This document shows, one piece after another, positions 1 through 64,000 of a stretch of DNA of 64,000 nt (within the stretch, counting starts at the first letter, position 1; each line of letters opens with the position of its first letter). Under the pieces are notes generated by a model. That model was given only the letters and a program-made list of their open reading frames with translations. It searched no databases and was not told the origin of the DNA. The translations under genes were made by a program, and so were the position numbers. This DNA comes from Senegalia massiliensis (GTDB lineage Bacteria; Bacillota; Clostridia; Tissierellales; SIT17): NCBI RefSeq assembly GCF_900626135.1, contig NZ_LR130786.1, forward strand, positions 496,001 through 560,000. The letters run 5' to 3'.

Positions 1-444
1 ATTTGACTTAGTAACTTCTCTACTCTCAAAATTAATATCTAAATCTCCAATAGTTAAAATATCATTTTTCACATTGTTTTTTTCTATTCTTCTAAATATT
101 GCCCTTATTCTAGCTAAAAGCTCCTTTGGACTAAATGGCTTGACTATATAATCATCTGCACCTATATCTAGTCCATTTATTCTATCTTGTTCCATAGATT
201 TTGCTGTAAGCATTATTGTAGGTACTTGTGATGTTTTTCTAATCTTTTGTAATATTTCTTCACCTTTTATATCCGGTAACATTAAATCTAAAATTAAAAA
301 ATCTATATTTTCATTTTCATATATATCAAATGTTTGTTTTCCGTTGTACGCAGTATATACATTATATCCTTCTTTTTCTAAGTAAGCTTTTATAACTTCT
401 ACTATTTCCTTTTGATCATCTACTACTAAAAAGTTTTTTTTCAT
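1..444 (-). CDS. OmpR-family response regulator, C-terminal part outside the window
   Basis: The ATG is at 444 and the reading frame is still open at base 1, so about 148 residues are visible. The protein begins MKKNFLVVDDQKEIVE; the acidic pair DD in the first strand, the phospho-acceptor Asp in LILDLMLPD (about residue 52), the conserved Thr in IMLTAK and the Lys in DDYIVKPFSP are all present, so the receiver domain is complete. The start of a second domain (ILTIGDLDINFESREV) is typical of the OmpR/PhoB winged helix. It is probably the DNA-binding partner of a histidine kinase whose gene would lie further left. It is separated from the upstream prenyl synthase gene by a terminator, so it has its own promoter in the gap of roughly 30 bases. 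Confidence 0.93.
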   Translation of the reverse strand, partial: MKKNFLVVDDQKEIVEVIKAYLEKEGYNVYTAYNGKQTFDIYENENIDFLILDLMLPDIKGEEILQKIRKTSQVPTIMLTAKSMEQDRINGLDIGADDYIVKPFSPKELLARIRAIFRRIEKNNVKNDILTIGDLDINFESREVTKSN

Positions 445-477
445 ATTAACACCTCTACCTAATTATACTATATAATA

Positions 478-502
478 AAATCCAGCATTAGCTGGATTTT
501 AT
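478..502 (-). terminator. Rho-independent terminator after the polyprenyl synthase operon
   Basis: The arms AAAATCCAGC and GCTGGATTTT enclose a short loop, with T-rich sequence following on the minus strand. It lies just downstream of the stop codon at 534 and just upstream of the response regulator start. Confidence 0.8.
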
Positions 503-533
503 TATATTATAACATTTTGAAGAAAATATGAAT

Positions 534-1499
534 TTAATATTTCCTCTTTAATAATTTTTCTGTTATTTCATATATAATTTTTTTACTTTCGTTTTCTGGA
601 AGTGATTCTATATTTTTAAATGCTCTATTTGTATATTTTATAGCTAGCCTCTTTGATCTTTCTATTGCATCTGAATTTTTAACTATATTTATGATTTCGA
701 TTACATCTTCGTTATCAATATTATCTTTTTTTATTATATCTTCTAAATTATTATTGCCTTCTAAAATAGCATATATTAAAGGTAAAGTAAAAAATCCTTG
801 TTTAAGATCATTTTTTATGCTCTTCCCCATTGTATTTTCATTCGCTGTATAATCTAATATATCATCTATTATTTGAAATGCCATACCTATATTATAACCA
901 ATTTTCCCTAGTTTTTTTGATAGCTTTTCATCACAATCAGCTTCTTTTGCACCTATTGTAAAGCTCATTGCAAAAAGAGCTGCAGTTTTACCTGAAATTA
1001 TTTTTAAATATCTTTTTAAAGACACATTTCTATTAAATCTAAAATGATGTTGTCTTATTTCCCCAATACAAATTTTTACTATAGATTGAGATATTTTTTT
1101 TATATTTTCCATAGAATAATCTTCACTTAGCATAAGAAAACATTTGGAAAAAAGATAATCTCCCATATATACTGCTTGATCCTTGCCATACTTTGATTGT
1201 ATTGTTACATTCCCTCTTCTTAATTTTGATTCATCTATTATATCATCATGAATAAGAGTAGCCATATGAAGCATTTCTATTACTGCTGCTAAGTTTTTAT
1301 GCTTTTTATCATTATAATTACCAAATTTGGATGATAACAATAAAAATGCAGGTCTAAGCATTTTTCCACCTGAAAGAATCAAATCAGTCAAAGGTTCTTC
1401 TATATATTTCTCTGTTGTTTTTACATTTTCTATCATTATTTTGTTTACATCTTGTAACTCACTTTTAATTTGAGGATAACCATCCCAAAACATATTCAT
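534..1499 (-). CDS. polyprenyl diphosphate synthase (long-chain, HepT-like)
   Basis: This is an all-trans polyprenyl diphosphate synthase: it condenses isopentenyl diphosphate onto an allylic primer to build the isoprenoid chain of quinones. The first aspartate motif DDIID (about residue 85) and the second DDILD (about residue 212) are intact, along with GGKMLRP near the N terminus and GKTAALF. Length (321 aa) suits the family. A GTG at 1511 opens the frame earlier, but the sequence GGGTGAT lies seven bases before the ATG at 1499, so I prefer that start. It is the last gene of a three-gene operon with a Gx transporter-like protein and a NusG domain II protein, a common clostridial grouping. 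It may supply a menaquinone side chain for the adjacent NADH dehydrogenase; the chain length cannot be told from sequence. Confidence 0.9.
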   Translation of the reverse strand: MNMFWDGYPQIKSELQDVNKIMIENVKTTEKYIEEPLTDLILSGGKMLRPAFLLLSSKFGNYNDKKHKNLAAVIEMLHMATLIHDDIIDESKLRRGNVTIQSKYGKDQAVYMGDYLFSKCFLMLSEDYSMENIKKISQSIVKICIGEIRQHHFRFNRNVSLKRYLKIISGKTAALFAMSFTIGAKEADCDEKLSKKLGKIGYNIGMAFQIIDDILDYTANENTMGKSIKNDLKQGFFTLPLIYAILEGNNNLEDIIKKDNIDNEDVIEIINIVKNSDAIERSKRLAIKYTNRAFKNIESLPENESKKIIYEITEKLLKRKY

Positions 1500-1533
1500 A
1501 TTATTTATCACCCTTGATATTTACTTTTAATTT

Positions 1534-2049
1534 TTAAGTCTTAAAAAATAAACCAGTATCTTTTAAGAATTTCAATATATATTTTACTGTAATACCTACA
1601 AATAATCCTGTAATAACCGAAGATAATAATAATAGAGGTAGATATATAAATATATTTAAATTTTCTATTATTAATGCCGCCATTAAAATTTGACCTATAT
1701 TATGAAATACAGCTCCTACAATACTAATACCAATTACACTTATTTTTTCTCGTCCTATTACTTTTAATATATACATTATTAAGAAGCTTAATATTCCACC
1801 AGAAATACTAAATAGAAATCCTGATACATTTCCTCCCAGTAGACTAGCAAGTATTACTCTTAAAATTACTACAGTAAGTGTTTCTTTAAAACCAAATAAA
1901 TATAAAGACACAAGAGTAATAATATTAGCAAGTCCTAATTTAGCACCAGGAACTCCAAAATTAAATGGTATCAATCTTTCTACCAAATGAAGTACTAATG
2001 CTTGAGCTACTAATAATGATATCACTACTATTTTCCTTGTTTTATTCAT
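1534..2049 (-). CDS. Gx transporter family membrane protein (heptaprenyl diphosphate synthase component I-like)
   Basis: A 171-residue integral membrane protein with about five hydrophobic segments and a Gly-rich stretch near residues 70-90 (SLLGGNVSGFLFSISGG), matching Pfam Hpre_diP_synt_I / Gx transporter proteins. Members resemble S components of ECF-type transporters. The old name 'heptaprenyl diphosphate synthase component I' is positional, since these proteins sit beside prenyl synthases, as here. The Shine-Dalgarno AGGAGGGAG overlaps the TAG stop of the preceding NusG-II gene, which implies translational coupling. Substrate is unknown; an isoprenoid precursor or a vitamin is an inference from context only. 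Confidence 0.85.
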   Translation of the reverse strand: MNKTRKIVVISLLVAQALVLHLVERLIPFNFGVPGAKLGLANIITLVSLYLFGFKETLTVVILRVILASLLGGNVSGFLFSISGGILSFLIMYILKVIGREKISVIGISIVGAVFHNIGQILMAALIIENLNIFIYLPLLLLSSVITGLFVGITVKYILKFLKDTGLFFKT

Positions 2050-2058
2050 AACTCCCTC

Positions 2059-2436
2059 CTAGTAAGAGGTATCATCTAATCCACCCTCTTTTTCTCCTAT
2101 AATTTCTACTACAACTTTATTTGGAAGGCATACTAAAATCTCACCAGGTTCATCTATTTCTCCATCCTCTACACAAACTTTATCAGGACAGTTTGCATCT
2201 ATAATATTTGCTTTATTATCAGATAATTTTATAGTATTCTTCCCAAACTCAGTATCTAAATTTATTGTTTCATCTGTTGTTTCTGTTAATTCAACAGTTT
2301 TATAAACTTGTCCATCTATTGAAATTTGAGCTTTCTTACTATTAAAATCATCGTCTTTTATATAATTTAAATATAAAAACCCTAATAATGAAATTAAAAG
2401 TACAGAAATGATAATTATCTTATCAAATTTTTTCAT
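2059..2436 (-). CDS. NusG domain II-containing protein
   Basis: A 125-residue protein with an N-terminal membrane anchor (residues 8-26) and an extracytoplasmic beta-rich domain. The block CPDKVCVEDGEIDEPGE followed by CLPNKVVVEI is the hallmark of the stand-alone NusG domain II family (Pfam NusG_II), with three conserved cysteines. These small proteins commonly travel with Gx transporters, ApbE and respiratory flavoproteins; their biochemical role is not established. It is the first gene of the operon, preceded by AGAGGAATATTT before the ATG, and ends in TAG inside the next gene's ribosome binding site. Confidence 0.88.
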   Translation of the reverse strand: MKKFDKIIIISVLLISLLGFLYLNYIKDDDFNSKKAQISIDGQVYKTVELTETTDETINLDTEFGKNTIKLSDNKANIIDANCPDKVCVEDGEIDEPGEILVCLPNKVVVEIIGEKEGGLDDTSY

Positions 2437-2502
2437 AAATATTCCTCTTTCTAAACTATTATCTTCTATAGTTTATCAATTTTCAAACCTTTAATCAAAT
2501 AA

Positions 2503-2534
2503 AATCCTTTCGCAAAAAAATAGTGCGAAAGGAT
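2503..2534 (-). terminator. Rho-independent terminator of the NADH dehydrogenase gene
   Basis: The stem ATCCTTTCGCA / TGCGAAAGGAT encloses a loop of about nine bases. On the minus strand it is followed by TTTTATTTG. It lies directly after the stop codon at 2542. Confidence 0.85.
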
Positions 2535-2541
2535 AATATTT

Positions 2542-4374
2542 CTAATCTATATATAAATATGATTTCCTTGCAAATGGGGTTTTCATCCACCACTTTTTAA
2601 GTATTGGCATTACATAGTAATCTAAGCCAAATACTCTTCCTGCACCACCTATTAAAGCTATTCCTGCTGCTAAATACCAAAGCATTTCATAAGGTGCCAT
2701 ACCTGATGTCCAAATCATTATACCCATTACTACAGATACTATAGAAGCTATCGCTGTAAATAAGCCAAGAATTAATAGTCCACCTACTACAATTTCAGCT
2801 ATTACCATTCCTGTTTGGAATACACTAGCAAGTATTGTGAAATCACCATCATCAGTATAGAAAAATATATTCATAAACCAATCCATAATATCACTTATAA
2901 AATCTGGTACTGGTAAAGCGTCTCCCCACTCTGCTGCTTGTTCTCCAGCTGCTGCAGTTGTTTCACTTGCACCTGTAGTCCCTTCTACAGATAAAGGAGA
3001 TTGTGGGATTAAGAATATATTAGTTGGATCTTCTATTACTTGAGGTATCTTATTTAATCCTTCTCTTAACCATTTATATCCTACAAATACTCTTAAAGGT
3101 ACTAACCAGAAATTAGGACTTCTATATGAGAAATGTCCTCCTAATATTGATCTATTCTCTTTTATAGTAAAGAATTGATGCATTATATAAGACCATACTA
3201 CATTAAATCCACCTACTCCAAATAAATAATGAACATTTACCATATGCTTCATAAACATTGCAAAGAAACCTGATAATTCCATATTTCCTAAATGAGCTAC
3301 TGCATATCTTGACCCTATTGAAACCATAAATCCATGATAATTAGATTTAAATCCTTTTAAATCCTTATTATTGATATCAGATTCAATGTTTTCTACTGCT
3401 GTTTCTGCTGTTTGAAGTGCTGTTTCAACTATTTGAGGTGTAGGTCCTGATTCTTCTTCAAAATATGAATTATCACCTATAACATATACATTTTTATGAT
3501 CTACAGACTGCATATATTCATTTGTTTGAATACGACCTCTTTTTCCTAAAGTAAGACCTAAATTTGCTGCAAAGCTACTTCCTTGTACTCCAGCTGTCCA
3601 AATAAGAGTGTGTGTTTTGAACTCTTGACCATCTTTTAAAGTTACACTATCAGGAGTAACTTTAGTTATCATTGATTGAGTTAATATTTCTACTCCTAAT
3701 TTATTAAGTCTTCTTTCTGCTTTTGCTATTAATTTATCGTTTAATATAGGTAATATTTTTGGAAGCCCTTCTACTAATTTAAGAGAAACTTCTTTTTCAT
3801 TTATGTTAAACTTTCTTGATAATTTTTTCTTCCATTCTGCAATTTCACCTATTGTTTCAACTCCTGTAAATCCTGCTCCTGCTATTACAAAAGTCAACAT
3901 TTTACGTCTTTTCTCTTCGTCTCTTTCAGTGCTTGCAAGTTCAAACATTTTATAAACATGTTCTTTTATTTTTACAGCATCATCATATGACCATATTGTA
4001 AAACTGTGCTCTTTTGATCCTTCTACTCCAAAAAATGCTGGTTCAGATCCAGAACCTAATACTAAATAATCATATTCATATTCTTCTGTCTTGGATATAA
4101 GCTTTTGAGATTCAAAATCAATGCTATCAATCTTATCAGTAACAACGTTTACTTTCTTTTTACCAAATATCTTTTCTAAGTTGATCTGAACACCATGCTT
4201 CTCAATTCTACTACCTGCAACTTCATGCAAGTCAGTTAAAAGAGTATGATATGAATTTTTGTCAATTAAAGTAATTTCTACTTCATCGTTTTTCTTGAAT
4301 TTTTTATGAAGTAATTTAGCTGAATGAACGCCCCCATACCCTGCGCCCAAAATCACTATTCTTTTCTTACTCAT
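2542..4374 (-). CDS. type II NADH dehydrogenase with C-terminal DoxX-like membrane domain
   Basis: The first 370 residues are a two-dinucleotide-binding-domain flavoprotein. GAGYGG (residues 10-15) binds FAD, GAGFTGVE (166-173) binds NAD(P)H, and VIGDNSYF (about 298) is the second FAD motif. This is the NDH-2 fold, which passes electrons from NADH to a quinone without pumping protons. Ordinary NDH-2 proteins have about 400 residues; this one has 610. The extra C-terminal part has several hydrophobic helices, including FVGYKWLREGLNKIP, which recalls DoxX/TQO small-subunit membrane domains. A low-complexity Thr/Ala/Gly linker (about residues 467-480) sits in the middle. The fusion probably anchors the enzyme at the quinone pool. 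It is monocistronic, with a long leader and its own terminator. Confidence 0.88.
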   Translation of the reverse strand: MSKKRIVILGAGYGGVHSAKLLHKKFKKNDEVEITLIDKNSYHTLLTDLHEVAGSRIEKHGVQINLEKIFGKKKVNVVTDKIDSIDFESQKLISKTEEYEYDYLVLGSGSEPAFFGVEGSKEHSFTIWSYDDAVKIKEHVYKMFELASTERDEEKRRKMLTFVIAGAGFTGVETIGEIAEWKKKLSRKFNINEKEVSLKLVEGLPKILPILNDKLIAKAERRLNKLGVEILTQSMITKVTPDSVTLKDGQEFKTHTLIWTAGVQGSSFAANLGLTLGKRGRIQTNEYMQSVDHKNVYVIGDNSYFEEESGPTPQIVETALQTAETAVENIESDINNKDLKGFKSNYHGFMVSIGSRYAVAHLGNMELSGFFAMFMKHMVNVHYLFGVGGFNVVWSYIMHQFFTIKENRSILGGHFSYRSPNFWLVPLRVFVGYKWLREGLNKIPQVIEDPTNIFLIPQSPLSVEGTTGASETTAAAGEQAAEWGDALPVPDFISDIMDWFMNIFFYTDDGDFTILASVFQTGMVIAEIVVGGLLILGLFTAIASIVSVVMGIMIWTSGMAPYEMLWYLAAGIALIGGAGRVFGLDYYVMPILKKWWMKTPFARKSYLYID

Positions 4375-4401
4375 TATGAGCCTCCTTAATTTTTTTATAT
4401 T

Positions 4402-4505
4402 AACTCTGTATTTAATTATATTGATAAAAATGTAACTTTTATGAATAAAATAATAGCATGTCCATATATCATTGTTAATATTGTAACTATGATGTATACA
4501 GAGTT
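4402..4505. repeat. widely spaced perfect inverted repeat flanking the NDH-2 promoter
   Basis: AACTCTGTAT at 4402-4411 recurs as its exact reverse complement ATACAGAGTT at 4496-4505. The arms are 84 bases apart, with the inferred NDH-2 promoter between them. They could be paired operator half-sites or the base of a long leader structure. Confidence 0.5.
4450..4478 (-). promoter_or_regulatory. candidate promoter of the NDH-2 gene
   Basis: On the minus strand TTAACA (4473-4478) is followed after exactly 17 bases by TATTAT (4450-4455). The resulting leader is about 70 bases. The -35 box overlaps the sequence TTGTTAA on the plus strand, one half of a Rex-type operator, but the second half is missing. 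Confidence 0.5.
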
Positions 4506-4620
4506 GTATTGATATTATAACATAAATTTTATATTAATCTATACAATTTTATTAAATTTATATTACAGTTTTTTTATTTGTTTACTAGGATTTAATTTTA
4601 TTTATAAATATAAGTAGTTG

Positions 4621-4629
4621 TGATATAAT
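4621..4629 (+). promoter_or_regulatory. extended -10 promoter of apbE
   Basis: TGATATAAT matches the TGnTATAAT extended -10 consensus, 31 bases before the apbE start codon. There is no convincing -35 box, as expected for this promoter class. Confidence 0.6.
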
Positions 4630-4660
4630 TATTTACGAATTTTACAATTGGAGGTTATAT

Positions 4661-5707
4661 ATGAACTTAAAAAGATATTTTATATTATTAATATTATTTG
4701 TTTTATTATTCTTTACAGGGTGTAATTCAAATGAAATTCCAACTGATGAAAATGGAGAACCTAAAAGTGAAAATGCTTTTTATCTTGGAACAGTTGTAGA
4801 TATTACCATATATGATAAAGCTCCTGATAATATATTTGAAACTCTTTTTTCAAAAATAGAAGATATTGAAAATAAAATGAGCTTAAATATAGATTCATCT
4901 GAAGTAAACAAAATAAATGAAAATGCAGGAAAGAACTTTGTTAAAGTGTCAGAAGATACGTATAATGTAATAGAAAAAGGAAAATATTATTCTGATATAA
5001 CAAAAGGTAATTTTGATATTACAATTGGTCCTGTTGTCAACCTTTGGCAAATAGGAACTGAAAATGCAAAGGTGCCAAGTGAGGCTGAAATAAAAGATAA
5101 GCTTCCTCTAATAGATTATGAAAATGTAATATTAGATGAAAATGAAAAAAAAGTAAAATTAAATAAAGAAAATATGAAATTAGACTTAGGTGGAATAGCA
5201 AAAGGTTATGCAGCTGATGAATTAGCAGACATTTTAAAAGATAATAATGTAAATCATGCAATTATAAATTTAGGTGGAAATGTCTTAGCATTAGGTGATA
5301 AACCTGATGGGTCATCTTGGAAAATAGGTGTACAGAACCCTTTTGAACCACGTGGAAAACATATAGCTATAGCTAATGTAAAGGATAAGACGGTAGTATC
5401 ATCAGGTGTATATGAAAGAAATTTCACTGAAGATGGAAAATTTTATCATCATATATTAAACCCTTTTACAGGTTATCCAGTGGAAAATAAATTACAAAGT
5501 GTCACAATAATTTCAGATACCTCTTTTGATGCTGATGGACTCTCTACAGGTATATTTGCTCTTGGTCTAGAAAAAGGACTAGAATTTGTTGAAAAAACAG
5601 AAAGAGTAGATGCTCTTTTCATAACTAATGAAAAAAAAGTATATATTACTTCTAACATAAAGAAAAATATTGAAATGACAAATAAAGAATTTGAATTAAT
5701 GAATTAA
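4661..5707 (+). CDS. apbE: FAD:protein FMN transferase (ApbE), lipoprotein
   Basis: ApbE attaches FMN covalently to Thr/Ser residues of respiratory flavoprotein subunits outside the membrane. The N terminus is a lipoprotein signal with lipobox FTGC (Cys21). Family motifs are present in order: DLGGIAKGYAADEL (175-188), INLGGNVLALG (202-212), HHILNPFTGYPVE (263-275) and the metal-binding DADGLSTGIFALG (290-302). Length (348 aa) is normal. The start follows TTGGAGGTTATAT. It is divergent from the NDH-2 gene, and no Rnf, Nqr or other typical flavinylated target gene is visible in the window, so its substrate must be encoded elsewhere or be unusual. Confidence 0.95.
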   Translation: MNLKRYFILLILFVLLFFTGCNSNEIPTDENGEPKSENAFYLGTVVDITIYDKAPDNIFETLFSKIEDIENKMSLNIDSSEVNKINENAGKNFVKVSEDTYNVIEKGKYYSDITKGNFDITIGPVVNLWQIGTENAKVPSEAEIKDKLPLIDYENVILDENEKKVKLNKENMKLDLGGIAKGYAADELADILKDNNVNHAIINLGGNVLALGDKPDGSSWKIGVQNPFEPRGKHIAIANVKDKTVVSSGVYERNFTEDGKFYHHILNPFTGYPVENKLQSVTIISDTSFDADGLSTGIFALGLEKGLEFVEKTERVDALFITNEKKVYITSNIKKNIEMTNKEFELMN

Positions 5708-5733
5708 AAAAAGCTCAGAAACTGAGCTTTTTT
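5707..5733. terminator. bidirectional terminator between apbE and the DUF2680 gene
   Basis: The arms AAAAAAGCTCAG (5707-5718) and CTGAGCTTTTTT (5722-5733) enclose a three-base loop. It has A and T runs on both sides and serves two convergent genes, overlapping the last base of both stop regions. Confidence 0.92.
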
Positions 5734-6080
5734 TAATAATTATGACAATATCCTCCAAAACCATTGTATCCACCATATCCATTTCTTTTTCCATCTCTTT
5801 GACCTCTTCTAAATCCCATTCCGGGTCCAGGATAATCTTCATCATCAAATCCATTTTCATTGTGATAATCTTCTACTTCTTTCAATCTTTCTTTATAATC
5901 CTCTGCTTGTTCAGGAGTTATATCTCCATTTTTTACCCCTTCGTCAATTCTATCTTTTTGCCACTCCATTTTATCTCTAAACCATTCTGGAACAACACTT
6001 CCATCTCCATCTGCAAAGGCTACAACTCCAGCTGAAAATACTAATGCTGAAATCAATAATACGCTTAAAAATTTCTTCAT
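5733..6080 (-). CDS. DUF2680-type secreted protein
   Basis: A 115-residue protein with a clear signal peptide (MKKFLSVLLISALVFSAGVV, probable cleavage after AFA near residue 23). The mature part begins with a PEWFRDKMEWQKDRIDEGV helix and the NGDITPEQAEDYKERL helix typical of Pfam DUF2680. It ends in a Gly/Tyr/Arg-rich tail of GGYNGFGGY type. DUF2680 proteins are small, secreted, often Gly- or His-rich, and of unknown function. It is monocistronic and uses AAGGAGAT upstream of ATG. The Gly-Tyr tail could be disordered or wall-associated; this is inference. Confidence 0.8.
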   Translation of the reverse strand: MKKFLSVLLISALVFSAGVVAFADGDGSVVPEWFRDKMEWQKDRIDEGVKNGDITPEQAEDYKERLKEVEDYHNENGFDDEDYPGPGMGFRRGQRDGKRNGYGGYNGFGGYCHNY

Positions 6081-6156
6081 AATTTACATCTCCTTTTTAT
6101 ATTTATATTTTGTTTAATATAATTATAAAAAAATATTATGAAGAAATTATGAATAA

Positions 6157-7263
6157 CTATGATTCTTTTTTAAACTCATTTAAATTTAAATTATCTTCAA
6201 AATATAAACTTGTACTTGGAAATGCAACTTCTACTTTTTCTTGTTCTAAAATATCCATTATTTTAAGGTTTATATCTTGTTTTATATTTAAATACTCATT
6301 ATAATCTACTGCTTTTGCAAAATATTGTATAAGTATATCTAAACTACTATCATTAAATATTTCAAAATTTGTAAGTATCATTTCACTATCTACATCAGGA
6401 TGTTGTAATAACATATATTTAATATTATCAACAACTCTCTCTACTTTATAAGATGATGTAGAATATGTTAATCCTAAATAGAATCTAACGCGTCTAATTC
6501 CTCTTTTTGAAAAATTAGTTATAGCATTTTCAGATACTTTTGAATTAGGTATAGTTATTAATGCTTTTTCAAATGTTCTTATTTTAGTACTTCTAAAATT
6601 AATATCTTCTATTACACCTTCAATATTAGAAAATACTACCCAATCACCAATATCAAATGGTTTATCAATTAAAATTGAAATCCCACCAAAGATATTTGCT
6701 AAACTATCTTTTGCAGCCATTGCTATAGCAATACCTCCAATTCCAAGACCTGCTATAAAAGCACTAATACTATATCCAAATTCCTCAGCTATTATAGCTA
6801 TACATATTGATACTATAATAACTCTAATTATTCTTGAAATAAAAGGTTTTAATATTTTTTGTGATTTTAAATTTAATTTTGCTCCTAGTTTATCATAAAT
6901 CCATTCATAAGTTCCTACTACATTATATAATCCCCAAGTTATAATTATTATAATGGAAACTCTAAATAACTTAGTGATTATAGTTTCAGTAATATCTTTA
7001 AATGGTAAAGAAATAAGAGCTATATAAAGTCCTATTGCAATAATTAATGTTCTTATAGGTTTTTTAAATTCATCCAAAATATAATCATCTACTTTATTTT
7101 TGGTTTTTTTAGTAAAGATACTCACAAATTTATATATTATTTTAGTAATAACTGAACTAAATATTATAGAACCCAAAAATATTGCTACTGATATTCCAAT
7201 TTGCATTAAAGAAACTGCAAAATTTTCATCAAAAAAATTTTTTATCCATTCTAAAACTTCCAC
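6157..7263 (-). CDS. MscS-family mechanosensitive ion channel
   Basis: A 368-residue small-conductance mechanosensitive channel. About four or five transmembrane segments occupy residues 15-190. The pore helix and the start of the beta domain are diagnostic: GLGIGGIAIAMAAKDSLANI (about 172-191) followed by FGGISILIDKPFDIGDWV. The C-terminal cytoplasmic domain carries the usual RSTKIRTFEKALITIPNS block. It would open under hypo-osmotic shock to release solutes. The start is GTG, after GGAGGAATATTT. It is a stand-alone gene. Confidence 0.92.
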   Translation of the reverse strand: MEVLEWIKNFFDENFAVSLMQIGISVAIFLGSIIFSSVITKIIYKFVSIFTKKTKNKVDDYILDEFKKPIRTLIIAIGLYIALISLPFKDITETIITKLFRVSIIIIITWGLYNVVGTYEWIYDKLGAKLNLKSQKILKPFISRIIRVIIVSICIAIIAEEFGYSISAFIAGLGIGGIAIAMAAKDSLANIFGGISILIDKPFDIGDWVVFSNIEGVIEDINFRSTKIRTFEKALITIPNSKVSENAITNFSKRGIRRVRFYLGLTYSTSSYKVERVVDNIKYMLLQHPDVDSEMILTNFEIFNDSSLDILIQYFAKAVDYNEYLNIKQDINLKIMDILEQEKVEVAFPSTSLYFEDNLNLNEFKKES

Positions 7264-7342
7264 AAATATTCCTCCATATTAAATTATATTTATTATTTAA
7301 AAGTATATACATGATTTTAAATTTTATCAATATAGATAAAAA

Positions 7343-7366
7343 AATAATCCCGTATACGGGATTATT
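7343..7366 (-). terminator. terminator of the PfpI-like gene
   Basis: A perfect 24-base palindrome centred on CGTATACG, followed by seven T on the minus strand. It is placed immediately after the stop codon at 7372. Confidence 0.88.
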
Positions 7367-7371
7367 TTCAT

Positions 7372-7878
7372 CTATTTAATTTTTTCTATAATTTTTGTAG
7401 TAAATGCTATTAAGTCTTCAGGACTTCTAGATGTAATTATATTTCCATCAACTACAACCTCTTCATCTTTGTAAGTTGCTCCAGCATTTATTAAATCATC
7501 TTTTATTGTGTGATATGAAGTTAATTCCTTTCCTTTTATATCACAAGTAGAAGCTATCATCCAAGGTCCATGACATATTGCTGCAATAATTTTTTCTTTA
7601 TTATTCATATCCTTTACAAAATCCTTAGTTGCTTTACATGCTCTCATTTTATCTGGTGAATATCCTCCAGGAATAACAACAGCATCATAATCACCTGCAT
7701 TTATATCACTTGATGCTAAATCAGATTTAGTAGGAACTCCATTTTTACCTTTGTAAACAGTATCTTTTTCAGTACCTATTAAGTCAACATCAAAGCCTTC
7801 TTCTTTAAGTCTATATAAAGGCCAAAGAAGTTCAATATCTTCATACATATTTTCTACTAGTAAAGCTATTTTTTTCAA
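7372..7878 (-). CDS. DJ-1/PfpI family protein (type 1 glutamine amidotransferase-like)
   Basis: A 168-residue single-domain protein of the DJ-1/PfpI superfamily. The nucleophile elbow is AAICHGPWMIAS with Cys at about 101 and the following His, and the preceding conserved segment VVIPGGYSPDKMR supplies the usual backbone contacts. Such proteins act as deglycases, chaperones or stress proteins; specific activity cannot be read from sequence. The start codon is TTG, eight bases after AGGAGG. Monocistronic with its own terminator. Confidence 0.9.
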   Translation of the reverse strand: MKKIALLVENMYEDIELLWPLYRLKEEGFDVDLIGTEKDTVYKGKNGVPTKSDLASSDINAGDYDAVVIPGGYSPDKMRACKATKDFVKDMNNKEKIIAAICHGPWMIASTCDIKGKELTSYHTIKDDLINAGATYKDEEVVVDGNIITSRSPEDLIAFTTKIIEKIK

Positions 7879-7972
7879 TCTTATAACCTCCTATATTTTT
7901 GACTCTATAAATTACTTACCCCCTAAGTATCTATTTATTCACTATACTTAGAGTTTAATCTATTTACAATTG

Positions 7973-7981
7973 TGATATAAT
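7973..7981 (+). promoter_or_regulatory. extended -10 promoter of the gene at 8014
   Basis: TGATATAAT is identical to the extended -10 box in front of apbE and lies 33 bases upstream of the start codon. Confidence 0.55.
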
Positions 7982-8013
7982 ATAATTTAGAAAATAATTA
8001 TAGGGGTGATTTT

Positions 8014-8493
8014 TTGAGAAAATATATGATTGCAGAAGCAGACATTCATTCTACTGCTCTTAGACAATTAGGAGCTGAAATTCATGTCATGAATTCTTTA
8101 TTATGTTATGTTTCATTTAATGTTAAAGGAACAAAAGTATCTTATGTATATAATATAAACAAAAAAAATAAATACTTTTTACAAAGAATAAAGCCATATC
8201 CTGAAACTGCTGGAACTTTTAGTAGTGAAGATGAATTAATAAAAACTATTAAAATAGACATTGAACAATTTGAAAACGCAGCTAATTCACATCACTTTAA
8301 AGAGTTTATTGAGTTTAATAAAAATCTAAATGAAACAATAAGAAATTTTGAAGACTTATATTTATATTATAATGTTCCGAATGAAACTGTAAAAGAAATT
8401 CAGGTTGAACTAAATAAAATGCAAGCACTTATAAAAAGAACAAAAGAAACTTCACAAAGAGTCTATAAGAAAAAAGATCCTGACACAATTTAA
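8014..8493 (+). CDS. conserved-looking protein of unknown function
   Basis: A 159-residue soluble protein I do not recognise. The first half (to about residue 70) looks like a small alpha/beta domain with strands such as LLCYVSFNVKG and VSYVYNINKKNKYFLQRIKPYP. The second half is helical and charged (residues 75-155), with heptad-like spacing in the last helix, so it may dimerise. Start is TTG six bases after AGGGG; an in-frame ATG lies four codons later. It has its own promoter and a weak hairpin (8529-8548) downstream. Coding is supported by codon use and a good ribosome binding site. Confidence 0.75.
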   Translation: MRKYMIAEADIHSTALRQLGAEIHVMNSLLCYVSFNVKGTKVSYVYNINKKNKYFLQRIKPYPETAGTFSSEDELIKTIKIDIEQFENAANSHHFKEFIEFNKNLNETIRNFEDLYLYYNVPNETVKEIQVELNKMQALIKRTKETSQRVYKKKDPDTI

Positions 8494-8622
8494 TATAATC
8501 GTTAACTTAAATACTATTAAGATTATATTAAGTTTTAAAAAAACTTAGACTTAAAAGAGTTTTTCTTGTATTATAGATAAGTGGAGAATTTACAACTGAA
8601 TATTTTAAAGGAGATGTTTTAA

Positions 8623-9900
8623 ATGACTTTAGATACTGGAGTTTATATTGCAGTTTCTATATTTATACTAACTTATATTTTTATTATTTCAGAGAAGATT
8701 AATAGGACATCTATTGCACTCTTTGGAGCATCTCTCCTGATTGGTCTTAGAATCATAAGTCAAGAGTATGCATTTGATACTATTGACTTCAACACAATTG
8801 GCTTACTTGTAGGAATGATGGTAATTGTCTCTATAGTTAAAAAAACAGGCATTTTTCAATATGTAGCTATAAAAGCTGCTAAAAGTGCCAAAGGAGATCC
8901 GTTTAAAATTATTTTAATACTTTCTATTATAACTGCTATATCATCAGCTTTATTAGATAATGTGACTACTGTTTTATTGATAGTGCCAGTTACTTTAGTT
9001 ATAACAGAAACATTAAAAACTAATCCACTACCATTTCTAATCCCAGAAATTTTATCAGCAAATATAGGTGGTACTGCTACACTTATTGGTGACCCACCTA
9101 ATATAATGATTGGTAGTGCTACAAACTTAGGTTTTATGGATTTTGTTTTGAACTTAGGTCCTGTAGTTGTAATTATCCTTATTGCTACGCTATTTATGAT
9201 TAAATTTATTTATGGCAATTCTATGAATGTAAGTCAAGAATTAAAAGACAAATTAATGAAATTTGATGAAAATAAATCAATAAGAGACTATAAACTACTT
9301 AAACAAAGTTTGTTTGTATTAGCTCTTACAATGATAGGATTCATAACACATCAATATTTAGGATTAGAATCCGCAACAGTTGCATTAATAGGAGCATCAC
9401 TTTTATTAATAATTAGTAAATTAGATCCAGAAGATATTTTACTAGAAGTAGAGTGGTCTACTATATTCTTTTTCGCAGGATTATTTGTTTTAGTTGGAGG
9501 TCTTGAAAAAGTAGGAGTTATAGAATTTTTAGCTAAAGAAGTATTAAACTTAACTAAAGGAAATTTAATGCTTACAACTTTAATGATATTATGGGTTTCA
9601 GCATTAGCATCAGCTTTCATTGATAATATTCCATTTGTAGCTACAATGATACCTCTTATTAAAAGTATAGGATCAATGAGTGGTATTGCTATAGGTCCCC
9701 TTTGGTGGGCACTTGCACTTGGTGCATGCTTAGGTGGAAATGGTAGTTTGGTTGGTGCATCTGCCAATGTAATAGTTGCAGGTTTCCTTCAAAAGACCGA
9801 TCATAAATTATCTTTCGTGAAATTTTTAAAAGTAGGTTTTCCTATTATGATAATTTCTGTAATAATATCAAGTATATATTTAGTATTATTTTATGTATAA
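8623..9900 (+). CDS. ArsB/NhaD (SLC13-like) family ion permease
   Basis: A 425-residue transporter with about eleven transmembrane segments and two inverted repeats. Each repeat has the family's re-entrant substrate motif: GGTATLIGDPPNIMIGS near residue 147 and GGNGSLVGASANVIVAG near 370. That arrangement is typical of the ion transporter superfamily members ArsB, NhaD and SLC13 (arsenite, Na+/H+ or dicarboxylates). The middle loop around residue 210 (KDKLMKFDENKSIRDYKLL) is cytoplasmic and fits the ArsB/NhaD-like branch. Substrate is not certain. AAAGGAGATGTTTTAA precedes the ATG; the gene is monocistronic with a strong terminator. Confidence 0.88.
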   Translation: MTLDTGVYIAVSIFILTYIFIISEKINRTSIALFGASLLIGLRIISQEYAFDTIDFNTIGLLVGMMVIVSIVKKTGIFQYVAIKAAKSAKGDPFKIILILSIITAISSALLDNVTTVLLIVPVTLVITETLKTNPLPFLIPEILSANIGGTATLIGDPPNIMIGSATNLGFMDFVLNLGPVVVIILIATLFMIKFIYGNSMNVSQELKDKLMKFDENKSIRDYKLLKQSLFVLALTMIGFITHQYLGLESATVALIGASLLLIISKLDPEDILLEVEWSTIFFFAGLFVLVGGLEKVGVIEFLAKEVLNLTKGNLMLTTLMILWVSALASAFIDNIPFVATMIPLIKSIGSMSGIAIGPLWWALALGACLGGNGSLVGASANVIVAGFLQKTDHKLSFVKFLKVGFPIMIISVIISSIYLVLFYV

Positions 9901-9901
9901 A

Positions 9902-9940
9902 TAAAAATAACACCCACATAAAATGTGGATGTTATTTTTT
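9902..9940. terminator. bidirectional terminator between the permease and HAD genes
   Basis: A stem of AATAACACCCACAT paired with ATGTGGATGTTATT, with a short A loop and a run of T after it. It lies between convergent genes ending at 9900 and 9940. Confidence 0.88.
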
Positions 9941-10590
9941 TATTTAAGTAGCTCGTCCAAATCTAGTTCATTAAAATCTTTTATAACCATATCTGCATGG
10001 GATAAATTTTGATTTGAAGTTTCATCTCCTTCATATCCAATAACTTTAATCCCTGCATTATTAGCAGCTTTTACTCCATTTTCTGAATCCTCTATAACTA
10101 TAGCCTCTTCTTTTTTTACGTTTAATTTATCTAAGGCATATAAAAATATATCTGGTGCTGGCTTTGAATCTTCTACAAAATCCCCACTTATAAGTTCTTG
10201 AAAATACTCTCTTATCTCTAATGTTCCTATAATTTTTTCTATCCAAGATACAGGAGAAGAAGATGCTACAACCATCTTGATTCCTCTATTATGCAAATCT
10301 TTTATTAGAGGTATAACTCCATCTATTGCATTTACATTTTCTTTTAATTGAATATGATCTAAATATATTCCTCTTACTTCATCTACTAATTCATTTACTG
10401 TCTTGTTTAAATTATATTTCTTTTTTAATTTATCAAACATATAATAAGAATTAGTTCCTACAAATTCATCTAAATCCTTTTTTGTAATTTCAACTCCAAA
10501 ATTAGCCATATATTCAATTTCTATTTTTACAAGTTCTGGCTCACTATTAACTATTACACCATCCATGTCAAATATAAATGCTTTAATCAT
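9940..10590 (-). CDS. HAD-family hydrolase, beta-phosphoglucomutase-like
   Basis: A 216-residue haloacid dehalogenase superfamily enzyme. Motif I is FDMDGVIVNSEP at the N terminus (nucleophile Asp and acid/base Asp). Motif II is MVVASSSPVSW, the motif III Lys lies in DSKPAPDIF, and motif IV is IVIEDSENGVKAA. The helical cap between motifs I and II is the type seen in beta-phosphoglucomutase and sugar phosphatases. The frame extends eight codons further to 10614, but AAAGGTGAT stands just before the ATG at 10590, so that start is chosen. The substrate is a phosphorylated metabolite that cannot be specified. Confidence 0.9.
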   Translation of the reverse strand: MIKAFIFDMDGVIVNSEPELVKIEIEYMANFGVEITKKDLDEFVGTNSYYMFDKLKKKYNLNKTVNELVDEVRGIYLDHIQLKENVNAIDGVIPLIKDLHNRGIKMVVASSSPVSWIEKIIGTLEIREYFQELISGDFVEDSKPAPDIFLYALDKLNVKKEEAIVIEDSENGVKAANNAGIKVIGYEGDETSNQNLSHADMVIKDFNELDLDELLK

Positions 10591-10599
10591 AAAATCACC

Positions 10600-10628
10600 T
10601 TTACTTTCTTTCATATTATATGTATAAT
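10600..10628 (+). promoter_or_regulatory. promoter of the fluoride riboswitch transcript
   Basis: TTTACT (10600-10605) and TATAAT (10623-10628) are separated by exactly 17 bases, upstream of the riboswitch aptamer at 10655. It overlaps the 5' end of the divergent HAD gene. Confidence 0.65.
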
Positions 10629-10654
10629 ATTATCATAATTTATCAAAAATAAAT

Positions 10655-10708
10655 AGGTGATGGAGCTCACCTTTAAATATTACATATAATGTAATTGATG
10701 GCTCCTAC
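10655..10708 (+). promoter_or_regulatory. fluoride riboswitch (crcB RNA) aptamer
   Basis: The aptamer has the defining elements of the crcB motif: a first hairpin GGTGATGGAGCTCACC (10656-10671), a TTAAAT junction, a small stem TACAT/ATGTA, and the conserved 3' segment TGATGGCTCCTAC. The 3' segment is also the 5' arm of the terminator that follows, the usual arrangement in which fluoride binding prevents termination. Known crcB riboswitches control fluoride exporters and also cation/proton antiporters, which fits the gene downstream. Confidence 0.93.
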
Positions 10709-10746
10709 TTCTTTAGGATAACTCTATGGAAGTAGGAGCTTTTTTA
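10701..10746 (+). terminator. riboswitch expression-platform terminator
   Basis: GCTCCTACTTC (10701-10711) pairs with GAAGTAGGAGC (10729-10739) and is followed by a T run. The 5' arm includes the conserved aptamer bases, so ligand binding and termination are mutually exclusive. Confidence 0.92.
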
Positions 10747-10768
10747 ATTTTAAAAAGGGGTTGTTTTT

Positions 10769-11944
10769 ATGGCAGTTAGTTTTGCAATTATAATTATTTT
10801 GGGTTTACTGGCTAATAAGTTGTTTACTAAATTAAAGTTACCTGGTCTTCTAGGTATGCTTATAGTAGGTATTCTATTAGGTCCTTATGCCTTTGATATT
10901 CTAAATAAAGAAATATTAATAATTTCAGGAGATTTGAGAAAAATAGCACTCATAGTTATACTTCTTCGTGCTGGACTTGGAGTAAAAAAAGAAACATTAA
11001 AGAAAATTGGAATTCCAGCAATAAAACTTAGTTTTATACCTGGTATATTTGAAGGTTTTACACTTATATTCATTACAATGAAAATATTTAACTTCTCATT
11101 TGAACAAGCAGGCATACTTGCTTTTATAATATCAGCAGTCTCTCCTGCTGTGGTAGTTCCTTCAATGCTTTCACTTATTGATAAAGGAAAAGGAGAAAAG
11201 AAAGCTATTCCTACACTCATTCTTGCTGGTGCCTCTATTGATGATGTATTTGCAATAACAATATACTCTACTTTTTTAGGAATGTATAATGCAAAAAATG
11301 CAAATATCTTAAAACAATTATTAAATATACCTATATCTATAGCTCTAGGAATATCTATTGGAATTATAATTGGGTTTATTATGACTTATATTTTCAAACA
11401 TTATCATATAAGGGATACTAAAAAAACACTTATCCTTCTATCAACTGCAATAATATTTAATAGTTTAGAAGAACCTTTAGAGAAAATTGTTCCTATAGCT
11501 ACTCTTTTAGGTGTTATGACAATAGGTTTCATATTACTAGAAAAATACCCTAATGTAGCAAATAGATTATCATCTAAACTTAACAAGGTGTGGGTATTAG
11601 CTGAAATAATACTTTTTGTACTTGTAGGAGCAGAAGTAAATATTTTTGTTGCAATGGATTCAGGTTTAATTGGAATACTTGTTATAACTATTGGTCTTAT
11701 TGGCAGGTCAATTGGTGTAATAATATCACTTATAGGTACAAATTTGAATTTTAAAGAAAGACTATTCTGTATTATATCATATACTCCTAAGGCTACAGTC
11801 CAAGCAGCTATAGGAGCAGTTCCTCTAACTATGGGAGTTAAAGGTGGAGAACTAATACTTGCTATTGCAGTACTTTCAATAATTATAACAGCCCCACTTG
11901 GTGCAATAGGCATTAAATTTGCTGGAGAAAGATATTTAGAGTAA
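10769..11944 (+). CDS. cation:proton antiporter (CPA-type), fluoride-riboswitch controlled
   Basis: A 391-residue membrane protein with about twelve transmembrane segments of the monovalent cation:proton antiporter (CPA) fold. Landmarks are LPGLLGMLIVGILLGPYA near residue 27, SAVSPAVVVPSMLSL near 127 and the acidic pair GASIDDVFAI near 155 used for ion binding. Antiporters under fluoride riboswitches are a recognised minority class and are thought to help during fluoride stress, either by exporting fluoride-linked ions or by balancing protons. AAAAAGGGGTTG precedes the ATG. No terminator separates it from the superoxide dismutase gene 50 bases downstream. Confidence 0.9.
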   Translation: MAVSFAIIIILGLLANKLFTKLKLPGLLGMLIVGILLGPYAFDILNKEILIISGDLRKIALIVILLRAGLGVKKETLKKIGIPAIKLSFIPGIFEGFTLIFITMKIFNFSFEQAGILAFIISAVSPAVVVPSMLSLIDKGKGEKKAIPTLILAGASIDDVFAITIYSTFLGMYNAKNANILKQLLNIPISIALGISIGIIIGFIMTYIFKHYHIRDTKKTLILLSTAIIFNSLEEPLEKIVPIATLLGVMTIGFILLEKYPNVANRLSSKLNKVWVLAEIILFVLVGAEVNIFVAMDSGLIGILVITIGLIGRSIGVIISLIGTNLNFKERLFCIISYTPKATVQAAIGAVPLTMGVKGGELILAIAVLSIIITAPLGAIGIKFAGERYLE

Positions 11945-11960
11945 AACTGTACCATTTAAT

Positions 11961-11991
11961 TATCCACCTCATATTATATTGTGAGGTGATA
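11961..11991 (+). promoter_or_regulatory. hairpin covering the Shine-Dalgarno of the superoxide dismutase gene
   Basis: TATCCACCTCA (11961-11971) can pair with TGAGGTGATA (11982-11991), with one bulged C and a ten-base loop. The 3' arm is the Shine-Dalgarno GAGGTGAT of the next gene. Folding would hide the ribosome binding site, so it may limit translation or respond to temperature or a bound factor. Confidence 0.55.
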
Positions 11992-11994
11992 AAT

Positions 11995-12486
11995 ATGTAT
12001 TACGATTTTGTAGTTGCTGAGATTAAAGGTGGCCCTTTAAAAAGCGATATTAGAGGATATGTAAGTTTTAGAGATATAGATGGCGGCATAATAGTTTGTG
12101 CATATATTTACGGATTACCTGAATATATGCCTGGAACAAATAAAAAAGATCCAATTGGACCTTTTGGTTTTCATATTCACGAAGGAGAGTCTTGTACTGT
12201 AGGAGATCCAAACAATCCATTTCAAGCAGCAAAGGGACATTATAATCCTAGAAATGTTCCACATGGAAATCATCCAGGAGATTTTCCAGTACTGATTTCT
12301 AGTGATGGATTTGCTCAAATGTGCTTTTTCACAAATAAATTTAGCATAGATGAAATTATAGGAAAAGCTATTATAATTCATCAAAATCCTGACGATTATA
12401 GATCTCAACCTGCAGGAAATGCTGGTAAAAGACTAGCTTGCGGTATAATTAAACCTATGTATAATAAAATGCAAATGAGATGGTAA
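11995..12486 (+). CDS. Cu/Zn superoxide dismutase family protein, no signal peptide
   Basis: A 163-residue Cu/Zn-SOD-fold protein. The metal ligands are all visible: HIHEGESC (two Cu His), GHYNP (bridging His), HGNHPGDFPVL (Zn His residues and Asp) and IIIHQNPDD (last Cu His). The electrostatic-loop Arg and second disulfide Cys are in GKRLACG, and the first Cys is in EGESC. It should convert superoxide to peroxide and oxygen. Most bacterial relatives are periplasmic or lipoproteins, but this one has no signal or anchor, so it is probably cytosolic. The ATG at 11995 is preferred over a GTG three codons earlier because GAGGTGAT is correctly spaced. It may be cotranscribed with the antiporter. 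Confidence 0.9.
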   Translation: MYYDFVVAEIKGGPLKSDIRGYVSFRDIDGGIIVCAYIYGLPEYMPGTNKKDPIGPFGFHIHEGESCTVGDPNNPFQAAKGHYNPRNVPHGNHPGDFPVLISSDGFAQMCFFTNKFSIDEIIGKAIIIHQNPDDYRSQPAGNAGKRLACGIIKPMYNKMQMRW

Positions 12487-12540
12487 ATAGATAGGTCTAT
12501 TACCTATTACTCTAATGATAATAAAAGATTTAATATTTTA

Positions 12541-12610
12541 ATACAATTATTGCCAAGGATATTTTTGTTCACATAGAAATATCCTTGGCAATAATTGTAT
12601 ATTTTTTTAA
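12541..12610 (+). terminator. very long perfect hairpin, probable terminator of the antiporter/SOD transcript
   Basis: The 24-base arm at 12541-12564 is repeated as its exact reverse complement at 12577-12600 with a 12-base loop, followed by a run of T. It is unusually long for a terminator. The gap 12487-12875 otherwise holds only the TrmB promoter region and its leader; no gene was seen. Confidence 0.75.
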
Positions 12611-12730
12611 AAAAGATAGCATCCTACTATTATTAGTATTTAAGAATAAATATTCACATTTTTAAGAACCTTGAAATTTACACACTTTTGATTGTTATAA
12701 AAAAATCGTTAAAAAATAATCGTTTAATTA

Positions 12731-12759
12731 TTGACATTTTTATTTCGTTAGTATATATT
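12731..12759 (+). promoter_or_regulatory. promoter of the trmB-tauE-ocd operon
   Basis: A perfect TTGACA (12731-12736) is followed after 17 bases by TATATT (12754-12759). The leader is about 110 bases. Short repeats around it (ATCGTT upstream; TTAGT and ACTAA just after the -10) could be TrmB operators, which would mean autoregulation. Confidence 0.75.
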
Positions 12760-12875
12760 AGTTCCTGAAGGTAGCTACTAATAAAAATATTTAAATTATA
12801 ATTCTTTTAAAGGTTTATGTTATTATTATATTAGTAATTTATACTAAATAATATTGAATATAAAGGAGAATTATA

Positions 12876-13685
12876 ATGGATAAAGTAATTAGGATTTTAA
12901 AAAGTTTTAATTTTAACGAATCTGAGGCAAAAGCATATATTACACTGTTTCAACATGGTCCTTGTTCAGGTTATGAGTTAAGTAAAATGTCTGGTATTTC
13001 ACGTTCTAAAATATACAATATTTTAGAATCATTATTTCAAAAAGGTTATGTATCGAATACCCAAGACGGAAAAGTTCTTTTATATAGAGCAGAACCAATT
13101 GAACATATTTCTAGATTAATAAAGACTTCTGTAGAAGATGGATTAGATATGCTTCAAGAAAGTATGTCCAATTTTGAAAAAACTATAGATAGTGAACAAA
13201 TATGGAATATAAAAGGATATGAAAATATTATAAATAAATGCATAGATTTAATAGAATCTTCAAAAAAAGAAATCCTAATTCAAGTTTGGAGTGACGATTT
13301 AACTGATCGTTTAGAAGAAATTATTGTAAAAAAACAAAAAGAACTCGGCCGAGTTTTAGTAATAATCTATGATTCAGAAGATAATTACAACACTAAAATT
13401 GAAAAATTCTATAAACATGGTTTTGAAAAAAATAAAATTGCAGATACAGGAAGTAGATGGATTACAATTACTATAGACTCTGAAGAGATGTTACATGCAT
13501 CTATTAAAAACTATAACGTAGCAAAAGGTATTTATACGAAGAATAAAGGTATGGTATTTTTTGCAAATGAATACGTAAAACATGATGCGTATTGTCTTAG
13601 ATTAATAGACGCATTAGGTGATAAAGTAAAAGATGTTTTTGGAGAGAATATGGAGGGGATCCGAGATGTATTTGCTATAAATTAG
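12876..13685 (+). CDS. TrmB-family transcriptional regulator
   Basis: A 269-residue regulator. Residues 1-80 form the TrmB winged helix (LKSFNFNESEAKAYITLFQ, then GYELSKMSGISRSKIYNIL as the recognition helix region and a QKGYV wing). A coiled linker follows (about 85-110), then the PLD-like TrmB effector domain (residues 115-265), with DVFGENMEGI at the end. TrmB-like proteins commonly bind sugars or other small metabolites; the ligand here is unknown. It is the first gene of the operon and its TAG stop lies inside the Shine-Dalgarno of the exporter gene, so the two are probably translationally coupled. Confidence 0.9.
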   Translation: MDKVIRILKSFNFNESEAKAYITLFQHGPCSGYELSKMSGISRSKIYNILESLFQKGYVSNTQDGKVLLYRAEPIEHISRLIKTSVEDGLDMLQESMSNFEKTIDSEQIWNIKGYENIINKCIDLIESSKKEILIQVWSDDLTDRLEEIIVKKQKELGRVLVIIYDSEDNYNTKIEKFYKHGFEKNKIADTGSRWITITIDSEEMLHASIKNYNVAKGIYTKNKGMVFFANEYVKHDAYCLRLIDALGDKVKDVFGENMEGIRDVFAIN

Positions 13686-13695
13686 GAGGATTATA

Positions 13696-14586
13696 ATGGT
13701 ATTAAATATTATTTTAACACTGATTGTTTTAGTAAACGGAACTTTTGCAGTAAAATTTGTTAAGAATTTACTTGCTAATAAAAATGAGGCAATGAATGAA
13801 CCGGGAAACCCTATTGGAATGGCAATTTCTTCATTTACACTTTTTTTCCTATCAACTTTTGGAATATCAGATTTTGCAATATCTACTGTATTATATAGAA
13901 AGTTAAAATGGACTAGTGATAAGAAATTACCTGGAACATTAAATACACAATGTGTTATTCCTGTTGCAGTTATGGCTTTATCATATATTTCATCAATAAG
14001 TGTAGAGCTTAAAACATTAATAATAGCTATATTAGCTCAAGTTCTAGGTGCTTATATAGGCCCTAGATTTGTTGTCAAAATGAATGTTGATCTAATCAAA
14101 AAGTTTATATCTGTAGGTCTTTTAATCGCTGCTGGACTTATATTAATGGGCAAATTTGGAGTTTATCCTTCAGGCGGTAATGAAGTAGGTTTAGCAGGAT
14201 TCAAATTAATATCTTTAGGTATTTTATCTTTTGTTTTTGGAGCACTTAATAATGTGGGAATAGGTTCATATGCATTAACTATGGCTACTGTTTATGCTTT
14301 AGGATTAAATCCTGGTGTTGCCTTCCCTATAATGATGGGAGCTTGTACTTTCTCAGTTCCAGTAGGAAGTATGCAATTTGTTAAATACGAATCGTATTCA
14401 AGAAAAATAACATTATTTACTTCTATATTTGGTTCTATTGGAGTTTTAGTTGCTGCATTTATTGTTAAGAGTATGAATGTTTCTATGCTTCAATGGTTAG
14501 TAGTTGCAGTATTAATATATAGTGCCATAACAATGATTTCTGATATAAGAAAATCTGAAAAAACTGGTGTTAAAGTCACTGCATAA
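13696..14586 (+). CDS. TauE/SafE family anion exporter
   Basis: A 296-residue membrane protein with about eight or nine transmembrane segments and the pseudo-twofold repeat of the TauE/SafE (TSUP) family. Useful landmarks are GNPIGMAISSFTLFFLSTFG near residue 36 and GALNNVGIGSYALTMATVYA near 185. Family members export sulfite, sulfoacetate or other sulfonates and organic anions. It is translationally coupled to the TrmB regulator and followed by an amino-acid/ketimine dehydrogenase family gene, so its substrate is probably linked to that enzyme. Start follows TAGGAGGATTATA. Confidence 0.9.
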   Translation: MVLNIILTLIVLVNGTFAVKFVKNLLANKNEAMNEPGNPIGMAISSFTLFFLSTFGISDFAISTVLYRKLKWTSDKKLPGTLNTQCVIPVAVMALSYISSISVELKTLIIAILAQVLGAYIGPRFVVKMNVDLIKKFISVGLLIAAGLILMGKFGVYPSGGNEVGLAGFKLISLGILSFVFGALNNVGIGSYALTMATVYALGLNPGVAFPIMMGACTFSVPVGSMQFVKYESYSRKITLFTSIFGSIGVLVAAFIVKSMNVSMLQWLVVAVLIYSAITMISDIRKSEKTGVKVTA

Positions 14587-14615
14587 TTATATATAATTTA
14601 TATTTTAAAAAGGAT

Positions 14616-15623
14616 GTGTTTATTATTAAAGTTGTTGTTTTGAAAGATCATGATATTGAAAATGTATTTTCCATGAAAGATGCAATCAAAGCAGATAAAG
14701 ATGCTTTAGAATTTTATTCAAAGGGAAAAACTTCTATACCTTTAAGAACTAATATAAGTGTAGATGAACAAAATGGACAAAGTCTATATATGCCAGGTTA
14801 TGTATCTGGTGCAAATGCTTTAGGTGTAAAAATTGTTTCTGTATATCCAGATAATATTGAGAAAAAATTAAACTCTGTACCTGCAACAATGATACTTCTA
14901 AATAATGAAACTGGAGAAGTTTGTTCAATAATGGATGGAACCTATTTAACAAGAGTTAGAACTGGTGCAGTTTCAGGTGCTGCAACTGATGTATTAGCAA
15001 GGAAAGACTCTAAGATTTTTACCATTTTTGGTACAGGTGGACAAGCAGAGGGACAACTTGAAGCCGTATTAGAAGTGAGAGACATTGAAGCAGTTAGAGT
15101 ATTTGATATAAGTAAAGATCGTGCAATAGAGTTTTCTGATAGGATGTCTGAAAAGTTTGCTGATAAATTTAATGTTAAAATTTTTCCAGTTGATAGCTCA
15201 GATGAAGCAGTAAAAGATGCTGATATTATTACATGTGTTACAACTTCAAAAAAGCCTGTTTTTGATGGTAAACTTATCAAAAAAGGTGCTCACATAAATG
15301 GTGTTGGTTCATATACTCCAGATATGCAAGAAATTGATGAGTATATTTTAAAGAAGTCTGATAAAGTATATGTAGATACAAGAGATGGAGTCTTAAATGA
15401 AAGTGGAGATTTTATAATACCTATAAAAGAAAATAAATTCTCAGAAAGTGATATAACTGGAGAACTAGGTGAAGTAATAATGGGCAAAGTTCCATCTAGA
15501 ACTAATGATGAAGAAATTACTTTATTTAAAACAGTTGGCAGTGGAGTATTAGATGTTGTAACTGCAAGAAGAATATATGAAAAAGCCTTAGAAAAAGGAA
15601 TTGGAAGTATTATAGAATTTTAA
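14616..15623 (+). CDS. ornithine cyclodeaminase / mu-crystallin family protein
   Basis: A 335-residue NAD(P)-dependent enzyme of the ornithine cyclodeaminase/mu-crystallin family. The substrate-side block YLTRVRTGAVSGAATDVLAR (about 110-129) and the Rossmann motif FGTGGQAEGQLEAV (about 138-151) are intact. GDFIIPIKE and GSGVLDVVTARRIYEKA occur at the C terminus. Members include ornithine cyclodeaminase, alanine dehydrogenase and ketimine reductases. The start is uncertain: GTG at 14616 is only one base from AAAAAGGA, whereas family N termini (KVxVLKDHDIE) would fit an ATT at 14622 or 14625. Third gene of the TrmB operon, 29 bases after the exporter, with a strong terminator behind it. Confidence 0.9.
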   Translation: MFIIKVVVLKDHDIENVFSMKDAIKADKDALEFYSKGKTSIPLRTNISVDEQNGQSLYMPGYVSGANALGVKIVSVYPDNIEKKLNSVPATMILLNNETGEVCSIMDGTYLTRVRTGAVSGAATDVLARKDSKIFTIFGTGGQAEGQLEAVLEVRDIEAVRVFDISKDRAIEFSDRMSEKFADKFNVKIFPVDSSDEAVKDADIITCVTTSKKPVFDGKLIKKGAHINGVGSYTPDMQEIDEYILKKSDKVYVDTRDGVLNESGDFIIPIKENKFSESDITGELGEVIMGKVPSRTNDEEITLFKTVGSGVLDVVTARRIYEKALEKGIGSIIEF

Positions 15624-15624
15624 T

Positions 15625-15662
15625 AATTTAACACCTCTGAAATATTTCAGAGGTGTTAAATT
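15625..15662. terminator. bidirectional terminator between the ocd-like and DMT genes
   Basis: A perfect 38-base palindrome with core ACACCTCTGAAA / TTTCAGAGGTGT between two convergent genes. Confidence 0.9.
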
Positions 15663-15666
15663 ATAT

Positions 15667-16575
15667 TTATATATTTTCATTATCTATCTTTTGAGATTTT
15701 TTTCTTAAAAACTCCCATTTAGTTTCTGCAGTGATAATTCCAACAAAAATAACAGCACTACCTATAACCATTTTAATTGTAAATAATTCTCCCAATAAAA
15801 GAATGGAAAAAAGAGTTCCAAATACAGCTTCTAAACTAAGTATAATAGCAGTATGAGTTGAGGTTGTATATTTCTGTGCTATATTTTGTATTAAGAAAGC
15901 TATTAATGTGCTAACTCCTCCTAGATAAAGTACAGTAAACCACCCTTGTCCACTTATATCTACATTTATAGGCTCAAGGGGTATTGCAAGAATAATAGAA
16001 AATATTGCTGCAAAAATAAATTGTAATATTGTAAGAACTATAGGATCATGTTTTTTTGCAAAATGACCTATTGATGTTATATGTGCTGCAAATAATAATG
16101 CACATAAAAGTGTAAGTAAATCACCACTATTTAATGCTACTCCACCTTCAAGAGTCAAAAATCCTATTCCTACAAGTGTTATAAAAGTAGCTAATATTTC
16201 AAGATTATGTGGCTTTCTTTTACTTATAAACCAAAAAAGGAAAGGAACCATTACTACATTTGTAGCAGTTAGAAACGCTTGCTTGCTAGCTGTAGTAAAT
16301 TGTAAGCCTACTGTTTGTGCTGCAAATGCTGAAAATAAAAAACTACCTATTATAGCACCTGCTATTATATCACTTTTATTTACAGTTTTAAGCTTTTTAA
16401 AAAATACTACACTCATTAAAATAGAAGCTACAATAAATCTCATAGCATTCATAAAAAGTGGTGTCATATCATCTAATCCATTTTTAGTTACAACAAATCC
16501 ACTACCCCATATAATGGCAACTAATACTAATGCCATATCTGCATATAAACTTTTTTTCTTATCTAATTTTACCAC
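15667..16575 (-). CDS. DMT-superfamily transporter with two EamA domains
   Basis: A 302-residue drug/metabolite transporter with ten predicted transmembrane helices and two EamA repeats. The first begins VLVAIIWGSGFVVTK and the second carries LSLEAVFGTLFSILLLGE, a highly conserved EamA signature. Such proteins export amino acids, purines or other metabolites. The start is GTG seven bases after GAGG. It is convergent with the ocd-like gene and monocistronic. The C-terminal tail is charged (EFLRKKSQKIDNENI) and cytoplasmic. Confidence 0.9.
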   Translation of the reverse strand: MVKLDKKKSLYADMALVLVAIIWGSGFVVTKNGLDDMTPLFMNAMRFIVASILMSVVFFKKLKTVNKSDIIAGAIIGSFLFSAFAAQTVGLQFTTASKQAFLTATNVVMVPFLFWFISKRKPHNLEILATFITLVGIGFLTLEGGVALNSGDLLTLLCALLFAAHITSIGHFAKKHDPIVLTILQFIFAAIFSIILAIPLEPINVDISGQGWFTVLYLGGVSTLIAFLIQNIAQKYTTSTHTAIILSLEAVFGTLFSILLLGELFTIKMVIGSAVIFVGIITAETKWEFLRKKSQKIDNENI

Positions 16576-16608
16576 TACATCACCTCTTTATATTTAAGTT
16601 ATAATTAC

Positions 16609-16637
16609 ATTATAGTGCATATCATATAAAAGGTAAA
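16609..16637 (-). promoter_or_regulatory. promoter of the DMT transporter gene
   Basis: On the minus strand TTTACC (16632-16637) and TATAAT (16609-16614) are 17 bases apart, upstream of the GTG start at 16575. Confidence 0.65.
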
Positions 16638-16656
16638 TGAGAAAAAAGATATAAAA

Positions 16657-16686
16657 TACCCTTAAGAATAAATATTCTTAAGGGTA
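16657..16686 (-). terminator. terminator of the DUF1002 gene
   Basis: TACCCTTAAGAATA (16657-16670) pairs with TATTCTTAAGGGTA (16673-16686), directly after the stop codon at 16691. Confidence 0.8.
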
Positions 16687-16690
16687 AATA

Positions 16691-17554
16691 TTAATTAAAT
16701 ATACTATTAAAAAATTCTTTTATAGCATCTATTATCTTTCCAATAAATGATCTTGCTTCTGGATTTTCATCTAATGCTTTATCAATCTTATCTCCTAAAC
16801 CTTTAATTTGATTTTTTATTTCATTTAAATCTAAATCAAGTCCAGATATCTTATCCATTAATTTTGATATATCATCAATTTGTTCCTGAGTTAAATTTAT
16901 ATTTAATTCATTTGCTTTATCTTCTACTACTTCCTTTATTTCATTTACATTTGTAATATTATTATTTATAATATAAATTTTAATTTCGTTTATTAATTCT
17001 GTTGCCTTTTCTTTTCCTATGTTCTCATCTTTACCTAATTCTGAAGTTTTTGCTAATTCTTCTGATGCTATTTCTTTTTCTTCTTCAGATATTTTTTCAC
17101 CTGATAAATCTTCAAATGCCTTTATTATCCCAGTAAGGGCTGCTGTACCTGTAACTTTCATAGGACTATTTACCATTACTTTAGCATCTTTTATTCCTAC
17201 TGTTACTAAAGCATTTTTATACATTTCATCAGTTACCCATGTAATATTATTACTATCTACTTCAATCCCTGCACCATCTTCAAGTTTTTCAACATAAACA
17301 GAAGACAATGCTTTAGTACCTATTATACTTTCATCAATATGTTCTAAAAAATATTTTCTCTCTTCTTCATTTGTCACTTCAATAACTCTTACATCTTCAC
17401 CTACTCCAAAGTATTCTTTCATTTCTTCTTTTTGCTTATCGGTTAAATCTTCTCCAATACTTACTACATTGTCACCAACTACTGCATCAGCAAAACCAAA
17501 AGATGATATAGCAAATATAGATATTAAAAGTATAGACATTATTTTCTTAATCAT
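16691..17554 (-). CDS. DUF1002 domain-containing secreted protein
   Basis: A 287-residue exported protein with an N-terminal signal (hydrophobic residues 5-20, probable cleavage after FGFADA). The mature part matches DUF1002: GEDLTDKQKEEMKEYFGV, the VEVTNEEERKYFLE-like block (here RVIEVTNEEERKYFL) and MVNSPMKVTGTAALTGI near residue 130. The C-terminal half is helical and acidic with KATELINEIK and LTQEQIDDISKLM motifs. The family is widespread in Firmicutes and of unknown function, exported to the cell surface. TGGTATAAT at 17585-17593 on the minus strand is an extended -10 promoter. Confidence 0.88.
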   Translation of the reverse strand: MIKKIMSILLISIFAISSFGFADAVVGDNVVSIGEDLTDKQKEEMKEYFGVGEDVRVIEVTNEEERKYFLEHIDESIIGTKALSSVYVEKLEDGAGIEVDSNNITWVTDEMYKNALVTVGIKDAKVMVNSPMKVTGTAALTGIIKAFEDLSGEKISEEEKEIASEELAKTSELGKDENIGKEKATELINEIKIYIINNNITNVNEIKEVVEDKANELNINLTQEQIDDISKLMDKISGLDLDLNEIKNQIKGLGDKIDKALDENPEARSFIGKIIDAIKEFFNSIFN

Positions 17555-17584
17555 AAAAACACTCCTTTTAACTTGTTTAAATGT

Positions 17585-17593
17585 ATTATACCA
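17585..17593 (-). promoter_or_regulatory. extended -10 promoter of the DUF1002 gene
   Basis: TGGTATAAT on the minus strand, about 30 bases before the start codon. The same nonamer occurs on the plus strand at 17705-17713 for the divergent small gene. Confidence 0.55.
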
Positions 17594-17704
17594 TATTGAT
17601 AATATTTTAATCTATATTTGTAGTTATAATGAAATATGTTATTAATATTACAGAATTAAATTTTCATTACTTTCTGATAATTTGTGATAAATACTATTTA
17701 TATA

Positions 17705-17713
17705 TGGTATAAT
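17705..17713 (+). promoter_or_regulatory. extended -10 promoter of the small membrane gene
   Basis: TGGTATAAT lies so close to the Shine-Dalgarno AAAGGAGGT (17719-17727) that the transcript would start at or within it, giving an extremely short leader. Confidence 0.5.
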
Positions 17714-17734
17714 TTTGTAAAGGAGGTATTGTAT

Positions 17735-17959
17735 ATGAAAAAATATGGTTCTCTTATAGGATTAACTAGCTTATCATTAATTGAATTTATATTTTATCTA
17801 AATGGTGGTAGGGATGATTTAGAAACATTCTTTTTGATATGGTCTATAGTTTGGTTAGCTATGATTCTATTTGGATTATTTAATACATTTCAAAAAGGAG
17901 GTACATACAATACTGCAAGTCCCATGGGTCATCCCAATGATTTTTTAATTACCTCCTAG
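17735..17959 (+). CDS. small two-helix membrane protein, possibly truncated
   Basis: A 74-residue protein starting at the ATG after AAAGGAGGTATTGTAT. Two hydrophobic segments are visible (residues 6-20 and 31-49), joined by GGRDDLET, followed by a polar Gly/Thr/Asn tail. No family is recognised. The TAG stop at 17957 is followed in the same frame by a further open stretch that encodes another hydrophobic helix, and the only terminator lies after that stretch. This product is therefore probably the shortened form of a longer protein of about 108 codons. Confidence 0.6.
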   Translation: MKKYGSLIGLTSLSLIEFIFYLNGGRDDLETFFLIWSIVWLAMILFGLFNTFQKGGTYNTASPMGHPNDFLITS

Positions 17960-18061
17960 CAAAAAACAAAAGGTAATGTAACTAACAATTCACTTACTAC
18001 AGTATTTATGCTAGTATTTTTATTCGGATTTAATTTACTTGGATATTTGATTTTTATGTAA
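17960..18061 (+). pseudogene. in-frame continuation of the small membrane gene after a TAG codon
   Basis: In the same reading frame as the gene at 17735, 33 sense codons follow TAG before TAA at 18059-18061. They encode a polar linker and a strong hydrophobic helix (VFMLVFLFGFNLLGYLIFM). A terminator hairpin starts four bases after that TAA. This suggests the TAG is a recent nonsense mutation, or that it is read through at some frequency. Confidence 0.6.
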
Positions 18062-18064
18062 TAT

Positions 18065-18095
18065 AAATGCTAGTTCTAAATTAGAACTAGCATTT
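18065..18095. terminator. bidirectional terminator between the small membrane gene and ric
   Basis: AAATGCTAGTTCTAA (18065-18079) pairs with TTAGAACTAGCATTT (18081-18095). It serves convergent genes. Confidence 0.82.
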
Positions 18096-18100
18096 AGTAT

Positions 18101-18802
18101 TTATTTAAGTCTTTCAAATAATATATTATTTTCCAAATGAATATGCTCAAATAAATCTTTTTCTATAGCTTCTATTTTTTCAAAAGTTATTATATATGTG
18201 TTACATCCATCTTCTGGAACTTTAAATCCATCTGTTATTTTTCTCATTTCTTTTAATATATCTCCTGCTGCCTCATGTTCTGATTCTGTTTCTTCTAATA
18301 CTTTTAAAGCTTTTATTCTATTTTCTTCTGTAGGATCTTTTTCATATTGTTTGATCATAGGGAATAATAATTCTTCTTCTTTTATTAAATGCTCTTCTAT
18401 TTCAGCTTTTAAGCTATTAAATAATTTGTGTAATTTTGATAATTCAGTTCCATGTGATACATAATGCACTTTTAATATTTTTGAAAGTAATTCCTGTGTA
18501 ATAGGCATTTCTTCTTTCATAAATGTATGATGTTTGTTTACAATATAATCTATTTGTTCACCCATAGTTTTTTCTTTGAAATTGTAACTATTTTCTACTT
18601 CATCTTTCATCTTTTCATATTCACTATTCAATCTATCTAGTAATTCTTTTTCATTTAAATCTTTTTCTTCTATAGCAATACTAAGTGATCTGTCTCCGCC
18701 ACAACAAAAATCTATTTCATAATCCATAAATATATTTGTAGCCCCTGGAAAAATTGTTGCTATATCACCTATTCTTTGCTCTTTATTTATTGTTCTTTCC
18801 AT
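18101..18802 (-). CDS. ric: iron-sulfur cluster repair di-iron protein (Ric/ScdA/YtfE family)
   Basis: A 233-residue protein of the RIC family, which helps restore iron-sulfur clusters damaged by nitric oxide or oxidants. The N-terminal DUF542/ScdA_N domain has the double cysteine in FPGATNIFMDYEIDFCCGG (Cys33, Cys34). The rest is a hemerythrin-like four-helix bundle with the expected His/Glu ligands: NKHHTFM, HYVSHG, HLIKEEELLFP, ESEHEAAG and HIHLENNILF. It is the last gene of the fprA-DUF438-ric operon, 13 bases after the DUF438 gene, with AAGGAGGTAATATCA before its ATG. Confidence 0.94.
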   Translation of the reverse strand: MERTINKEQRIGDIATIFPGATNIFMDYEIDFCCGGDRSLSIAIEEKDLNEKELLDRLNSEYEKMKDEVENSYNFKEKTMGEQIDYIVNKHHTFMKEEMPITQELLSKILKVHYVSHGTELSKLHKLFNSLKAEIEEHLIKEEELLFPMIKQYEKDPTEENRIKALKVLEETESEHEAAGDILKEMRKITDGFKVPEDGCNTYIITFEKIEAIEKDLFEHIHLENNILFERLK

Positions 18803-18815
18803 TGATATTACCTCC

Positions 18816-19565
18816 TTATTTATTAGGTGTAAAACTACAATATCCTATTTCATCACATCTATTCTTCATTTCATCCCAAGTATCTATTTTTTCTATTGAT
18901 TCTAAAGCTGTAGGATACAATATATAATTTTCTTTAAATATATGATCCCTTAGATTAAAAACTATATATTTAGATACTTCATCTAACTTGATTTTAAATC
19001 GTTCAAAGTTCATATTCTCTACATTATGAGAAATTTCTTTTAATAAATTTTTTCTTTCTCTCAAATTATCATGTTCCATTCTCATAATTCTAGTTGGTCC
19101 TGTAATCTCTCTACCTTCCATTTCTAAAAATAATACTTCTTCTTCTCTTTGATGATGCTTTTCAGCATCTAATATATTAAGTGATAACTGTCTTAACTTT
19201 TTAAATTCTTCTCTATCTTTACTATAATTAGTCATTTCTTGTATTTTTAAATTTAAACTATCTAACTCTGTTAAAAATTCTAATATTCTATCATGTTCAC
19301 TTATCAATGTTTCTAATACATGGCCTTCATCTATTTTTAACTTAAGTTTTTCTAACTCACCTTTTAACACTTCCATATGAATATCACATAAATGTCTTAA
19401 ATCTTCTGGTTTCATTCCTTTGTCAATCAATTTTTGCTCAGCCATTGATAATTCTAAAGGATTAATATTTTTAACTAATTCTAATGCTTCATTTCTTAAT
19501 TCAGGAGTTATATTTCCTTTGTTAAGCTTTTCTAATATATTTGATAATTTATCTATTTTATTCAC
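18816..19565 (-). CDS. DUF438 / hemerythrin-domain protein
   Basis: The first 75 residues (KIDKLSNILEKLNKGN and LRHLCDIHMEVLKG) match DUF438. The following bundle is hemerythrin-like with ligands in EHDRILEFL, EKHHQREEEVLFLEME, RMEHDNLRERK and LRDHIFKENYILYPTAL. Such proteins bind a di-iron centre and are linked to oxygen or nitric oxide handling. No PAS domain follows, unlike longer DUF438 proteins. Two GTG codons could start it; the second (19565) is ten bases from AAGGAG and is preferred over the one at 19574, which abuts it. It lies between fprA and ric in one operon. Confidence 0.88.
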   Translation of the reverse strand: MNKIDKLSNILEKLNKGNITPELRNEALELVKNINPLELSMAEQKLIDKGMKPEDLRHLCDIHMEVLKGELEKLKLKIDEGHVLETLISEHDRILEFLTELDSLNLKIQEMTNYSKDREEFKKLRQLSLNILDAEKHHQREEEVLFLEMEGREITGPTRIMRMEHDNLRERKNLLKEISHNVENMNFERFKIKLDEVSKYIVFNLRDHIFKENYILYPTALESIEKIDTWDEMKNRCDEIGYCSFTPNK

Positions 19566-19579
19566 TATAATCACTCTCC

Positions 19580-20803
19580 TTAACTTACTAATATATCTTT
19601 TATTACTCGTGTAGAAGCTTTCACTTCTTCTATATTTTCCTTATCTGGATTAAATTTTACTCTTATTGGAAACTTGATATTATCCATACCCGTTGTTTTA
19701 ATTACATATGAACTATCTACTAATTTTATATTTGTATCTTGTAAATAATCTTTTATAACTTCTACTGCTTCTCCACTCCATCCATAAGATCCAAATGCTA
19801 TTCCTAATTTTTCTTCTAAATTCATATATTTTAATATTTTTAATACTTTTTCTATTCCACCCACCATATCAGCATATCTTGTGGAACTTCCAAAGAAAAT
19901 AGCATCAGAATTCTTAATTTTTTCTTTTACATCATCCATATCTACATTTTCTTTTATATTAATCATTTCTGTTTTTATTCCTTGTAATTCTAGCTCTTCA
20001 GCTATATGTTTTGATATTCTTTTTGTATTTCCTGTCATTGTAGAAAAAAGTATAAGAGCATTTTTATCTTTATTTGGCTTGCTCATTTCATCATATAAAT
20101 CAATATATTTCTTAGGATTATCTCTTAAAATATATCCATGGGATGGAGCTATTATATCTATATCAAGTCTTCTAATTTTTTCTATCATATCTTGAACATA
20201 TGGTCTGTGAGGATGCATAATCAAACTATAATAAACTTTAAAATCTTCTGTAATATCATATGGAGCTAAGTCATTAAATAATTTATCAGTAGCTACATGA
20301 GTGCTAAATATATCACAAGGATATAATACTTTATCTTCCACTGAATAAGTTATCATTGTTTCTTCTGTATGAAGGAAAGGTGTTTCAAAAAACTGAAGTG
20401 TTTTGCCTCCTATATCCAAAATATCTCCATCTTTTATAATCATAAATTTTTTATCATGAAGTTTATACATTTCCTTAAGCTCTTCTGCTCCTAGCTCTGT
20501 TGTAACTATTGTAGCTTGTTTAGCTTTATTAATTAATGCTGGTAATCCTCCAGAATGATCTGGCTCAACATGATTTATAACTATATACTGTATTTTTTCT
20601 AATTCTATATAATCTTTTAACTCTTCAACAAAATTTCTTCCAAAACTTATATCTACTGTATCTATAATTGTTGGTTTTTCAGTATCTAAAAAATAACTAT
20701 TATAAGTTGTTCCTTTTTCTAATGTTAATCTATGGAAAGGTACCTTTCTGTCATCTACATATCCTACCCAATATGAATCTTTAGCTATTAATTTATCGTT
20801 CAT
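19580..20803 (-). CDS. fprA: flavodiiron protein (FprA-type A-type flavoprotein)
   Basis: A 407-residue A-type flavoprotein that reduces oxygen to water and/or nitric oxide to nitrous oxide. The metallo-beta-lactamase-like domain has the di-iron ligand motif HVEPDHSGG (His78, Glu80, Asp82, His83), FLHTEETM, the bridging Asp in YPCDIFS and PSHGYILR. A flavodoxin domain starts near residue 255 with the FMN loop STMTGNTKRIS and ends with YGWSGEAV contacts. No rubredoxin domain is fused, so it needs an external electron donor. It heads the operon with a DUF438 protein and Ric, and an FNR-like box sits at -41.5 of its promoter. Confidence 0.95.
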   Translation of the reverse strand: MNDKLIAKDSYWVGYVDDRKVPFHRLTLEKGTTYNSYFLDTEKPTIIDTVDISFGRNFVEELKDYIELEKIQYIVINHVEPDHSGGLPALINKAKQATIVTTELGAEELKEMYKLHDKKFMIIKDGDILDIGGKTLQFFETPFLHTEETMITYSVEDKVLYPCDIFSTHVATDKLFNDLAPYDITEDFKVYYSLIMHPHRPYVQDMIEKIRRLDIDIIAPSHGYILRDNPKKYIDLYDEMSKPNKDKNALILFSTMTGNTKRISKHIAEELELQGIKTEMINIKENVDMDDVKEKIKNSDAIFFGSSTRYADMVGGIEKVLKILKYMNLEEKLGIAFGSYGWSGEAVEVIKDYLQDTNIKLVDSSYVIKTTGMDNIKFPIRVKFNPDKENIEEVKASTRVIKDILVS

Positions 20804-20844
20804 TATAATACCTCCTAGAGTTTTTTCTCTGTATCTTTAATTAC

Positions 20845-20850
20845 ATTATA
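20845..20850 (-). promoter_or_regulatory. -10 box of the fprA operon
   Basis: TATAAT on the minus strand with no recognisable -35 hexamer at 17 bases, as expected for an activator-dependent promoter. The predicted start point is about 20838. Confidence 0.6.
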
Positions 20851-20872
20851 ATGGCAAATAAAATATAAATCT

Positions 20873-20886
20873 GTGATAAATATCAA
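20873..20886 (-). promoter_or_regulatory. CRP/FNR-type operator at -41.5 of the fprA promoter
   Basis: The minus strand reads TTGAT-ATTT-ATCAC, matching nine of ten specified bases of the FNR box TTGAT-N4-ATCAA. Its centre is 41.5 bases upstream of the predicted start, the standard class II activator position. A CRP/FNR-family sensor of nitric oxide, oxygen or redox state is the likely regulator; its gene is not in the window. Confidence 0.6.
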
Positions 20887-20940
20887 AATCCCGATAAAAT
20901 TAATCGGAATTAATTTAAAAACTAATTATATGCATAAAAA

Positions 20941-20971
20941 ATGCTAGATATCAATTTTTGATATCTAGCAT
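20941..20971 (-). terminator. terminator of the sigma factor/DUF4179 operon
   Basis: ATGCTAGATATCAA (20941-20954) pairs with TTGATATCTAGCAT (20958-20971), with TTTTT following on the minus strand. Confidence 0.85.
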
Positions 20972-20981
20972 AATAAAAACT

Positions 20982-22280
20982 CTAATCTATAGGTATATCA
21001 ATAACTTTATTATATTCTTTGGAATACGTCATTCTTCTTATATCTAACTTATAGTTTTCTCCAACATCTTCAAATTCTAAAGTTCTAGTATAAAGAATTT
21101 TTCCATCTTTTAACTTCTTATATTTTCCATCAGTTATTCTATTTAATTCTATCTTTTTATCCTCTATTAATAGATATAATTCTGAAATAACTACATCTTC
21201 CTCAGTTGTAATAGTAATTAAAGTTTTTCCTTTTTTTTCTTCAATATTATTTATCAATACATTTTGATTATATATTTTAAAATCTTTATTTTTAATTTCC
21301 TTATTTATATCTATAATCTCATTTACATCATGATCCCCAGAAAAACTAACTAATTCCAATTTTAGAGACTTTAAATCTTTTGGTAATGAATCGTATTCTT
21401 TATGAAATGTAATACCCTTAAGATCTGTACTACTCCCTCCCCCTTGCGATTGGAGTTCTTCATCATTTGCATATAATTTTATTTCTATTCTATCCGGTCT
21501 TAATCTTTCATTACTTATAGTGTCTTTAGCAAGTTCAAAAATATTTTGTATTGAACCTTTAATAACTGTTCGTGTAGGAGAAGCCAAAACAGAATCAAAA
21601 TGTATGTCCTCTCTGTCTATTTTAATGGTTTTATTAATAGAAGATTTTAGAGTATTTCCCATAGCTTTATCTCTATCTATTTTAAATGAAATTTCTCCTT
21701 CTTCATTTATATTTTCATTAAATAAATGAATTTTAAAATCTAATGTTCTTTCAAAAAAATAAGGTGTCTCAAAACTTTGTATATACTTAATCATTGTTCC
21801 TTCCTCATTAGATTTTCCTTGTCCTCCTTCAGGAGAATACTCATTTATTAATCCTTTTAAGCTTAATTGGGGTATCATATCTTGTGCATTTCCACTGGGA
21901 TCTTTTATGGTATAAAATGCTAATAATTGACTGTCATCTATCATAATAGCATCTAATGTTACAGAGACATCATTCTCAAAAATATAACCTTTATTAATAA
22001 TTTGACCTTTACCTTGTTCATTTAGATCTTTTATGGCGCCATTCATTACATTGTCATATCCTAATATTTTTTTACCATAAAAGGCTAAAGCATCAAAGTT
22101 ATACCCAATTAATAAAAACACTAAACTTGCAGCTATAATTCTGATTAATTTACTTTTGTTTCTTTTTGGAATTTGCTTATCTTCTAATGCTTTTGTAAGT
22201 CTATATTCTAAATTATCTGGAGCATTAATTTTATCTAATTCTTTTTTCTTGTTTTTTAACATCTTCTCTATATTATTCAA
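20982..22280 (-). CDS. DUF4179 domain-containing membrane protein, probable anti-sigma factor
   Basis: A 432-residue protein with a short charged cytoplasmic N terminus, one transmembrane helix (about residues 44-62 of the protein) and a large extracellular part. DUF4179 covers the region after the helix, with DAIMIDDSQLLAFYTIKDPSG near residue 115. Its gene overlaps the upstream ECF sigma factor by eight bases; the Shine-Dalgarno GGAGGTG lies inside the sigma gene, so the start is TTG at 22280. This position and topology are typical of an anti-sigma factor that holds the sigma factor at the membrane. The signal sensed outside the cell is unknown. Confidence 0.85.
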   Translation of the reverse strand: MNNIEKMLKNKKKELDKINAPDNLEYRLTKALEDKQIPKRNKSKLIRIIAASLVFLLIGYNFDALAFYGKKILGYDNVMNGAIKDLNEQGKGQIINKGYIFENDVSVTLDAIMIDDSQLLAFYTIKDPSGNAQDMIPQLSLKGLINEYSPEGGQGKSNEEGTMIKYIQSFETPYFFERTLDFKIHLFNENINEEGEISFKIDRDKAMGNTLKSSINKTIKIDREDIHFDSVLASPTRTVIKGSIQNIFELAKDTISNERLRPDRIEIKLYANDEELQSQGGGSSTDLKGITFHKEYDSLPKDLKSLKLELVSFSGDHDVNEIIDINKEIKNKDFKIYNQNVLINNIEEKKGKTLITITTEEDVVISELYLLIEDKKIELNRITDGKYKKLKDGKILYTRTLEFEDVGENYKLDIRRMTYSKEYNKVIDIPID

Positions 22281-22794
22281 TATCTTCACCTCCAATTTTA
22301 TCTTTCAATTTCTTTATAGCATTAGAAATTCGAGATTTTACCGTTCCTAAAGGTATATTCAATATTTGTGATATGACCTTATATTCTAAATCTAAAAAAT
22401 ATCGTAATCTAATTACATCTTGGTACTTTTCTCCTAATTGTGATATGTATTTTTCTAATATAATTTTATTATCCCTTTTTTCAATATCTCCCTCGTAATA
22501 TAATTCATTTATAGAATTTAATGGAATTGTTCTTTTTCTTTCCTTAAGAAGCCTTTTACACCTATTAACTAATATAGTCTTACTCCAACTATAAAAAGAT
22601 TCATGTTTTTTTAACTTATCAATATTTTCATATAAAATTATAATCATATCTTCCATAGCATCTAATGCATCTTCTTTATTTTTAAGATAAACATATGCTA
22701 ATTTATAATATTCATCTTTTTGGTACATAACTAATTGAACTAATGCGTTTTTATCTCCAGCCTTTGCTTTTTTCACTAGAATTTTTGTCTGCAT
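22273..22794 (-). CDS. ECF-type sigma-70 family sigma factor
   Basis: A 173-residue sigma factor with only regions 2 and 4. Region 2 includes YKLAYVYLKNKEDALDAMED (about 30-50) and FYSWSKTILVNRCKRLLKE. Region 4 includes LGEKYQDVIRLRYFLDLEYK and the helix-turn-helix ISQILNIPLGTVKSRISNAI. Region 1 is absent, which defines the extracytoplasmic-function group. It directs transcription of a stress regulon after release by the DUF4179 protein encoded immediately downstream. GCGAGGTGAAATA precedes the ATG. Confidence 0.94.
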   Translation of the reverse strand: MQTKILVKKAKAGDKNALVQLVMYQKDEYYKLAYVYLKNKEDALDAMEDMIIILYENIDKLKKHESFYSWSKTILVNRCKRLLKERKRTIPLNSINELYYEGDIEKRDNKIILEKYISQLGEKYQDVIRLRYFLDLEYKVISQILNIPLGTVKSRISNAIKKLKDKIGGEDIE

Positions 22795-22862
22795 TATTTC
22801 ACCTCGCTTTCATATATAAGAGTATCATCTATATTAAAAAGTTCAATTTAATTTATAAATAG

Positions 22863-22910
22863 AACAAATTAGGTATATATCTTAAATTTAAGATATATAC
22901 CTAATTTGTT
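22863..22910 (-). terminator. 48-base perfect palindrome, terminator of the ASCH gene
   Basis: Two 24-base arms (22863-22886 and 22887-22910) are exact reverse complements with no loop bases between them. It lies between the ASCH gene and the sigma factor gene on the minus strand. Confidence 0.75.
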
Positions 22911-22943
22911 TATCTTCCACGTCATCTTCTCTATGTATTAATG

Positions 22944-23417
22944 CTATTTATATACTACTTCAAACTCTTCAAATACTACTGGCATGTCTTTTGAAAATTT
23001 CATATTATATTCTTCTAATTCTTTTTCAAAGAAGTCTATATGAACTCTTCTCCAATATTCTAAAGACTTATCCCCTTCCCCTTCTATTTCTGCCATTTCT
23101 TCATTTACATCTTTAAAAGGAAGAATAATTATTTTTTTAATTCTTATAATACACTGAGCAGCTCCATCCCAATTAGTAATTATACTATAATCATAAACTT
23201 TAGGTAATTCTTCATCATCTATATCATAAATATCATAAAGTGATGCAGTTCCTCTTTTAGTCCCTTGTAGTACTAACTTTGCCAAATTATCAGCACTTTC
23301 TTTATCGCTACAAAAATACCATGATGTATAAGATTTATTAGTATCTTCTATATCTTCCCCTATAGAAAATAAGTAATCTTCCCACATTTTAATTACTGAT
23401 GCATGTTCATTTTCCAT
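22944..23417 (-). CDS. ASCH domain-containing protein
   Basis: A 157-residue single-domain ASCH protein of the PUA-like superfamily. MWEDYLFSIGED, WYFCSDKESADNLAKLVLQG, GTKRGTASLYDIYDID and the terminal EGEGDKSLEYWRRVHIDFF / MPVVFEEFEVVY segments match the family. ASCH proteins bind RNA or nucleosides, and some are amidohydrolases acting on N4-acetylcytidine. It is the first gene, in genome order, of the long minus-strand accessory region. Confidence 0.9.
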   Translation of the reverse strand: MENEHASVIKMWEDYLFSIGEDIEDTNKSYTSWYFCSDKESADNLAKLVLQGTKRGTASLYDIYDIDDEELPKVYDYSIITNWDGAAQCIIRIKKIIILPFKDVNEEMAEIEGEGDKSLEYWRRVHIDFFEKELEEYNMKFSKDMPVVFEEFEVVYK

Positions 23418-23491
23418 ATTTTCAATCCTCCAATATTTATTTTTATATATATTTCTTAATACTTTCTATATATTATAGTAATTATGCTATT

Positions 23492-24331
23492 TTAATTTAA
23501 AAATTCATATGCATACTCTATTTGTCTTTCAAATCCCATAGATTCATATGTTTTCATTGCAGATTTATTTAAAACTGAAGTTACTAAAATTGGATTTTTA
23601 TATTGGCTAATTGCAATATCTATCATATGTCCAATTAATTCCTTTCCTAATCCTTTGCTTCTATAATCTTTATCAATATAAACACTTGTAATCTATGCAA
23701 ATTTTCGTGTTTTTCCTATAAACCTTGCCATTCCTATAGGTTTATTTTCATAATATAAAATATAAACTCCCATTTTTACCTTTTCTAATATTTTTTCATT
23801 ATTAGTAACAGATTTTATTTCTTGTTCTGTTTCTGCTTCTAAAAAAGATACTGTAAATTTCTTTATTACTTCTAAATCTTCATCACTAAAATTTGCAAGT
23901 CTAATTTTAGTTTTATATTTTTTATGAATATTTTTATATTTGTCTTGATTTAACTTATAAAAAATATTAGGAGTTATATTTCTTTTATAGCCTAAAATAC
24001 TAATTATATCTTTAATATCTGCCATTTTTCCTGATAATAAAATTCTTTTATAATTTAATTCACTAATTTTAAATGCAATATTTTTTAATCCAATTTTATT
24101 TGTATATGAAAAATTAGTTAAATATGAATTTCCATCATTTTTTATATGCAAAATATCAATTATTCTTTCTTGAGTTTTATTAATATATAATTCACCTATA
24201 TTTTTTATATTATTTTGAATCAAATCAATTAATATTGTATTGTATATTTCATCATTATATAAGAATTTTAATATTTTATTTTTCAAATTATCTGTTATAA
24301 TATTTATTCTTTCCATATTAATTTTCACCAT
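23492..24331 (-). pseudogene. GNAT acetyltransferase broken by an in-frame TAG
   Basis: The frame beginning near 24331 (or at the ATG at 24316) runs 212 codons to a TAG at 23693-23695. It then continues in the same frame for 66 more codons to TAA at 23492. The part after the TAG contains the diagnostic acetyl-CoA loop DKDYRSKGLGKELIGHM and a terminal YESMGF motif, so the interruption removes the catalytic motif A. The part before it has a GNAT N-terminal domain ending PIGMARFIGKTRKFA. One base change at a probable Gln codon explains the break. It could still make full-length product only if the TAG were read through. Confidence 0.85.
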
Positions 24332-24446
24332 ATTCTAAAAAGTATTTCTTAGATTTTTTTAGAATATCCCTTTCTTTTTCATATTCTAACACCCATTGAG
24401 GATTATAAGTTTCAAGCTTTACTACTCCTTTTGGTAAGCCTAACAT
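24318..24446 (-). pseudogene. GrpB-like gene fragment (N-terminal 42 codons)
   Basis: A 42-codon frame starting MLGLPKGVVKLETYNPQW matches the beginning of GrpB-family nucleotidyltransferase-like proteins and has AAGGAG before its ATG. It ends abruptly in TAA at 24318, where normal members have about 170 residues. Its end overlaps the start of the broken GNAT gene. The frame is also open for 24 codons upstream of the ATG (IQIEIKRSFA at its end), so it may be an internal piece of a longer ancestor. An intact GrpB gene lies 1.1 kb away at 25577. Confidence 0.7.
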
Positions 24447-24572
24447 GGCAAAACTCCTTTTTATTTCTATTTGTATTTTTAATCCTATTAACTCTTCTAA
24501 TTTTAATATTATTTCATATTACTTTTAAATTCTACATTTGTTTTATAAAACCTTTATATATATAAGAAAAAA

Positions 24573-24598
24573 AGATTGAATTTGAAAAAATTCAATCT
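24573..24598 (-). terminator. terminator of the membrane-protein gene at 24623
   Basis: AGATTGAATTT (24573-24583) pairs with AAATTCAATCT (24588-24598) and is followed by a long T run on the minus strand. Confidence 0.85.
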
Positions 24599-24622
24599 AA
24601 AATTATAATCTATTCATTTTTA

Positions 24623-25363
24623 TCATTCAATGGTTTTTAAAGGTTTAAATTTTTCATCAGATAAAATAAAGTTAACTTTATTGTTATCGAATACATTAAC
24701 TGATATTTCATTGCTCAAATACTTTGCTGACTCTTGTAATTCAGTATCATCTAGATAATCTTCATCAACAACAAAAGAAAGCTTATAAATGTCCTCGCTT
24801 TTATCAATCTTTAAAAATACAGGTGAACCACCATCAAATAATCCTTGTTGACTTAAATAATTCCCTAGTTCTTCTGCTTGCTCTTCAGTAACGCGTTCTG
24901 TATAATACAATTCACTTTCATTATAAGTAATCTTATTATCAGGTATATGTATTGTAGTTATCAATAGAAATATTAATATTGCTGATACAATTAAACTAAT
25001 TATAACTGGAATTAGATATGATGCTTTTCGACCTCCATTGTCAATATGTTCTTTAAATAAATTAGATTGGTCGTGATAAGCATATATTGCTACTCCAATA
25101 TTTAAAGCTGTAAATATAATCCTATCTATTCCTCCATCAATTAAATACTCTAAGGCTATAATAATAAATACACTTATAAATGTAATAGCTAAAGAATTTC
25201 TTTTCTTTTTACGATACCCTAATTTTCCACAATTTAATGAATAGAGAATTGCAACTGGTAAAAAAGAAAATATAGGACCCAAAACTAAAAAACCTCTTGG
25301 ATTCCATAATTTTTTTCTTTCCTTTTCATTTCCTTGTTCAACTATATCTTTATCATATTCCAT
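24623..25363 (-). CDS. membrane protein of unknown function
   Basis: A 246-residue protein. Residues 1-20 are charged and cytoplasmic; hydrophobic segments follow at about 26-42, 60-75, 82-97 and 117-140. The last 100 residues are a soluble, acidic extracytoplasmic domain (TYNESELYYTERVTEEQAEEL and later ESAKYLSNEISVNVFD). The ATG at 25363 follows GGAGGGATTTT and is preferred over an upstream in-frame start at 25384. I do not recognise the family. A terminator follows; the 190 bases upstream to the GrpB gene show no gene. Confidence 0.75.
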   Translation of the reverse strand: MEYDKDIVEQGNEKERKKLWNPRGFLVLGPIFSFLPVAILYSLNCGKLGYRKKKRNSLAITFISVFIIIALEYLIDGGIDRIIFTALNIGVAIYAYHDQSNLFKEHIDNGGRKASYLIPVIISLIVSAILIFLLITTIHIPDNKITYNESELYYTERVTEEQAEELGNYLSQQGLFDGGSPVFLKIDKSEDIYKLSFVVDEDYLDDTELQESAKYLSNEISVNVFDNNKVNFILSDEKFKPLKTIE

Positions 25364-25576
25364 AAAATCCCTCCATATATTCAACCTTACTTATATGTTG
25401 TTAGTTTTACATTATATAAATTTATCTCAATTTATATATCCCCTTACAACTATTGATTTAAACCTTAATTTGGTTATTAACAATCTTAAGATTAAACTAT
25501 CATCTATGATTCGGTTAGATAATAATTTTTATATTGAGTGATTTTATATATGGAGTTTTAAAAATTATTACATAAT

Positions 25577-26134
25577 TTATTTACTATTTATATTTGTAAT
25601 CCTATCTAGTTCTTCTGATTCCATACCTTCTGATTTCAATATTGAAGTTATTAATTCAGTTTTTCCTTCAATATATGAATCAATATCATTAGTATATTTA
25701 TCTGCTAATTTTCTCTTTAATTTACTATATAACTCAACAGATTGCTTATTATTTCTTAAATGATTTCTTAATAATAAATGATTTATAAGGTTTTCACTAT
25801 CCTTCATACAAACATATAAATGATGTTCCATCCAAGTTATTTTAGGATTATTTGGATCATATTTTAACATTTGTCTTCCTTCTATACCTAAATTCCCTAT
25901 ATGCTTATATCCAACACTTTCTAGTAATTCTATTGATTTCTTAGAATCTTCTTTATTTTCAATAATAATATCAATATCTAAAATAGGTTTTGCCCAAAGT
26001 CCTTCAACTGATGTGCTTCCTACATGTTCAACTTTCATATTTATATTTTCTAGTAAATTTTCATAAAAGCATTTTGCTTTATTAAATTCTTCTTTCCACT
26101 TAGGATTATATGGTTCAACTATTATTTTTCTCAT
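25577..26134 (-). CDS. GrpB family protein (nucleotidyltransferase-like)
   Basis: A 185-residue GrpB/UPF0157 protein. The start VEPYNPKWKEEFNKAKCFYE and the nucleotidyltransferase-type core VEHVGSTSVEGLWAKPILDI (about 36-55, with GSTS and the catalytic-type Asp pair DID) match the family. HHLYVCMKDSENLINHLLLRN is the conserved C-terminal block. The fold is that of minimal nucleotidyltransferases; the substrate is unknown. Its ATG overlaps the TGA stop of the preceding lipoprotein-like gene (ATGA), so the two are translationally coupled. Confidence 0.93.
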   Translation of the reverse strand: MRKIIVEPYNPKWKEEFNKAKCFYENLLENINMKVEHVGSTSVEGLWAKPILDIDIIIENKEDSKKSIELLESVGYKHIGNLGIEGRQMLKYDPNNPKITWMEHHLYVCMKDSENLINHLLLRNHLRNNKQSVELYSKLKRKLADKYTNDIDSYIEGKTELITSILKSEGMESEELDRITNINSK

Positions 26135-26421
26135 TTCTTACTATCTTTCCTAAATAACGATATTCCTCCAAAGCCACTTATAATTGCTATATAAAATCCA
26201 AAGTCATAAAACCATCCTGTATTCATAGTTTCATATACCCTTATGTTTTCTTTAAATATCCCTGCTATAAGTGATATTGGTGCAATCCATCCATGCCAAA
26301 CACCCCAAAAGAATCCAGCAGGATCCGATTGGGTATATGTACCATCTCCTGGAATACACCCGGATAATATTAAAGGTACTCCTAATGATACAATAAATAA
26401 TAAAGGTAATTTTTTCTTCAT
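26131..26421 (-). CDS. small lipoprotein-like membrane protein
   Basis: A 96-residue protein with a lipoprotein-type N terminus (MKKKLPLLFIVSLGVPLILSG followed by Cys) and two further hydrophobic segments. GFFWGVWHGWIAPISLIAGIF near the middle and DFGFYIAIISGFGG near the end recur in small uncharacterised membrane proteins of many bacteria. GAAGGAGAGAATATT precedes the ATG at 26421. It lies between DUF6483 and GrpB genes with overlapping or near-overlapping ends. Confidence 0.8.
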   Translation of the reverse strand: MKKKLPLLFIVSLGVPLILSGCIPGDGTYTQSDPAGFFWGVWHGWIAPISLIAGIFKENIRVYETMNTGWFYDFGFYIAIISGFGGISLFRKDSKK

Positions 26422-26440
26422 AATATTCTCTCCTTCAAAA

Positions 26441-26800
26441 TTATATTGATATACCAAATCCTTGTGCTATTTCCTTAAGCCCTAGTTCAATCTCTTCTCT
26501 AGAAAAATCATTTTCCTCAAGGAATTCATCACTTAGATTGTTAAGTCTATCATAAAAATCTAAAGCTAACAATATATGATCCTTATTTCTAACATCTAAA
26601 TTCTCAAATAATAAATTTTCAGCTTCATTTATTTGTCCTTTTCCTATAAGCAATAATAATTGATTATGTATATAATCAGTGTGAGTATAATGCTCATTAT
26701 TTGTTATTTCATAAGTAACAGTATCTTTATTTAAAAGGACTTTAGCTAAAAACCTTATTATATTTCTTATAATTCTCATTACATAGTCTTGCTCAAACAT
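26441..26800 (-). CDS. DUF6483 family protein
   Basis: A 119-residue all-helical protein: MFEQDYVMRIIRNIIRFLAKVL at the N terminus, QLLLLIGKGQINEAENLLFE in the middle, and the C-terminal ALDFYDRLNNLSDEFLEENDF. This matches the DUF6483 group of small Firmicute proteins, function unknown; the helix-pair repeats resemble TPR units. AGGAGTGGTATTA stands before the ATG at 26800, favoured over GTG at 26809. It is the first gene of a tightly packed trio with the lipoprotein-like gene and GrpB. Confidence 0.82.
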   Translation of the reverse strand: MFEQDYVMRIIRNIIRFLAKVLLNKDTVTYEITNNEHYTHTDYIHNQLLLLIGKGQINEAENLLFENLDVRNKDHILLALDFYDRLNNLSDEFLEENDFSREEIELGLKEIAQGFGISI

Positions 26801-26854
26801 TAATACCACTCCTAATTGTGAAAATCATTACTTACTTAAGTTATAAAATTTAAT

Positions 26855-27328
26855 TTATATCTCTCTGCTTAATCTTATCATATCTATACATCTTATCCCA
26901 TTTTCTATAATCTCATCAGGATAATGTTTAATAAAGAAATCTCTATCAATTCCAATTATACGAAACCCACACTTTTGATATAATGCTAATTGTTCTAAAC
27001 TAGAATTACCTGTTCCAACTTCTAAAGTTTTTTGTCCTAGTTTTTTTGTTTTTTCTATTGCATCTAAAACCATAATTTTGCCTATACCTAGTCCTTGTTT
27101 TTCTTCCTTTACTGCTATATTTATAAGTTCCATTGTATATGGTCTAGTCTTTAACAAAATGTACGCTCCAATAATTTCGTCATGCATCAATGCAATATAG
27201 CAAGTTCCTCTATTAATATATTCATTTATTGCATCTTTAGAAGGATCTGCTAAAAGTAATAATTCAATTGGAATTTTATCATCTTTTCTTAATTTACAAA
27301 TTACAATATCATTATTAATTTTATTCAT
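26855..27328 (-). CDS. GNAT family N-acetyltransferase
   Basis: A 157-residue acetyltransferase that transfers an acetyl group from acetyl-CoA to an amine. Motif A is AVKEEKQGLGIGKIMVLDAI, followed by LEVGTGNSSLEQLALYQKCGF, the pattern seen in YesJ-like GNATs. It ends with the DFFIKHYPDEIIENGIRCIDM block typical of this subfamily. Acceptor unknown. Short gaps on both sides; minus-strand cluster. Confidence 0.92.
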   Translation of the reverse strand: MNKINNDIVICKLRKDDKIPIELLLLADPSKDAINEYINRGTCYIALMHDEIIGAYILLKTRPYTMELINIAVKEEKQGLGIGKIMVLDAIEKTKKLGQKTLEVGTGNSSLEQLALYQKCGFRIIGIDRDFFIKHYPDEIIENGIRCIDMIRLSREI

Positions 27329-27351
27329 ATATGAACACCTCTTATATTTAA

Positions 27352-28395
27352 CTAATCATCAGATACTCCTGATTCATTAATTTTAAATGTTTTATTATCA
27401 CAATCTATTTCTGCTTCAACTCCATAAGGTAATATACACATTGGAGAGGTATGTCCAAAATTCATATTATACATAATTGGTAAATCATATCTTTTTGATT
27501 CATCCCTTATAACTTTTAAATATTCCTCTTTATATTCTTCATAATATTTTTCATCTTGAGGCTTACCTATAATTAAACCATTTATTTTATCAAGAATACC
27601 TAGAGCATTATATGTTCTAAGATACCATTTTATATAATTTGGTGTAGGTTTATCTTCACTAGTTTCTAAAAATAAAATTTTATTTTCCCATTCTTTTAAA
27701 TCAGGCCATAATTCTGTTCCTCTTAACCAGTCAAGTACCTCTATACAACCACCAATTAATTTACCTTTTACTTTGCCTTTTCCTTGAAGAATTTCATAAC
27801 CTATTTTTTCAGTTTCTAACTTTCTTTTTATTTTACTATTTTCTTGTCTATCCCATGTCAACCACTCAGAAGTCCAATATTCACTTCCTTTTATTTCACC
27901 TATCACTTCATCACTAAATAATACTTTTTTAATCCAATTTATAGTATAATCATGCATTTCTACACTTTCAGCAAATTCTGCTAAGATACATGGTCCATAA
28001 TAACTAGTTAATCCTGCTTTATAACACATAAAATGATTTATAGTTGTATCAGAATATCCCATGAATATTTTAGGATTATTTCTTATAACCTCAAAGTCTA
28101 TATATGGTAAAAGTCTAATCGTATCATCTCCACCTATATTAGAAAATATTGCTTTAATTTCTTTATCTCGAAATGCATCCATCATATCTTTAGCTCTTGC
28201 CTCTGGATTTTCATTTAAATATTTACTACCTTTTAAACTATTTTTCATTTCTACAACTTTAAGTCCAAATACCTCTTCTAACCTTCTTTTTCCTATTTCA
28301 TATCTATATCTAAATTCTTTATCTCCTGCTCCCCCCCATGATAAACTTACAATTGCTACTTTATCTCCTCTTTTTAGTTTCAAAGGTTTAATCAT
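27352..28395 (-). CDS. S66 family peptidase (LD-carboxypeptidase / MccF-like)
   Basis: A 347-residue serine peptidase of family S66. The nucleophile lies in FMGYSDTTINHFM (Ser about 116), the acidic partner in ILFLETSEDKPTPNY (Glu about 235) and the His in NFGHTSPMCILPYG near the C terminus. LD-carboxypeptidases trim the peptidoglycan tetrapeptide, while MccF-type relatives cleave aminoacyl-nucleotide antibiotics such as microcin C. The YYGPCILAEF segment and the WxTSEW loop (EYWTSEWLTWD) resemble the MccF-like branch. Cytoplasmic, no signal peptide. Confidence 0.9.
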   Translation of the reverse strand: MIKPLKLKRGDKVAIVSLSWGGAGDKEFRYRYEIGKRRLEEVFGLKVVEMKNSLKGSKYLNENPEARAKDMMDAFRDKEIKAIFSNIGGDDTIRLLPYIDFEVIRNNPKIFMGYSDTTINHFMCYKAGLTSYYGPCILAEFAESVEMHDYTINWIKKVLFSDEVIGEIKGSEYWTSEWLTWDRQENSKIKRKLETEKIGYEILQGKGKVKGKLIGGCIEVLDWLRGTELWPDLKEWENKILFLETSEDKPTPNYIKWYLRTYNALGILDKINGLIIGKPQDEKYYEEYKEEYLKVIRDESKRYDLPIMYNMNFGHTSPMCILPYGVEAEIDCDNKTFKINESGVSDD

Positions 28396-28417
28396 AATTA
28401 TCTCTCCCTAGTACTAT

Positions 28418-29191
28418 TTATAATTTCAATGCTTTAGTTGCAATAAATGTATCTATATATTCATCTAATAAATCTCCATGACCAGAACTATCTTCATAGA
28501 AACCACCAATTAAAAATCCTGCATCAATCTGTGCACCAATTTGGCTTTGTAAAGAATGTCCAAAGTCTAATGTATCATTATTTTTTATTCTTTCTTCTAA
28601 TTGTTCCTTAGGAAGATCATCTATATCTGAATATGGTATACTATTTGATACAATTAATTTATTATTTTTTTCCCATTCATATAAATCAAATATAAATGAA
28701 ATAGGATTTACAAATCCAGATATTAATACTCCACCTTTTTTTAATATTCTATAACATTCTTTCCATACTAATTCAATATTTGAGATAAAACAGTTAGAAA
28801 CAGGATGGAAAATAAAATCAAAGCTTTCATCTTCGAATCTCGATAAATCTCTCATATCTCCTTGTTCTAATTTTATAGATAAATTATCTCTTTCTGATAC
28901 CATTTCATCTTTTTTTAACTGTTCTTTACTATTATCAAAAACTGTAACATTAGCTCCTAATGCTGAATATATAGGACCTTGTTGTCCTCCACCAGACGCA
29001 AGACATAATACATTTTTACCTTTTATATCACCAATCCATTCTTTAGGAACAGGCTTTGTAGGAGTTAGCAACAATTCATATTTTCCTTTTTTTGCATCTT
29101 GTATTTGAGCTTTAGTTACAGGTATAGTCCATTTATTCCCTAATTTAACTTCATTATCCCAAGCCATACTATTATGTTTTAAAATATCCAT
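28418..29191 (-). CDS. class I SAM-dependent methyltransferase
   Basis: A 257-residue methyltransferase. The SAM-binding loop is VLCLASGGGQQGPIYSALG (about 80-98), the acidic end of strand 2 is VTVFDNSKEQL, and motif II is EQGDMRDLSRFEDESFDFIF. The N-terminal HNSMAWDNEV and KEWIGDIKGKNVLCLA blocks are shared with a common clostridial methyltransferase group annotated only by class. The substrate is unknown. The AAAGGGG Shine-Dalgarno precedes ATG. Confidence 0.93.
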   Translation of the reverse strand: MDILKHNSMAWDNEVKLGNKWTIPVTKAQIQDAKKGKYELLLTPTKPVPKEWIGDIKGKNVLCLASGGGQQGPIYSALGANVTVFDNSKEQLKKDEMVSERDNLSIKLEQGDMRDLSRFEDESFDFIFHPVSNCFISNIELVWKECYRILKKGGVLISGFVNPISFIFDLYEWEKNNKLIVSNSIPYSDIDDLPKEQLEERIKNNDTLDFGHSLQSQIGAQIDAGFLIGGFYEDSSGHGDLLDEYIDTFIATKALKL

Positions 29192-29245
29192 ATTTAAATC
29201 CCCTTTGTTTTTTATTACCTAATAATTCATCTCTTCTTAAATTCT

Positions 29246-29791
29246 CTATTTTAATCTTTCATAATCATTTTTAGTTAAGTTATAATATAACACATTTACT
29301 TTTTTATTATCTAATAATTTTATGTTTTCATTACGATTAAATTTATATCTAAAACCACATTTTTCATTAACTCTTCTAGACCTTTCATTGAAATCATAAT
29401 GTCCACACCATATCAAATCTAAATTCATTTCTTCAAACCCATATTTAATTAAACGATTTACTGCCTCTGGAATATATCCATTTCCCCAGTATTCTGGATT
29501 TAAAACATAACCTATTTCTCTTTGTTTTAATTCTTTTAATTTATTATCTGGAGTTCTTTTATGTAATCCTATTCCACCAATCACCTTACTTTGTGACTTT
29601 AATTCTATGGCATAGACATCATTATTTTCTATAAATATTTTTATTATTTTTTTACTTTCATCTTCATCTTTATGTGGTTTCCATCCTGCATTAGGTCCAA
29701 CTAAATTACTCTTTGCATATTCATACATATCCTTACTATCAGATTCTACCCATTCTCTTAAAATTAACCTTTCACTCTCTAATTTTTTCAT
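29246..29791 (-). CDS. GNAT acetyltransferase, RimJ/RimL type
   Basis: A 181-residue GNAT of the ribosomal-protein-alanine acetyltransferase subgroup: LESERLILREWVESDSKDMYE at the start, IGYVLNPEYWGNGYIPEAVN as motif A and NERSRRVNEKCGFR as motif B. These enzymes acetylate protein N termini or small amines, and some confer antibiotic tolerance. Separated by about 50 bases from its neighbours. Confidence 0.93.
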   Translation of the reverse strand: MKKLESERLILREWVESDSKDMYEYAKSNLVGPNAGWKPHKDEDESKKIIKIFIENNDVYAIELKSQSKVIGGIGLHKRTPDNKLKELKQREIGYVLNPEYWGNGYIPEAVNRLIKYGFEEMNLDLIWCGHYDFNERSRRVNEKCGFRYKFNRNENIKLLDNKKVNVLYYNLTKNDYERLK

Positions 29792-29845
29792 AATATCTCC
29801 CTTCTTAATATTATAGGCTGTCCTATTTTAAAAGAATCTGTTAAA

Positions 29846-30397
29846 TTAATTTATTTTACTATCTATGAAATCAATTACTCTATTAATTTCTTTATTATAA
29901 TTATTATTTATTTCAAAATAATTAACTCCATTTTTATAACATTTTGCTCTAAATTTATCATGTTCATTAATAAAATCATCAACAGACCTATTTTCTTTAT
30001 AAATTCTAGTTTCAATTATATTTCTATGTGAAATTATTCCTGATTCAAAATTTTGAATAATATACTCTCTAGAAAACCCTAAAAACACATTTATTATATT
30101 ATCCTTATAACAATCTTCAAAGTCATTAATAAGACTTGGCATTAAATAACAACCTTCAATAATTATATTTTGATTATTTTCAACACATGTCATTATAATT
30201 CCTTTAATTATAGACCATAATTTCTCTGCTATTAATTCATCACTATCTGTAGGTTTAAAGCCAAAATCTATCCCACTTCTATACAATCCCATTTTCATAT
30301 GATCAATTGAATAATAGGGTATATTATATTTTTCCATTAATATTTGAGAAAGATTTGTCTTACCAGTACAACTGTTACCTCCAATTAATATAATCAT
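29846..30397 (-). CDS. P-loop kinase-like protein
   Basis: A 183-residue small nucleotide-binding protein. The Walker A motif GGNSCTGKTNLSQIL begins at residue 6, and a VIIEGCYLMPSL-like strand (NIIIEGCYLMPSL, about 95) supplies the second nucleotide-binding strand. The region around IPYYSIDHMKMGLYRSG contains the acidic residue expected for a substrate phosphorylation site. It resembles small-molecule kinases such as 2-phosphoglycerate kinase-like and zeta-toxin-like proteins; no partner antitoxin is visible. The ATG at 30397 is preferred because the ATG at 30406 abuts AAAGG. Confidence 0.82.
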   Translation of the reverse strand: MIILIGGNSCTGKTNLSQILMEKYNIPYYSIDHMKMGLYRSGIDFGFKPTDSDELIAEKLWSIIKGIIMTCVENNQNIIIEGCYLMPSLINDFEDCYKDNIINVFLGFSREYIIQNFESGIISHRNIIETRIYKENRSVDDFINEHDKFRAKCYKNGVNYFEINNNYNKEINRVIDFIDSKIN

Positions 30398-30510
30398 TAT
30401 TACCATCCTTTAATTGCTTATTATAAAATTTAAATCTAACTGAATTTAAAATTTTAATAAGTGATATTAAAATAATATTTTTTTCAATATAAATTCCTTG
30501 AAAACAAATT

Positions 30511-30548
30511 ATGTAGAATAAATATGATATATCATATTTATTCTACAT
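30511..30548. terminator. 38-base perfect palindrome, probable terminator of the AraC gene
   Basis: The arms 30511-30529 and 30530-30548 are exact reverse complements. It lies in the 277-base gap between the P-loop gene and the AraC-type gene; nothing else was recognised there. Confidence 0.55.
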
Positions 30549-30683
30549 TTATCCTTAATAACCCTTTTATTCTAAAACTTTTTTCTATTTCTCATACTTT
30601 GTTAGATTTTTCAGAGATATTCATTATCTCATTAAAACTAATATTAAAACTTATTCGTATCTCTAAAAACTGTATTTATAAAT

Positions 30684-31544
30684 TTATTTTTTCTCAACAG
30701 GAATCCATATTTCACAAAAGCAATTTGATTTAAAATCTTCTGAATATAATTCAAAATCAGTATCATCAATCATAGTATACTCTGAGCTAGGAAGAAATTC
30801 GGAAAAAATTCTCTCCCATGTTGAACCTATACAATCTGCAGTTTCACCAATACATTTAAATACAGCCCATAATGTAGGTTTTACATCCCATATAGCATAT
30901 CCATCAGGTATACTTTCACCATTGAACTCCATTCCGATACCATAATCAAAATATTTACTTTCCTTTGATATTGGTGCACAAACACCGTAAATATCATTAT
31001 TAGTAGTATTTTGTTTTAAAGTATCAAATGTCCCATTGGCACCACATTCTTGCCAAAAATCTGGTATTTCAGTATTTCCCTCCTCTGAAATTGATTCATT
31101 TCTAAATTTTCTGACCTTAGCTAATAACTTAAATTCTTCTCGCTTCTCAATTCTGTAATCCATAATAGTACCACCTTCCAATTTAATTTTAATTACAAGG
31201 CGATTAAATGATTTTAACTTCGTACCTACACGTTTTGCCATACTTGGTGTAATGCCATGAAATCTTGTAAATGCCTTTGTAAAGCTTTCAGGTGAACTAT
31301 ACCTATATTTTAAAGCAATATCAATTACTTTTGAGTTAGATAGGGAAAGTTCTTGACCAGCCATAGACAATCTTCTATTTCTAATATACTCATTAGATGT
31401 AATGCCAGTAACTAAACTAAATGTTCTATGAAAATGATAACTTGACATATAAATGTGTTTTGCAACATCTTCATAAGTAATTGATTCTAATATATTATCT
31501 TCCATATAATCTATTGCCTTTTGTAAGTTTTGAAGAAAATCCAT
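30684..31544 (-). CDS. AraC-family regulator with GyrI-like effector domain
   Basis: A 286-residue regulator. Residues 1-110 hold the two helix-turn-helix motifs of AraC/XylS proteins (YEDVAKHIYMSSYHFHRTFS, then IDIALKYRYSSPESFTKAF, ending HGITPSMAKR). Residues 130-286 form a GyrI-like effector-binding domain (YGVCAPISKESKYFDYGIGME, WAVFKCIGETADCIGSTWER). Such proteins sense drugs or small hydrophobic compounds. No adjacent efflux pump is present, so its target is not obvious. AGGAGGTGAG precedes the ATG. Confidence 0.93.
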   Translation of the reverse strand: MDFLQNLQKAIDYMEDNILESITYEDVAKHIYMSSYHFHRTFSLVTGITSNEYIRNRRLSMAGQELSLSNSKVIDIALKYRYSSPESFTKAFTRFHGITPSMAKRVGTKLKSFNRLVIKIKLEGGTIMDYRIEKREEFKLLAKVRKFRNESISEEGNTEIPDFWQECGANGTFDTLKQNTTNNDIYGVCAPISKESKYFDYGIGMEFNGESIPDGYAIWDVKPTLWAVFKCIGETADCIGSTWERIFSEFLPSSEYTMIDDTDFELYSEDFKSNCFCEIWIPVEKK

Positions 31545-31663
31545 TTTCTCACCTCCTATATAAATTGTACTAAAGTGTAGCTATTATTTCCTATCTTCCC
31601 TTGCTTTTATCTGTCTTTATAAACTGTAGGATAAGAATTTTTATAATAAAGAATGTAAATATA

Positions 31664-31852
31664 CTATTTTTTATACCTTCTGAATAGTTCAATAGAAGTC
31701 AATATACATACTATTAACATAAAAATACCGTTAAAATATCTTCTAGAGCTTATATTAAACACTCCAACAATAAGTGAAATAATTGAAGACAAAGTAAGTT
31801 ATATTTTCCCTTGTTCTTTCTCTCCATTCTTAATAATAATTCTCCTTTTCAT
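31664..31852 (-). pseudogene. small membrane-protein gene broken by an in-frame TAA
   Basis: From the ATG at 31852 a frame of 62 sense codons runs to TAG at 31664, interrupted once by TAA at 31799-31801 after 17 codons. The product would start MKRRIIIKNGEKEQGKI and continue with LTLSSIISLIVGVFNISSRR and GIFMLIVCILTSIELFRRYK, giving two hydrophobic helices. No family recognised. This explains most of the 410-base gap between the AraC and NUDIX genes; the rest shows no gene. Confidence 0.55.
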
Positions 31853-31954
31853 TTCTAATATAAATATTCTATTATCTCTAACTATAATTATTCTACATAC
31901 CTTATTAAATTCATTTTTAAATAGAATATTAATATAGTTTCAAATAAAACTATA

Positions 31955-32425
31955 CTAATATTCTCTATCTACAACATGTAAAACCTTATGATTAGATATT
32001 AAATTTTCATCTTTAAAAAACTCTGGATATACTTCATAATTTTTTATATCTTTAAGTGGAATCCATTCCAATTTTTCTTTAATACCATCTTCTGTTAAAC
32101 TTTCATTAATTAAAAGATAATTATCTATTGGCTTCATATAATAATAAATGGATATTTCATGAAAATGTTCCCCAGTAGAGTCTAAGGTAAAGAAATTTTC
32201 ATGAATATATCCCATTCTATCTATTTCAAATAATATTCCAGTCTCTTCATGGACTTCTCTTATTACTGCTTGTTCCATACTTTCATGTAAATTTACACGT
32301 CCACCAACAGAATAATAATAAGGCTCCCTATTACTTTTAACCATCAGTACTTTATTTTCATTAATAATAATTGCTCCAACACGATAATTAAACTTACCCT
32401 GTTCTGTTTTAAAAGTACAATCCAT
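31955..32425 (-). CDS. NUDIX hydrolase
   Basis: A 156-residue NUDIX protein. The Nudix box is complete from GGRVNLHESMEQAVIREVHE through ETGI (about residues 41-64), so it can bind Mg and hydrolyse a nucleoside diphosphate linked to another group. The substrate cannot be predicted. The rest is an ordinary single Nudix domain, with MDCTFKTEQGKFNYRVGAI at the start. Confidence 0.94.
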   Translation of the reverse strand: MDCTFKTEQGKFNYRVGAIIINENKVLMVKSNREPYYYSVGGRVNLHESMEQAVIREVHEETGILFEIDRMGYIHENFFTLDSTGEHFHEISIYYYMKPIDNYLLINESLTEDGIKEKLEWIPLKDIKNYEVYPEFFKDENLISNHKVLHVVDREY

Positions 32426-32486
32426 TATAAACTTTCACCATCTTTCTTATAAATATATGATTATTTTTATAATTCTAACTAAATTA

Positions 32487-33131
32487 TTATATAAAAGTAT
32501 ATAACCGATCTATATCATCACTACAAATATAAGGCAATGCTTCATTGATTTGTTCTATTTCCCAATTCCACCATTTAATCTCTAATAGTTTTTCTATATC
32601 TGAAGCAGAAAATCTCTTTTTAATAACTTTACCAGGATTACCACCAACTATAGTATAAGGTTCTACATCCTTACTTACTACAGCTCTTGCTGCAATTATT
32701 GCTCCATCACCTATTTTTACTCCTGGCATAATAACTGCTTCTGTACCAATCCATACATCATTCCCTATAACTGTATCTCCTTTACGTCTAAATCCATCTT
32801 TAGCATTTGGAAATATTTCAGAATCAAAAGGATATACAGAAATCCATTTATTATTATGTCCTTGATTACCTGCAAGTAGAAAACTTACACCTGAACCTAT
32901 TGAACAAAATTTCCCTATTTCTAATTTATCAAATAAAAAATCTTCCCCATAAATTTTCTTATAATTTTTAGTGCTTCCATCTCCCAATAAATATCTTACA
33001 CAAATATCTTCAAATTCTTCTTTATGATAATATCCAGAATAATATGTAAAATCTCCAATTTTAATGTTTGGATTCTTTATATTTCCCTTTAAATATTTAC
33101 TACTTAACCAGTTTTCAAATTTATTTTCCAC
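32487..33131 (-). CDS. CatB/Vat-related hexapeptide-repeat O-acetyltransferase
   Basis: A 214-residue left-handed beta-helix acetyltransferase. Hexapeptide repeats run through LEIGKFCSIGSGVSFLLAGN and IGNDVWIGTEAVIMPGVKIG with IAARAVVSKDVEPYTIVGGN. The catalytic-type His lies in the AGNQGHNNKW loop. This is the xenobiotic acetyltransferase group that includes streptogramin A and chloramphenicol (CatB) enzymes. Most chromosomal members have no proven drug substrate, so resistance is only a possibility. Confidence 0.92.
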   Translation of the reverse strand: MENKFENWLSSKYLKGNIKNPNIKIGDFTYYSGYYHKEEFEDICVRYLLGDGSTKNYKKIYGEDFLFDKLEIGKFCSIGSGVSFLLAGNQGHNNKWISVYPFDSEIFPNAKDGFRRKGDTVIGNDVWIGTEAVIMPGVKIGDGAIIAARAVVSKDVEPYTIVGGNPGKVIKKRFSASDIEKLLEIKWWNWEIEQINEALPYICSDDIDRLYTFI

Positions 33132-33190
33132 TTAAATCTACCTTTCATGTTTTTTTCCTGTTTCATCTAAATTTTTTTACTATCTATAAA

Positions 33191-33310
33191 CTAAGTTTTA
33201 TAAAATATCCATTCTGCCCATTCTCCACTTTCATTAGACTATTCAATATATTTTACTAATTCACTTTTTAATACTTTAATTAAATTTTCAAATTCAGTAA
33301 ATAACCTATA
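33191..33310 (-). pseudogene. gene remnant with an in-frame TAG
   Basis: An open stretch encodes RLFTEFENLIKVLKSELV.. up to TAG at 33239-33241, then SNESGEWAEWIFYKT to TAG at 33191. It has no start codon and is preceded by a stop. The composition looks like the C-terminal end of a real protein rather than chance AT-rich sequence. The family is not recognised. Confidence 0.4.
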
Positions 33311-33343
33311 CTATGTTTTTAATAAGTAATTATATTATGCTTA

Positions 33344-33877
33344 TTATAGAGAAAATTCTAATTGATAGTCTCTAGGGTCACTTTCATAAAATTCTTTATT
33401 TATTTCCATTGCCTCTTTACATCCTATTGCAAAATAAAAAGCAATTGTTTCTTCAGCTGACCCTGCACATATATAAATTTTATCTACTTTCCATCCTCTT
33501 GCTACATCTGCTGAAAGCATGAATAATTTTTTTCCTATACCTTTACTTCTACATTCCAAAGTTATAAAAAGTTGATCTAATAAAACATAACTATATTCTT
33601 GTCCAAAAATTTCACGATTGATAGTTGAAAATCCTAATAACTTATTATTACTATCAAAAGCACCAATTGCACTCCCACCATTTTCAATAGTATCTTTCAA
33701 ATTATTGTAATGATATTCATATCCATTTGGCCAGTCTAGATCATGGTAATTAATTTCAACTAATTGCTGCTTACCATTTACTTTCCTCCATGCTTTTCCA
33801 ATATATTGAGATGGATCCATTTCATTTATGCACTTGCAATCTTCTATTGATAATTTTCTATAAATAATATTCTCCAT
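33344..33877 (-). CDS. GNAT family N-acetyltransferase
   Basis: A 177-residue acetyltransferase. Motif A is FITLECRSKGIGKKLFMLSA (about 107-126), followed by KIYICAGSAEETIAFYFAIGC, where GSAEETIAFY is characteristic of one GNAT subgroup. The N-terminal DWPNGYEYHYNNLKDTIENGG block is also shared by that subgroup. Acceptor unknown. Confidence 0.92.
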   Translation of the reverse strand: MENIIYRKLSIEDCKCINEMDPSQYIGKAWRKVNGKQQLVEINYHDLDWPNGYEYHYNNLKDTIENGGSAIGAFDSNNKLLGFSTINREIFGQEYSYVLLDQLFITLECRSKGIGKKLFMLSADVARGWKVDKIYICAGSAEETIAFYFAIGCKEAMEINKEFYESDPRDYQLEFSL

Positions 33878-33975
33878 TTAATTTTTACCCCCATATACTT
33901 ATAAAATTATTAAAGGCTATTTAATCTGTTTTGTTTTAAAAGTAAACATATCTAAAATCACAAAAATAGTACAGA

Positions 33976-34800
33976 TTATTCTTTAATTCCTTTAGCAAGT
34001 AGAAATTCTCCATTATCAACCATTGTTCTTTTAGTATAGGTTTTAAGTTCAATATCAATTATAGTTTCTAATGCTTTTTTATCTTTACATATTTCTTCAA
34101 TTGATTGTGCATTGCCACAACTAAAACATGGACTTCCTCCCAATGTAATATTTTTAAAATCTCCATCTGTTAATAATTTTTGTAACTCTTCTCCTTCAAA
34201 AAAATGTCTAGGTGGATGAGTAATCTTTTCATGTTTAAGTAAATCGCCAGTCTCCATAACTTTATTTAATAACCAGTACTCCGGATTGCTAAAAAAGTCT
34301 AAATTTTGATTTCCCAATAACATTTTTAAAATTCCCCATTTATTATTAACACTTAATGCAAGTACCCCTTTGTGTTTTAATACTCTATAAAATTCAGAAA
34401 TAACACACTCTCTATCATCTATAATATATGAAAGTGGAGCACCGTAGCAAATTATCATATCAAAACTTTCATTTTCAAAAGAGGATAAATCCTTAATATC
34501 TCCTTGAAAAATTCCTTCAATATTGTGATTCACATTTTGTTCATTTATCTTTTTCTGAGCAATTCTAAGTTGTTCATCAGATATATCAAACAATGTTACT
34601 TTACAACCCATATTTGCAAATTCAATACTATATCTACCCGCTCCACAACCTGCATCAAGTATTTTCATACCTTCATGTAAATGTTCTTTTATAAAATCCA
34701 TATGAAGTATAAAATTAATTCTGCTATATATATCTTCTTCTAATCTATTCCATTCTCGAATCCCATACTCGTTATAAAACTCTCTTATTTCATTATCCAT
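33976..34800 (-). CDS. class I SAM-dependent methyltransferase
   Basis: A 274-residue methyltransferase. Motif I is MKILDAGCGAGRYSIEFANMG, motif post-I is VTLFDISDEQL, and motif II is DIKDLSSFENESFDMIICYG followed by EFYRVLKHKGVLALSV. It resembles Methyltransf_11/25 enzymes acting on small molecules. The C-terminal part contains a three-residue CFSCG pair of cysteines of unknown meaning. Start is a normal ATG; gaps on both sides are short. Confidence 0.93.
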   Translation of the reverse strand: MDNEIREFYNEYGIREWNRLEEDIYSRINFILHMDFIKEHLHEGMKILDAGCGAGRYSIEFANMGCKVTLFDISDEQLRIAQKKINEQNVNHNIEGIFQGDIKDLSSFENESFDMIICYGAPLSYIIDDRECVISEFYRVLKHKGVLALSVNNKWGILKMLLGNQNLDFFSNPEYWLLNKVMETGDLLKHEKITHPPRHFFEGEELQKLLTDGDFKNITLGGSPCFSCGNAQSIEEICKDKKALETIIDIELKTYTKRTMVDNGEFLLAKGIKE

Positions 34801-34820
34801 ACAGTACGCTCCTTATGATT

Positions 34821-35318
34821 TTAAAGTTTTAACTCATAATACTCCTCTTTTTCATCTTCTGATATTTTATAGAATCCTACAGATGTAAACAGTCTTTTTG
34901 AACGTTCATTATATTTATATATACCTTTTAATTTGATACATGATAACCCAATATCTTTTGCTCTTTCAATAAGGACAGTTAATACTTTTTTTGCAATTCT
35001 CTTTCCCCAGTATTTTTTATTACCAATAACTATTGGCATCATTTTATCTGATAATGTTACATCACCAATGGGTATCCATGATTTCTCATGTGATATTTCT
35101 ATAAAATACAACTCTCCATTATCACTTAAGTAAGTATACATTCTATTTATTATTTCTAAATCGTAAGTTTTTTCCGTTATACCTTCTGAATAATATAATA
35201 CTTCAGAATCCTCATACCAAGGCAAGGCATATTGCCACTCATTCTCACATGATTTCCTTAATCTTAACTTTTCATCTATATTTATAATATTAGGTTGTAC
35301 AAAATTCTCTATTGCCAT
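34821..35318 (-). CDS. GNAT family N-acetyltransferase
   Basis: A 165-residue acetyltransferase with motif A in IGNKKYWGKRIAKKVLTVLI and motif B in YNERSKRLFTSVGFYK. The usual Arg/Gln-X-X-Gly-X-Gly/Ala loop reads KKYWGKRIA, so the glycine-rich loop is slightly degenerate but consistent with RimJ/RimL-like members. ATG at 35318 is preferred over GTG at 35327 because GAGTGAT lies at the right distance. Confidence 0.88.
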   Translation of the reverse strand: MAIENFVQPNIINIDEKLRLRKSCENEWQYALPWYEDSEVLYYSEGITEKTYDLEIINRMYTYLSDNGELYFIEISHEKSWIPIGDVTLSDKMMPIVIGNKKYWGKRIAKKVLTVLIERAKDIGLSCIKLKGIYKYNERSKRLFTSVGFYKISEDEKEEYYELKL

Positions 35319-35339
35319 TTTAATCACTCTTTCATTTAC

Positions 35340-36209
35340 TTAAGAATCTTCTATTAACTTGTCCCTCTTATTATTCCATTGCTGTTCTGTTATTCTCCAA
35401 ACATCATTAGGAATGTATTTATATCTTGAGTATCCTAATTTCTTTGCGTTTCTGTTAGCCATTTCTATAAATTCAATATTTCTATTTACTCCTTCCCTTA
35501 AACTCTGAACTACAATTCGTGACCAAATCCCACCCTTATGATATAAATCTTTAATTTGAAAATCTTTTTCTAATCTATCTATATCATATTTCACTTTATG
35601 ATGTTCAACAGTCCATTCATCATTTGACCATGATAGGATTGAGAATTCTGCTGAAGTCTCCTTATTAAAATGTCCTCCAACTGATCCAGGATTTAAAACA
35701 AGTTTGCCATTTATAAATTTACTCCATTGTTGATGAGTATGACCACAGATTAATACTTTTTCATCTATATTATTTAGAATTTCTACAAGTCTATCCTCTT
35801 TGTGGGGATAAAGATGTTCGTAAATATCTTCTGTAGAACCATGAACTACTCTAATAGAGTCAAAATCTTGAATTTGTATTGTTTCTTGATCAGATAGTTT
35901 TCTTATAAACTCAATGTTATGAGATTCTAATTCATCTCTAGTCCAAACCATAGAGTCTAATTGTCTATATTTATTCCAATCAACAGTTGTATCATCAATA
36001 GTTCTAAATATGTACTCTTCTCTATTACCACGTATAATCCATCCCTTTAATTTAGATATCCTATTAAGAACTTCATTAGGATGAGGACAATCACTAATAT
36101 GATCACCTGCTATAATAAAATACTCAATTCCTTGATTCATTGAGTATTCAATCACCACTTCTAGTGCAGTCAAATTTCCATGAATATCTGATAGCACTGA
36201 TATTTTCAT
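35340..36209 (-). CDS. metallophosphoesterase (YfcE/MJ0936-like)
   Basis: A 289-residue calcineurin-like phosphoesterase. All five metal motifs are present: SDIHGNLTALE, AGDHISDC, RGNREEYI, VVHGSTEDI and CGHTHQQW. A GSVGG segment follows the last. These hydrolyse phosphodiesters or phosphomonoesters with two metal ions. The ATG at 36209 follows GAAGGTGAAAAA; the frame opens further upstream to 36251, where it would overlap the S51 gene. The C-terminal 80 residues (from about 210) are an extra helical part. Confidence 0.92.
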   Translation of the reverse strand: MKISVLSDIHGNLTALEVVIEYSMNQGIEYFIIAGDHISDCPHPNEVLNRISKLKGWIIRGNREEYIFRTIDDTTVDWNKYRQLDSMVWTRDELESHNIEFIRKLSDQETIQIQDFDSIRVVHGSTEDIYEHLYPHKEDRLVEILNNIDEKVLICGHTHQQWSKFINGKLVLNPGSVGGHFNKETSAEFSILSWSNDEWTVEHHKVKYDIDRLEKDFQIKDLYHKGGIWSRIVVQSLREGVNRNIEFIEMANRNAKKLGYSRYKYIPNDVWRITEQQWNNKRDKLIEDS

Positions 36210-36240
36210 TTTTTCACCTTCTTTAGTATTCCTATAATAA

Positions 36241-36900
36241 TTAATCATCAATTTTTATTACATTGCCAATAACTTCTATATTATCACCATTATATATCAA
36301 TCCAGATTCATCAGATATAGCATATATTATTTTATTTTTTTCTTTCAAGATTGGAAATTCATTTTTTAATGGACTTCCTTCATAATGTACTTCAATATAA
36401 AAATCTGAGCTTGTCAAGCCAAGTCCTTTATAAAAACTAAATTCAGTGTAATCTTTATCAGGAGTGCAGAAATATTCAGGCAACTGAATCAATGCTCCGG
36501 CACTTGCACCCATTACTATACCTTTAAAAGATTTGATGATATCAACAAGCCCCTTTTCTCTTAGACGTTCCATTGCTTTATCAGGTAATCCTCCTGTCAA
36601 AAAAATGACATCAGAACTAGAAATCTTTCTTTTCATTACATTTAAATCATCGTTATAATAATGAACTATATCAATATTACTATCAGAAACTCCCAACTTG
36701 CTAAATTGTTCTGCAATTAATTCATAGTACTCTCCACCTTTATTACAATAGCGATCATACTCTGAAACTGTAGGCATTTTTTGTTGTGAGTGTGAAAATG
36801 GTATAACCACTACTTTCATACTATCGTTAATATAATCTAATAGTTTTTCTCGTAATTCTCCTTCACCAAAATCATAAGAACTAGTCAATATATTAATCAT
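36241..36900 (-). CDS. peptidase E-like protein (family S51)
   Basis: A 219-residue class I glutamine-amidotransferase-like fold. The nucleophile elbow is GIVMGASAGALIQLPEYF (Ser about 134), preceded by DVIFLTGGLPDKAMERL. This is the pattern of dipeptidase E and cyanophycinase relatives. The catalytic His/Glu region is near the C terminus (EVHYEGSPLK). Starts with ATG after a weak purine stretch; 30 bases upstream of the phosphoesterase ATG. Confidence 0.9.
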   Translation of the reverse strand: MINILTSSYDFGEGELREKLLDYINDSMKVVVIPFSHSQQKMPTVSEYDRYCNKGGEYYELIAEQFSKLGVSDSNIDIVHYYNDDLNVMKRKISSSDVIFLTGGLPDKAMERLREKGLVDIIKSFKGIVMGASAGALIQLPEYFCTPDKDYTEFSFYKGLGLTSSDFYIEVHYEGSPLKNEFPILKEKNKIIYAISDESGLIYNGDNIEVIGNVIKIDD

Positions 36901-36914
36901 TATTTACACCTCAT

Positions 36915-37382
36915 TTATAGATTTTTTCTCATTTTTACAAAATCATATTTCTCTCCATTTGTCTCCTGTATGTAATCCTCTACTATATCAAACCCTATTT
37001 TTTGATATGTTTTTATTGCCCGTTTATTAAACTTTGCAACTGCTAACATCAAATAATCTCTAATATAATTGAAATGTTTTACTCCAAAATCTATGCCAGA
37101 TATGACAAAACTAGGGCCGTACCCTTGTCCTGTAAATTCAGGTTTTAAACCAAAACCAATCCACATGATATTATTTTTAAAATAGTATGAATAAAATCCA
37201 ATTAATTCTTTATTTTTATTTAAAACTGCAAATTTATACTTCCACTGTTTTGAATCTAAAAATTCTTCCAAATCTTCTTTATCTGCCGTCATATTGTAAA
37301 AAGAATAATCCCCTTTATATTTCCAGTTATATGAAATTTCATTTGCATATTTCTCATTCATTGGTATAAAATTATACTCCAT
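36915..37382 (-). CDS. GNAT family N-acetyltransferase
   Basis: A 155-residue acetyltransferase: IGFGLKPEFTGQGYGPSFV is motif A with a full QGYG loop, and AVAKFNKRAIKTYQKIGF is motif B. YNFIPMNEKYANEISYNWKY at the N terminus is typical of one clostridial/bacillar GNAT branch. Acceptor unknown. Confidence 0.93.
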   Translation of the reverse strand: MEYNFIPMNEKYANEISYNWKYKGDYSFYNMTADKEDLEEFLDSKQWKYKFAVLNKNKELIGFYSYYFKNNIMWIGFGLKPEFTGQGYGPSFVISGIDFGVKHFNYIRDYLMLAVAKFNKRAIKTYQKIGFDIVEDYIQETNGEKYDFVKMRKNL

Positions 37383-37415
37383 AAAAAATCAACTCCTATA
37401 TATAAATATTAATTG

Positions 37416-37883
37416 CTAAAATAAAAAATTTATAAAGAAAGAAATAATAAGACCAAATAGAATACTATAAAGAATCATTTCTAATTGAAATTTTAAAATA
37501 GCTTTTTTCTTTAAATATTCACTTTTAAAGTAAACGTAACCTTCTATATTGTCTATAAAGGGTGATGTTGAAGCTATATGTGTATATATGAACATTAGAC
37601 CAGAAAAGAATAAAAATTTTAACATAAAAGAAAATTCTACTAAATTATCTATAAATGGATATAAAACAATTGACATTAAAAACCCTCTTAAAATTTGTGC
37701 AGGCATAAAATATCGTGAAACATATAAACTTTCTTCTTTATTTGACATATCCCTTAAAAAACTACAAAGTCTTTTTCGACTTTCATAAATATCTTTGCTA
37801 ATTTTTAGAGCTATTACTCCCGCAATTAAATAGGATACTACATGAGACAAGATAAAAAATAAGCTAAATTTTATATATTCCAT
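37416..37883 (-). CDS. membrane protein of unknown function
   Basis: A 155-residue protein with four hydrophobic segments (about residues 5-27, 62-78, 84-102 and 133-153) separated by charged loops with RKRLCSFLRDMSNKEESL. Both termini are probably cytoplasmic. No family recognised. Good ribosome binding site (GGGGGGATATT). Confidence 0.72.
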   Translation of the reverse strand: MEYIKFSLFFILSHVVSYLIAGVIALKISKDIYESRKRLCSFLRDMSNKEESLYVSRYFMPAQILRGFLMSIVLYPFIDNLVEFSFMLKFLFFSGLMFIYTHIASTSPFIDNIEGYVYFKSEYLKKKAILKFQLEMILYSILFGLIISFFINFLF

Positions 37884-37952
37884 AATATCCCCCCAAATAT
37901 TTAAATAGTATTCTAACCAGATTACTCTAACTATACAGTATTTTTCTTAATC

Positions 37953-38465
37953 CTATTTCTCATATTCACGATTTAACTCATAGTCTACAGTAGATTGTAG
38001 TACCCCCAGCTGGTCTTTCCATGAATCAATTCGTATGCCTTTCTTTTTAAAACCTATTTTCTCATATACATGCTGTGCTCTTGTATTATTAAGATTAGTA
38101 TCCAATATAATTTTATTTACTTTCATATCTTCAAATAAGTATTTTATCAACAGTTCTATAGCCTTTGTTCCATACCCTTTCTCTTGATAAGTAAAATCAC
38201 ATATTTTAATACCTATTTCAGCAATTTTATTTACTATTTTATAACTCATCTCACCAATTTCTTTATTATCAATTTCTATTATTAACCTTCTCGCATTACT
38301 AGTTTCATTACTTAAAGTATCAATTAACTCATCAATATCAACGTTAAGTCCCTTTGGAAAACCAGCATGAGCCATTATTTTTCCATCATTCCACCATTTG
38401 CAAAGAATTTTAGCATCATTTTCATCTGCTTGTCTTATGACTAAATTTTCATTTTTTAGATACAT
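37953..38465 (-). CDS. GNAT acetyltransferase, RimJ/RimL type
   Basis: A 170-residue acetyltransferase. IGIKICDFTYQEKGYGTKAI is motif A and NLNNTRAQHVYEKIGFKKKG is motif B. LKNENLVIRQADENDAKILC with WWNDGKIMAHAGFP at the N terminus is common to a group of aminoglycoside-acetyltransferase-like GNATs. Substrate unknown. Confidence 0.93.
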   Translation of the reverse strand: MYLKNENLVIRQADENDAKILCKWWNDGKIMAHAGFPKGLNVDIDELIDTLSNETSNARRLIIEIDNKEIGEMSYKIVNKIAEIGIKICDFTYQEKGYGTKAIELLIKYLFEDMKVNKIILDTNLNNTRAQHVYEKIGFKKKGIRIDSWKDQLGVLQSTVDYELNREYEK

Positions 38466-38541
38466 ATTAGTCCCCTTAAATAATTAATAGTTTTAAATAA
38501 TATTTTTGATTAAAAGTTATTTTGAATTAATTGTTATAAAT

Positions 38542-39177
38542 CTATAAATTAAAATATTCTTCTATTTTAACTTTTGAATTAATTATATCTTCTGAACTCT
38601 GCACTATTTCTAAGATTATCTTTCCATCAAATTCATTCAATATATTAGTGAAAATATAACTATAATCAATATTACCTTGACCTATAGGTAGATGTTCATG
38701 GACTAACTTCATACGTCTATCTGCTACATGTAATATTTTAGGAATCTTTATTTCTATCATAGATTCAAGATGTTCATAATCATCTATATGAGCTATATCA
38801 AGAATAAATTCTAATTTAGGATTTTGTTTGAAAATAATTTCTATTTCATTTGTTGTATTAAATACACGATCTAATCTACTGTTATTTTCCAAATATAAGG
38901 TGATATTTTCTTTTTCTAATTTTTCTAAAGCAAATGTCATTTCATCTGATAGTTTATAGATTGTATTCCTATCTATTGTTTCACTTTCACATATTGGATG
39001 TATTATTAAATCATCATGTCCTAAATATTTTAATATTCGGACTAATTTTGGTACATGTTCCCTAAATTCATTTATATCTAAAACCGCATGAATTATTGTT
39101 GGAAAATTATTATCTTCAGCAAACTTTACTTCTTCTTTATAGGGATTAAAATATCTTGCTAAACATCCTATTTGCAT
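38542..39177 (-). CDS. sugar phosphate isomerase/epimerase-like TIM-barrel protein
   Basis: A 211-residue protein of the xylose isomerase-like TIM-barrel superfamily, shorter than typical members (about 270). Metal-binding candidates stand at the strand ends: LYLENN, ILDIAHID, ILHVADRR with the following HEHLPIGQGNIDY, and ILEIVQ. That set (Glu, Asp/His, His, Glu) matches AP-endonuclease-2-type metal sites. It may isomerise or epimerise a sugar or cyclitol. Confidence 0.85.
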   Translation of the reverse strand: MQIGCLARYFNPYKEEVKFAEDNNFPTIIHAVLDINEFREHVPKLVRILKYLGHDDLIIHPICESETIDRNTIYKLSDEMTFALEKLEKENITLYLENNSRLDRVFNTTNEIEIIFKQNPKLEFILDIAHIDDYEHLESMIEIKIPKILHVADRRMKLVHEHLPIGQGNIDYSYIFTNILNEFDGKIILEIVQSSEDIINSKVKIEEYFNL

Positions 39178-39214
39178 AATTTCCCCTCCATGTAATTATT
39201 TAATTTTAAAATTA

Positions 39215-39319
39215 TTATTTTTTATTTAATATATATAAATTCATATATTTCATTGTTACCTGAGAAATTGTATAGATAGTATTTTCCATTATATCTTCAA
39301 CTACAAATTTCTTTACCAT
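39215..39319 (-). other. 34-codon open frame, unclear
   Basis: A short ATG-started frame (MVKKFVVEDIMENTIYTIS...) lies between the TIM-barrel and GNAT genes. It has only a weak GAAAG upstream and no recognisable family. It could be a remnant or chance. Confidence 0.22.
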
Positions 39320-39345
39320 AATCTTTCATTTTTATTTAACTTACC

Positions 39346-39837
39346 CTATATTGTTTTTGCATATAATAAATTATCATAATAGTTCTTATTAAATTCTACA
39401 GCCTTACTAAGTAATCCTTCTTTTATATAATTATTTTTTATGGCTACCTTTTCACTTGCCTTATTTTTAGGATCCATTCTAATTTCAAGTCTCACTAAAT
39501 TTAATGTATTAAAAGCAATTTTTTCTAATTCTTTTACTACTTTAGTAGCTATGCCAAATCCTGAGTAATTTCTATCTATAAAATATCCTATTTCACCTAT
39601 ATGGTCATATTCTTGATAAATTGTAATTCCACATCCTCCAACAACTTTCCCTTTAAATATAATTGCATAATTATATTCTAAGTTATTTTCTCTTTTATAT
39701 CTCCTTCTTTCTATCCATCTACTTTCCATTTCAATTGAATCAGGTATAGTTGAATAATAATATGTAGAATCAATATTATTTAGTATTTCATAAAAATCTT
39801 TAGCATCTTCTAGTTTTGGATATCTTAATTCTATCAT
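39346..39837 (-). CDS. GNAT acetyltransferase, RimJ/RimL type
   Basis: A 163-residue acetyltransferase: IELRYPKLEDAKDFYEIL begins it, IGYFIDRNYSGFGIATKVVK is motif A and DPKNKASEKVAIKNNYIKEG is motif B. The acetyl-CoA loop reads SGFGIA. Acceptor unknown; follows a 42-codon GNAT fragment. Confidence 0.92.
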   Translation of the reverse strand: MIELRYPKLEDAKDFYEILNNIDSTYYYSTIPDSIEMESRWIERRRYKRENNLEYNYAIIFKGKVVGGCGITIYQEYDHIGEIGYFIDRNYSGFGIATKVVKELEKIAFNTLNLVRLEIRMDPKNKASEKVAIKNNYIKEGLLSKAVEFNKNYYDNLLYAKTI

Positions 39838-39850
39838 TTTAGCCTCCTAA

Positions 39851-39979
39851 TTAATGTTGCCTTATGATATTTAAATGATTCTTTAAAAAATCTATATTAG
39901 AATTATAAATTTCAACAATATCTTTTAAATCCTCTTTTTCTAATAAGTCTACATAAAAATCTTTGTTTTCAAAAATCAT
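39851..39979 (-). pseudogene. N-terminal fragment of a GNAT gene (42 codons)
   Basis: A frame starting MIFENKDFYVDLLEKEDL and continuing DIVEIYNSNIDFLKNH resembles the first 40 residues of a GNAT, then stops in TAA. No acetyl-CoA motif follows in any frame before the next gene. The ATG lies two bases after the stop of the DUF4003 gene, so it may still be translated by coupling. Confidence 0.6.
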
Positions 39980-39980
39980 A

Positions 39981-40961
39981 TTAATTACTTGTACTTGTAG
40001 CTGCTACTGTAGAAGCAGTTATTGCAGCAATCATTGTAGCTTGTTGAGCTGCAATAATAGCTTGAATTGAAACATTAAGAGTTGTATCAACAACCATGTC
40101 ACCTGATTTCTCTTTAATATATTCACTAGTAATAATTGCTGAAGCCATTAGTAAATTCATACCTTTTCCTAACCATTTATATCTCTTTTGATTTTTTAAA
40201 TAAGTAGCAATTTCAACTAAATCGACCATTAATTCATTTTTATCACTGTCAATAAGACTTATTAATCCAATAGCAGGATAATAATCTGCATAAATTTTAA
40301 ATTTATTTCTCTTCAAATAATTATATATATTCTCACATTTATCAACAGAATATCTGACATCTTTTTTACTGAATGCCATGACATGAGATAACATTTGTAA
40401 CCCATTACTTTTACTAAATCCTCTACTATTAAGTTCTTGATAATAAGCTTCCAATATATCAGTATTATGCTCTGTACTTGCAAGTAAAATAGAAAGAGCA
40501 TAATCATCTCCACTAGTTAAAAATGGATGATTCTGCTTCATTTCCTTATATATCTGCATTGCTTTTTCACTATAACTAGATAAATCATCACCTTCATAAA
40601 CACTTAATAATGCATAGAGTGCTGTTGGCAAATAAGTAGAATTCTTAAATCCAATAGATTTTAAAATCTTCTCATTATCAATCATAAATTTAAACTGATC
40701 TTTAGGTGAATCTGAATTAGCGCATAATAAACCACTCATAGCAAACATCATGTGTCCTCTAAAAGGAGAAAACATACCTGTGTTACTTTTAATATAATCT
40801 TTGACTTCTTTAATCTGAATAGTATCCAGTTCCTTTTCTTTCATCGCATAAGTTAATGCAACTAGATGTCTTGCCATATCATTTTCCCATTTAAATGATT
40901 CCCTTATATCTTCATAGTATTGCATCATCTTATTAAGTTTGTCTTCATATCTTGATTTCAT
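39981..40961 (-). CDS. DUF4003 family protein
   Basis: A 326-residue, mostly helical soluble protein matching DUF4003. MKSRYEDKLNKMMQYYEDIR and MFSPFRGHMMFAMSGLLCA lie in the first third, and YLPTALYALLSVYEGDDLSS, SGDDYALSILLASTEHNTD and WLGKGMNLLMASAIITSEY follow. The last 30 residues are an Ala/Thr/Ser-rich stretch (IAAQQATMIAAITASTVAAT) that is hydrophobic enough to touch the membrane. Function unknown. Found in Firmicutes as a stand-alone gene; here it precedes the GNAT fragment. Confidence 0.85.
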   Translation of the reverse strand: MKSRYEDKLNKMMQYYEDIRESFKWENDMARHLVALTYAMKEKELDTIQIKEVKDYIKSNTGMFSPFRGHMMFAMSGLLCANSDSPKDQFKFMIDNEKILKSIGFKNSTYLPTALYALLSVYEGDDLSSYSEKAMQIYKEMKQNHPFLTSGDDYALSILLASTEHNTDILEAYYQELNSRGFSKSNGLQMLSHVMAFSKKDVRYSVDKCENIYNYLKRNKFKIYADYYPAIGLISLIDSDKNELMVDLVEIATYLKNQKRYKWLGKGMNLLMASAIITSEYIKEKSGDMVVDTTLNVSIQAIIAAQQATMIAAITASTVAATSTSN

Positions 40962-41130
40962 AATTACCTCCTAGATTATTTAAAAAATATATAAGCCTTT
41001 CAAATCTATAATACCTTAACTTATTCATTTAAAAAGGATCTATCTTTTATATCATTTATAAATAAGAAAAGTTATTAATATAGATACCATAATATATATA
41101 GTAAAATCAATAATTTTCAAAAAAAACACA

Positions 41131-41691
41131 TCACTCTATCATTTTTGATAATTTTTCATCATTAAAATATTCTAACTTTAATAATTCATCATATGGATTC
41201 CCTTCTATATTCAAACATTTAGCAAATGCTGGCTCTGTTTTTATACCTTCTTTCTTTAATTGTATTATTTTTCTTTTAAAACTATCTCCACCTATATTTA
41301 ATAACCTTTTTTCTATTAACATATGCTTATATCCGTTCTGTTCTACAGTTGGTAATGACTGTCCAAATATTTCAATGATAAATTCATCACATATAAATTT
41401 TGAAACCATATTTTTAATTCCATCTTTTTCATATCTGTTTATTTTGAATTTTTTCATTTTATAAAAATTAGTCCGTAAAACTTTTTCAAATTCATCAAAA
41501 TCATATACTTCACATATAATATCTAAATCACTATTTTCTATGTCTATATTAATTGGAATTGTCCCTACTAAAATTGGATTGAACTTTGTTAAAACATCAA
41601 ATACTTCTATTTTTTTCAAAACTTTATATGCTCTTTTCTGTTTATCATTTCCCTTTAATAAATATGATATATTTCCAAATATATATGACAT
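41131..41691 (-). CDS. DUF4269 nucleotidyltransferase-like protein
   Basis: A 186-residue protein of the DUF4269 family. The core LVGTIPINIDIENSDLDIICE (about 41-61) carries the two Asp residues expected of nucleotidyltransferase-fold enzymes, and FICDEFIIEIFGQSLP the third acidic strand. The C-terminal EPAFAKCLNIEGNPYDELLKL helix pair is typical. Substrate unknown. Confidence 0.9.
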   Translation of the reverse strand: MSYIFGNISYLLKGNDKQKRAYKVLKKIEVFDVLTKFNPILVGTIPINIDIENSDLDIICEVYDFDEFEKVLRTNFYKMKKFKINRYEKDGIKNMVSKFICDEFIIEIFGQSLPTVEQNGYKHMLIEKRLLNIGGDSFKRKIIQLKKEGIKTEPAFAKCLNIEGNPYDELLKLEYFNDEKLSKMIE

Positions 41692-41751
41692 TACTTTCTC
41701 CTTTATATTTCTATATAATGCTTTAATCTAATTTTTCAATTTCTGTTAATT

Positions 41752-42570
41752 CTAAGATATTTTAAAATATTTATTATGTGTAACATCTCTTCTTTGATTA
41801 TAGATAATTCCTAATATCACAGCAACAATAAATTCTATAATATATAAAATAAGTATTTTAAACCCTATATCTAATCTTAAATATCCATCACTACCTATAT
41901 ATACTGCTAGACCAATACAAGCGTTATACCAAGCGTGTGCTACTACACATAAAGTTATATTTTCACTATACTTATATAACGTAGAAAAACTAAAACTTAA
42001 TATAATTGTCATTATAATATACAAACTAAAGCTAATTTCACTTTGAACTGTTCCCTTTATCATCCACAATGGAAAATGCCATATAGCCCATATAACCCCT
42101 ACAACTATAGTGGCAGGTATATAACTAATTACTCTTTCTAGTTTTGGTTGAAGATAACCTCTCCATCCTATTTCTTCAAATCCTCCACCTACTATCATAA
42201 GAGGTAAATTAATAAACATATATATAATTGAAACAGGATTTTCTATTCCAAGACCAAACCAAACCATAAAAAATCGCCATAAAATATATAATAAAAATAG
42301 TAAAACAACCTTTTTAGTAATATTCTTATTAAATATAAAATCTCTAAATGAAGTAAATGAAAATTCTTTAGGATATTTTTTATAAAGTATATAAAAACTC
42401 ATCATAGGACCTAATGCTCCTAATAAATAAGGAATCCAAAATAACATTTCTCCGTACCAAAGTGTATTAAAAAAATTATTTCCTATTATAATCAGACCCC
42501 AAAATAACCATGTTATAGTAAATGTATATAGCAAAAACAATAATATTTTCTTTTCTATTTTATTTTTCAT
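41752..42570 (-). CDS. CPBP family intramembrane glutamic protease
   Basis: A 272-residue membrane protein of the Abi/CAAX-protease (CPBP) family with about eight transmembrane segments. The catalytic EE-x3-R motif lies in GGFEEIGWRGYLQ (about 129-141), the second in VIWAIWHFPLW and the third in VVAHAWYN. These proteases act in bacteriocin self-immunity or peptide maturation; no bacteriocin gene is seen next to it. About 120 bases separate it from the next GNAT gene. Confidence 0.93.
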   Translation of the reverse strand: MKNKIEKKILLFLLYTFTITWLFWGLIIIGNNFFNTLWYGEMLFWIPYLLGALGPMMSFYILYKKYPKEFSFTSFRDFIFNKNITKKVVLLFLLYILWRFFMVWFGLGIENPVSIIYMFINLPLMIVGGGFEEIGWRGYLQPKLERVISYIPATIVVGVIWAIWHFPLWMIKGTVQSEISFSLYIIMTIILSFSFSTLYKYSENITLCVVAHAWYNACIGLAVYIGSDGYLRLDIGFKILILYIIEFIVAVILGIIYNQRRDVTHNKYFKIS

Positions 42571-42675
42571 ATCAATAATTATCCCCCCAATCTATATCCT
42601 ATTTTCCAAATATACTCCGTTAATTATTTATGCTTTCAAATCTCAATTATATAGATAAAAACTTAATGACTTTTA

Positions 42676-43206
42676 TTATTGATTATTATGAATGTGTACT
42701 CTGCTATATAATAAACCATCTACCCATTTATCATTTATTTTCATAACTTTCTTCTCACTACCTACCAATGTAAATCCATTTTTCAATAGGACTATTTGTG
42801 ATCCAATATTTTCTGTAGATGTGCCTGCTTCAATCTTTCTCAAACCATATTTAGTAAATCCTTGTTCAATAACTTGTTTTACTGCTTTTGATGCATAACC
42901 CTTTCCTTGATACTCTTTTCCTATGCGATAACCTAACTCTGCTTTTCGTACATGTTCTCCTTCTATAGAATGAAGATTTACTCTACCTACTATTTTCCCA
43001 AAATCATCACGAATAATATGCATATAACATTTACCACTTAATTGTTCTTCTATTAATTCTTTCATAATTTCTTCAAATCTTTCAATTTCAAAATATCCTT
43101 CTGGTCTTGGAGGAAGTACACTTTCAAAATACTCTCGATTTTCAAGCTCAAATTCATAAATATCTTCAATGTTTTTAATATTTATATTCTCAATTCTTAT
43201 GCTCAT
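42676..43206 (-). CDS. GNAT acetyltransferase, RimJ/RimL type
   Basis: A 176-residue acetyltransferase. LGYRIGKEYQGKGYASKAVK is motif A and GTSTENIGSQIVLLKNGFTL is motif B. ENREYFESVLPPRPEGYFEI near the N terminus is shared with ribosomal-protein acetyltransferase-like GNATs. The end WVDGLLYSRVH is the usual C-terminal strand. Confidence 0.94.
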   Translation of the reverse strand: MSIRIENINIKNIEDIYEFELENREYFESVLPPRPEGYFEIERFEEIMKELIEEQLSGKCYMHIIRDDFGKIVGRVNLHSIEGEHVRKAELGYRIGKEYQGKGYASKAVKQVIEQGFTKYGLRKIEAGTSTENIGSQIVLLKNGFTLVGSEKKVMKINDKWVDGLLYSRVHIHNNQ

Positions 43207-43285
43207 ATAAAAACCCTTTCTTATGAATTATTTATATTTATTTGAAGTGTTACTAAACTTCTTTTATAATACTCATATTCTTTTG

Positions 43286-44026
43286 TTAATTGTATAATGT
43301 TACTGAAACAATTACCTCTGTAGACTTAATTTCAAAACCTAAACTTTCTGCAAGTTTAACAGATGGGATATTTTCAATATCTACTAAATAAATTGGCAAA
43401 ATATATTTATCTAAGCACCAGTTTATGCACCCTTTTACAACTTGTTTCCCATACCCTTGATTTCTATATTTAGGGTCTGTAAATACTGCAATATTACCAC
43501 CAAAAAAATCTATATCAGATATTTTTGCTGAACTAACAATATTATTTTCTATTAATACTACATACTTTCTACCTTCCTCAATTTCTTTTCTCATCTTATT
43601 CCATATCATTATTTTCTCTTTTTCATTCATGTTTTTATTTGATTCAAATAATATGGACTTTGTAAGTGGAATAGCTTGTCCATTATTTAAATTCATAATA
43701 TTTTCTTCTTTCAATGTTAGTCTATACACTTGCCTTACTTTAAAATCATTAAGTTTTGATTGAAAGAAATCATGGGAAATTTCTATTACTTGATTTAAAC
43801 TCTCTATATTTTTTCCATTAATAAATTTAGTAAAGCTATTATAAAACTCTGGAGCAATTGAAAAAACAACACTGTCTTCTAATACAGTAGCAATCATTTT
43901 ATAAACATACTGAAAGTTCAAAGGTACATTTCTCTGAACTGAGGAAAAAACACTTTTGCCACTTTTAAATTGTTTTTCATCTATTCCAAGATAATCATTA
44001 TAGTACTTTTTAAAATCAACTTTCAA
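43286..44026 (-). CDS. two-part GNAT family N-acetyltransferase
   Basis: At 246 residues it is longer than its GNAT neighbours. The C-terminal half is a normal GNAT domain (GGNIAVFTDPKYRNQGYGKQ as motif A, ENIPSVKLAESLGFEIKS as motif B). The first 120 residues (SVFSSVQRNVPLNFQYVYK, SFTKFINGKNIESLNQVIE) are an extra domain like that of the GNAT-like Eis/FeeM-type architecture with a degenerate N-terminal lobe. Substrate unknown. Confidence 0.88.
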   Translation of the reverse strand: MKVDFKKYYNDYLGIDEKQFKSGKSVFSSVQRNVPLNFQYVYKMIATVLEDSVVFSIAPEFYNSFTKFINGKNIESLNQVIEISHDFFQSKLNDFKVRQVYRLTLKEENIMNLNNGQAIPLTKSILFESNKNMNEKEKIMIWNKMRKEIEEGRKYVVLIENNIVSSAKISDIDFFGGNIAVFTDPKYRNQGYGKQVVKGCINWCLDKYILPIYLVDIENIPSVKLAESLGFEIKSTEVIVSVTLYN

Positions 44027-44050
44027 TAAATTATCTCATTTCACATTATA

Positions 44051-44995
44051 TTAATAATGTCTTATTACTTGTCCTAATTCTATCCTATCAAACTTCAACA
44101 ATATTAATAAGGTTTCCAGTGTTCTTATCCCTGTCCAATCTTTTTTAGCTTTTTCCCATTCACTAAGGTATCTATCCCATTCCCATGTGGGACTAATTTT
44201 TCCATATTCATTTAATTTATCTATTAAATAATCTAATTCTTTATTTAAAAGTTCACTATCTATTCCAAAATAGTTCTTTGAATCAAATTCTATAAATCGT
44301 AGTGGAGTGGGAACATAATTTTCCCATTCAGATTCATTAGTATTAATCAATTGCTTAATTGCTAGTTCTAGTTTATCAACTAATTGATTTGAAAAATCTT
44401 CATCTAAAGCATTGTATAAACGAATATAACAATATATTTCATGTTCTGATTTAAACTCTGTATGACTATTCAATTTATCAATTGCATATTTTATTAAAGA
44501 CTCAATATCTATATTTTTAAGATGTTTTTTATATCTATATAGATATCCTATTAATTCAGCTGTTGGATTCCCCCATGAATAATCAATAACTGTCATATTA
44601 ATATCTTCTTTATACTCCCACCAAGATGCATGTGGATACTCGTTTACTTTCTTAGAGACACTATACCACCCATTTCTTTTACTATCAAAAGTTTTTTCTA
44701 GGTATTCAACAGCTCTACATAATATTTCTTCTGCCTTTTCACTATAATCGATACTACTTAAATATTTCAAACCAATAGATGTAGCCATAGGTGATGATTC
44801 TATTAGTTTAAAATCTGGTTCTATACCATTCCCGAAACCTCCATCATCATTTTGAAATTGTTTCAATGAGTTCAGTATATTATCTGCATTTCCATCGTTA
44901 AAATAATAATTGAAAATATCTCTTTCTAGTGGTCTACTTTCTTTATTCATATATCCATTTAATCTTTTAAAAACAGTTTCAGATAGTTTCTTCAT
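44051..44995 (-). CDS. prenyltransferase/squalene-cyclase-like alpha-toroid protein
   Basis: A 314-residue helical protein with repeats like those of terpene cyclases and prenyltransferases. LKQFQNDDGGFGNGIEPDFK (about 47-66) is a QW-type repeat, and EYPHASWWEYKEDINMT and YKKHLKNIDIESLIKYAID continue the pattern. TPLRFIEFDSKNYFG and SPTWEWDRYLSEWEKAKKDW follow near the C terminus. Such short toroids are usually uncharacterised and no catalytic DxDD motif is present. The start at 44995 follows GGGAGGTTTAAAT rather than the frame opening at 45010. Confidence 0.8.
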   Translation of the reverse strand: MKKLSETVFKRLNGYMNKESRPLERDIFNYYFNDGNADNILNSLKQFQNDDGGFGNGIEPDFKLIESSPMATSIGLKYLSSIDYSEKAEEILCRAVEYLEKTFDSKRNGWYSVSKKVNEYPHASWWEYKEDINMTVIDYSWGNPTAELIGYLYRYKKHLKNIDIESLIKYAIDKLNSHTEFKSEHEIYCYIRLYNALDEDFSNQLVDKLELAIKQLINTNESEWENYVPTPLRFIEFDSKNYFGIDSELLNKELDYLIDKLNEYGKISPTWEWDRYLSEWEKAKKDWTGIRTLETLLILLKFDRIELGQVIRHY

Positions 44996-45109
44996 ATTTA
45001 AACCTCCCATTTTTGAACCAATACACTTTTCAAATATAAGTTATATAACTTCATATAACATTTTAAATTAAGAAAAATATACTTAAACTGTATTAGTTAA
45101 AGTATTTTA

Positions 45110-45550
45110 TCAATCTCTTGGTAATGATTCAAACTCTGTAATATTAACAATTGTTTTATTATTAGATCCAGCAGAAATATAAACATCTTCTCTGTTATCG
45201 CTATACCAGATTTTCCAATGTATATATGCAACCCCTTTTTTACTTAAGGAAATTATTTCATCTGCCTTTCTTTCTGGCAAATTAACATCATTATCCCATA
45301 CTAGATTAGATTGAAATTCTAGCCACACTTTCGCTATATTTCTGTCCCTACTAGAACTTGATAATTCCCACCAATCCTCTGTATAGATATCTTCTACAGT
45401 TATACCATCTGCCCCTTTTGTTTTTTGTTCCTGCTCAACATATGTACGCAAATGGTAACTATTAGATTTGCTCCAATTATTTAAAAAATATATAGACATT
45501 ATTATTATTGCTACTAATATTATAATTAAAATATTTCTCTTATTTTTCAT
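45110..45550 (-). CDS. membrane-anchored protein of unknown function
   Basis: A 146-residue protein with an N-terminal hydrophobic anchor (residues 6-23) and an extracytoplasmic part of about 120 residues rich in Trp (EDWWELSSSSRDRNIAKVWL, YIHWKIWYSDNREDVYI). No family recognised. Probably attached to the outer face of the membrane. Confidence 0.72.
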   Translation of the reverse strand: MKNKRNILIIILVAIIIMSIYFLNNWSKSNSYHLRTYVEQEQKTKGADGITVEDIYTEDWWELSSSSRDRNIAKVWLEFQSNLVWDNDVNLPERKADEIISLSKKGVAYIHWKIWYSDNREDVYISAGSNNKTIVNITEFESLPRD

Positions 45551-45650
45551 AATACTCCTTTCTTAATTAAGTAATATTAAAGTGATTTCATTTCCCGTTT
45601 ATTAACATTTTTCTTTTCAAATTGACTACTATACTCTAATATATCTTTAA

Positions 45651-46529
45651 CTATTCTAAGCCAGGTAATTTTAATTGTTCATACTGATTTTTTTCCTCAA
45701 ATTTATGAAGATAATTGAAGCATTCCTCAACACCATACAATATGCCATTGGATTCACATGCTCTTTTCACCATATTCATTAATCTATCATTATTAGGACT
45801 TGGTATCTGATATGCATATCTATATTTTTCTATATATCTACTCTTCATTCCCGGAAAATATTCATCAAGTTTTTTATAGAAATATTCTCTATTTCCTTCT
45901 CTTAAGGTTAACCCCATTCCGAAACAAATAATGCCATGTACCTTAGCTTCTATACAATAATCTAAGATTCCCCTTATATTCTCTTCTGTATCATTGATAA
46001 ATGGTAAAATAGGACTTAACCAAACTATAGTAGGAATTCCATTATCACGCATTATTTTCAGCACCTCAAACCGTTCTCTTGTAGTGCTTACATTAGGTTC
46101 TATAACTTTACATAAATCTTCATCATAAGTGGTTAATGTCATCTGAACTACACATTTTGTCTTTTCATTGATTTTTTTAAGTAAATCCAAATCCCTTAGA
46201 ATTCTTGCAGACTTTGTTTGTATGGCCAATCCAAATCCATAGGAATAAATGAGTTCAATACACTTTCTAGTGTTCTCTAGTTTTTCTTCTAAATGGATAT
46301 ATGGATCCGTCATTGCTCCAGTACCTATCATACACTTTTTTCTCTTTCTTCTAAGCGAATCTTCTAGAAGTTTTGGCGCATTAATCTTTACTTCTATATC
46401 TTCAAAATCATGATTCATCTGATAACATTTACTTCTTGAATCACAATAGATGCAGCCATGAGTACACCCACGATATATATTCATTCCATTTTTAGCTGAT
46501 AATATCCCTTTTACCTTTGTTTCATGCAT
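45651..46529 (-). CDS. radical SAM protein (spore photoproduct lyase / Rv2578c-like)
   Basis: A 292-residue radical SAM enzyme. The [4Fe-4S]-binding motif is YRGCTHGCIYCDSRSKCY (CxxxCxxC, from residue 21), and the MIGTGAMTDPYIHLE block (about 67-81) is typical of the SplB/Rv2578c group. Also present are QTKSARILRDLDLLKKI, WLSPILPFINDTEENI and GIICFGMGLTLREGNREYFY. Spore photoproduct lyase itself repairs UV lesions in spores, but this shorter branch has no assigned substrate. It lies 16 bases from the PLC-like gene. Confidence 0.92.
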   Translation of the reverse strand: MHETKVKGILSAKNGMNIYRGCTHGCIYCDSRSKCYQMNHDFEDIEVKINAPKLLEDSLRRKRKKCMIGTGAMTDPYIHLEEKLENTRKCIELIYSYGFGLAIQTKSARILRDLDLLKKINEKTKCVVQMTLTTYDEDLCKVIEPNVSTTRERFEVLKIMRDNGIPTIVWLSPILPFINDTEENIRGILDYCIEAKVHGIICFGMGLTLREGNREYFYKKLDEYFPGMKSRYIEKYRYAYQIPSPNNDRLMNMVKRACESNGILYGVEECFNYLHKFEEKNQYEQLKLPGLE

Positions 46530-46545
46530 AATATTCTCCTCATTT

Positions 46546-47244
46546 TTAAATACTTTTTGCTCTAAATTTTCTTTTAGAAGAAGTTAATTCTTTACTAATA
46601 GTAATTTCTCTATTATTAAATATATGTTCAATGGCTTTTGTAGTACTATCTATATAACTATCCATTTCTTTTTTTGTTAAATAGTTATATTCCCTATCCA
46701 AGTCCCCTTCAAAGTCTTCATAAAAATTAACTATATATTTTATCTTCGTTATTATAGAGTTTTCAGGAAAGAACTCCAAGTACTCTGGGAATACATCTAC
46801 ATATTTAAGTATTCTATAAAAAATTGATTCTTTATTATTCTTAAAATACATATGATCCAGATCATACCAATCCTTTTTCACTTTCCATATAAACTTTTCA
46901 TCTGTCTTAAGCTTGTCATATATATTACTATTTTGATTTTGCAACATCTTTGACCATTCAATATCTGATAGTAAATGTGCATAATATCCTATTAAAAATG
47001 ATTCTTTTTCCTTGTTTTTATAATCTTGTCTTAAATATGAATCATAGAATTTCTCTGAATCTATTTTTCCATTTTCATTAAACCAATGAGTTATTTTCTT
47101 AGGTGGTTCAAATTCACTCCAATCTTCATTAGCTTGATTACAATCTGGTCCTAGATTACCAATTAAAAAGGCTTTTTCATCTAAATCAAAACCCAAATCC
47201 AATAATTTTTCTGCAATTCTTATATGTGATCCCCATGTTGCCAT
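46546..47244 (-). CDS. zinc-dependent phospholipase C family protein
   Basis: A 232-residue protein. MATWGSHIRIAEKLL, FLIGNLGPDCNQANEDWSEF, ITHWFN and LIGYYAHLLSDIEWSKM match the bacterial zinc-dependent phospholipase C / S1-P1 nuclease-like fold, with metal-binding His and Asp residues in those four segments. There is no signal peptide, so it is intracellular, unlike clostridial alpha-toxin. It probably has a hydrolase role on a phosphoester. Confidence 0.88.
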   Translation of the reverse strand: MATWGSHIRIAEKLLDLGFDLDEKAFLIGNLGPDCNQANEDWSEFEPPKKITHWFNENGKIDSEKFYDSYLRQDYKNKEKESFLIGYYAHLLSDIEWSKMLQNQNSNIYDKLKTDEKFIWKVKKDWYDLDHMYFKNNKESIFYRILKYVDVFPEYLEFFPENSIITKIKYIVNFYEDFEGDLDREYNYLTKKEMDSYIDSTTKAIEHIFNNREITISKELTSSKRKFRAKSI

Positions 47245-47354
47245 TATATTTCCTCCTTTATTTCATTACTGCTAATAAAATGTTATGAACTGTATATAGA
47301 CTATATATTGTTTATATCTATAGTAATGAATCTTTTACTTGCTTTAAAATATTT

Positions 47355-47906
47355 TTAATTAATAATTTTTCCCATAACTATCGTATTTAAATATTGGTTA
47401 TTCCCAATATAATGGTCATCTATTTTCTTTCCCTCTACTTTGAATCCATACTTTTTATATAATTCTATACCTCTAGTGTTTTCTTCTACAACATCTAATT
47501 CTAATCTTCTTAATCCAATTGATTGAGACCAGTTTAACATTTCTTCCATAAAATACTTAGCTATTCCTGTACCCCAATACTTTTTCTCTACTCCTATGAC
47601 AAAACTTCCAATATGCTTAATTCTTTTTAAATTTCTTGATGATATCGCAAGGAATCCTACTATTTGATTGTCTACTAGTGCAACTAGTAATAGTCCTTTA
47701 TCACTTTGTAATAAATTTTCTATCTTTTTTTCTTGATCTTCAACTTCCGTATTAATTTCATCAGGTTCTCTCATCATAAACTTAGTTTCACTTGCTAATT
47801 TTTTTAATAGTTCTACCATTTTGTAAGCATCAGAAGTTACAGCATTTCTTATTTCTATCTTCTTGCCATTTATTATATAATCCTTTGAATTAATAATTGC
47901 CACCAT
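47355..47906 (-). CDS. GNAT family N-acetyltransferase
   Basis: A 183-residue acetyltransferase: IEIRNAVTSDAYKMVELLKK opens it, SFVIGVEKKYWGTGIAKYFM is motif A and VVEENTRGIELYKKYGFKVE is motif B. It resembles aminoglycoside- and diamine-acetylating GNATs. The ATG at 47906 follows AAAGGGGAGATT; the frame opens seven codons further up. Confidence 0.93.
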   Translation of the reverse strand: MVAIINSKDYIINGKKIEIRNAVTSDAYKMVELLKKLASETKFMMREPDEINTEVEDQEKKIENLLQSDKGLLLVALVDNQIVGFLAISSRNLKRIKHIGSFVIGVEKKYWGTGIAKYFMEEMLNWSQSIGLRRLELDVVEENTRGIELYKKYGFKVEGKKIDDHYIGNNQYLNTIVMGKIIN

Positions 47907-47974
47907 AATCTCCCCTTTTACAATCATATTCTTAATCCTAGAATAATAAATATAAAGTTAATGGATTACTTTAT

Positions 47975-48286
47975 CTAAAATAATCCATTATTATATTTTT
48001 GTTGAGCTTTAAACATAATAACAAATCCTATTACAAAGGAGATTACAAAAATTAACCAACCATAACCAGTATCTGTAATAAAATTAATTATCCCTGTAAC
48101 TATCATTACTATTCCAATAAGAATGTATGATTTACCTATCTTTTCAGTATAAATTTTTTTGTTATTTTCAGAAATTTTTGTATGGTGATATTTATGAATT
48201 AGATTAATTTTTTCTTTTTTCCATATATACCATCCTAAAAATAATAATAGTAACCCTAAAACTAACATTAATATCAGCCCAAACAC
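47975..48286 (-). CDS. DUF3784 family membrane protein
   Basis: A 103-residue protein with three hydrophobic segments: residues 2-18, 50-66 and 72-91. LGLLLLFLGWYIWKKEKINLI and KIGKSYILIGIVMIVTGI match DUF3784, a family of small membrane proteins of unknown function. It starts with GTG and overlaps the remains of a GNAT gene upstream. Confidence 0.85.
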   Translation of the reverse strand: MFGLILMLVLGLLLLFLGWYIWKKEKINLIHKYHHTKISENNKKIYTEKIGKSYILIGIVMIVTGIINFITDTGYGWLIFVISFVIGFVIMFKAQQKYNNGLF

Positions 48287-48482
48287 TCAAATCACTTCCA
48301 TTCAATAATTTTAAACTAAATCTATTTATCAATACTATGATATATATTTTTATCAAAATAGTATAATTTCCCTGATTAGTTCCTAAATATTTATTAACTT
48401 TTCTATCATTGTTTAATTTATATAAGAATTCATTATCACCATACTTAAAAGATTTTAAAAATAATCTTTTTGAAGTTATCAT
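48204..48482 (-). pseudogene. truncated GNAT gene (N-terminal part)
   Basis: The first 40 codons (MITSKRLFLKSFKYGDNEFL and NDRKVNKYLGTNQGNY) are a typical RimJ/RimL-type GNAT start. After this the frame reads hydrophobic, non-GNAT sequence and runs into the DUF3784 gene in another frame. The acetyl-CoA-binding motifs are absent, so a deletion has removed the rest. Confidence 0.7.
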
Positions 48483-48522
48483 TAAACTATCCCCCTTGTA
48501 TTCTAAGATTTTACTATATTAT

Positions 48523-48999
48523 TTAGTTACCAATATATTTTGCTAAAAATAAGCAGGGGTTCTCTAAATTCCAAATTAAAGGAAATACTTCTAATGGATA
48601 AAATCCATTTTTAAAATAAAACCTCCTTGTTCGTTCATAAGGTTCATATTGTATTGATGAGTCTAGTGTTTTTACTGTAATAAATTTATACCCACTTTCT
48701 TTACAATAATTTTCAGCAGTAATTAGTAGATTATGACCTATACCTTGTCCATGATATTCTTCTAATACTCCTAAATTATATATACTAACTGTATACTTAT
48801 TATGTACTTTTAAAGCAATAAATCCAATAACTTTACTTTTATCAAAAACTCCAAAGAATAACATATCTCTATGTTCAATAGACTTATTTTTAATATCTTC
48901 TGGTGGACTAAACCATTTTGGCAATGCATTCATAATTTTAAGTGTAATACTGGTTATTAAACCTTTATCAACTATTTTTTTAATCTTAATCAAATTCAT
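48523..48999 (-). CDS. GNAT family N-acetyltransferase
   Basis: A 158-residue acetyltransferase. SIYNLGVLEEYHGQGIGHNL is motif A and TKTLDSSIQYEPYERTRRFY-like sequence (VKTLDSSIQYEPYERTRRFY) with FKNGFYPLEVFPLIWN forms motif B and the end. NALPKWFSPPEDIKNKSIEH near the N terminus is characteristic of the YgfH/YhfO-like branch. Acceptor unknown. Confidence 0.93.
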   Translation of the reverse strand: MNLIKIKKIVDKGLITSITLKIMNALPKWFSPPEDIKNKSIEHRDMLFFGVFDKSKVIGFIALKVHNKYTVSIYNLGVLEEYHGQGIGHNLLITAENYCKESGYKFITVKTLDSSIQYEPYERTRRFYFKNGFYPLEVFPLIWNLENPCLFLAKYIGN

Positions 49000-49070
49000 T
49001 TCACTCCTTATAATTAAAATGCTTTTTTATTTAAAATAATAGCCCAAAACTTTATTAGCATTAAATATCT

Positions 49071-49559
49071 TTATATATATTCTAAAATAGTTGTTCTTGG
49101 AAAAAATCCATATCTAGCATAAAATTTAAAAGCTTCCTCATTTCCTGATGCAACTCCAATTTTTATTCTTATTACACCATTATTTCTAATCCAGTCTAAT
49201 GAATTTTTCATAAGAGTATCTCCTATTTTTAGTCCTCTATAGTCATCTTCTATATAAATTGAATTAATTTCTCCAATACTTTCTTTTAATATAGATGCTA
49301 TTACATATCCTATATATTTACCTTGTATAATATCTTTTGCCAAAGTTATAAATACTTGTTTATCTTCACTTTTCTCTATAACTTCTCTTCTATCTTTAAA
49401 ACTAAACTTTTTAAACCTTTCTTTAAAGTGAATAGAATTTTGCATATGGTGATCATTAAGTTTTTTCCATAAAGGTTCAACAAATTCTAACAACTCTTTT
49501 CCACCTTCTATATAATCTATAGTTTTCTTATTGAAACTATTTTCTTTTACATTCCTCAC
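49071..49559 (-). CDS. GNAT family N-acetyltransferase
   Basis: A 162-residue acetyltransferase: LLEFVEPLWKKLNDHHMQNS, then INSIYIEDDYRGLKIGDTLM as motif A and IGVASGNEEAFKFYARYGFF as motif B. The acetyl-CoA loop RGLKIG lacks the second glycine of the usual RGxGxG pattern but is common in this branch. Acceptor unknown. Confidence 0.9.
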   Translation of the reverse strand: MRNVKENSFNKKTIDYIEGGKELLEFVEPLWKKLNDHHMQNSIHFKERFKKFSFKDRREVIEKSEDKQVFITLAKDIIQGKYIGYVIASILKESIGEINSIYIEDDYRGLKIGDTLMKNSLDWIRNNGVIRIKIGVASGNEEAFKFYARYGFFPRTTILEYI

Positions 49560-49779
49560 TTTAACACCTCACTTATACCATCACTCAAATCCATATATTA
49601 CATATAGATTTTTGATATTCTATAAACTTTTTTTATTATCCAAGTTTTCTCTATATTCATGAATTTCACCTTTTATCTTTACGTGATTCATTGTAACACT
49701 CCATTCAAGTAATTGATAACACATAAAATATAATAACCTTTTTCAAAAGACATTAATAAACTTTATAATCATATTTTAT

Positions 49780-50181
49780 TTATTTTGGTAGTTTATCAAA
49801 TTTAGTTACCTTATCTAAGTCATTATCCCAGTTAGCTTTACTTTCTAAGTAAATATGACCTTGAGGTTTAATAGGTACTTTGCTATCAAGAGATCCTGCT
49901 GGAACAACCAATAATTGTCCATCCATCTGAATATTTGGAAGTGCAGATCCACAATTAGAGCAAAAACTTTTTATGTGTCCACTAGATTTATAGTTAAAAA
50001 TTTTTGCTTTATTTTCACCAGATAACCACTTTAACTTAGCTGTGGAAGAAAATAGATTTGCAGCATGTGCTGATCCAGTATCTTTACGACAATACTTACA
50101 ATGACAAAGAAAGAAATTTTCAAAATCCCCTTCTACTTCAAATTTAATTTCACCACAAAGACATGATCCTGTATGTTTCAT
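49780..50181 (-). CDS. GFA family protein (zinc-binding, glutathione-dependent formaldehyde-activating fold)
   Basis: A 133-residue GFA protein (Mss4-like fold). The zinc ligands form two pairs: GSCLCGEIKFE at residue 5 and FFLCHCKYCRKDTGSAHAAN, with SFCSNCGSALPN closing the site. Most members do not act on formaldehyde and have no known role. The ATG at 50181 follows AAAGAAGGAGCAATAATT. The frame is open for 33 further codons upstream (YYEEYKSIADELTPEKFKEG), which may be a remnant of another gene. Confidence 0.92.
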   Translation of the reverse strand: MKHTGSCLCGEIKFEVEGDFENFFLCHCKYCRKDTGSAHAANLFSSTAKLKWLSGENKAKIFNYKSSGHIKSFCSNCGSALPNIQMDGQLLVVPAGSLDSKVPIKPQGHIYLESKANWDNDLDKVTKFDKLPK

Positions 50182-50279
50182 AATTATTGCTCCTTCTTTA
50201 AATTTTTCGGGGGTTAATTCATCTGCTATACTTTTATATTCTTCATAATACTCCAACTCAGAATAATATTTTCTACTTT

Positions 50280-51488
50280 TTATTTTAAATGTAAAAGTTT
50301 ATCTAGCAATTTTTCTGTATTATTGATTTTATTAATATGCATTTCATTTAAAAGTTTTTCAAACTTTTCTTCTCCAATTTCTTTTTCTAATTCATGTAAT
50401 AAAATACATCCCTTTATATATAAAGTATCAAATACATTTTTATGTCCCCTATCTATTCCTTTTATTGGTGGTAGTTCCTTGGAATTTTCTATGTATTTAT
50501 CAATTATGTCTTTAAATTCTTTCTCACCATAGTATTTCCTTATAGCTATTAAACTAGAATACTCTGCAAAAGATTCATTTAACCAATCTTCCCATGTATT
50601 TATATCAGCCTTTGACCACCAAAGATGTGATATTTCATGAGCAAGATACTTGAAATTTCCAATTTCACCAGATAAATATTTATAATGAGTAAGTGCTTGA
50701 TTTACTTTTAAATTTGGAAGAACAATTAATCCTGGTCTATTATAACCTCCACCATCTTCTCTAGGTAGAATTACTATTGAGTAGTCTTGATGGCTTATTT
50801 CTCCAAATTTATTAGTAAAAGTTTTAAATATGAAAATGGATTGTTCACTTAATTTCTTAGCAATTGTCTTATGTTCCTGATTAATATAATAAACTTTGAT
50901 ATATACTTGTTTTATTTGGCTACTATATTGATTCTCAATAAAATATTCTGAAGCAAGAAAGGAACAATCAATAAAAGGGACTTTTTGTTCTATAATCCAC
51001 CCCTTGTCCACTTTCTTTGTAATATTACTACCAACTACAGCATAATTACCTTCTTCAAATAAAATCTTAACTTTAAAATACGCTTTATCAAAGCTTTCAA
51101 CTAAAGGAAACCATGGAGCATATACTCCAAGCTCTATCCATTTTTCTGTAATTCTATTAACACCTGAACTTCCTAATCCTCTTATTTGTCCACTATAATT
51201 AAATTTAATATCAATTTTATCTCTTTTAAATAATGATTTATTAAAATAAATAGTAACTTTTTTAGACTCAGAAATAAAGGGGTTCCAGTTTGCTATATCT
51301 TCTTCAACTCTATACTTAACTAAATTATTGCAATTTATATTATGAATAATTAAATCTTTATGTATATAAAAATTTAATCTGTTTATGTTTTCTTCATTAC
51401 AATAATAAGTTAATTTAGTATCAACTTTTATTGATTGTTTTTTGGGATTAATACTTAATTCAATATCATAGTAATTATGTTTTATCAT
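50280..51488 (-). CDS. M1 family metallopeptidase, atypical
   Basis: A 402-residue zinc peptidase-like protein. The zinc motif HEISHLWW (284-291) and the following WLNESFAEYSSL are those of M1 aminopeptidases, and residues 1-190 form the usual beta domain. Two features are unusual. The exopeptidase GAMEN motif is replaced by GGGYNRPGLIVLP (247-259), and only 16 residues separate the second His from the third ligand Glu, against 18 in typical M1 enzymes. It also lacks the large C-terminal helical domain. It may be an endo- or dipeptidase variant; no signal peptide. Confidence 0.82.
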   Translation of the reverse strand: MIKHNYYDIELSINPKKQSIKVDTKLTYYCNEENINRLNFYIHKDLIIHNINCNNLVKYRVEEDIANWNPFISESKKVTIYFNKSLFKRDKIDIKFNYSGQIRGLGSSGVNRITEKWIELGVYAPWFPLVESFDKAYFKVKILFEEGNYAVVGSNITKKVDKGWIIEQKVPFIDCSFLASEYFIENQYSSQIKQVYIKVYYINQEHKTIAKKLSEQSIFIFKTFTNKFGEISHQDYSIVILPREDGGGYNRPGLIVLPNLKVNQALTHYKYLSGEIGNFKYLAHEISHLWWSKADINTWEDWLNESFAEYSSLIAIRKYYGEKEFKDIIDKYIENSKELPPIKGIDRGHKNVFDTLYIKGCILLHELEKEIGEEKFEKLLNEMHINKINNTEKLLDKLLHLK

Positions 51489-51601
51489 ATTCTCTTACTC
51501 CTCATTTTAGCTGATTATTTAGAATAATATACTACTATATTGCTACAATTCACATGATTCTAATGAACTATATACAAATAATATGTTATGCATACTACAT
51601 A

Positions 51602-51727
51602 TTATTTACATTGTAATATGCCTCTTTGGAAGGCTACTTTATCATTATTTTCTATTCCAAATAACGCTTCTTGCAAATCAAATGTACTAGCATAGAATTT
51701 TGCTCTTTTTATATAGCTATCTATAGC
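51602..51727 (-). pseudogene. C-terminal remnant of an unrecognised gene
   Basis: An open frame of 41 codons ending in TAA encodes KRAKFYASTFDLQEALFGIE and NNDKVAFQRGILQCK. It has no start and begins just inside the end of the RNA-ligase-like gene. The sequence has ordinary protein composition and looks like the end of a degraded cytosolic protein. Confidence 0.45.
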
Positions 51728-52227
51728 TCAATGATGAACTCAATATTTGAATTTTCATTTTCATCAATTTGCTCAACATATATCTTTTCAACTACTGTTT
51801 CAAAAATATTCACTATATCTTCTGTTTCACTAAATGCTGACTCAAATTTACTTATATCATCTAGTTTCCCAACTGTAAGATGAGGAAAATACGTGAGTTT
51901 CTTATATAAAAATTTGTTTAAAATTCCTGTATATAATTTATCATGTATTTCAATTATTTTATCATTACCCTGTTTAATATTTAAAAATAAATAATAATCT
52001 GATGTTCCTGTTATACCTCTTAACCTAATTTTAAATTTATTTATGTCTTTCAATATTTCTATCATATGTTTTTTAAGTTCTTCTGTATTTATATCACTTT
52101 CAAATGGAAAAACTAGAGTAATATGAGGTTTAATGCAAGTATATAGTGGGTCATATTTACTTCTAATTTCTTCTATAATTTCAATATCATTTAATTTAGG
52201 AAAAATAATTATAGATCTTTTTTTCAT
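51721..52227 (-). CDS. 2'-5' RNA ligase family protein
   Basis: A 168-residue protein of the 2H phosphoesterase superfamily. Both HxT motifs are present: KPHITLVFPF (about 37-46) and YFPHLTVGKL (about 124-133), symmetrically placed as required. These enzymes act on 2',3'-cyclic phosphate or 2'-5' linkages in RNA or small nucleotides. The ATG at 52227 is preferred; an upstream GTG at 52236 abuts AAGGAA. Confidence 0.93.
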   Translation of the reverse strand: MKKRSIIIFPKLNDIEIIEEIRSKYDPLYTCIKPHITLVFPFESDINTEELKKHMIEILKDINKFKIRLRGITGTSDYYLFLNIKQGNDKIIEIHDKLYTGILNKFLYKKLTYFPHLTVGKLDDISKFESAFSETEDIVNIFETVVEKIYVEQIDENENSNIEFIIEL

Positions 52228-52262
52228 GTTTTTCACTTCCTTATGTTTTACATGTTTTATTT

Positions 52263-52745
52263 TTATAAATCATTCATCACTTTCTCATAATAGACAATAG
52301 TCATTTTGTCGTTTATCTTCTTTTCTTTTCCAGTCTTTTTGTAACCTAGTTTTTCATATAGATAACAATGTCCTTGTTCTTGTAAAATTGTGTCAAGTTT
52401 CCACTTTCTAGCCCATGGATATGTTTGTTCTATTATCTTAAATACTTTTTGTGCAATCCCTTGACCTTGATATTTAGGTAATATAAATACAGGACTAATT
52501 CTACACATGTTCTTACTTTCGTTTCTAATTACTCTTATTGCTCCTAATACTTTATATTGACCTTGAATTAAATAATAGTCTGTAAAAGATTGATTAAAAC
52601 GTCTATATATATCATCAATTTCTTCATTTCCTGGATTTGTATCATAATCTTGATATTTTTCAAGTAATGAATTAAAAGATTCCCTCTGCATATTATAAAT
52701 AGTCTCACAATCTTGTATGTTTGCTTTACTAACTGAAACCTCCAC
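52263..52745 (-). CDS. GNAT family N-acetyltransferase
   Basis: A 160-residue acetyltransferase: VSVSKANIQDCETIYNMQRE opens it and PVFILPKYQGQGIAQKVFKI is motif A. DTILQEQGHCYLYEKLGYKK is motif B, with the LQEQGHCYLYEKLGY signature of a well-defined GNAT branch found in Firmicutes. It starts with GTG after GAGGAACAACT. Acceptor unknown. Confidence 0.93.
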   Translation of the reverse strand: MEVSVSKANIQDCETIYNMQRESFNSLLEKYQDYDTNPGNEEIDDIYRRFNQSFTDYYLIQGQYKVLGAIRVIRNESKNMCRISPVFILPKYQGQGIAQKVFKIIEQTYPWARKWKLDTILQEQGHCYLYEKLGYKKTGKEKKINDKMTIVYYEKVMNDL

Positions 52746-52827
52746 AGTTGTTCCTCACTCTCTTTAAAAACTTTCATCTGTTATATGTAACTCTATATAA
52801 TAAGTTTCAATATATCAAAATAATATC

Positions 52828-52917
52828 CTAATATTTATCATTCAATTTGAAATTTTCAATAATTTCATTACCTTCTTTAATTCTATATTTTTTTCTAAAT
52901 TCCTTTTTATTTATAAA
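52828..52917 (-). pseudogene. short C-terminal gene remnant
   Basis: About 29 open codons (KKEFRKKYRIKEGNEIIENF..) end in TAG at 52828 and have no start. They lie in the 200-base gap between the GNAT and phosphotransferase genes. A genuine remnant is possible, but chance cannot be excluded. Confidence 0.28.
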
Positions 52918-52946
52918 TTAGAATTAATTCTATTATATATATTTAA

Positions 52947-53793
52947 TTACTCACATATAAAACTTTTCCAATAATTCCAAGCTTCCAAATACTTAGATAA
53001 ATCTTGAGGATGATGTTCAGTACAAGTTGCTATTCTATTATATAATATAATTAAAACATATTTATAAACTACGTCTTTTTCATAGTTATTTATTTTTAAG
53101 TAATTTATTGCTGTATTTAAAGTTTCTATTGTCAAGTCGTCTGGTGATGAACAAAATGCATAAAGTAAATCATATATAGGCTCTCCTACTATAGGTGTAG
53201 GATCAATGACAGCACATAAATGTTTCTCACAAAATATAAAGTTATGTATGCCACAATCCCCATGAAGAAAATATTTATCTTTTGCATTAAAATTACTTGC
53301 CAAATTTCTTACAAGTAAATAATCTTCTTCTGTTAACGTAATTTTAAGTCTTTCTTTTGAATAATCAATATTTTCAATAAGAAATTGTTCCCATGAATCA
53401 ACTAAATTTTCAGCCCATCCCCATCCTTTAAAATGTGAAATAGATCTGTATTGATTAATAAGGCTTATTACAAGTTTCTGCAACAAATAAGATTTATTAT
53501 AAATTTGACTTTTAATCTCTCCTTCTATAAATGAATAAACAAAATATTTTTTTGATGGTTCAACATAAACTAGCTTAGGAAGTATTTTAATATTGTTATA
53601 AAATTTAAGAAAATATGTCTCTAGACAAATGACAGTAGAGTTATTTGCTTTTACAGCATACAACTGGTCTATCATTATAAATAAGAACGAATACAGTGCT
53701 AGTTGTTCCTCCAGTTAATAGATTATATTTCTATTTACTTGTGTCAATTATACCTTTTGATTTCAACTCATAAATAATATTATCAATTGTCAT
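52947..53793 (-). pseudogene. aminoglycoside phosphotransferase (APH)-family gene, broken by a TAG and a frameshift
   Basis: The original gene seems to begin at the ATG at 53793 after AGAGGAGG. It reads 20 codons, meets TAG at 53731-53733, then continues in the same frame with the nucleotide-binding loop LLTGGTTSTVFVLIYND. A frameshift near 53670 moves the rest into another frame, open to 52947 and containing YAVKANNSTVICLETYFL, FVYSFIEGE and the catalytic HGDCGIHNF / AVIDPTPIVGEPIYDLLYAF. The largest frame alone (242 codons from 53675) keeps the catalytic His-Asp loop but lacks the ATP-binding Gly-rich loop, so it is unlikely to be active. Confidence 0.82.
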
Positions 53794-53847
53794 ATTATTT
53801 ACCCTCCTCTTAAAATAGTTAGTTTTTTTAGTTCATATAAGTCTGAT

Positions 53848-54357
53848 TTATTCATCATTAATATGTCTTATATATCGTACTTCATTTAAAATCTTTTCTA
53901 TTTTTATTTCTTTTATTACTCCATCACAAGTAAATCCTAGTTTTTCATAAAATGCCCTAGCATTTAAATTTTCTTCAAGTACCCAAAGAGATATACCTTT
54001 GTAACCCCTATCGTATAATTTATTAATTCCCCAGTTCATTAAAATGCTTCCAAAACCTTTGTTCCAATACCGAGGTAATAGATATATTCCCCATATTTCA
54101 CCATAAGCATCATCTAAATCATTATCTCTATTCATTCCTAATGTAATAAATCCAATAACTATATTATCTAATACCATCACAGCTATTTCTTTCTTTTTCT
54201 CTTTTAGTAATTGTTTAAAATAATCTTCTCTCTTCTTTACATCAATTTTATCTAATACTTCATCAGATACGATGTTTTTATATGCAGTTTTCCATGATTC
54301 TGAATGAATAATAGATAAATCTTTTGAATCTTCTTTTTTTGCCCATCTTATATCCAT
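53848..54357 (-). CDS. GNAT family N-acetyltransferase
   Basis: A 169-residue acetyltransferase: IRWAKKEDSKDLSIIHSESW with KTAYKNIVSDEVLDKIDVKK, then IWGIYLLPRYWNKGFGSILM as motif A and WVLEENLNARAFYEKLGFTC as motif B. The SWKTAYKNIV start is the classic signature of a large Firmicute GNAT branch. GGGGGAAATTGAT precedes the ATG. Confidence 0.94.
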   Translation of the reverse strand: MDIRWAKKEDSKDLSIIHSESWKTAYKNIVSDEVLDKIDVKKREDYFKQLLKEKKKEIAVMVLDNIVIGFITLGMNRDNDLDDAYGEIWGIYLLPRYWNKGFGSILMNWGINKLYDRGYKGISLWVLEENLNARAFYEKLGFTCDGVIKEIKIEKILNEVRYIRHINDE

Positions 54358-54399
54358 ATCAATTTCCCCCTAAAGATTATTTTCAGGTATTGTTTTAAC

Positions 54400-54695
54400 A
54401 AATTTTTTTTTTTAGTAAAACTAATAGTGGTATAGCAATAAATATATTCAGGAGATTAAACAAACCAAAAGTTATCACATTTATATGGAATATCAATGCC
54501 ACTTATTAATCCTATCTTAATCCATATACCTTTACTAATTATTAATATAGAAAATATAATTTAAGAAAGTGTAAAGAATATTGTTATAAGATCAGTATCA
54601 GCTAGTGTAGAAATCATTTCATATTATGTTAATACTAGAACTAAGTTAATTATACTTGTGCAGATATACATTATTGAAGATAGTAGTCTAGTTAT
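54400..54695 (-). pseudogene. decayed membrane-protein gene
   Basis: The 472-base gap 54358-54829 contains a stretch whose frame reads hydrophobic segments with several stops: LLSSIMYICTSIINLVLVLT, then IIFSILIISKGIWIKIGLIS. A switch of frame near 54465 leads to FGLFNLLNIFIAIPLLVLLK. Three in-frame stops and a frameshift show a dead gene; family not recognised. Confidence 0.5.
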
Positions 54696-54794
54696 ATTAT
54701 ATTATCCAATATGTATCACCTTTTTAATTTTAGTTTTTTCTTATACTATATTTTATTCCACAACCCATCTTCAAACCCTCTTTTTTCACACAAA

Positions 54795-54828
54795 AAAAGA
54801 TTGAATTCCAACTGGAATTCAATCTTTT
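54795..54828 (-). terminator. terminator of the suf operon
   Basis: AAAAGATTGAATTCCA (54795-54810) pairs with TGGAATTCAATCTTTT (54813-54828), with T residues following on the minus strand. It sits directly after the sufU stop at 54830. Confidence 0.93.
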
Positions 54829-54829
54829 A

Positions 54830-55261
54830 CTAAACATCTTCTTTTATTGATTCACCTAGAGCATGCCATGCTAATACTGCACATTTTACTCTTGCTGGCA
54901 TATTTGAAATGTTTTGAAGTATAAATGCATCTTTTAATTTTTCAAATTCTCTTTCATCTGTTATTTCTTTTTTAATCATTCCTATAAATAATTCTACTAA
55001 ATCATAAGCTTCTTTTTTTGTCTTTCCTTTTATTAGATCTATCATCATTGATGTGGAAGCCTTGCTTATTGCACATCCATGACCAATAAAAGTTGCGTCT
55101 TTTATAATATCTCCATCAAATTTTAATTGTAATGTGATATCATCTCCACATGATGGGTTGTGTCCTCTTTCACTATGGTCTGGATTTTCTAATTGTTTTT
55201 CATTATGTCCACTTGTATTGTGTTCCATTATGAGCTCTGTGTATATTGAATTAAGATCCAT
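54830..55261 (-). CDS. sufU: SufU-type iron-sulfur cluster assembly protein
   Basis: A 143-residue SufU/NifU-N homologue that accepts sulfur from SufS. Ligands are GHNPSCGDDITL (Cys and Asp), GHGCAISKAST and the third Cys in MPARVKCAVLAWHAL. In Firmicutes such proteins act mainly as zinc-dependent sulfur-transfer partners of SufS. The gene starts inside the end of sufS (11-base overlap) and ends in TAG, followed by the operon terminator. Confidence 0.95.
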   Translation of the reverse strand: MDLNSIYTELIMEHNTSGHNEKQLENPDHSERGHNPSCGDDITLQLKFDGDIIKDATFIGHGCAISKASTSMMIDLIKGKTKKEAYDLVELFIGMIKKEITDEREFEKLKDAFILQNISNMPARVKCAVLAWHALGESIKEDV

Positions 55262-56489
55262 ATCCTAACCACTTCCTTACATTTTTTAAACCTTCTATAA
55301 ATATATCTACTTCCTCTAATGTGTTATAAATATAAAAACTTGCTCTACATGTTGCATTTATTTTTAAATATTTCATCAAAGGTTGAGCACAATGATGTCC
55401 TGCTCTAATTGCTATTCCATAGCTATCTAGTATTGTAGCAACATCATGTGGATGAACATCATCTATATTAAATGATATAACACTACTTTTTTTATCTAAA
55501 TCTTCTGTGCCATATATAGTTATATAAGGTATCTCTTTCATCTTCTCTAGAGCGTATTCAGTTAATTTCATTTCATGTTTCTTTATATTTTCTAATCCTA
55601 TATCTTCTAAATACTCTATTGCTCTCTTTAATCCAACTGCTGCTTCTACATTTTGAGTTCCTGCTTCAAATTTATATGGGAGTTCTGCAAATGTTGAAGA
55701 TTGTTCTTCTACATATTCAATCATATCTCCACCAGATAGAAATGGACTCATTTTTTCTAAAAGTTCTCGTCTTCCATATAATACTCCTATTCCCATAGGC
55801 CCTAACATCTTATGTCCTGAAAAAACATAGAAATCTGGATTTAATTTTTTTATATCTACCTGTGTATGAGGTGCAGCTTGTGCTCCATCTATTATAGTTA
55901 TTACTCCTTTTTCATGAGCATAATCTGTTATTTCTTTTATAGGATTTATAGTTCCAAGTACATTTGATATATGTGCTGCTGCTACTATTTTAGTTTTTTC
56001 TGTAACTTTACTTTTAAAGTCTTTCATATCAACAGTATAATCATCATTCAAATATACATATTTTAGTCTAGCTTTGTTTTTTCTTGCTACCATCTGCCAA
56101 GGTAGTATATTGCTATGATGCTCTGAAATTAAAACTACTATTTCGTCGCCTCTTGTTACATTTTCAAGTGCATATGAAAATGCTACTAAATTTAAAGCTT
56201 CTGTTGTATTTTTAGTAAATATTATACTTTCAACATAGGGAGCATTTATGAAGTCTTTTAATTTTTTTCGTGCACTATCATACATCTCTGTTGCTCTTAT
56301 GCTTAGAGTATATGCTCCCCTGTGTATATTTGCATTTGATGATTTATTGTACTTTTCCATAGCGTCTAGTACACTAATTGGTTTTTGAGTAGTTGCTGCA
56401 CTATCTAAATATACAAAGGTATTATCATTTACATTCTGATCTAATATAGGGAAATCTTTTCTGATTTTTTCCATATTAAAACTTTTCAT
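55251..56489 (-). CDS. sufS: cysteine desulfurase SufS
   Basis: A 412-residue PLP enzyme that removes sulfur from cysteine for cluster assembly. DSAATTQKP at the N terminus, HHSNILPWQ, the PLP lysine in FSGHKMLGPMGIGVLYG (about 219) and the catalytic cysteine in IRAGHHCAQPL (about 363) are intact. The ATG at 56489 follows GGAGAATTACAA and overlaps the end of sufD. Group II desulfurase, as expected with SufU. Confidence 0.96.
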   Translation of the reverse strand: MKSFNMEKIRKDFPILDQNVNDNTFVYLDSAATTQKPISVLDAMEKYNKSSNANIHRGAYTLSIRATEMYDSARKKLKDFINAPYVESIIFTKNTTEALNLVAFSYALENVTRGDEIVVLISEHHSNILPWQMVARKNKARLKYVYLNDDYTVDMKDFKSKVTEKTKIVAAAHISNVLGTINPIKEITDYAHEKGVITIIDGAQAAPHTQVDIKKLNPDFYVFSGHKMLGPMGIGVLYGRRELLEKMSPFLSGGDMIEYVEEQSSTFAELPYKFEAGTQNVEAAVGLKRAIEYLEDIGLENIKKHEMKLTEYALEKMKEIPYITIYGTEDLDKKSSVISFNIDDVHPHDVATILDSYGIAIRAGHHCAQPLMKYLKINATCRASFYIYNTLEEVDIFIEGLKNVRKWLGYGS

Positions 56490-57564
56490 TTGTAATTCTC
56501 CAGTCAATATCCTTCTCTATTCTCTCCCTTAAATCTTCGAAAGGAATTAAATCTATTATAGGTCTAAATGATGCTTCTATTATCATTTTTTTAGCATCTT
56601 TTTCACTTAAACCTCTACTCATAAGATAAAATAATTTAAGTTCATTAATTTGCCCAGCAGATGCAGCATGTTCTCCTTCTACATCATCTTCTCCACATAT
56701 AAGAGCTGGTATTGCATCTGATTTTACACCTTTGTCTAAAAGAATAACATATTCGCCTTCTTCTCCTTTAGATCTAGTTGAACCTTTTTTGAAATCTAAA
56801 TTTCCTCTAAATACTTTTTTTGCTTTGTCTTTTAATGCTCCTTTGGTTTCTATATTACTTAAACATCTTCTTCCAAAGTGATTCATTGTATATTCTAAAT
56901 CTAATCCCATTTCATCATCACCAAAGTATATACTCTTAAGATTTGCTGATGAATTATCTTCTAATAAATTGGTTATAAAACTAGTTGATGTTATTGCACT
57001 GCCTAGTTCTACAGATATAAAATTCACTTCTGCATCTCTACCAACAAATGCAATATTTGAATCAAAATTATGAGATGTTTTACTCATAGTTTGAACTTTT
57101 ATCACTGTTATATTTGAATTGTCTTCTGCATATATTTTTGTAACTCCATTATGAAATGATTTTTCTGTTGAAGTATAATCCATAACTACTGTAACTTCAC
57201 TATTCTGACGTGCTAATATTAAATTATGGTCTAATACTAATGATTCTTCATTGTTCATATTGAAATCTAATCTTACAGGTTCCTGTATTTTCTGACCTCT
57301 TTCTAAATCAATTATTACTCCTGTATTAAAGAATTTTTCTGTTAATTTCACTAATTCTTTATCTACTCCAAATTCACTATCAACTTTTAAATACTTTGTA
57401 TAATTATTTATTTCTTCTTTTGTATTTATATGTTGTATATTTAAATCTTCTATTTTAGGAATATTTAACGATTTATATTCTCTATGTTCTGGTATTTCTA
57501 CATCTTTTAGCCTTATTCTTTTCCACTTAGGTAAGTCAACCTCTTTATATTCTTTTAAGTTCAT
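56476..57564 (-). CDS. sufD: Fe-S cluster scaffold subunit SufD
   Basis: A 362-residue SufD, partner of SufB and SufC in the scaffold complex. PKWKRIRLKDVEIP lies near the N terminus, LVLDHNLILARQNSEVTVVM in the beta-helix, and the C-terminal segments AIPALICGEDDVEGEHAASA and FYLMSRGLSEKDAKKMIIEA are typical. The HAAS conserved His sits at about 311. It overlaps sufS by 14 bases. Confidence 0.95.
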   Translation of the reverse strand: MNLKEYKEVDLPKWKRIRLKDVEIPEHREYKSLNIPKIEDLNIQHINTKEEINNYTKYLKVDSEFGVDKELVKLTEKFFNTGVIIDLERGQKIQEPVRLDFNMNNEESLVLDHNLILARQNSEVTVVMDYTSTEKSFHNGVTKIYAEDNSNITVIKVQTMSKTSHNFDSNIAFVGRDAEVNFISVELGSAITSTSFITNLLEDNSSANLKSIYFGDDEMGLDLEYTMNHFGRRCLSNIETKGALKDKAKKVFRGNLDFKKGSTRSKGEEGEYVILLDKGVKSDAIPALICGEDDVEGEHAASAGQINELKLFYLMSRGLSEKDAKKMIIEASFRPIIDLIPFEDLRERIEKDIDWRITNEKF

Positions 57565-57575
57565 ATTTTCACCCC

Positions 57576-58985
57576 TTAGCCTATTGTTCCTTCGAGCTCT
57601 AATTTAATAAGATTATTAAGCTCTACTGCATATTCAAGTGGTAATTCTTTGGCTATAGGTTCTACAAATCCTCTTACTATCATAGCCTTTGCTTCTTCTT
57701 CATCTATTCCTCTACTCATTAGATAAAATATTGCTTCATCACTAATTCTACCTATTTTTGCTTCATGTCCTATGTCTATATCATCATTTTTTAATTCAAT
57801 TATTGGTATTGTATCTGAATTAGATTCATTATCAAGCATAAGTGATTCACATGATACTGTTGATTTACTTCCATGAGCATTTGGAGCTACTCTTAAAAGT
57901 CCTCTATAGAATGCATATCCACCATCTTTTGATATAGATTTTGAATTTATATTTGATGTTGTATGAGGTGCTGCATGAACTACTTTAGATCCAGTATCTA
58001 GATATTGTCCACTTGCTGCAAATGTAATTCCTGTAAATTCTGCTTTAGCTCCTTCTCCTCTTAATATACTCATAGGATAAAGCATAGATACTTTGGAACC
58101 AAATGAACCTGATATCCACTCTATCGTTCCATTTTTATCTACGGCTGCTCTTTTAGTATTTAAATTATACATATTTCTAGACCAGTTTTCTATTGTAGAA
58201 TATCTTAATTTTGCATCTTCCTTTACAAACAACTCAACACATCCTGCATGAAGATTGTTTACTGAATACTTAGGTGCTGAACAACCTTCAATAAAATGTA
58301 CCTCTGCACCTTTTTCTACAACTATAAGTGTGTGTTCAAATTGTCCTGCTCCTGGAGCATTAAGTCTAAAGTATGATTGAAGTGGTATATCTACCTTTAC
58401 TCCTTCTGGTACATATACAAATGAACCACCTGACCATACTGCTCCATGAAGTGCTGCAAATTTATGATCATTTGGAGGTACTAATTTCATAAAATATTCT
58501 TTTACTATATCTTCATAATCTTTTATAGCTGTATCCATATCTGTATATACTACACCTTGATCCACTAATTCTTTTTTTATATTGTGATAAACCACTTCAG
58601 AATCATATTGAGCTCCTACTCCTGCAAGTGACTTTTTTTCTGCTTCAGGAATACCAAGTGAATCAAATGTCTTTTTAATATCTTCTGGCACATCTTCCCA
58701 ACTAGTACTCATATCTGCATCTGGACGTATATAATTAACTATATTTTCTATATCAAGCCCTGATAAATCTGCTCCCCAAGTTGGTACTGGCTTAGACTTA
58801 AATATATCTAATGATTTAAGTCTAAAATCTAGCATCCATTTTGGCTCATCTTTTTCCCTTGATATTTCCTTTACTATTTCAGGAGTTAATCCTTTTTCAG
58901 TTTTATATTTATATTTAAACTCATTTTTTATATCATATATGCCCCGATCTATATCTGCTATATATGTTTTCTCTCTTTTTTCCAT
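57576..58985 (-). CDS. sufB: Fe-S cluster scaffold subunit SufB
   Basis: A 469-residue SufB, the scaffold on which clusters are built with SufC and SufD. LHGAVWSGGSFVYVPEGVKV, HFIEGCSAPKYSVNNLHAGC (the functional cysteine region), SKSISKDGGYAFYRGLL and IGHEAKIGRISDEAIFYLMS are conserved landmarks. ATG at 58985 follows GAGGTGAAAATA; an in-frame GTG lies three codons before it. Confidence 0.96.
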   Translation of the reverse strand: MEKREKTYIADIDRGIYDIKNEFKYKYKTEKGLTPEIVKEISREKDEPKWMLDFRLKSLDIFKSKPVPTWGADLSGLDIENIVNYIRPDADMSTSWEDVPEDIKKTFDSLGIPEAEKKSLAGVGAQYDSEVVYHNIKKELVDQGVVYTDMDTAIKDYEDIVKEYFMKLVPPNDHKFAALHGAVWSGGSFVYVPEGVKVDIPLQSYFRLNAPGAGQFEHTLIVVEKGAEVHFIEGCSAPKYSVNNLHAGCVELFVKEDAKLRYSTIENWSRNMYNLNTKRAAVDKNGTIEWISGSFGSKVSMLYPMSILRGEGAKAEFTGITFAASGQYLDTGSKVVHAAPHTTSNINSKSISKDGGYAFYRGLLRVAPNAHGSKSTVSCESLMLDNESNSDTIPIIELKNDDIDIGHEAKIGRISDEAIFYLMSRGIDEEEAKAMIVRGFVEPIAKELPLEYAVELNNLIKLELEGTIG

Positions 58986-58997
58986 TATTTTCACCTC

Positions 58998-59732
58998 TTA
59001 TGAAAGATCTTTTTTAAATTCTTCATAACCTTTTTGTTCAATTTTATCTGCTAATTCTGGTCCTCCAGTTTTAACTATTTTCCCATCTACTAACACATGT
59101 ACATAATCAGGTTCTAAATAGTCTAAAATCTTATTATAATGTGTTATTACCAATATTGCATTTTCATCATTAGAATAGGCTTTCACGCCTTTAGAAACGA
59201 TTCTAATTGCATCAATGTCAAGTCCTGAATCTGTTTCATCTAGTATTGCTAATTTAGGCTCTAAAATTGTCATTTGTAATATTTCATTTTTCTTTTTTTC
59301 TCCACCTGAAAATCCTTGATTTAAATATCTCCCTGCATAATTTTCATCCATTTCAAGTAATTCCATTTTTTCTTTTAGAACTTTCCTAAATGCAAAAATT
59401 CCTTGCTTTTCATCAGTGATAGCTGATTTTGAAGTTCTAAGGAAATTTTCTACTGTAACTCCTGGTATTTCTTCTGGATATTGAAATGATAAAAATAAAC
59501 CTTCTTTTGCTCTTTTGTCTACTGATAAATCATTTATATTTTTATCATTAAATATTATCTCTCCATCTGTTATTTCATGTTTTGGGTGTCCCATTAGTAC
59601 ATTTGCAAGAGTAGATTTTCCTGCCCCATTAGGTCCCATAATTACATGTATTTCACCTTTGTTTATTTTTAAATTTAAACCTTTTAATATTTCTGCATCT
59701 TCTACTTTAGAATGCAAATTTTTTATATCCAT
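58998..59732 (-). CDS. sufC: Fe-S assembly ATPase SufC
   Basis: A 244-residue ABC-type ATPase that energises the SufBCD complex. Walker A is MGPNGAGKSTLANVLMG, the signature is QGFSGGEKKKNEILQM and Walker B is LAILDETDSGLDIDA, followed by the H-loop VITHYNKIL. The ATG at 59732 fits AAGGA seven bases upstream and the usual family N terminus MxIKNLHxxVE; the frame opens at 59756, but there the Shine-Dalgarno abuts the ATG. First gene of the operon. Confidence 0.96.
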   Translation of the reverse strand: MDIKNLHSKVEDAEILKGLNLKINKGEIHVIMGPNGAGKSTLANVLMGHPKHEITDGEIIFNDKNINDLSVDKRAKEGLFLSFQYPEEIPGVTVENFLRTSKSAITDEKQGIFAFRKVLKEKMELLEMDENYAGRYLNQGFSGGEKKKNEILQMTILEPKLAILDETDSGLDIDAIRIVSKGVKAYSNDENAILVITHYNKILDYLEPDYVHVLVDGKIVKTGGPELADKIEQKGYEEFKKDLS

Positions 59733-59809
59733 TATTTTTTCCTTCAAATCTTCCATCTCCTTATCCGTTAATCAATTCCTAGTAATTCACTATGAATTAA
59801 ACTCTAATT

Positions 59810-59840
59810 ATATCCTACTATATTACTTGGTATTAGTCAA
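59810..59840 (-). promoter_or_regulatory. suf operon promoter with a candidate Rrf2/IscR-type operator
   Basis: On the minus strand TTGACT (59835-59840) and TAGGAT (59812-59817) are 17 bases apart. The interval 59810-59833 reads ATATCCTACTATATTACTTGGTAT on the plus strand in two blocks; ATATCC and GGTAT flanks with an ACTA/TTA core resemble the IscR-type dyad. It overlaps the -10 and spacer, the position of a repressor. The match is partial and from memory of the consensus. Confidence 0.4.
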
Positions 59841-59847
59841 TAAAAAA

Positions 59848-59870
59848 ATGGGAACATTTACTGTTCCCAT
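59848..59870 (-). terminator. terminator of the fetAB operon
   Basis: ATGGGAACA (59848-59856) pairs with TGTTCCCAT (59862-59870) and is followed by seven T on the minus strand. Confidence 0.9.
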
Positions 59871-59874
59871 GGCT

Positions 59875-60654
59875 TTATTTTAATTGTTCTCTATGATTAA
59901 AAAAAGTTTTATAACCTAACTGTAAAAATATTATTACAGTTAATGATACACTTCCTATTATTCCAAGCATAATAGCTATTTGATACTTTATTGATGTAAT
60001 AGGAGATATACCTGATAATATTTGCCCTGTCATCATTCCAGGTAAAAATATAATCCCCATACCCATCATAGAATTTATAGTAGGCATAATTGCAGAATCA
60101 AATGCATTATTTACAATTTTTTTAGATGATTTTTTTGAATTAGCTCCAAGCATAAGAGCAGTTTCAACTTCATCATATCTTGAATTAAACCCATCTATAA
60201 GTCTTTCTACTCCTAAAGAAATACCTGTCATAGAATTTCCTATAAGCATACCTGCAAGTGGTATAAAATATTGAGGCTTGTACCATGGTTCTATTCCAAC
60301 CACTATAAATAAGAAAAAAAGTATAGATGTAATTGTACCTATGGTCATTGAAATTGCTATTATCTTTTTTAAACTATTTGATATGTCAGTTTTTACTCTT
60401 TTAAATATATTAAATACAGCAAAAGTCTCCATTATAAGTATTATTATAATTGTAACTAAAGGAGATGGGTTTTCAAATATATATACTAAGATATATCCTA
60501 TAAGTCCAAGCTGTAAAGTCATTCTCAAACTTGCAATTAATATTTCTCTTTCTCTATTTATATTTTTTATTTTTACTATAAATAGTAGTATAAGTACAAA
60601 TACATAAGCACTGGCAAGTTGTAAAAGAGTTATATCTACTATTTTATCTGTCAT
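59875..60654 (-). CDS. fetB: ABC transporter permease, FetB family
   Basis: A 259-residue permease of the UPF0014/FetB family with six or seven transmembrane segments. LRMTLQLGLIGYILVYIFEN (about 43-62), PLAGMLIGNSMTGISLGVER (about 131-150) and MIFLPGMMTGQILSGISPIT-like sequence (GIIFLPGMMTGQILSGISPI) are conserved. In E. coli FetAB exports iron and protects against iron-dependent oxidative damage. Overlaps the ATPase gene by 11 bases and lies next to the suf operon. Confidence 0.92.
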   Translation of the reverse strand: MTDKIVDITLLQLASAYVFVLILLFIVKIKNINREREILIASLRMTLQLGLIGYILVYIFENPSPLVTIIIILIMETFAVFNIFKRVKTDISNSLKKIIAISMTIGTITSILFFLFIVVGIEPWYKPQYFIPLAGMLIGNSMTGISLGVERLIDGFNSRYDEVETALMLGANSKKSSKKIVNNAFDSAIMPTINSMMGMGIIFLPGMMTGQILSGISPITSIKYQIAIMLGIIGSVSLTVIIFLQLGYKTFFNHREQLK

Positions 60655-61285
60655 CTATAACACTTCCCTTATTTATTCTAATTATATCGTCACCATATTC
60701 TTCTGCTATTTTAACTGAATGAGTAACCATAATAACTGTTTTATTATTTTTTTTTGCAAAATCAACTATACTTTTTATTACGAATCTTTCTGTTTCATCA
60801 TCAAGTGATGAAGAAGGTTCATCTAGTAAATATACTTCTCCATCAGATAAAAGAACTCTTGCAAGTGATAACCTTTGTTTTTCTCCACCAGATAAATTTT
60901 TAGCATTAGTATCTAATGATTTATTTAAATTTGATATTTCAAGATATTTATTCAATATATCATCACTTACTCTTTCTTTTTCTTTGAATTCTAATGCTAA
61001 ATTCAAGTTTTCTCTTATAGTTCCATCAAAAACTACAGGATTTTGAGATAACATTATTACTTGTCTTCTTAAACTTACAGGATCTATATCTAATATGTCA
61101 TTATCATTATAATAAACTATTCCTCTATCTGGACTTTTTAAATTGTTTAAAAGTCTAAGTAAAGTAGTCTTACCACTACCACTTTGTCCTAATATGCATG
61201 TTACTATATTTTCTTTTATTCTTAAATTACCAATGTCTAGTATATCTTTATATTTCACTTTTTCTAATTTAAAAATGTAGTTCAT
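60644..61285 (-). CDS. fetA: ABC transporter ATP-binding protein, FetA type
   Basis: A 213-residue ATPase: Walker A ILGQSGSGKTTLLRLLN (about 32-48), Q-loop VIMLSQNPVVFDGTIREN, signature NLSGGEKQRLSLARVLLS and Walker B VYLLDEPSSSLDDETE, with H-loop MVTHSVKIAEE. It is short and lacks extra domains, as FetA does. It powers the FetB permease encoded immediately downstream. Confidence 0.93.
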   Translation of the reverse strand: MNYIFKLEKVKYKDILDIGNLRIKENIVTCILGQSGSGKTTLLRLLNNLKSPDRGIVYYNDNDILDIDPVSLRRQVIMLSQNPVVFDGTIRENLNLALEFKEKERVSDDILNKYLEISNLNKSLDTNAKNLSGGEKQRLSLARVLLSDGEVYLLDEPSSSLDDETERFVIKSIVDFAKKNNKTVIMVTHSVKIAEEYGDDIIRINKGSVIDDR

Positions 61286-61295
61286 TATATCACTC

Positions 61296-62888
61296 CTAAA
61301 GTATTGGGGATAATATTCTTCCTATTGCTTCTTTGAATTTTTGTAAAGCTCCTCTTTGTTCATATTCTTCATAATTTATTCGATCACAATTTTTAAAATC
61401 CTTTAGAAAATCTTTTTCAAGTCTATTTGCTATGTCTTTATCATATACAAATGCATTTACTTCAAAATTTATATGAAAACTTCTATTGTCCAAATTAGCT
61501 GTTCCTACAGATGCTACCATATCATCTACAAGTAATGTCTTTGCATGAACAAAACCTTTTTGATATCTATATATTTTCACTCCTGCTTTTAATAATTCTG
61601 ATACATATGATCTAGAACCCCAAAATGCAACAATATGATCTGCTATATCAGGTATTATTATTCTTACATCTATTCCACTTAACGCAGCAGTTCTAAGAGC
61701 CACATTCATGCTTTCATTTGGTATAAGATAAGGAGTTGTAATCCACACTCTATCATTTGCATATGTTATAAGCGAAAAATATGATTGCATAATTGATTCC
61801 CATTCAGTATCTGGTCCACTTGAAGATATTTGTATTAATTGTTCTCCATAGTATTTTAATTTAGGAAAATATTTTAGATCTTCCAAATTCTCTTTTGTAC
61901 AAAAATACCAATCATTTAGAAATATATTTTGAAGAGCATATACTGCCTCCCCTTCAATTTTTATATGAGTATCTCTCCAAAAACCAAATTTCTTGCTTTT
62001 GCCTAAATACTCATCTCCTATGTTTATACCCCCAGTAAAAGCTATATTACCATCTATTATTACTATTTTTCTATGATTCCTATAATTTATATCACGACTT
62101 AACCCAGGTAAAAACACTGGAAGATAACCCTCAACTTTTACTCCTGCATCTTTCAAACTCTTTATATATTTTTTTCCTAACCTCCAACTTCCTGCACTAT
62201 CATATATAAATCTTACTTCTACTCCTTCTTCTGCCTTTTTTATTAATATATTTTTAATTTCATTTCCTATGTTATCATTCTTAATTATAAAGTATTCTAT
62301 ATGTATATGTTTTTTGGCATTAGATAAATCTTTTTTTAATTCCTTAAATTTTTGCTTTCCATTAGTCAATATCTTACTTTTATTATTTATTGTTACTGGA
62401 GATTTTGAGTTATTTAATATAAGGCTTATAAGTTTTTTCTTTAAAGAATGTTTTTCTTCTGAAAATATTTTCGATTCTTTTACTGCATTTAATTGAATTT
62501 CTGCTATATCTTCTAATGATTTAGTTCGTATATTTTCTTCTTTTTGAAATATTTTTTTCTTTCTTATATTTTGACCTAAAAATAAATATAAAACAAAACC
62601 TACTACAGGAAATATAAATAAAACTAAAAGCCATGTAATAGTTGTTTGAGGATCTTCATTTTCAATAAAAATTATTACCCCTATTGATATAGTGTAAAAT
62701 GTAAATAAAAATGATAATATACTTCTAAATTGAAACATAAATTCTCGAACCATGTCTACTATTCCTCTTTGAGCTGAATTTTTGTCAAAAAGGGACAGTA
62801 TATTTAAATCTAATAAAAAGTTAGGCACTACATATATTATAAATAATATTATAGCTATTATTAAAAAGTATTTTTTAATTTTATTCAT
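61296..62888 (-). CDS. cls: cardiolipin synthase
   Basis: A 530-residue phospholipase-D-type cardiolipin synthase, which joins two phosphatidylglycerol molecules. Both catalytic HKD motifs are intact: YRNHRKIVIIDGNIAFTGGI (about 270-289) and HAKTLLVDDMVASVGTANLD (about 453-472). Three hydrophobic segments at the N terminus (residues 8-25, 55-75 and 83-105) anchor it in the membrane, with the PLDc_N region QTTITWLLVLFIFPVVGFVL. Monocistronic or read with the fetAB genes just downstream (10 bases). Confidence 0.95.
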   Translation of the reverse strand: MNKIKKYFLIIAIILFIIYVVPNFLLDLNILSLFDKNSAQRGIVDMVREFMFQFRSILSFLFTFYTISIGVIIFIENEDPQTTITWLLVLFIFPVVGFVLYLFLGQNIRKKKIFQKEENIRTKSLEDIAEIQLNAVKESKIFSEEKHSLKKKLISLILNNSKSPVTINNKSKILTNGKQKFKELKKDLSNAKKHIHIEYFIIKNDNIGNEIKNILIKKAEEGVEVRFIYDSAGSWRLGKKYIKSLKDAGVKVEGYLPVFLPGLSRDINYRNHRKIVIIDGNIAFTGGINIGDEYLGKSKKFGFWRDTHIKIEGEAVYALQNIFLNDWYFCTKENLEDLKYFPKLKYYGEQLIQISSSGPDTEWESIMQSYFSLITYANDRVWITTPYLIPNESMNVALRTAALSGIDVRIIIPDIADHIVAFWGSRSYVSELLKAGVKIYRYQKGFVHAKTLLVDDMVASVGTANLDNRSFHINFEVNAFVYDKDIANRLEKDFLKDFKNCDRINYEEYEQRGALQKFKEAIGRILSPIL

Positions 62889-62951
62889 TCTACCAACTAC
62901 TTTCTCATATGTATTCTTAATATAATTATACCATTATATATTCATATTAAC

Positions 62952-64000
62952 CTATATATTCAATTTTATTAACCAAAACTTAATACCAGAACTTGTAAAA
63001 CCTAAATCCCATGGTACTCTAAACCTATCTGTATTGTGTGAATGTACTAATCTATAACCTTTTGAATCGATTCCACTTACTACACATATATGAACTACCT
63101 TTCCTTTTTTTTCATATGCTACAATATCTCCTTTAGATAATTGATATGAAGCCTCTAATACTTGACTATAATCTCCATACTTTATTGCCTTACTACGTCC
63201 ACTATAAATTATATAATCCTTAAAAGCTTGTGCATTTACCCATGATTTTGTACCATCTTTTTCATAGTTCCATGAATATGTCTTTTTAAACTGTCCACCT
63301 TCAAACAATGATTGAGATGCAAAATTAGCACAGTCTCCACCTATTGAATTATAATCTTTATACTTATTATTATATTTATAATTATTTTCTCCATTATCTG
63401 CAGCACCTAGATACTTATCCATATATTTTACTATTTCTTCTCTTCTATCATTAGTTTCTAAGTTTTTATTTCCTTTTGTTATAATCGTTTTTATATTTTC
63501 TATATCATCTTTTTTTATGCCAAGATTATCTCCAAAAGGATCATCATACCAATCTTTTGTAATAATCCATTTATTATCTCTTTTTTCTATATCCATAGCA
63601 TGATAAGTTCCTATTCTAAAAGTATTTATATTTTTTATATCATCTTTGTAAACATACTTATATTCTGTAGATAAAGTAATATTCAAGCTTGCTTTTTCAT
63701 CATATTCTTTTACCCAATTTATTATAGGAGTAGCTTCTATAGATATTATTTTTATTCCCTGCTTTTTTGACCAACTATGTAAATAATTCATTTTATTTAT
63801 TTCATGTTCATATGCCCAAACTCCATATTTTTTATCTAAATCATAAAGTTTTTCTATGGTTTTTTCTTTTTCTTTTAATATGGCATTATTTCTAGTATCT
63901 ATATTATTTTTTATTATAGTATTATAATCAGATTCACTTAATACATCTATAGTTTTATTTGAATAGAATAATATAATGCTTATACATAATGCTATTATAA
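62952..64000 (-). CDS. amidase-domain secreted protein, 5' end outside the window
   Basis: The frame is open to the right edge, giving at least 348 residues. The visible N-terminal part has a hydrophobic anchor or signal (ALCISIILFYSNKTI), then a charged helical linker (LKEKEKTIEKLYDLDKKYGV) and a central domain with NITLSTEYKYVYKDD. The last 170 residues match the putative amidase domain (Amidase_6): YNSIGGDCANFASQSLFEGG with the Cys, WVNAQAFKDYI, and VVHICVVSGIDSKGYRLVHS with HNTD. Such proteins are thought to cut cell-wall peptides or amides. An alternative internal ATG at 63791 is less likely. Confidence 0.88.
   Translation of the reverse strand, partial: IIALCISIILFYSNKTIDVLSESDYNTIIKNNIDTRNNAILKEKEKTIEKLYDLDKKYGVWAYEHEINKMNYLHSWSKKQGIKIISIEATPIINWVKEYDEKASLNITLSTEYKYVYKDDIKNINTFRIGTYHAMDIEKRDNKWIITKDWYDDPFGDNLGIKKDDIENIKTIITKGNKNLETNDRREEIVKYMDKYLGAADNGENNYKYNNKYKDYNSIGGDCANFASQSLFEGGQFKKTYSWNYEKDGTKSWVNAQAFKDYIIYSGRSKAIKYGDYSQVLEASYQLSKGDIVAYEKKGKVVHICVVSGIDSKGYRLVHSHNTDRFRVPWDLGFTSSGIKFWLIKLNI

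Follow-up and report, generated by a model that had tools for sequence, protein, structure and literature searches.

A fluoride riboswitch ahead of a CPA2-type antiporter and the neighbouring Cu/Zn superoxide dismutase gene in Anaeromonas

The crcB-motif fluoride riboswitch with an overlapping terminator is a described layout, whereby binding of the ligand raises expression (PMC2864571). Fluc and CLC-F, which usually exclude each other, are the sole two bacterial exporter families named in a review of the field, and Na+/H+ antiporters are the riboswitch-associated class next in frequency after these exporters (PMC11139923). Such antiporters are already recognised as a class (PMC11139923; PMC11477304), and in C. 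difficile a NhaP-type antiporter and a CLC share one fluoride riboswitch (CD0656-7; PMC11477304). In the six-gene fluoride operon of E. cloacae FRM, several genes, including one for a stress protein, stand behind one riboswitch (PMC5533749).

The locus described here lies in a window (the whole stretch of DNA that was analysed, 64,000 nucleotides) and consists of a fluoride riboswitch, a cation/proton antiporter and a Cu/Zn superoxide dismutase (SOD), each of which is of a known kind (Table 1). The antiporter and the SOD gene are best explained as two adjacent, separately controlled units, with a probability of about 75%.

Table 1. Features of the riboswitch-antiporter-SOD region, in positions of the window
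Feature	Position	Strand	Details and evidence
Likely promoter of riboswitch transcript	10600-10628	+	TTTACT-17-TATAAT; 10/12 consensus match
Fluoride riboswitch aptamer (RF01734)	10647-10714	+	cmscan, 46.5 bits; covariation of P1 and pseudoknot over 24 relatives
Intrinsic terminator	10700-10746	+	RNA fold: 13-bp stem, then U run
CPA2-type cation/proton antiporter	10769-11944	+	391 aa, Asp-Asp motif at 158-159; PF00999, 3e-39
Putative sigma-K-type SOD promoter	11951-11978	+	AC at 11951, N17, CATATTATA at 11970-11978; motif and enrichment over relatives
Hairpin pairing the SOD Shine-Dalgarno (11983-11988) in read-through RNA	11960-11992	+	Fold and pairing probabilities
Cu/Zn superoxide dismutase	11995-12486	+	163 aa; PF00080, 4e-27
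Terminator-like hairpin after SOD	12547-12594	+	20-pair stem

The riboswitch and its target

The aptamer, the only fluoride riboswitch of the genome, exceeded the 34-bit cut-off of the RF01734 covariance model (E 1e-09). Across 24 relatives, 99.5% of the cells in P1 and the pseudoknot were paired (99% in P1 alone and 100% in the five pairs of the pseudoknot, two of which showed double changes), and the number of cells changed on both sides was higher than in every one of 500 shuffles. The 3' strand of the pseudoknot doubles as the 5' arm of the terminator, which folds at -34.8 kcal/mol (z -4.3), so that this expression platform excludes the aptamer. Aptamer, pseudoknot, terminator overlap and the implied ON logic are thus the same as in the crcB-motif fluoride riboswitch (PMC2864571), the differences being minor, namely an A/U-rich second stem and one pseudoknot pair changed from U-A to C-G with compensation. 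The initial annotation had called the aptamer and the terminator unmistakable, which these results bear out. Judging from its features, the RNA is a genuine fluoride-sensing switch that controls the antiporter and would respond to fluoride. Promoter boxes identical to those of the window, as read by eye, stand ahead of the riboswitch in A. frigoriresistens. A gene for a HAD-family hydrolase (9940-10596, minus strand) diverges from this promoter in the window and in A. frigoriresistens, and is missing from the corresponding place in A. gelatinilytica.

The gene adjoining the aptamer was correctly named as a cation/proton antiporter. Its nearest solved structure is NHA2/SLC9B2 (4e-45), with which the Asp-Asp motif aligns. 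Both this motif and the PKA motif, which are seen in cation/proton antiporters, were kept in all 80 antiporter loci of named genomes. The description of this target as the less common class holds in general (PMC11139923) but not in this clade: among the 120 relatives that make up the order sample, 65 carried the riboswitch and 61 the antiporter, which was present in 56 of the 65 riboswitch genomes with coordinates side by side, and an aptamer was found less than 400 nt upstream in 69 of the 80 named loci, including records from Halanaerobium, Fusobacteria and Bacteroidetes. The antiporter is the usual target of the fluoride riboswitch here and not the odd one. As in C. difficile CD0656-7 and the known class generally (PMC11139923; PMC11477304), a PF00999 antiporter lies directly 3' of the aptamer, but in the window it stands alone, in a genome without a CLC-F or CrcB gene. 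Some relatives showed other arrangements: in one genome two fluoride riboswitches flank the antiporter gene on either side (G098:C35:18614-20598), and tandem aptamer matches precede a single antiporter in two further loci (L171:4747-4916 and L156:4778-4895, the second match in L156 being weak).

The antiporter where fluoride exporters are missing

The antiporter may itself be the fluoride defence of these organisms or an accessory to it. The Anaeromonas genomes, four in number, include the window genome, A. gelatinilytica D2Q-14 and A. frigoriresistens D2Q-11, and neither CrcB/Fluc (PF02537) nor CLC (PF00654) was found in any of them. Likewise, 45 of the 61 antiporter genomes of the order sample had neither CrcB nor any CLC. 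In tests that ignore phylogeny, antiporter and crcB nearly excluded each other, both in a class sample of 391 genomes (antiporter in 63, crcB in 76, shared by 1 against 12.2 expected; Fisher 8e-6) and in the order sample of 120 (61 and 14, shared by 0 against 7.1 expected; 2e-5). Moreover, the two alternate within single genera (g67, g113, g119, g145, g191 and g19). As to an exclusion between antiporter and CLC-F, the CLC matches in the class sample were at 31-40% identity and mix CLC types; one genome, G452, has a close CLC-F relative together with the antiporter.

The antiporter thus appears to behave like a further alternative to CrcB, and the absence of CrcB and CLC from Anaeromonas, taken with the near-exclusion, suggests that it replaces CrcB as fluoride defence. 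A wider proposal would make this NHA2/NapA-like protein the principal transporter for fluoride defence, a third solution in bacteria next to Fluc and CLC-F, which replaces CrcB across Clostridia and on which Anaeromonas relies solely. This proposal is tentative and on balance doubtful. About an even chance is given to the reading that the antiporter merely restores the pH and cation balance after entry of HF and is not the core defence, the genus getting rid of fluoride through an as yet unrecognised exporter. The motifs kept in 80/80 loci, the assignment of such antiporters to pH homeostasis in the literature (PMC11139923) and the partnership with a CLC in C. difficile (PMC11477304) agree with this role; the scarcity of genomes with both antiporter and crcB, their alternation within genera and the 45 genomes with neither CrcB nor CLC argue against it. 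Given the conserved Asp-Asp motif and the alignment with NHA2, a genuine cation/proton antiporter that would confer fluoride tolerance indirectly is at least as likely as a replacement of CrcB. In many genomes, a class of genes commonly regarded as helpers stands where dedicated fluoride exporters are missing, a pattern of relevance to surveys in which these genomes are counted as having no fluoride exporter. The exclusion between crcB and antiporter was not found in the literature searched, mostly outside subscription papers, and may be new or may be described already.

A putative sporulation promoter ahead of the superoxide dismutase gene

The SOD gene follows the antiporter on the same strand after a gap of 50 nt, as the initial annotation had it, and the strong hairpin lies 3' of the SOD gene. 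The protein has no evident signal peptide. YojM, a SodC-like protein of B. subtilis, lacks some copper ligands. The SOD of the window belongs to the same Cu/Zn SOD fold family (match 1e-13 to structures 1xtm and 1s4i), but its metal-ligand positions appear complete and were retained in the alignment to 7b4o.

No promoter had been reported in the gap, and a consensus scan for sigma-70 promoters agreed, with no match of at least 9/12, so this type of promoter was rejected for SOD. Nevertheless, the gap contains a putative sigma-K-type promoter, a pattern that arose in just 12 of 5,000 shuffles of the gap sequence. A box of the form AC-N16/17-CATANNNT was present upstream of SOD in 39 of 51 relatives, which share ancestry and are hence not independent, compared with 1.57 ± 1.31 (maximum 6) in shuffled upstream regions. 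Nearly all of these 39 have no linked riboswitch. The spacing of the AC peaked at 16 (18 times) and 17 (24 times), any other spacing occurring at most 9 times. The promoters of sigma-E and sigma-K in C. difficile have a common -10 and differ at -35, where ATA marks sigma-E and AC marks sigma-K (PMC3789822); with the same AC and the same sigma-E/K-type -10, the SOD box therefore has the sigma-K form. The same study likewise puts a SOD gene, sodA, among the sporulation genes, but its product is of the Mn type and sigma-G-dependent (PMC3789822), whereas the SOD of the window is a Cu/Zn enzyme with a sigma-K-type box. Two points count against the promoter. In the window, just 4 nt separate the -10 from the Shine-Dalgarno, which would leave a leader of some 11-13 nt, and A. 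frigoriresistens and A. gelatinilytica have the -10 but a weak -35, their AC being off its usual spacing. In a scan of the window, just one other gene start combined such a box with a Shine-Dalgarno (46529-46644, minus strand), that of a 292-aa reading frame with a radical-SAM-like cysteine motif.

The genome encodes spo0A (6e-127) and also sigK, the latter in two pieces about 18 kb apart (C1:1820402-1820671 and C1:1838604-1839029; L228, L229). A gene for a 512-aa serine-recombinase-like protein (L229, 2261-3799, plus strand) adjoins the upstream piece, and together with the split sigK it forms a skin-like element. B. subtilis and C. difficile both carry known elements of this kind. The Cu/Zn SOD appears, from these sequence features, to be an independent spore-formation gene belonging to late sporulation across the order. 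In the literature searched, mostly outside subscription papers, no sigma-K-type box on a clostridial Cu/Zn SOD was found, and no spore evidence for a Cu/Zn SOD in clostridia; the box may be new, or it may have been described already.

Two units or one operon

A competing explanation is a true fluoride-induced operon, in which the antiporter and SOD share a bicistronic mRNA and fluoride yields extra SOD, perhaps beside the sporulation promoter. The strand, the short gap and the terminator after SOD fit this explanation, as does the arrangement in Anaeromonas, where the two genes are directly adjacent in three of the four genomes. Neither in the window nor in A. frigoriresistens is a terminator evident between them, in agreement with the initial annotation, and some joint transcript is therefore likely. 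Oxidative-stress responses to fluoride are widely reported (PMC11139923), and multi-gene fluoride-riboswitch operons exist (PMC5533749); the E. cloacae FRM operon, however, includes no SOD and its co-transcription was shown by RT-PCR, whereas a joint transcript at the locus of the window is a prediction from sequence.

Three lines of evidence make the operon unlikely. The conserved box ahead of SOD indicates a separate promoter, the finding that the initial annotation had itself named as refuting its proposal. Secondly, the pairing is confined to Anaeromonas. Antiporter and SOD lie close together in 4 of the 26 order-sample genomes that have both genes, all four of this genus, and SOD occurs in the flanks of 2 of the 80 named antiporter loci, again Anaeromonas, and of 0 of the other 78 (flanks of up to 5 kb, some shortened by contig ends). 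Conservation of the pair behind crcB RNAs elsewhere, which the initial annotation had raised as a check, was thus not observed. Even within the genus the pair is interrupted: in A. gelatinilytica an opposite-strand gene of 464 aa, a radical-SAM protein judging from a CxxxCxxC motif recognised by eye, separates the two, and SOD keeps its own upstream box despite it.

The third line concerns the gap itself, where a 13-bp hairpin missed by the initial annotation covers the SOD Shine-Dalgarno. In read-through RNA the probability of this site being unpaired was 0.00 in the window and in G003, and 0.1-0.2 in the other two Anaeromonas. The ribosome-binding site of SOD would accordingly be folded away in such RNA and its translation silenced, as far as the fold predictions go, whereas an RNA begun at the SOD promoter of the window would be free of the 5' arm of the hairpin. 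The hairpin is not a terminator, because no U tract follows it. Comparable SOD hairpins occur in some other genera (L052, L054, L176, L183, L192 and L196) and are absent in others, and their enrichment is modest, with mean ranks of 0.33 and 0.40 against shuffled or swapped spacers (0.5 expected), so the silencing is put forward conditionally; a universal device was rejected for the same modest enrichment. Association of the hairpin with a close co-directional upstream gene was not significant (p 0.08).

For the two separately controlled units, the following mechanism is proposed. In the first, fluoride binding would stabilise the pseudoknot of the aptamer and block the overlapping terminator, whereupon RNA polymerase would transcribe the antiporter; no other gene of this genome, which is without CrcB/Fluc or CLC, is linked to a riboswitch. 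In the second, SOD would be transcribed mainly from its own sigma-K-type promoter, i.e., in the mother cell late in sporulation, in the same arrangement as in relatives where SOD and the antiporter are not neighbours. Polymerase could physically read through from the first unit into the second, but this would give an mRNA with the SOD ribosome-binding site closed. The proposed fluoride control of SOD is thereby left unsupported, and late sporulation is the better-supported context for the enzyme. No link between fluoride riboswitches and SOD was found in the literature searched, judged mostly from titles and abstracts; of five papers containing both terms, one mentions SOD only in connection with manganese.

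Downstream of SOD, the window carries a TrmB-type regulator, a TauE-type transporter and an ornithine-cyclodeaminase-like gene (12876-15623) before a gene at 16691-17554 (minus strand), whose counterpart directly follows SOD in A. frigoriresistens and A. gelatinilytica. In A. gelatinilytica, the last 24 codons of SOD are partly repeated after its stop codon (L062:2590-2660).
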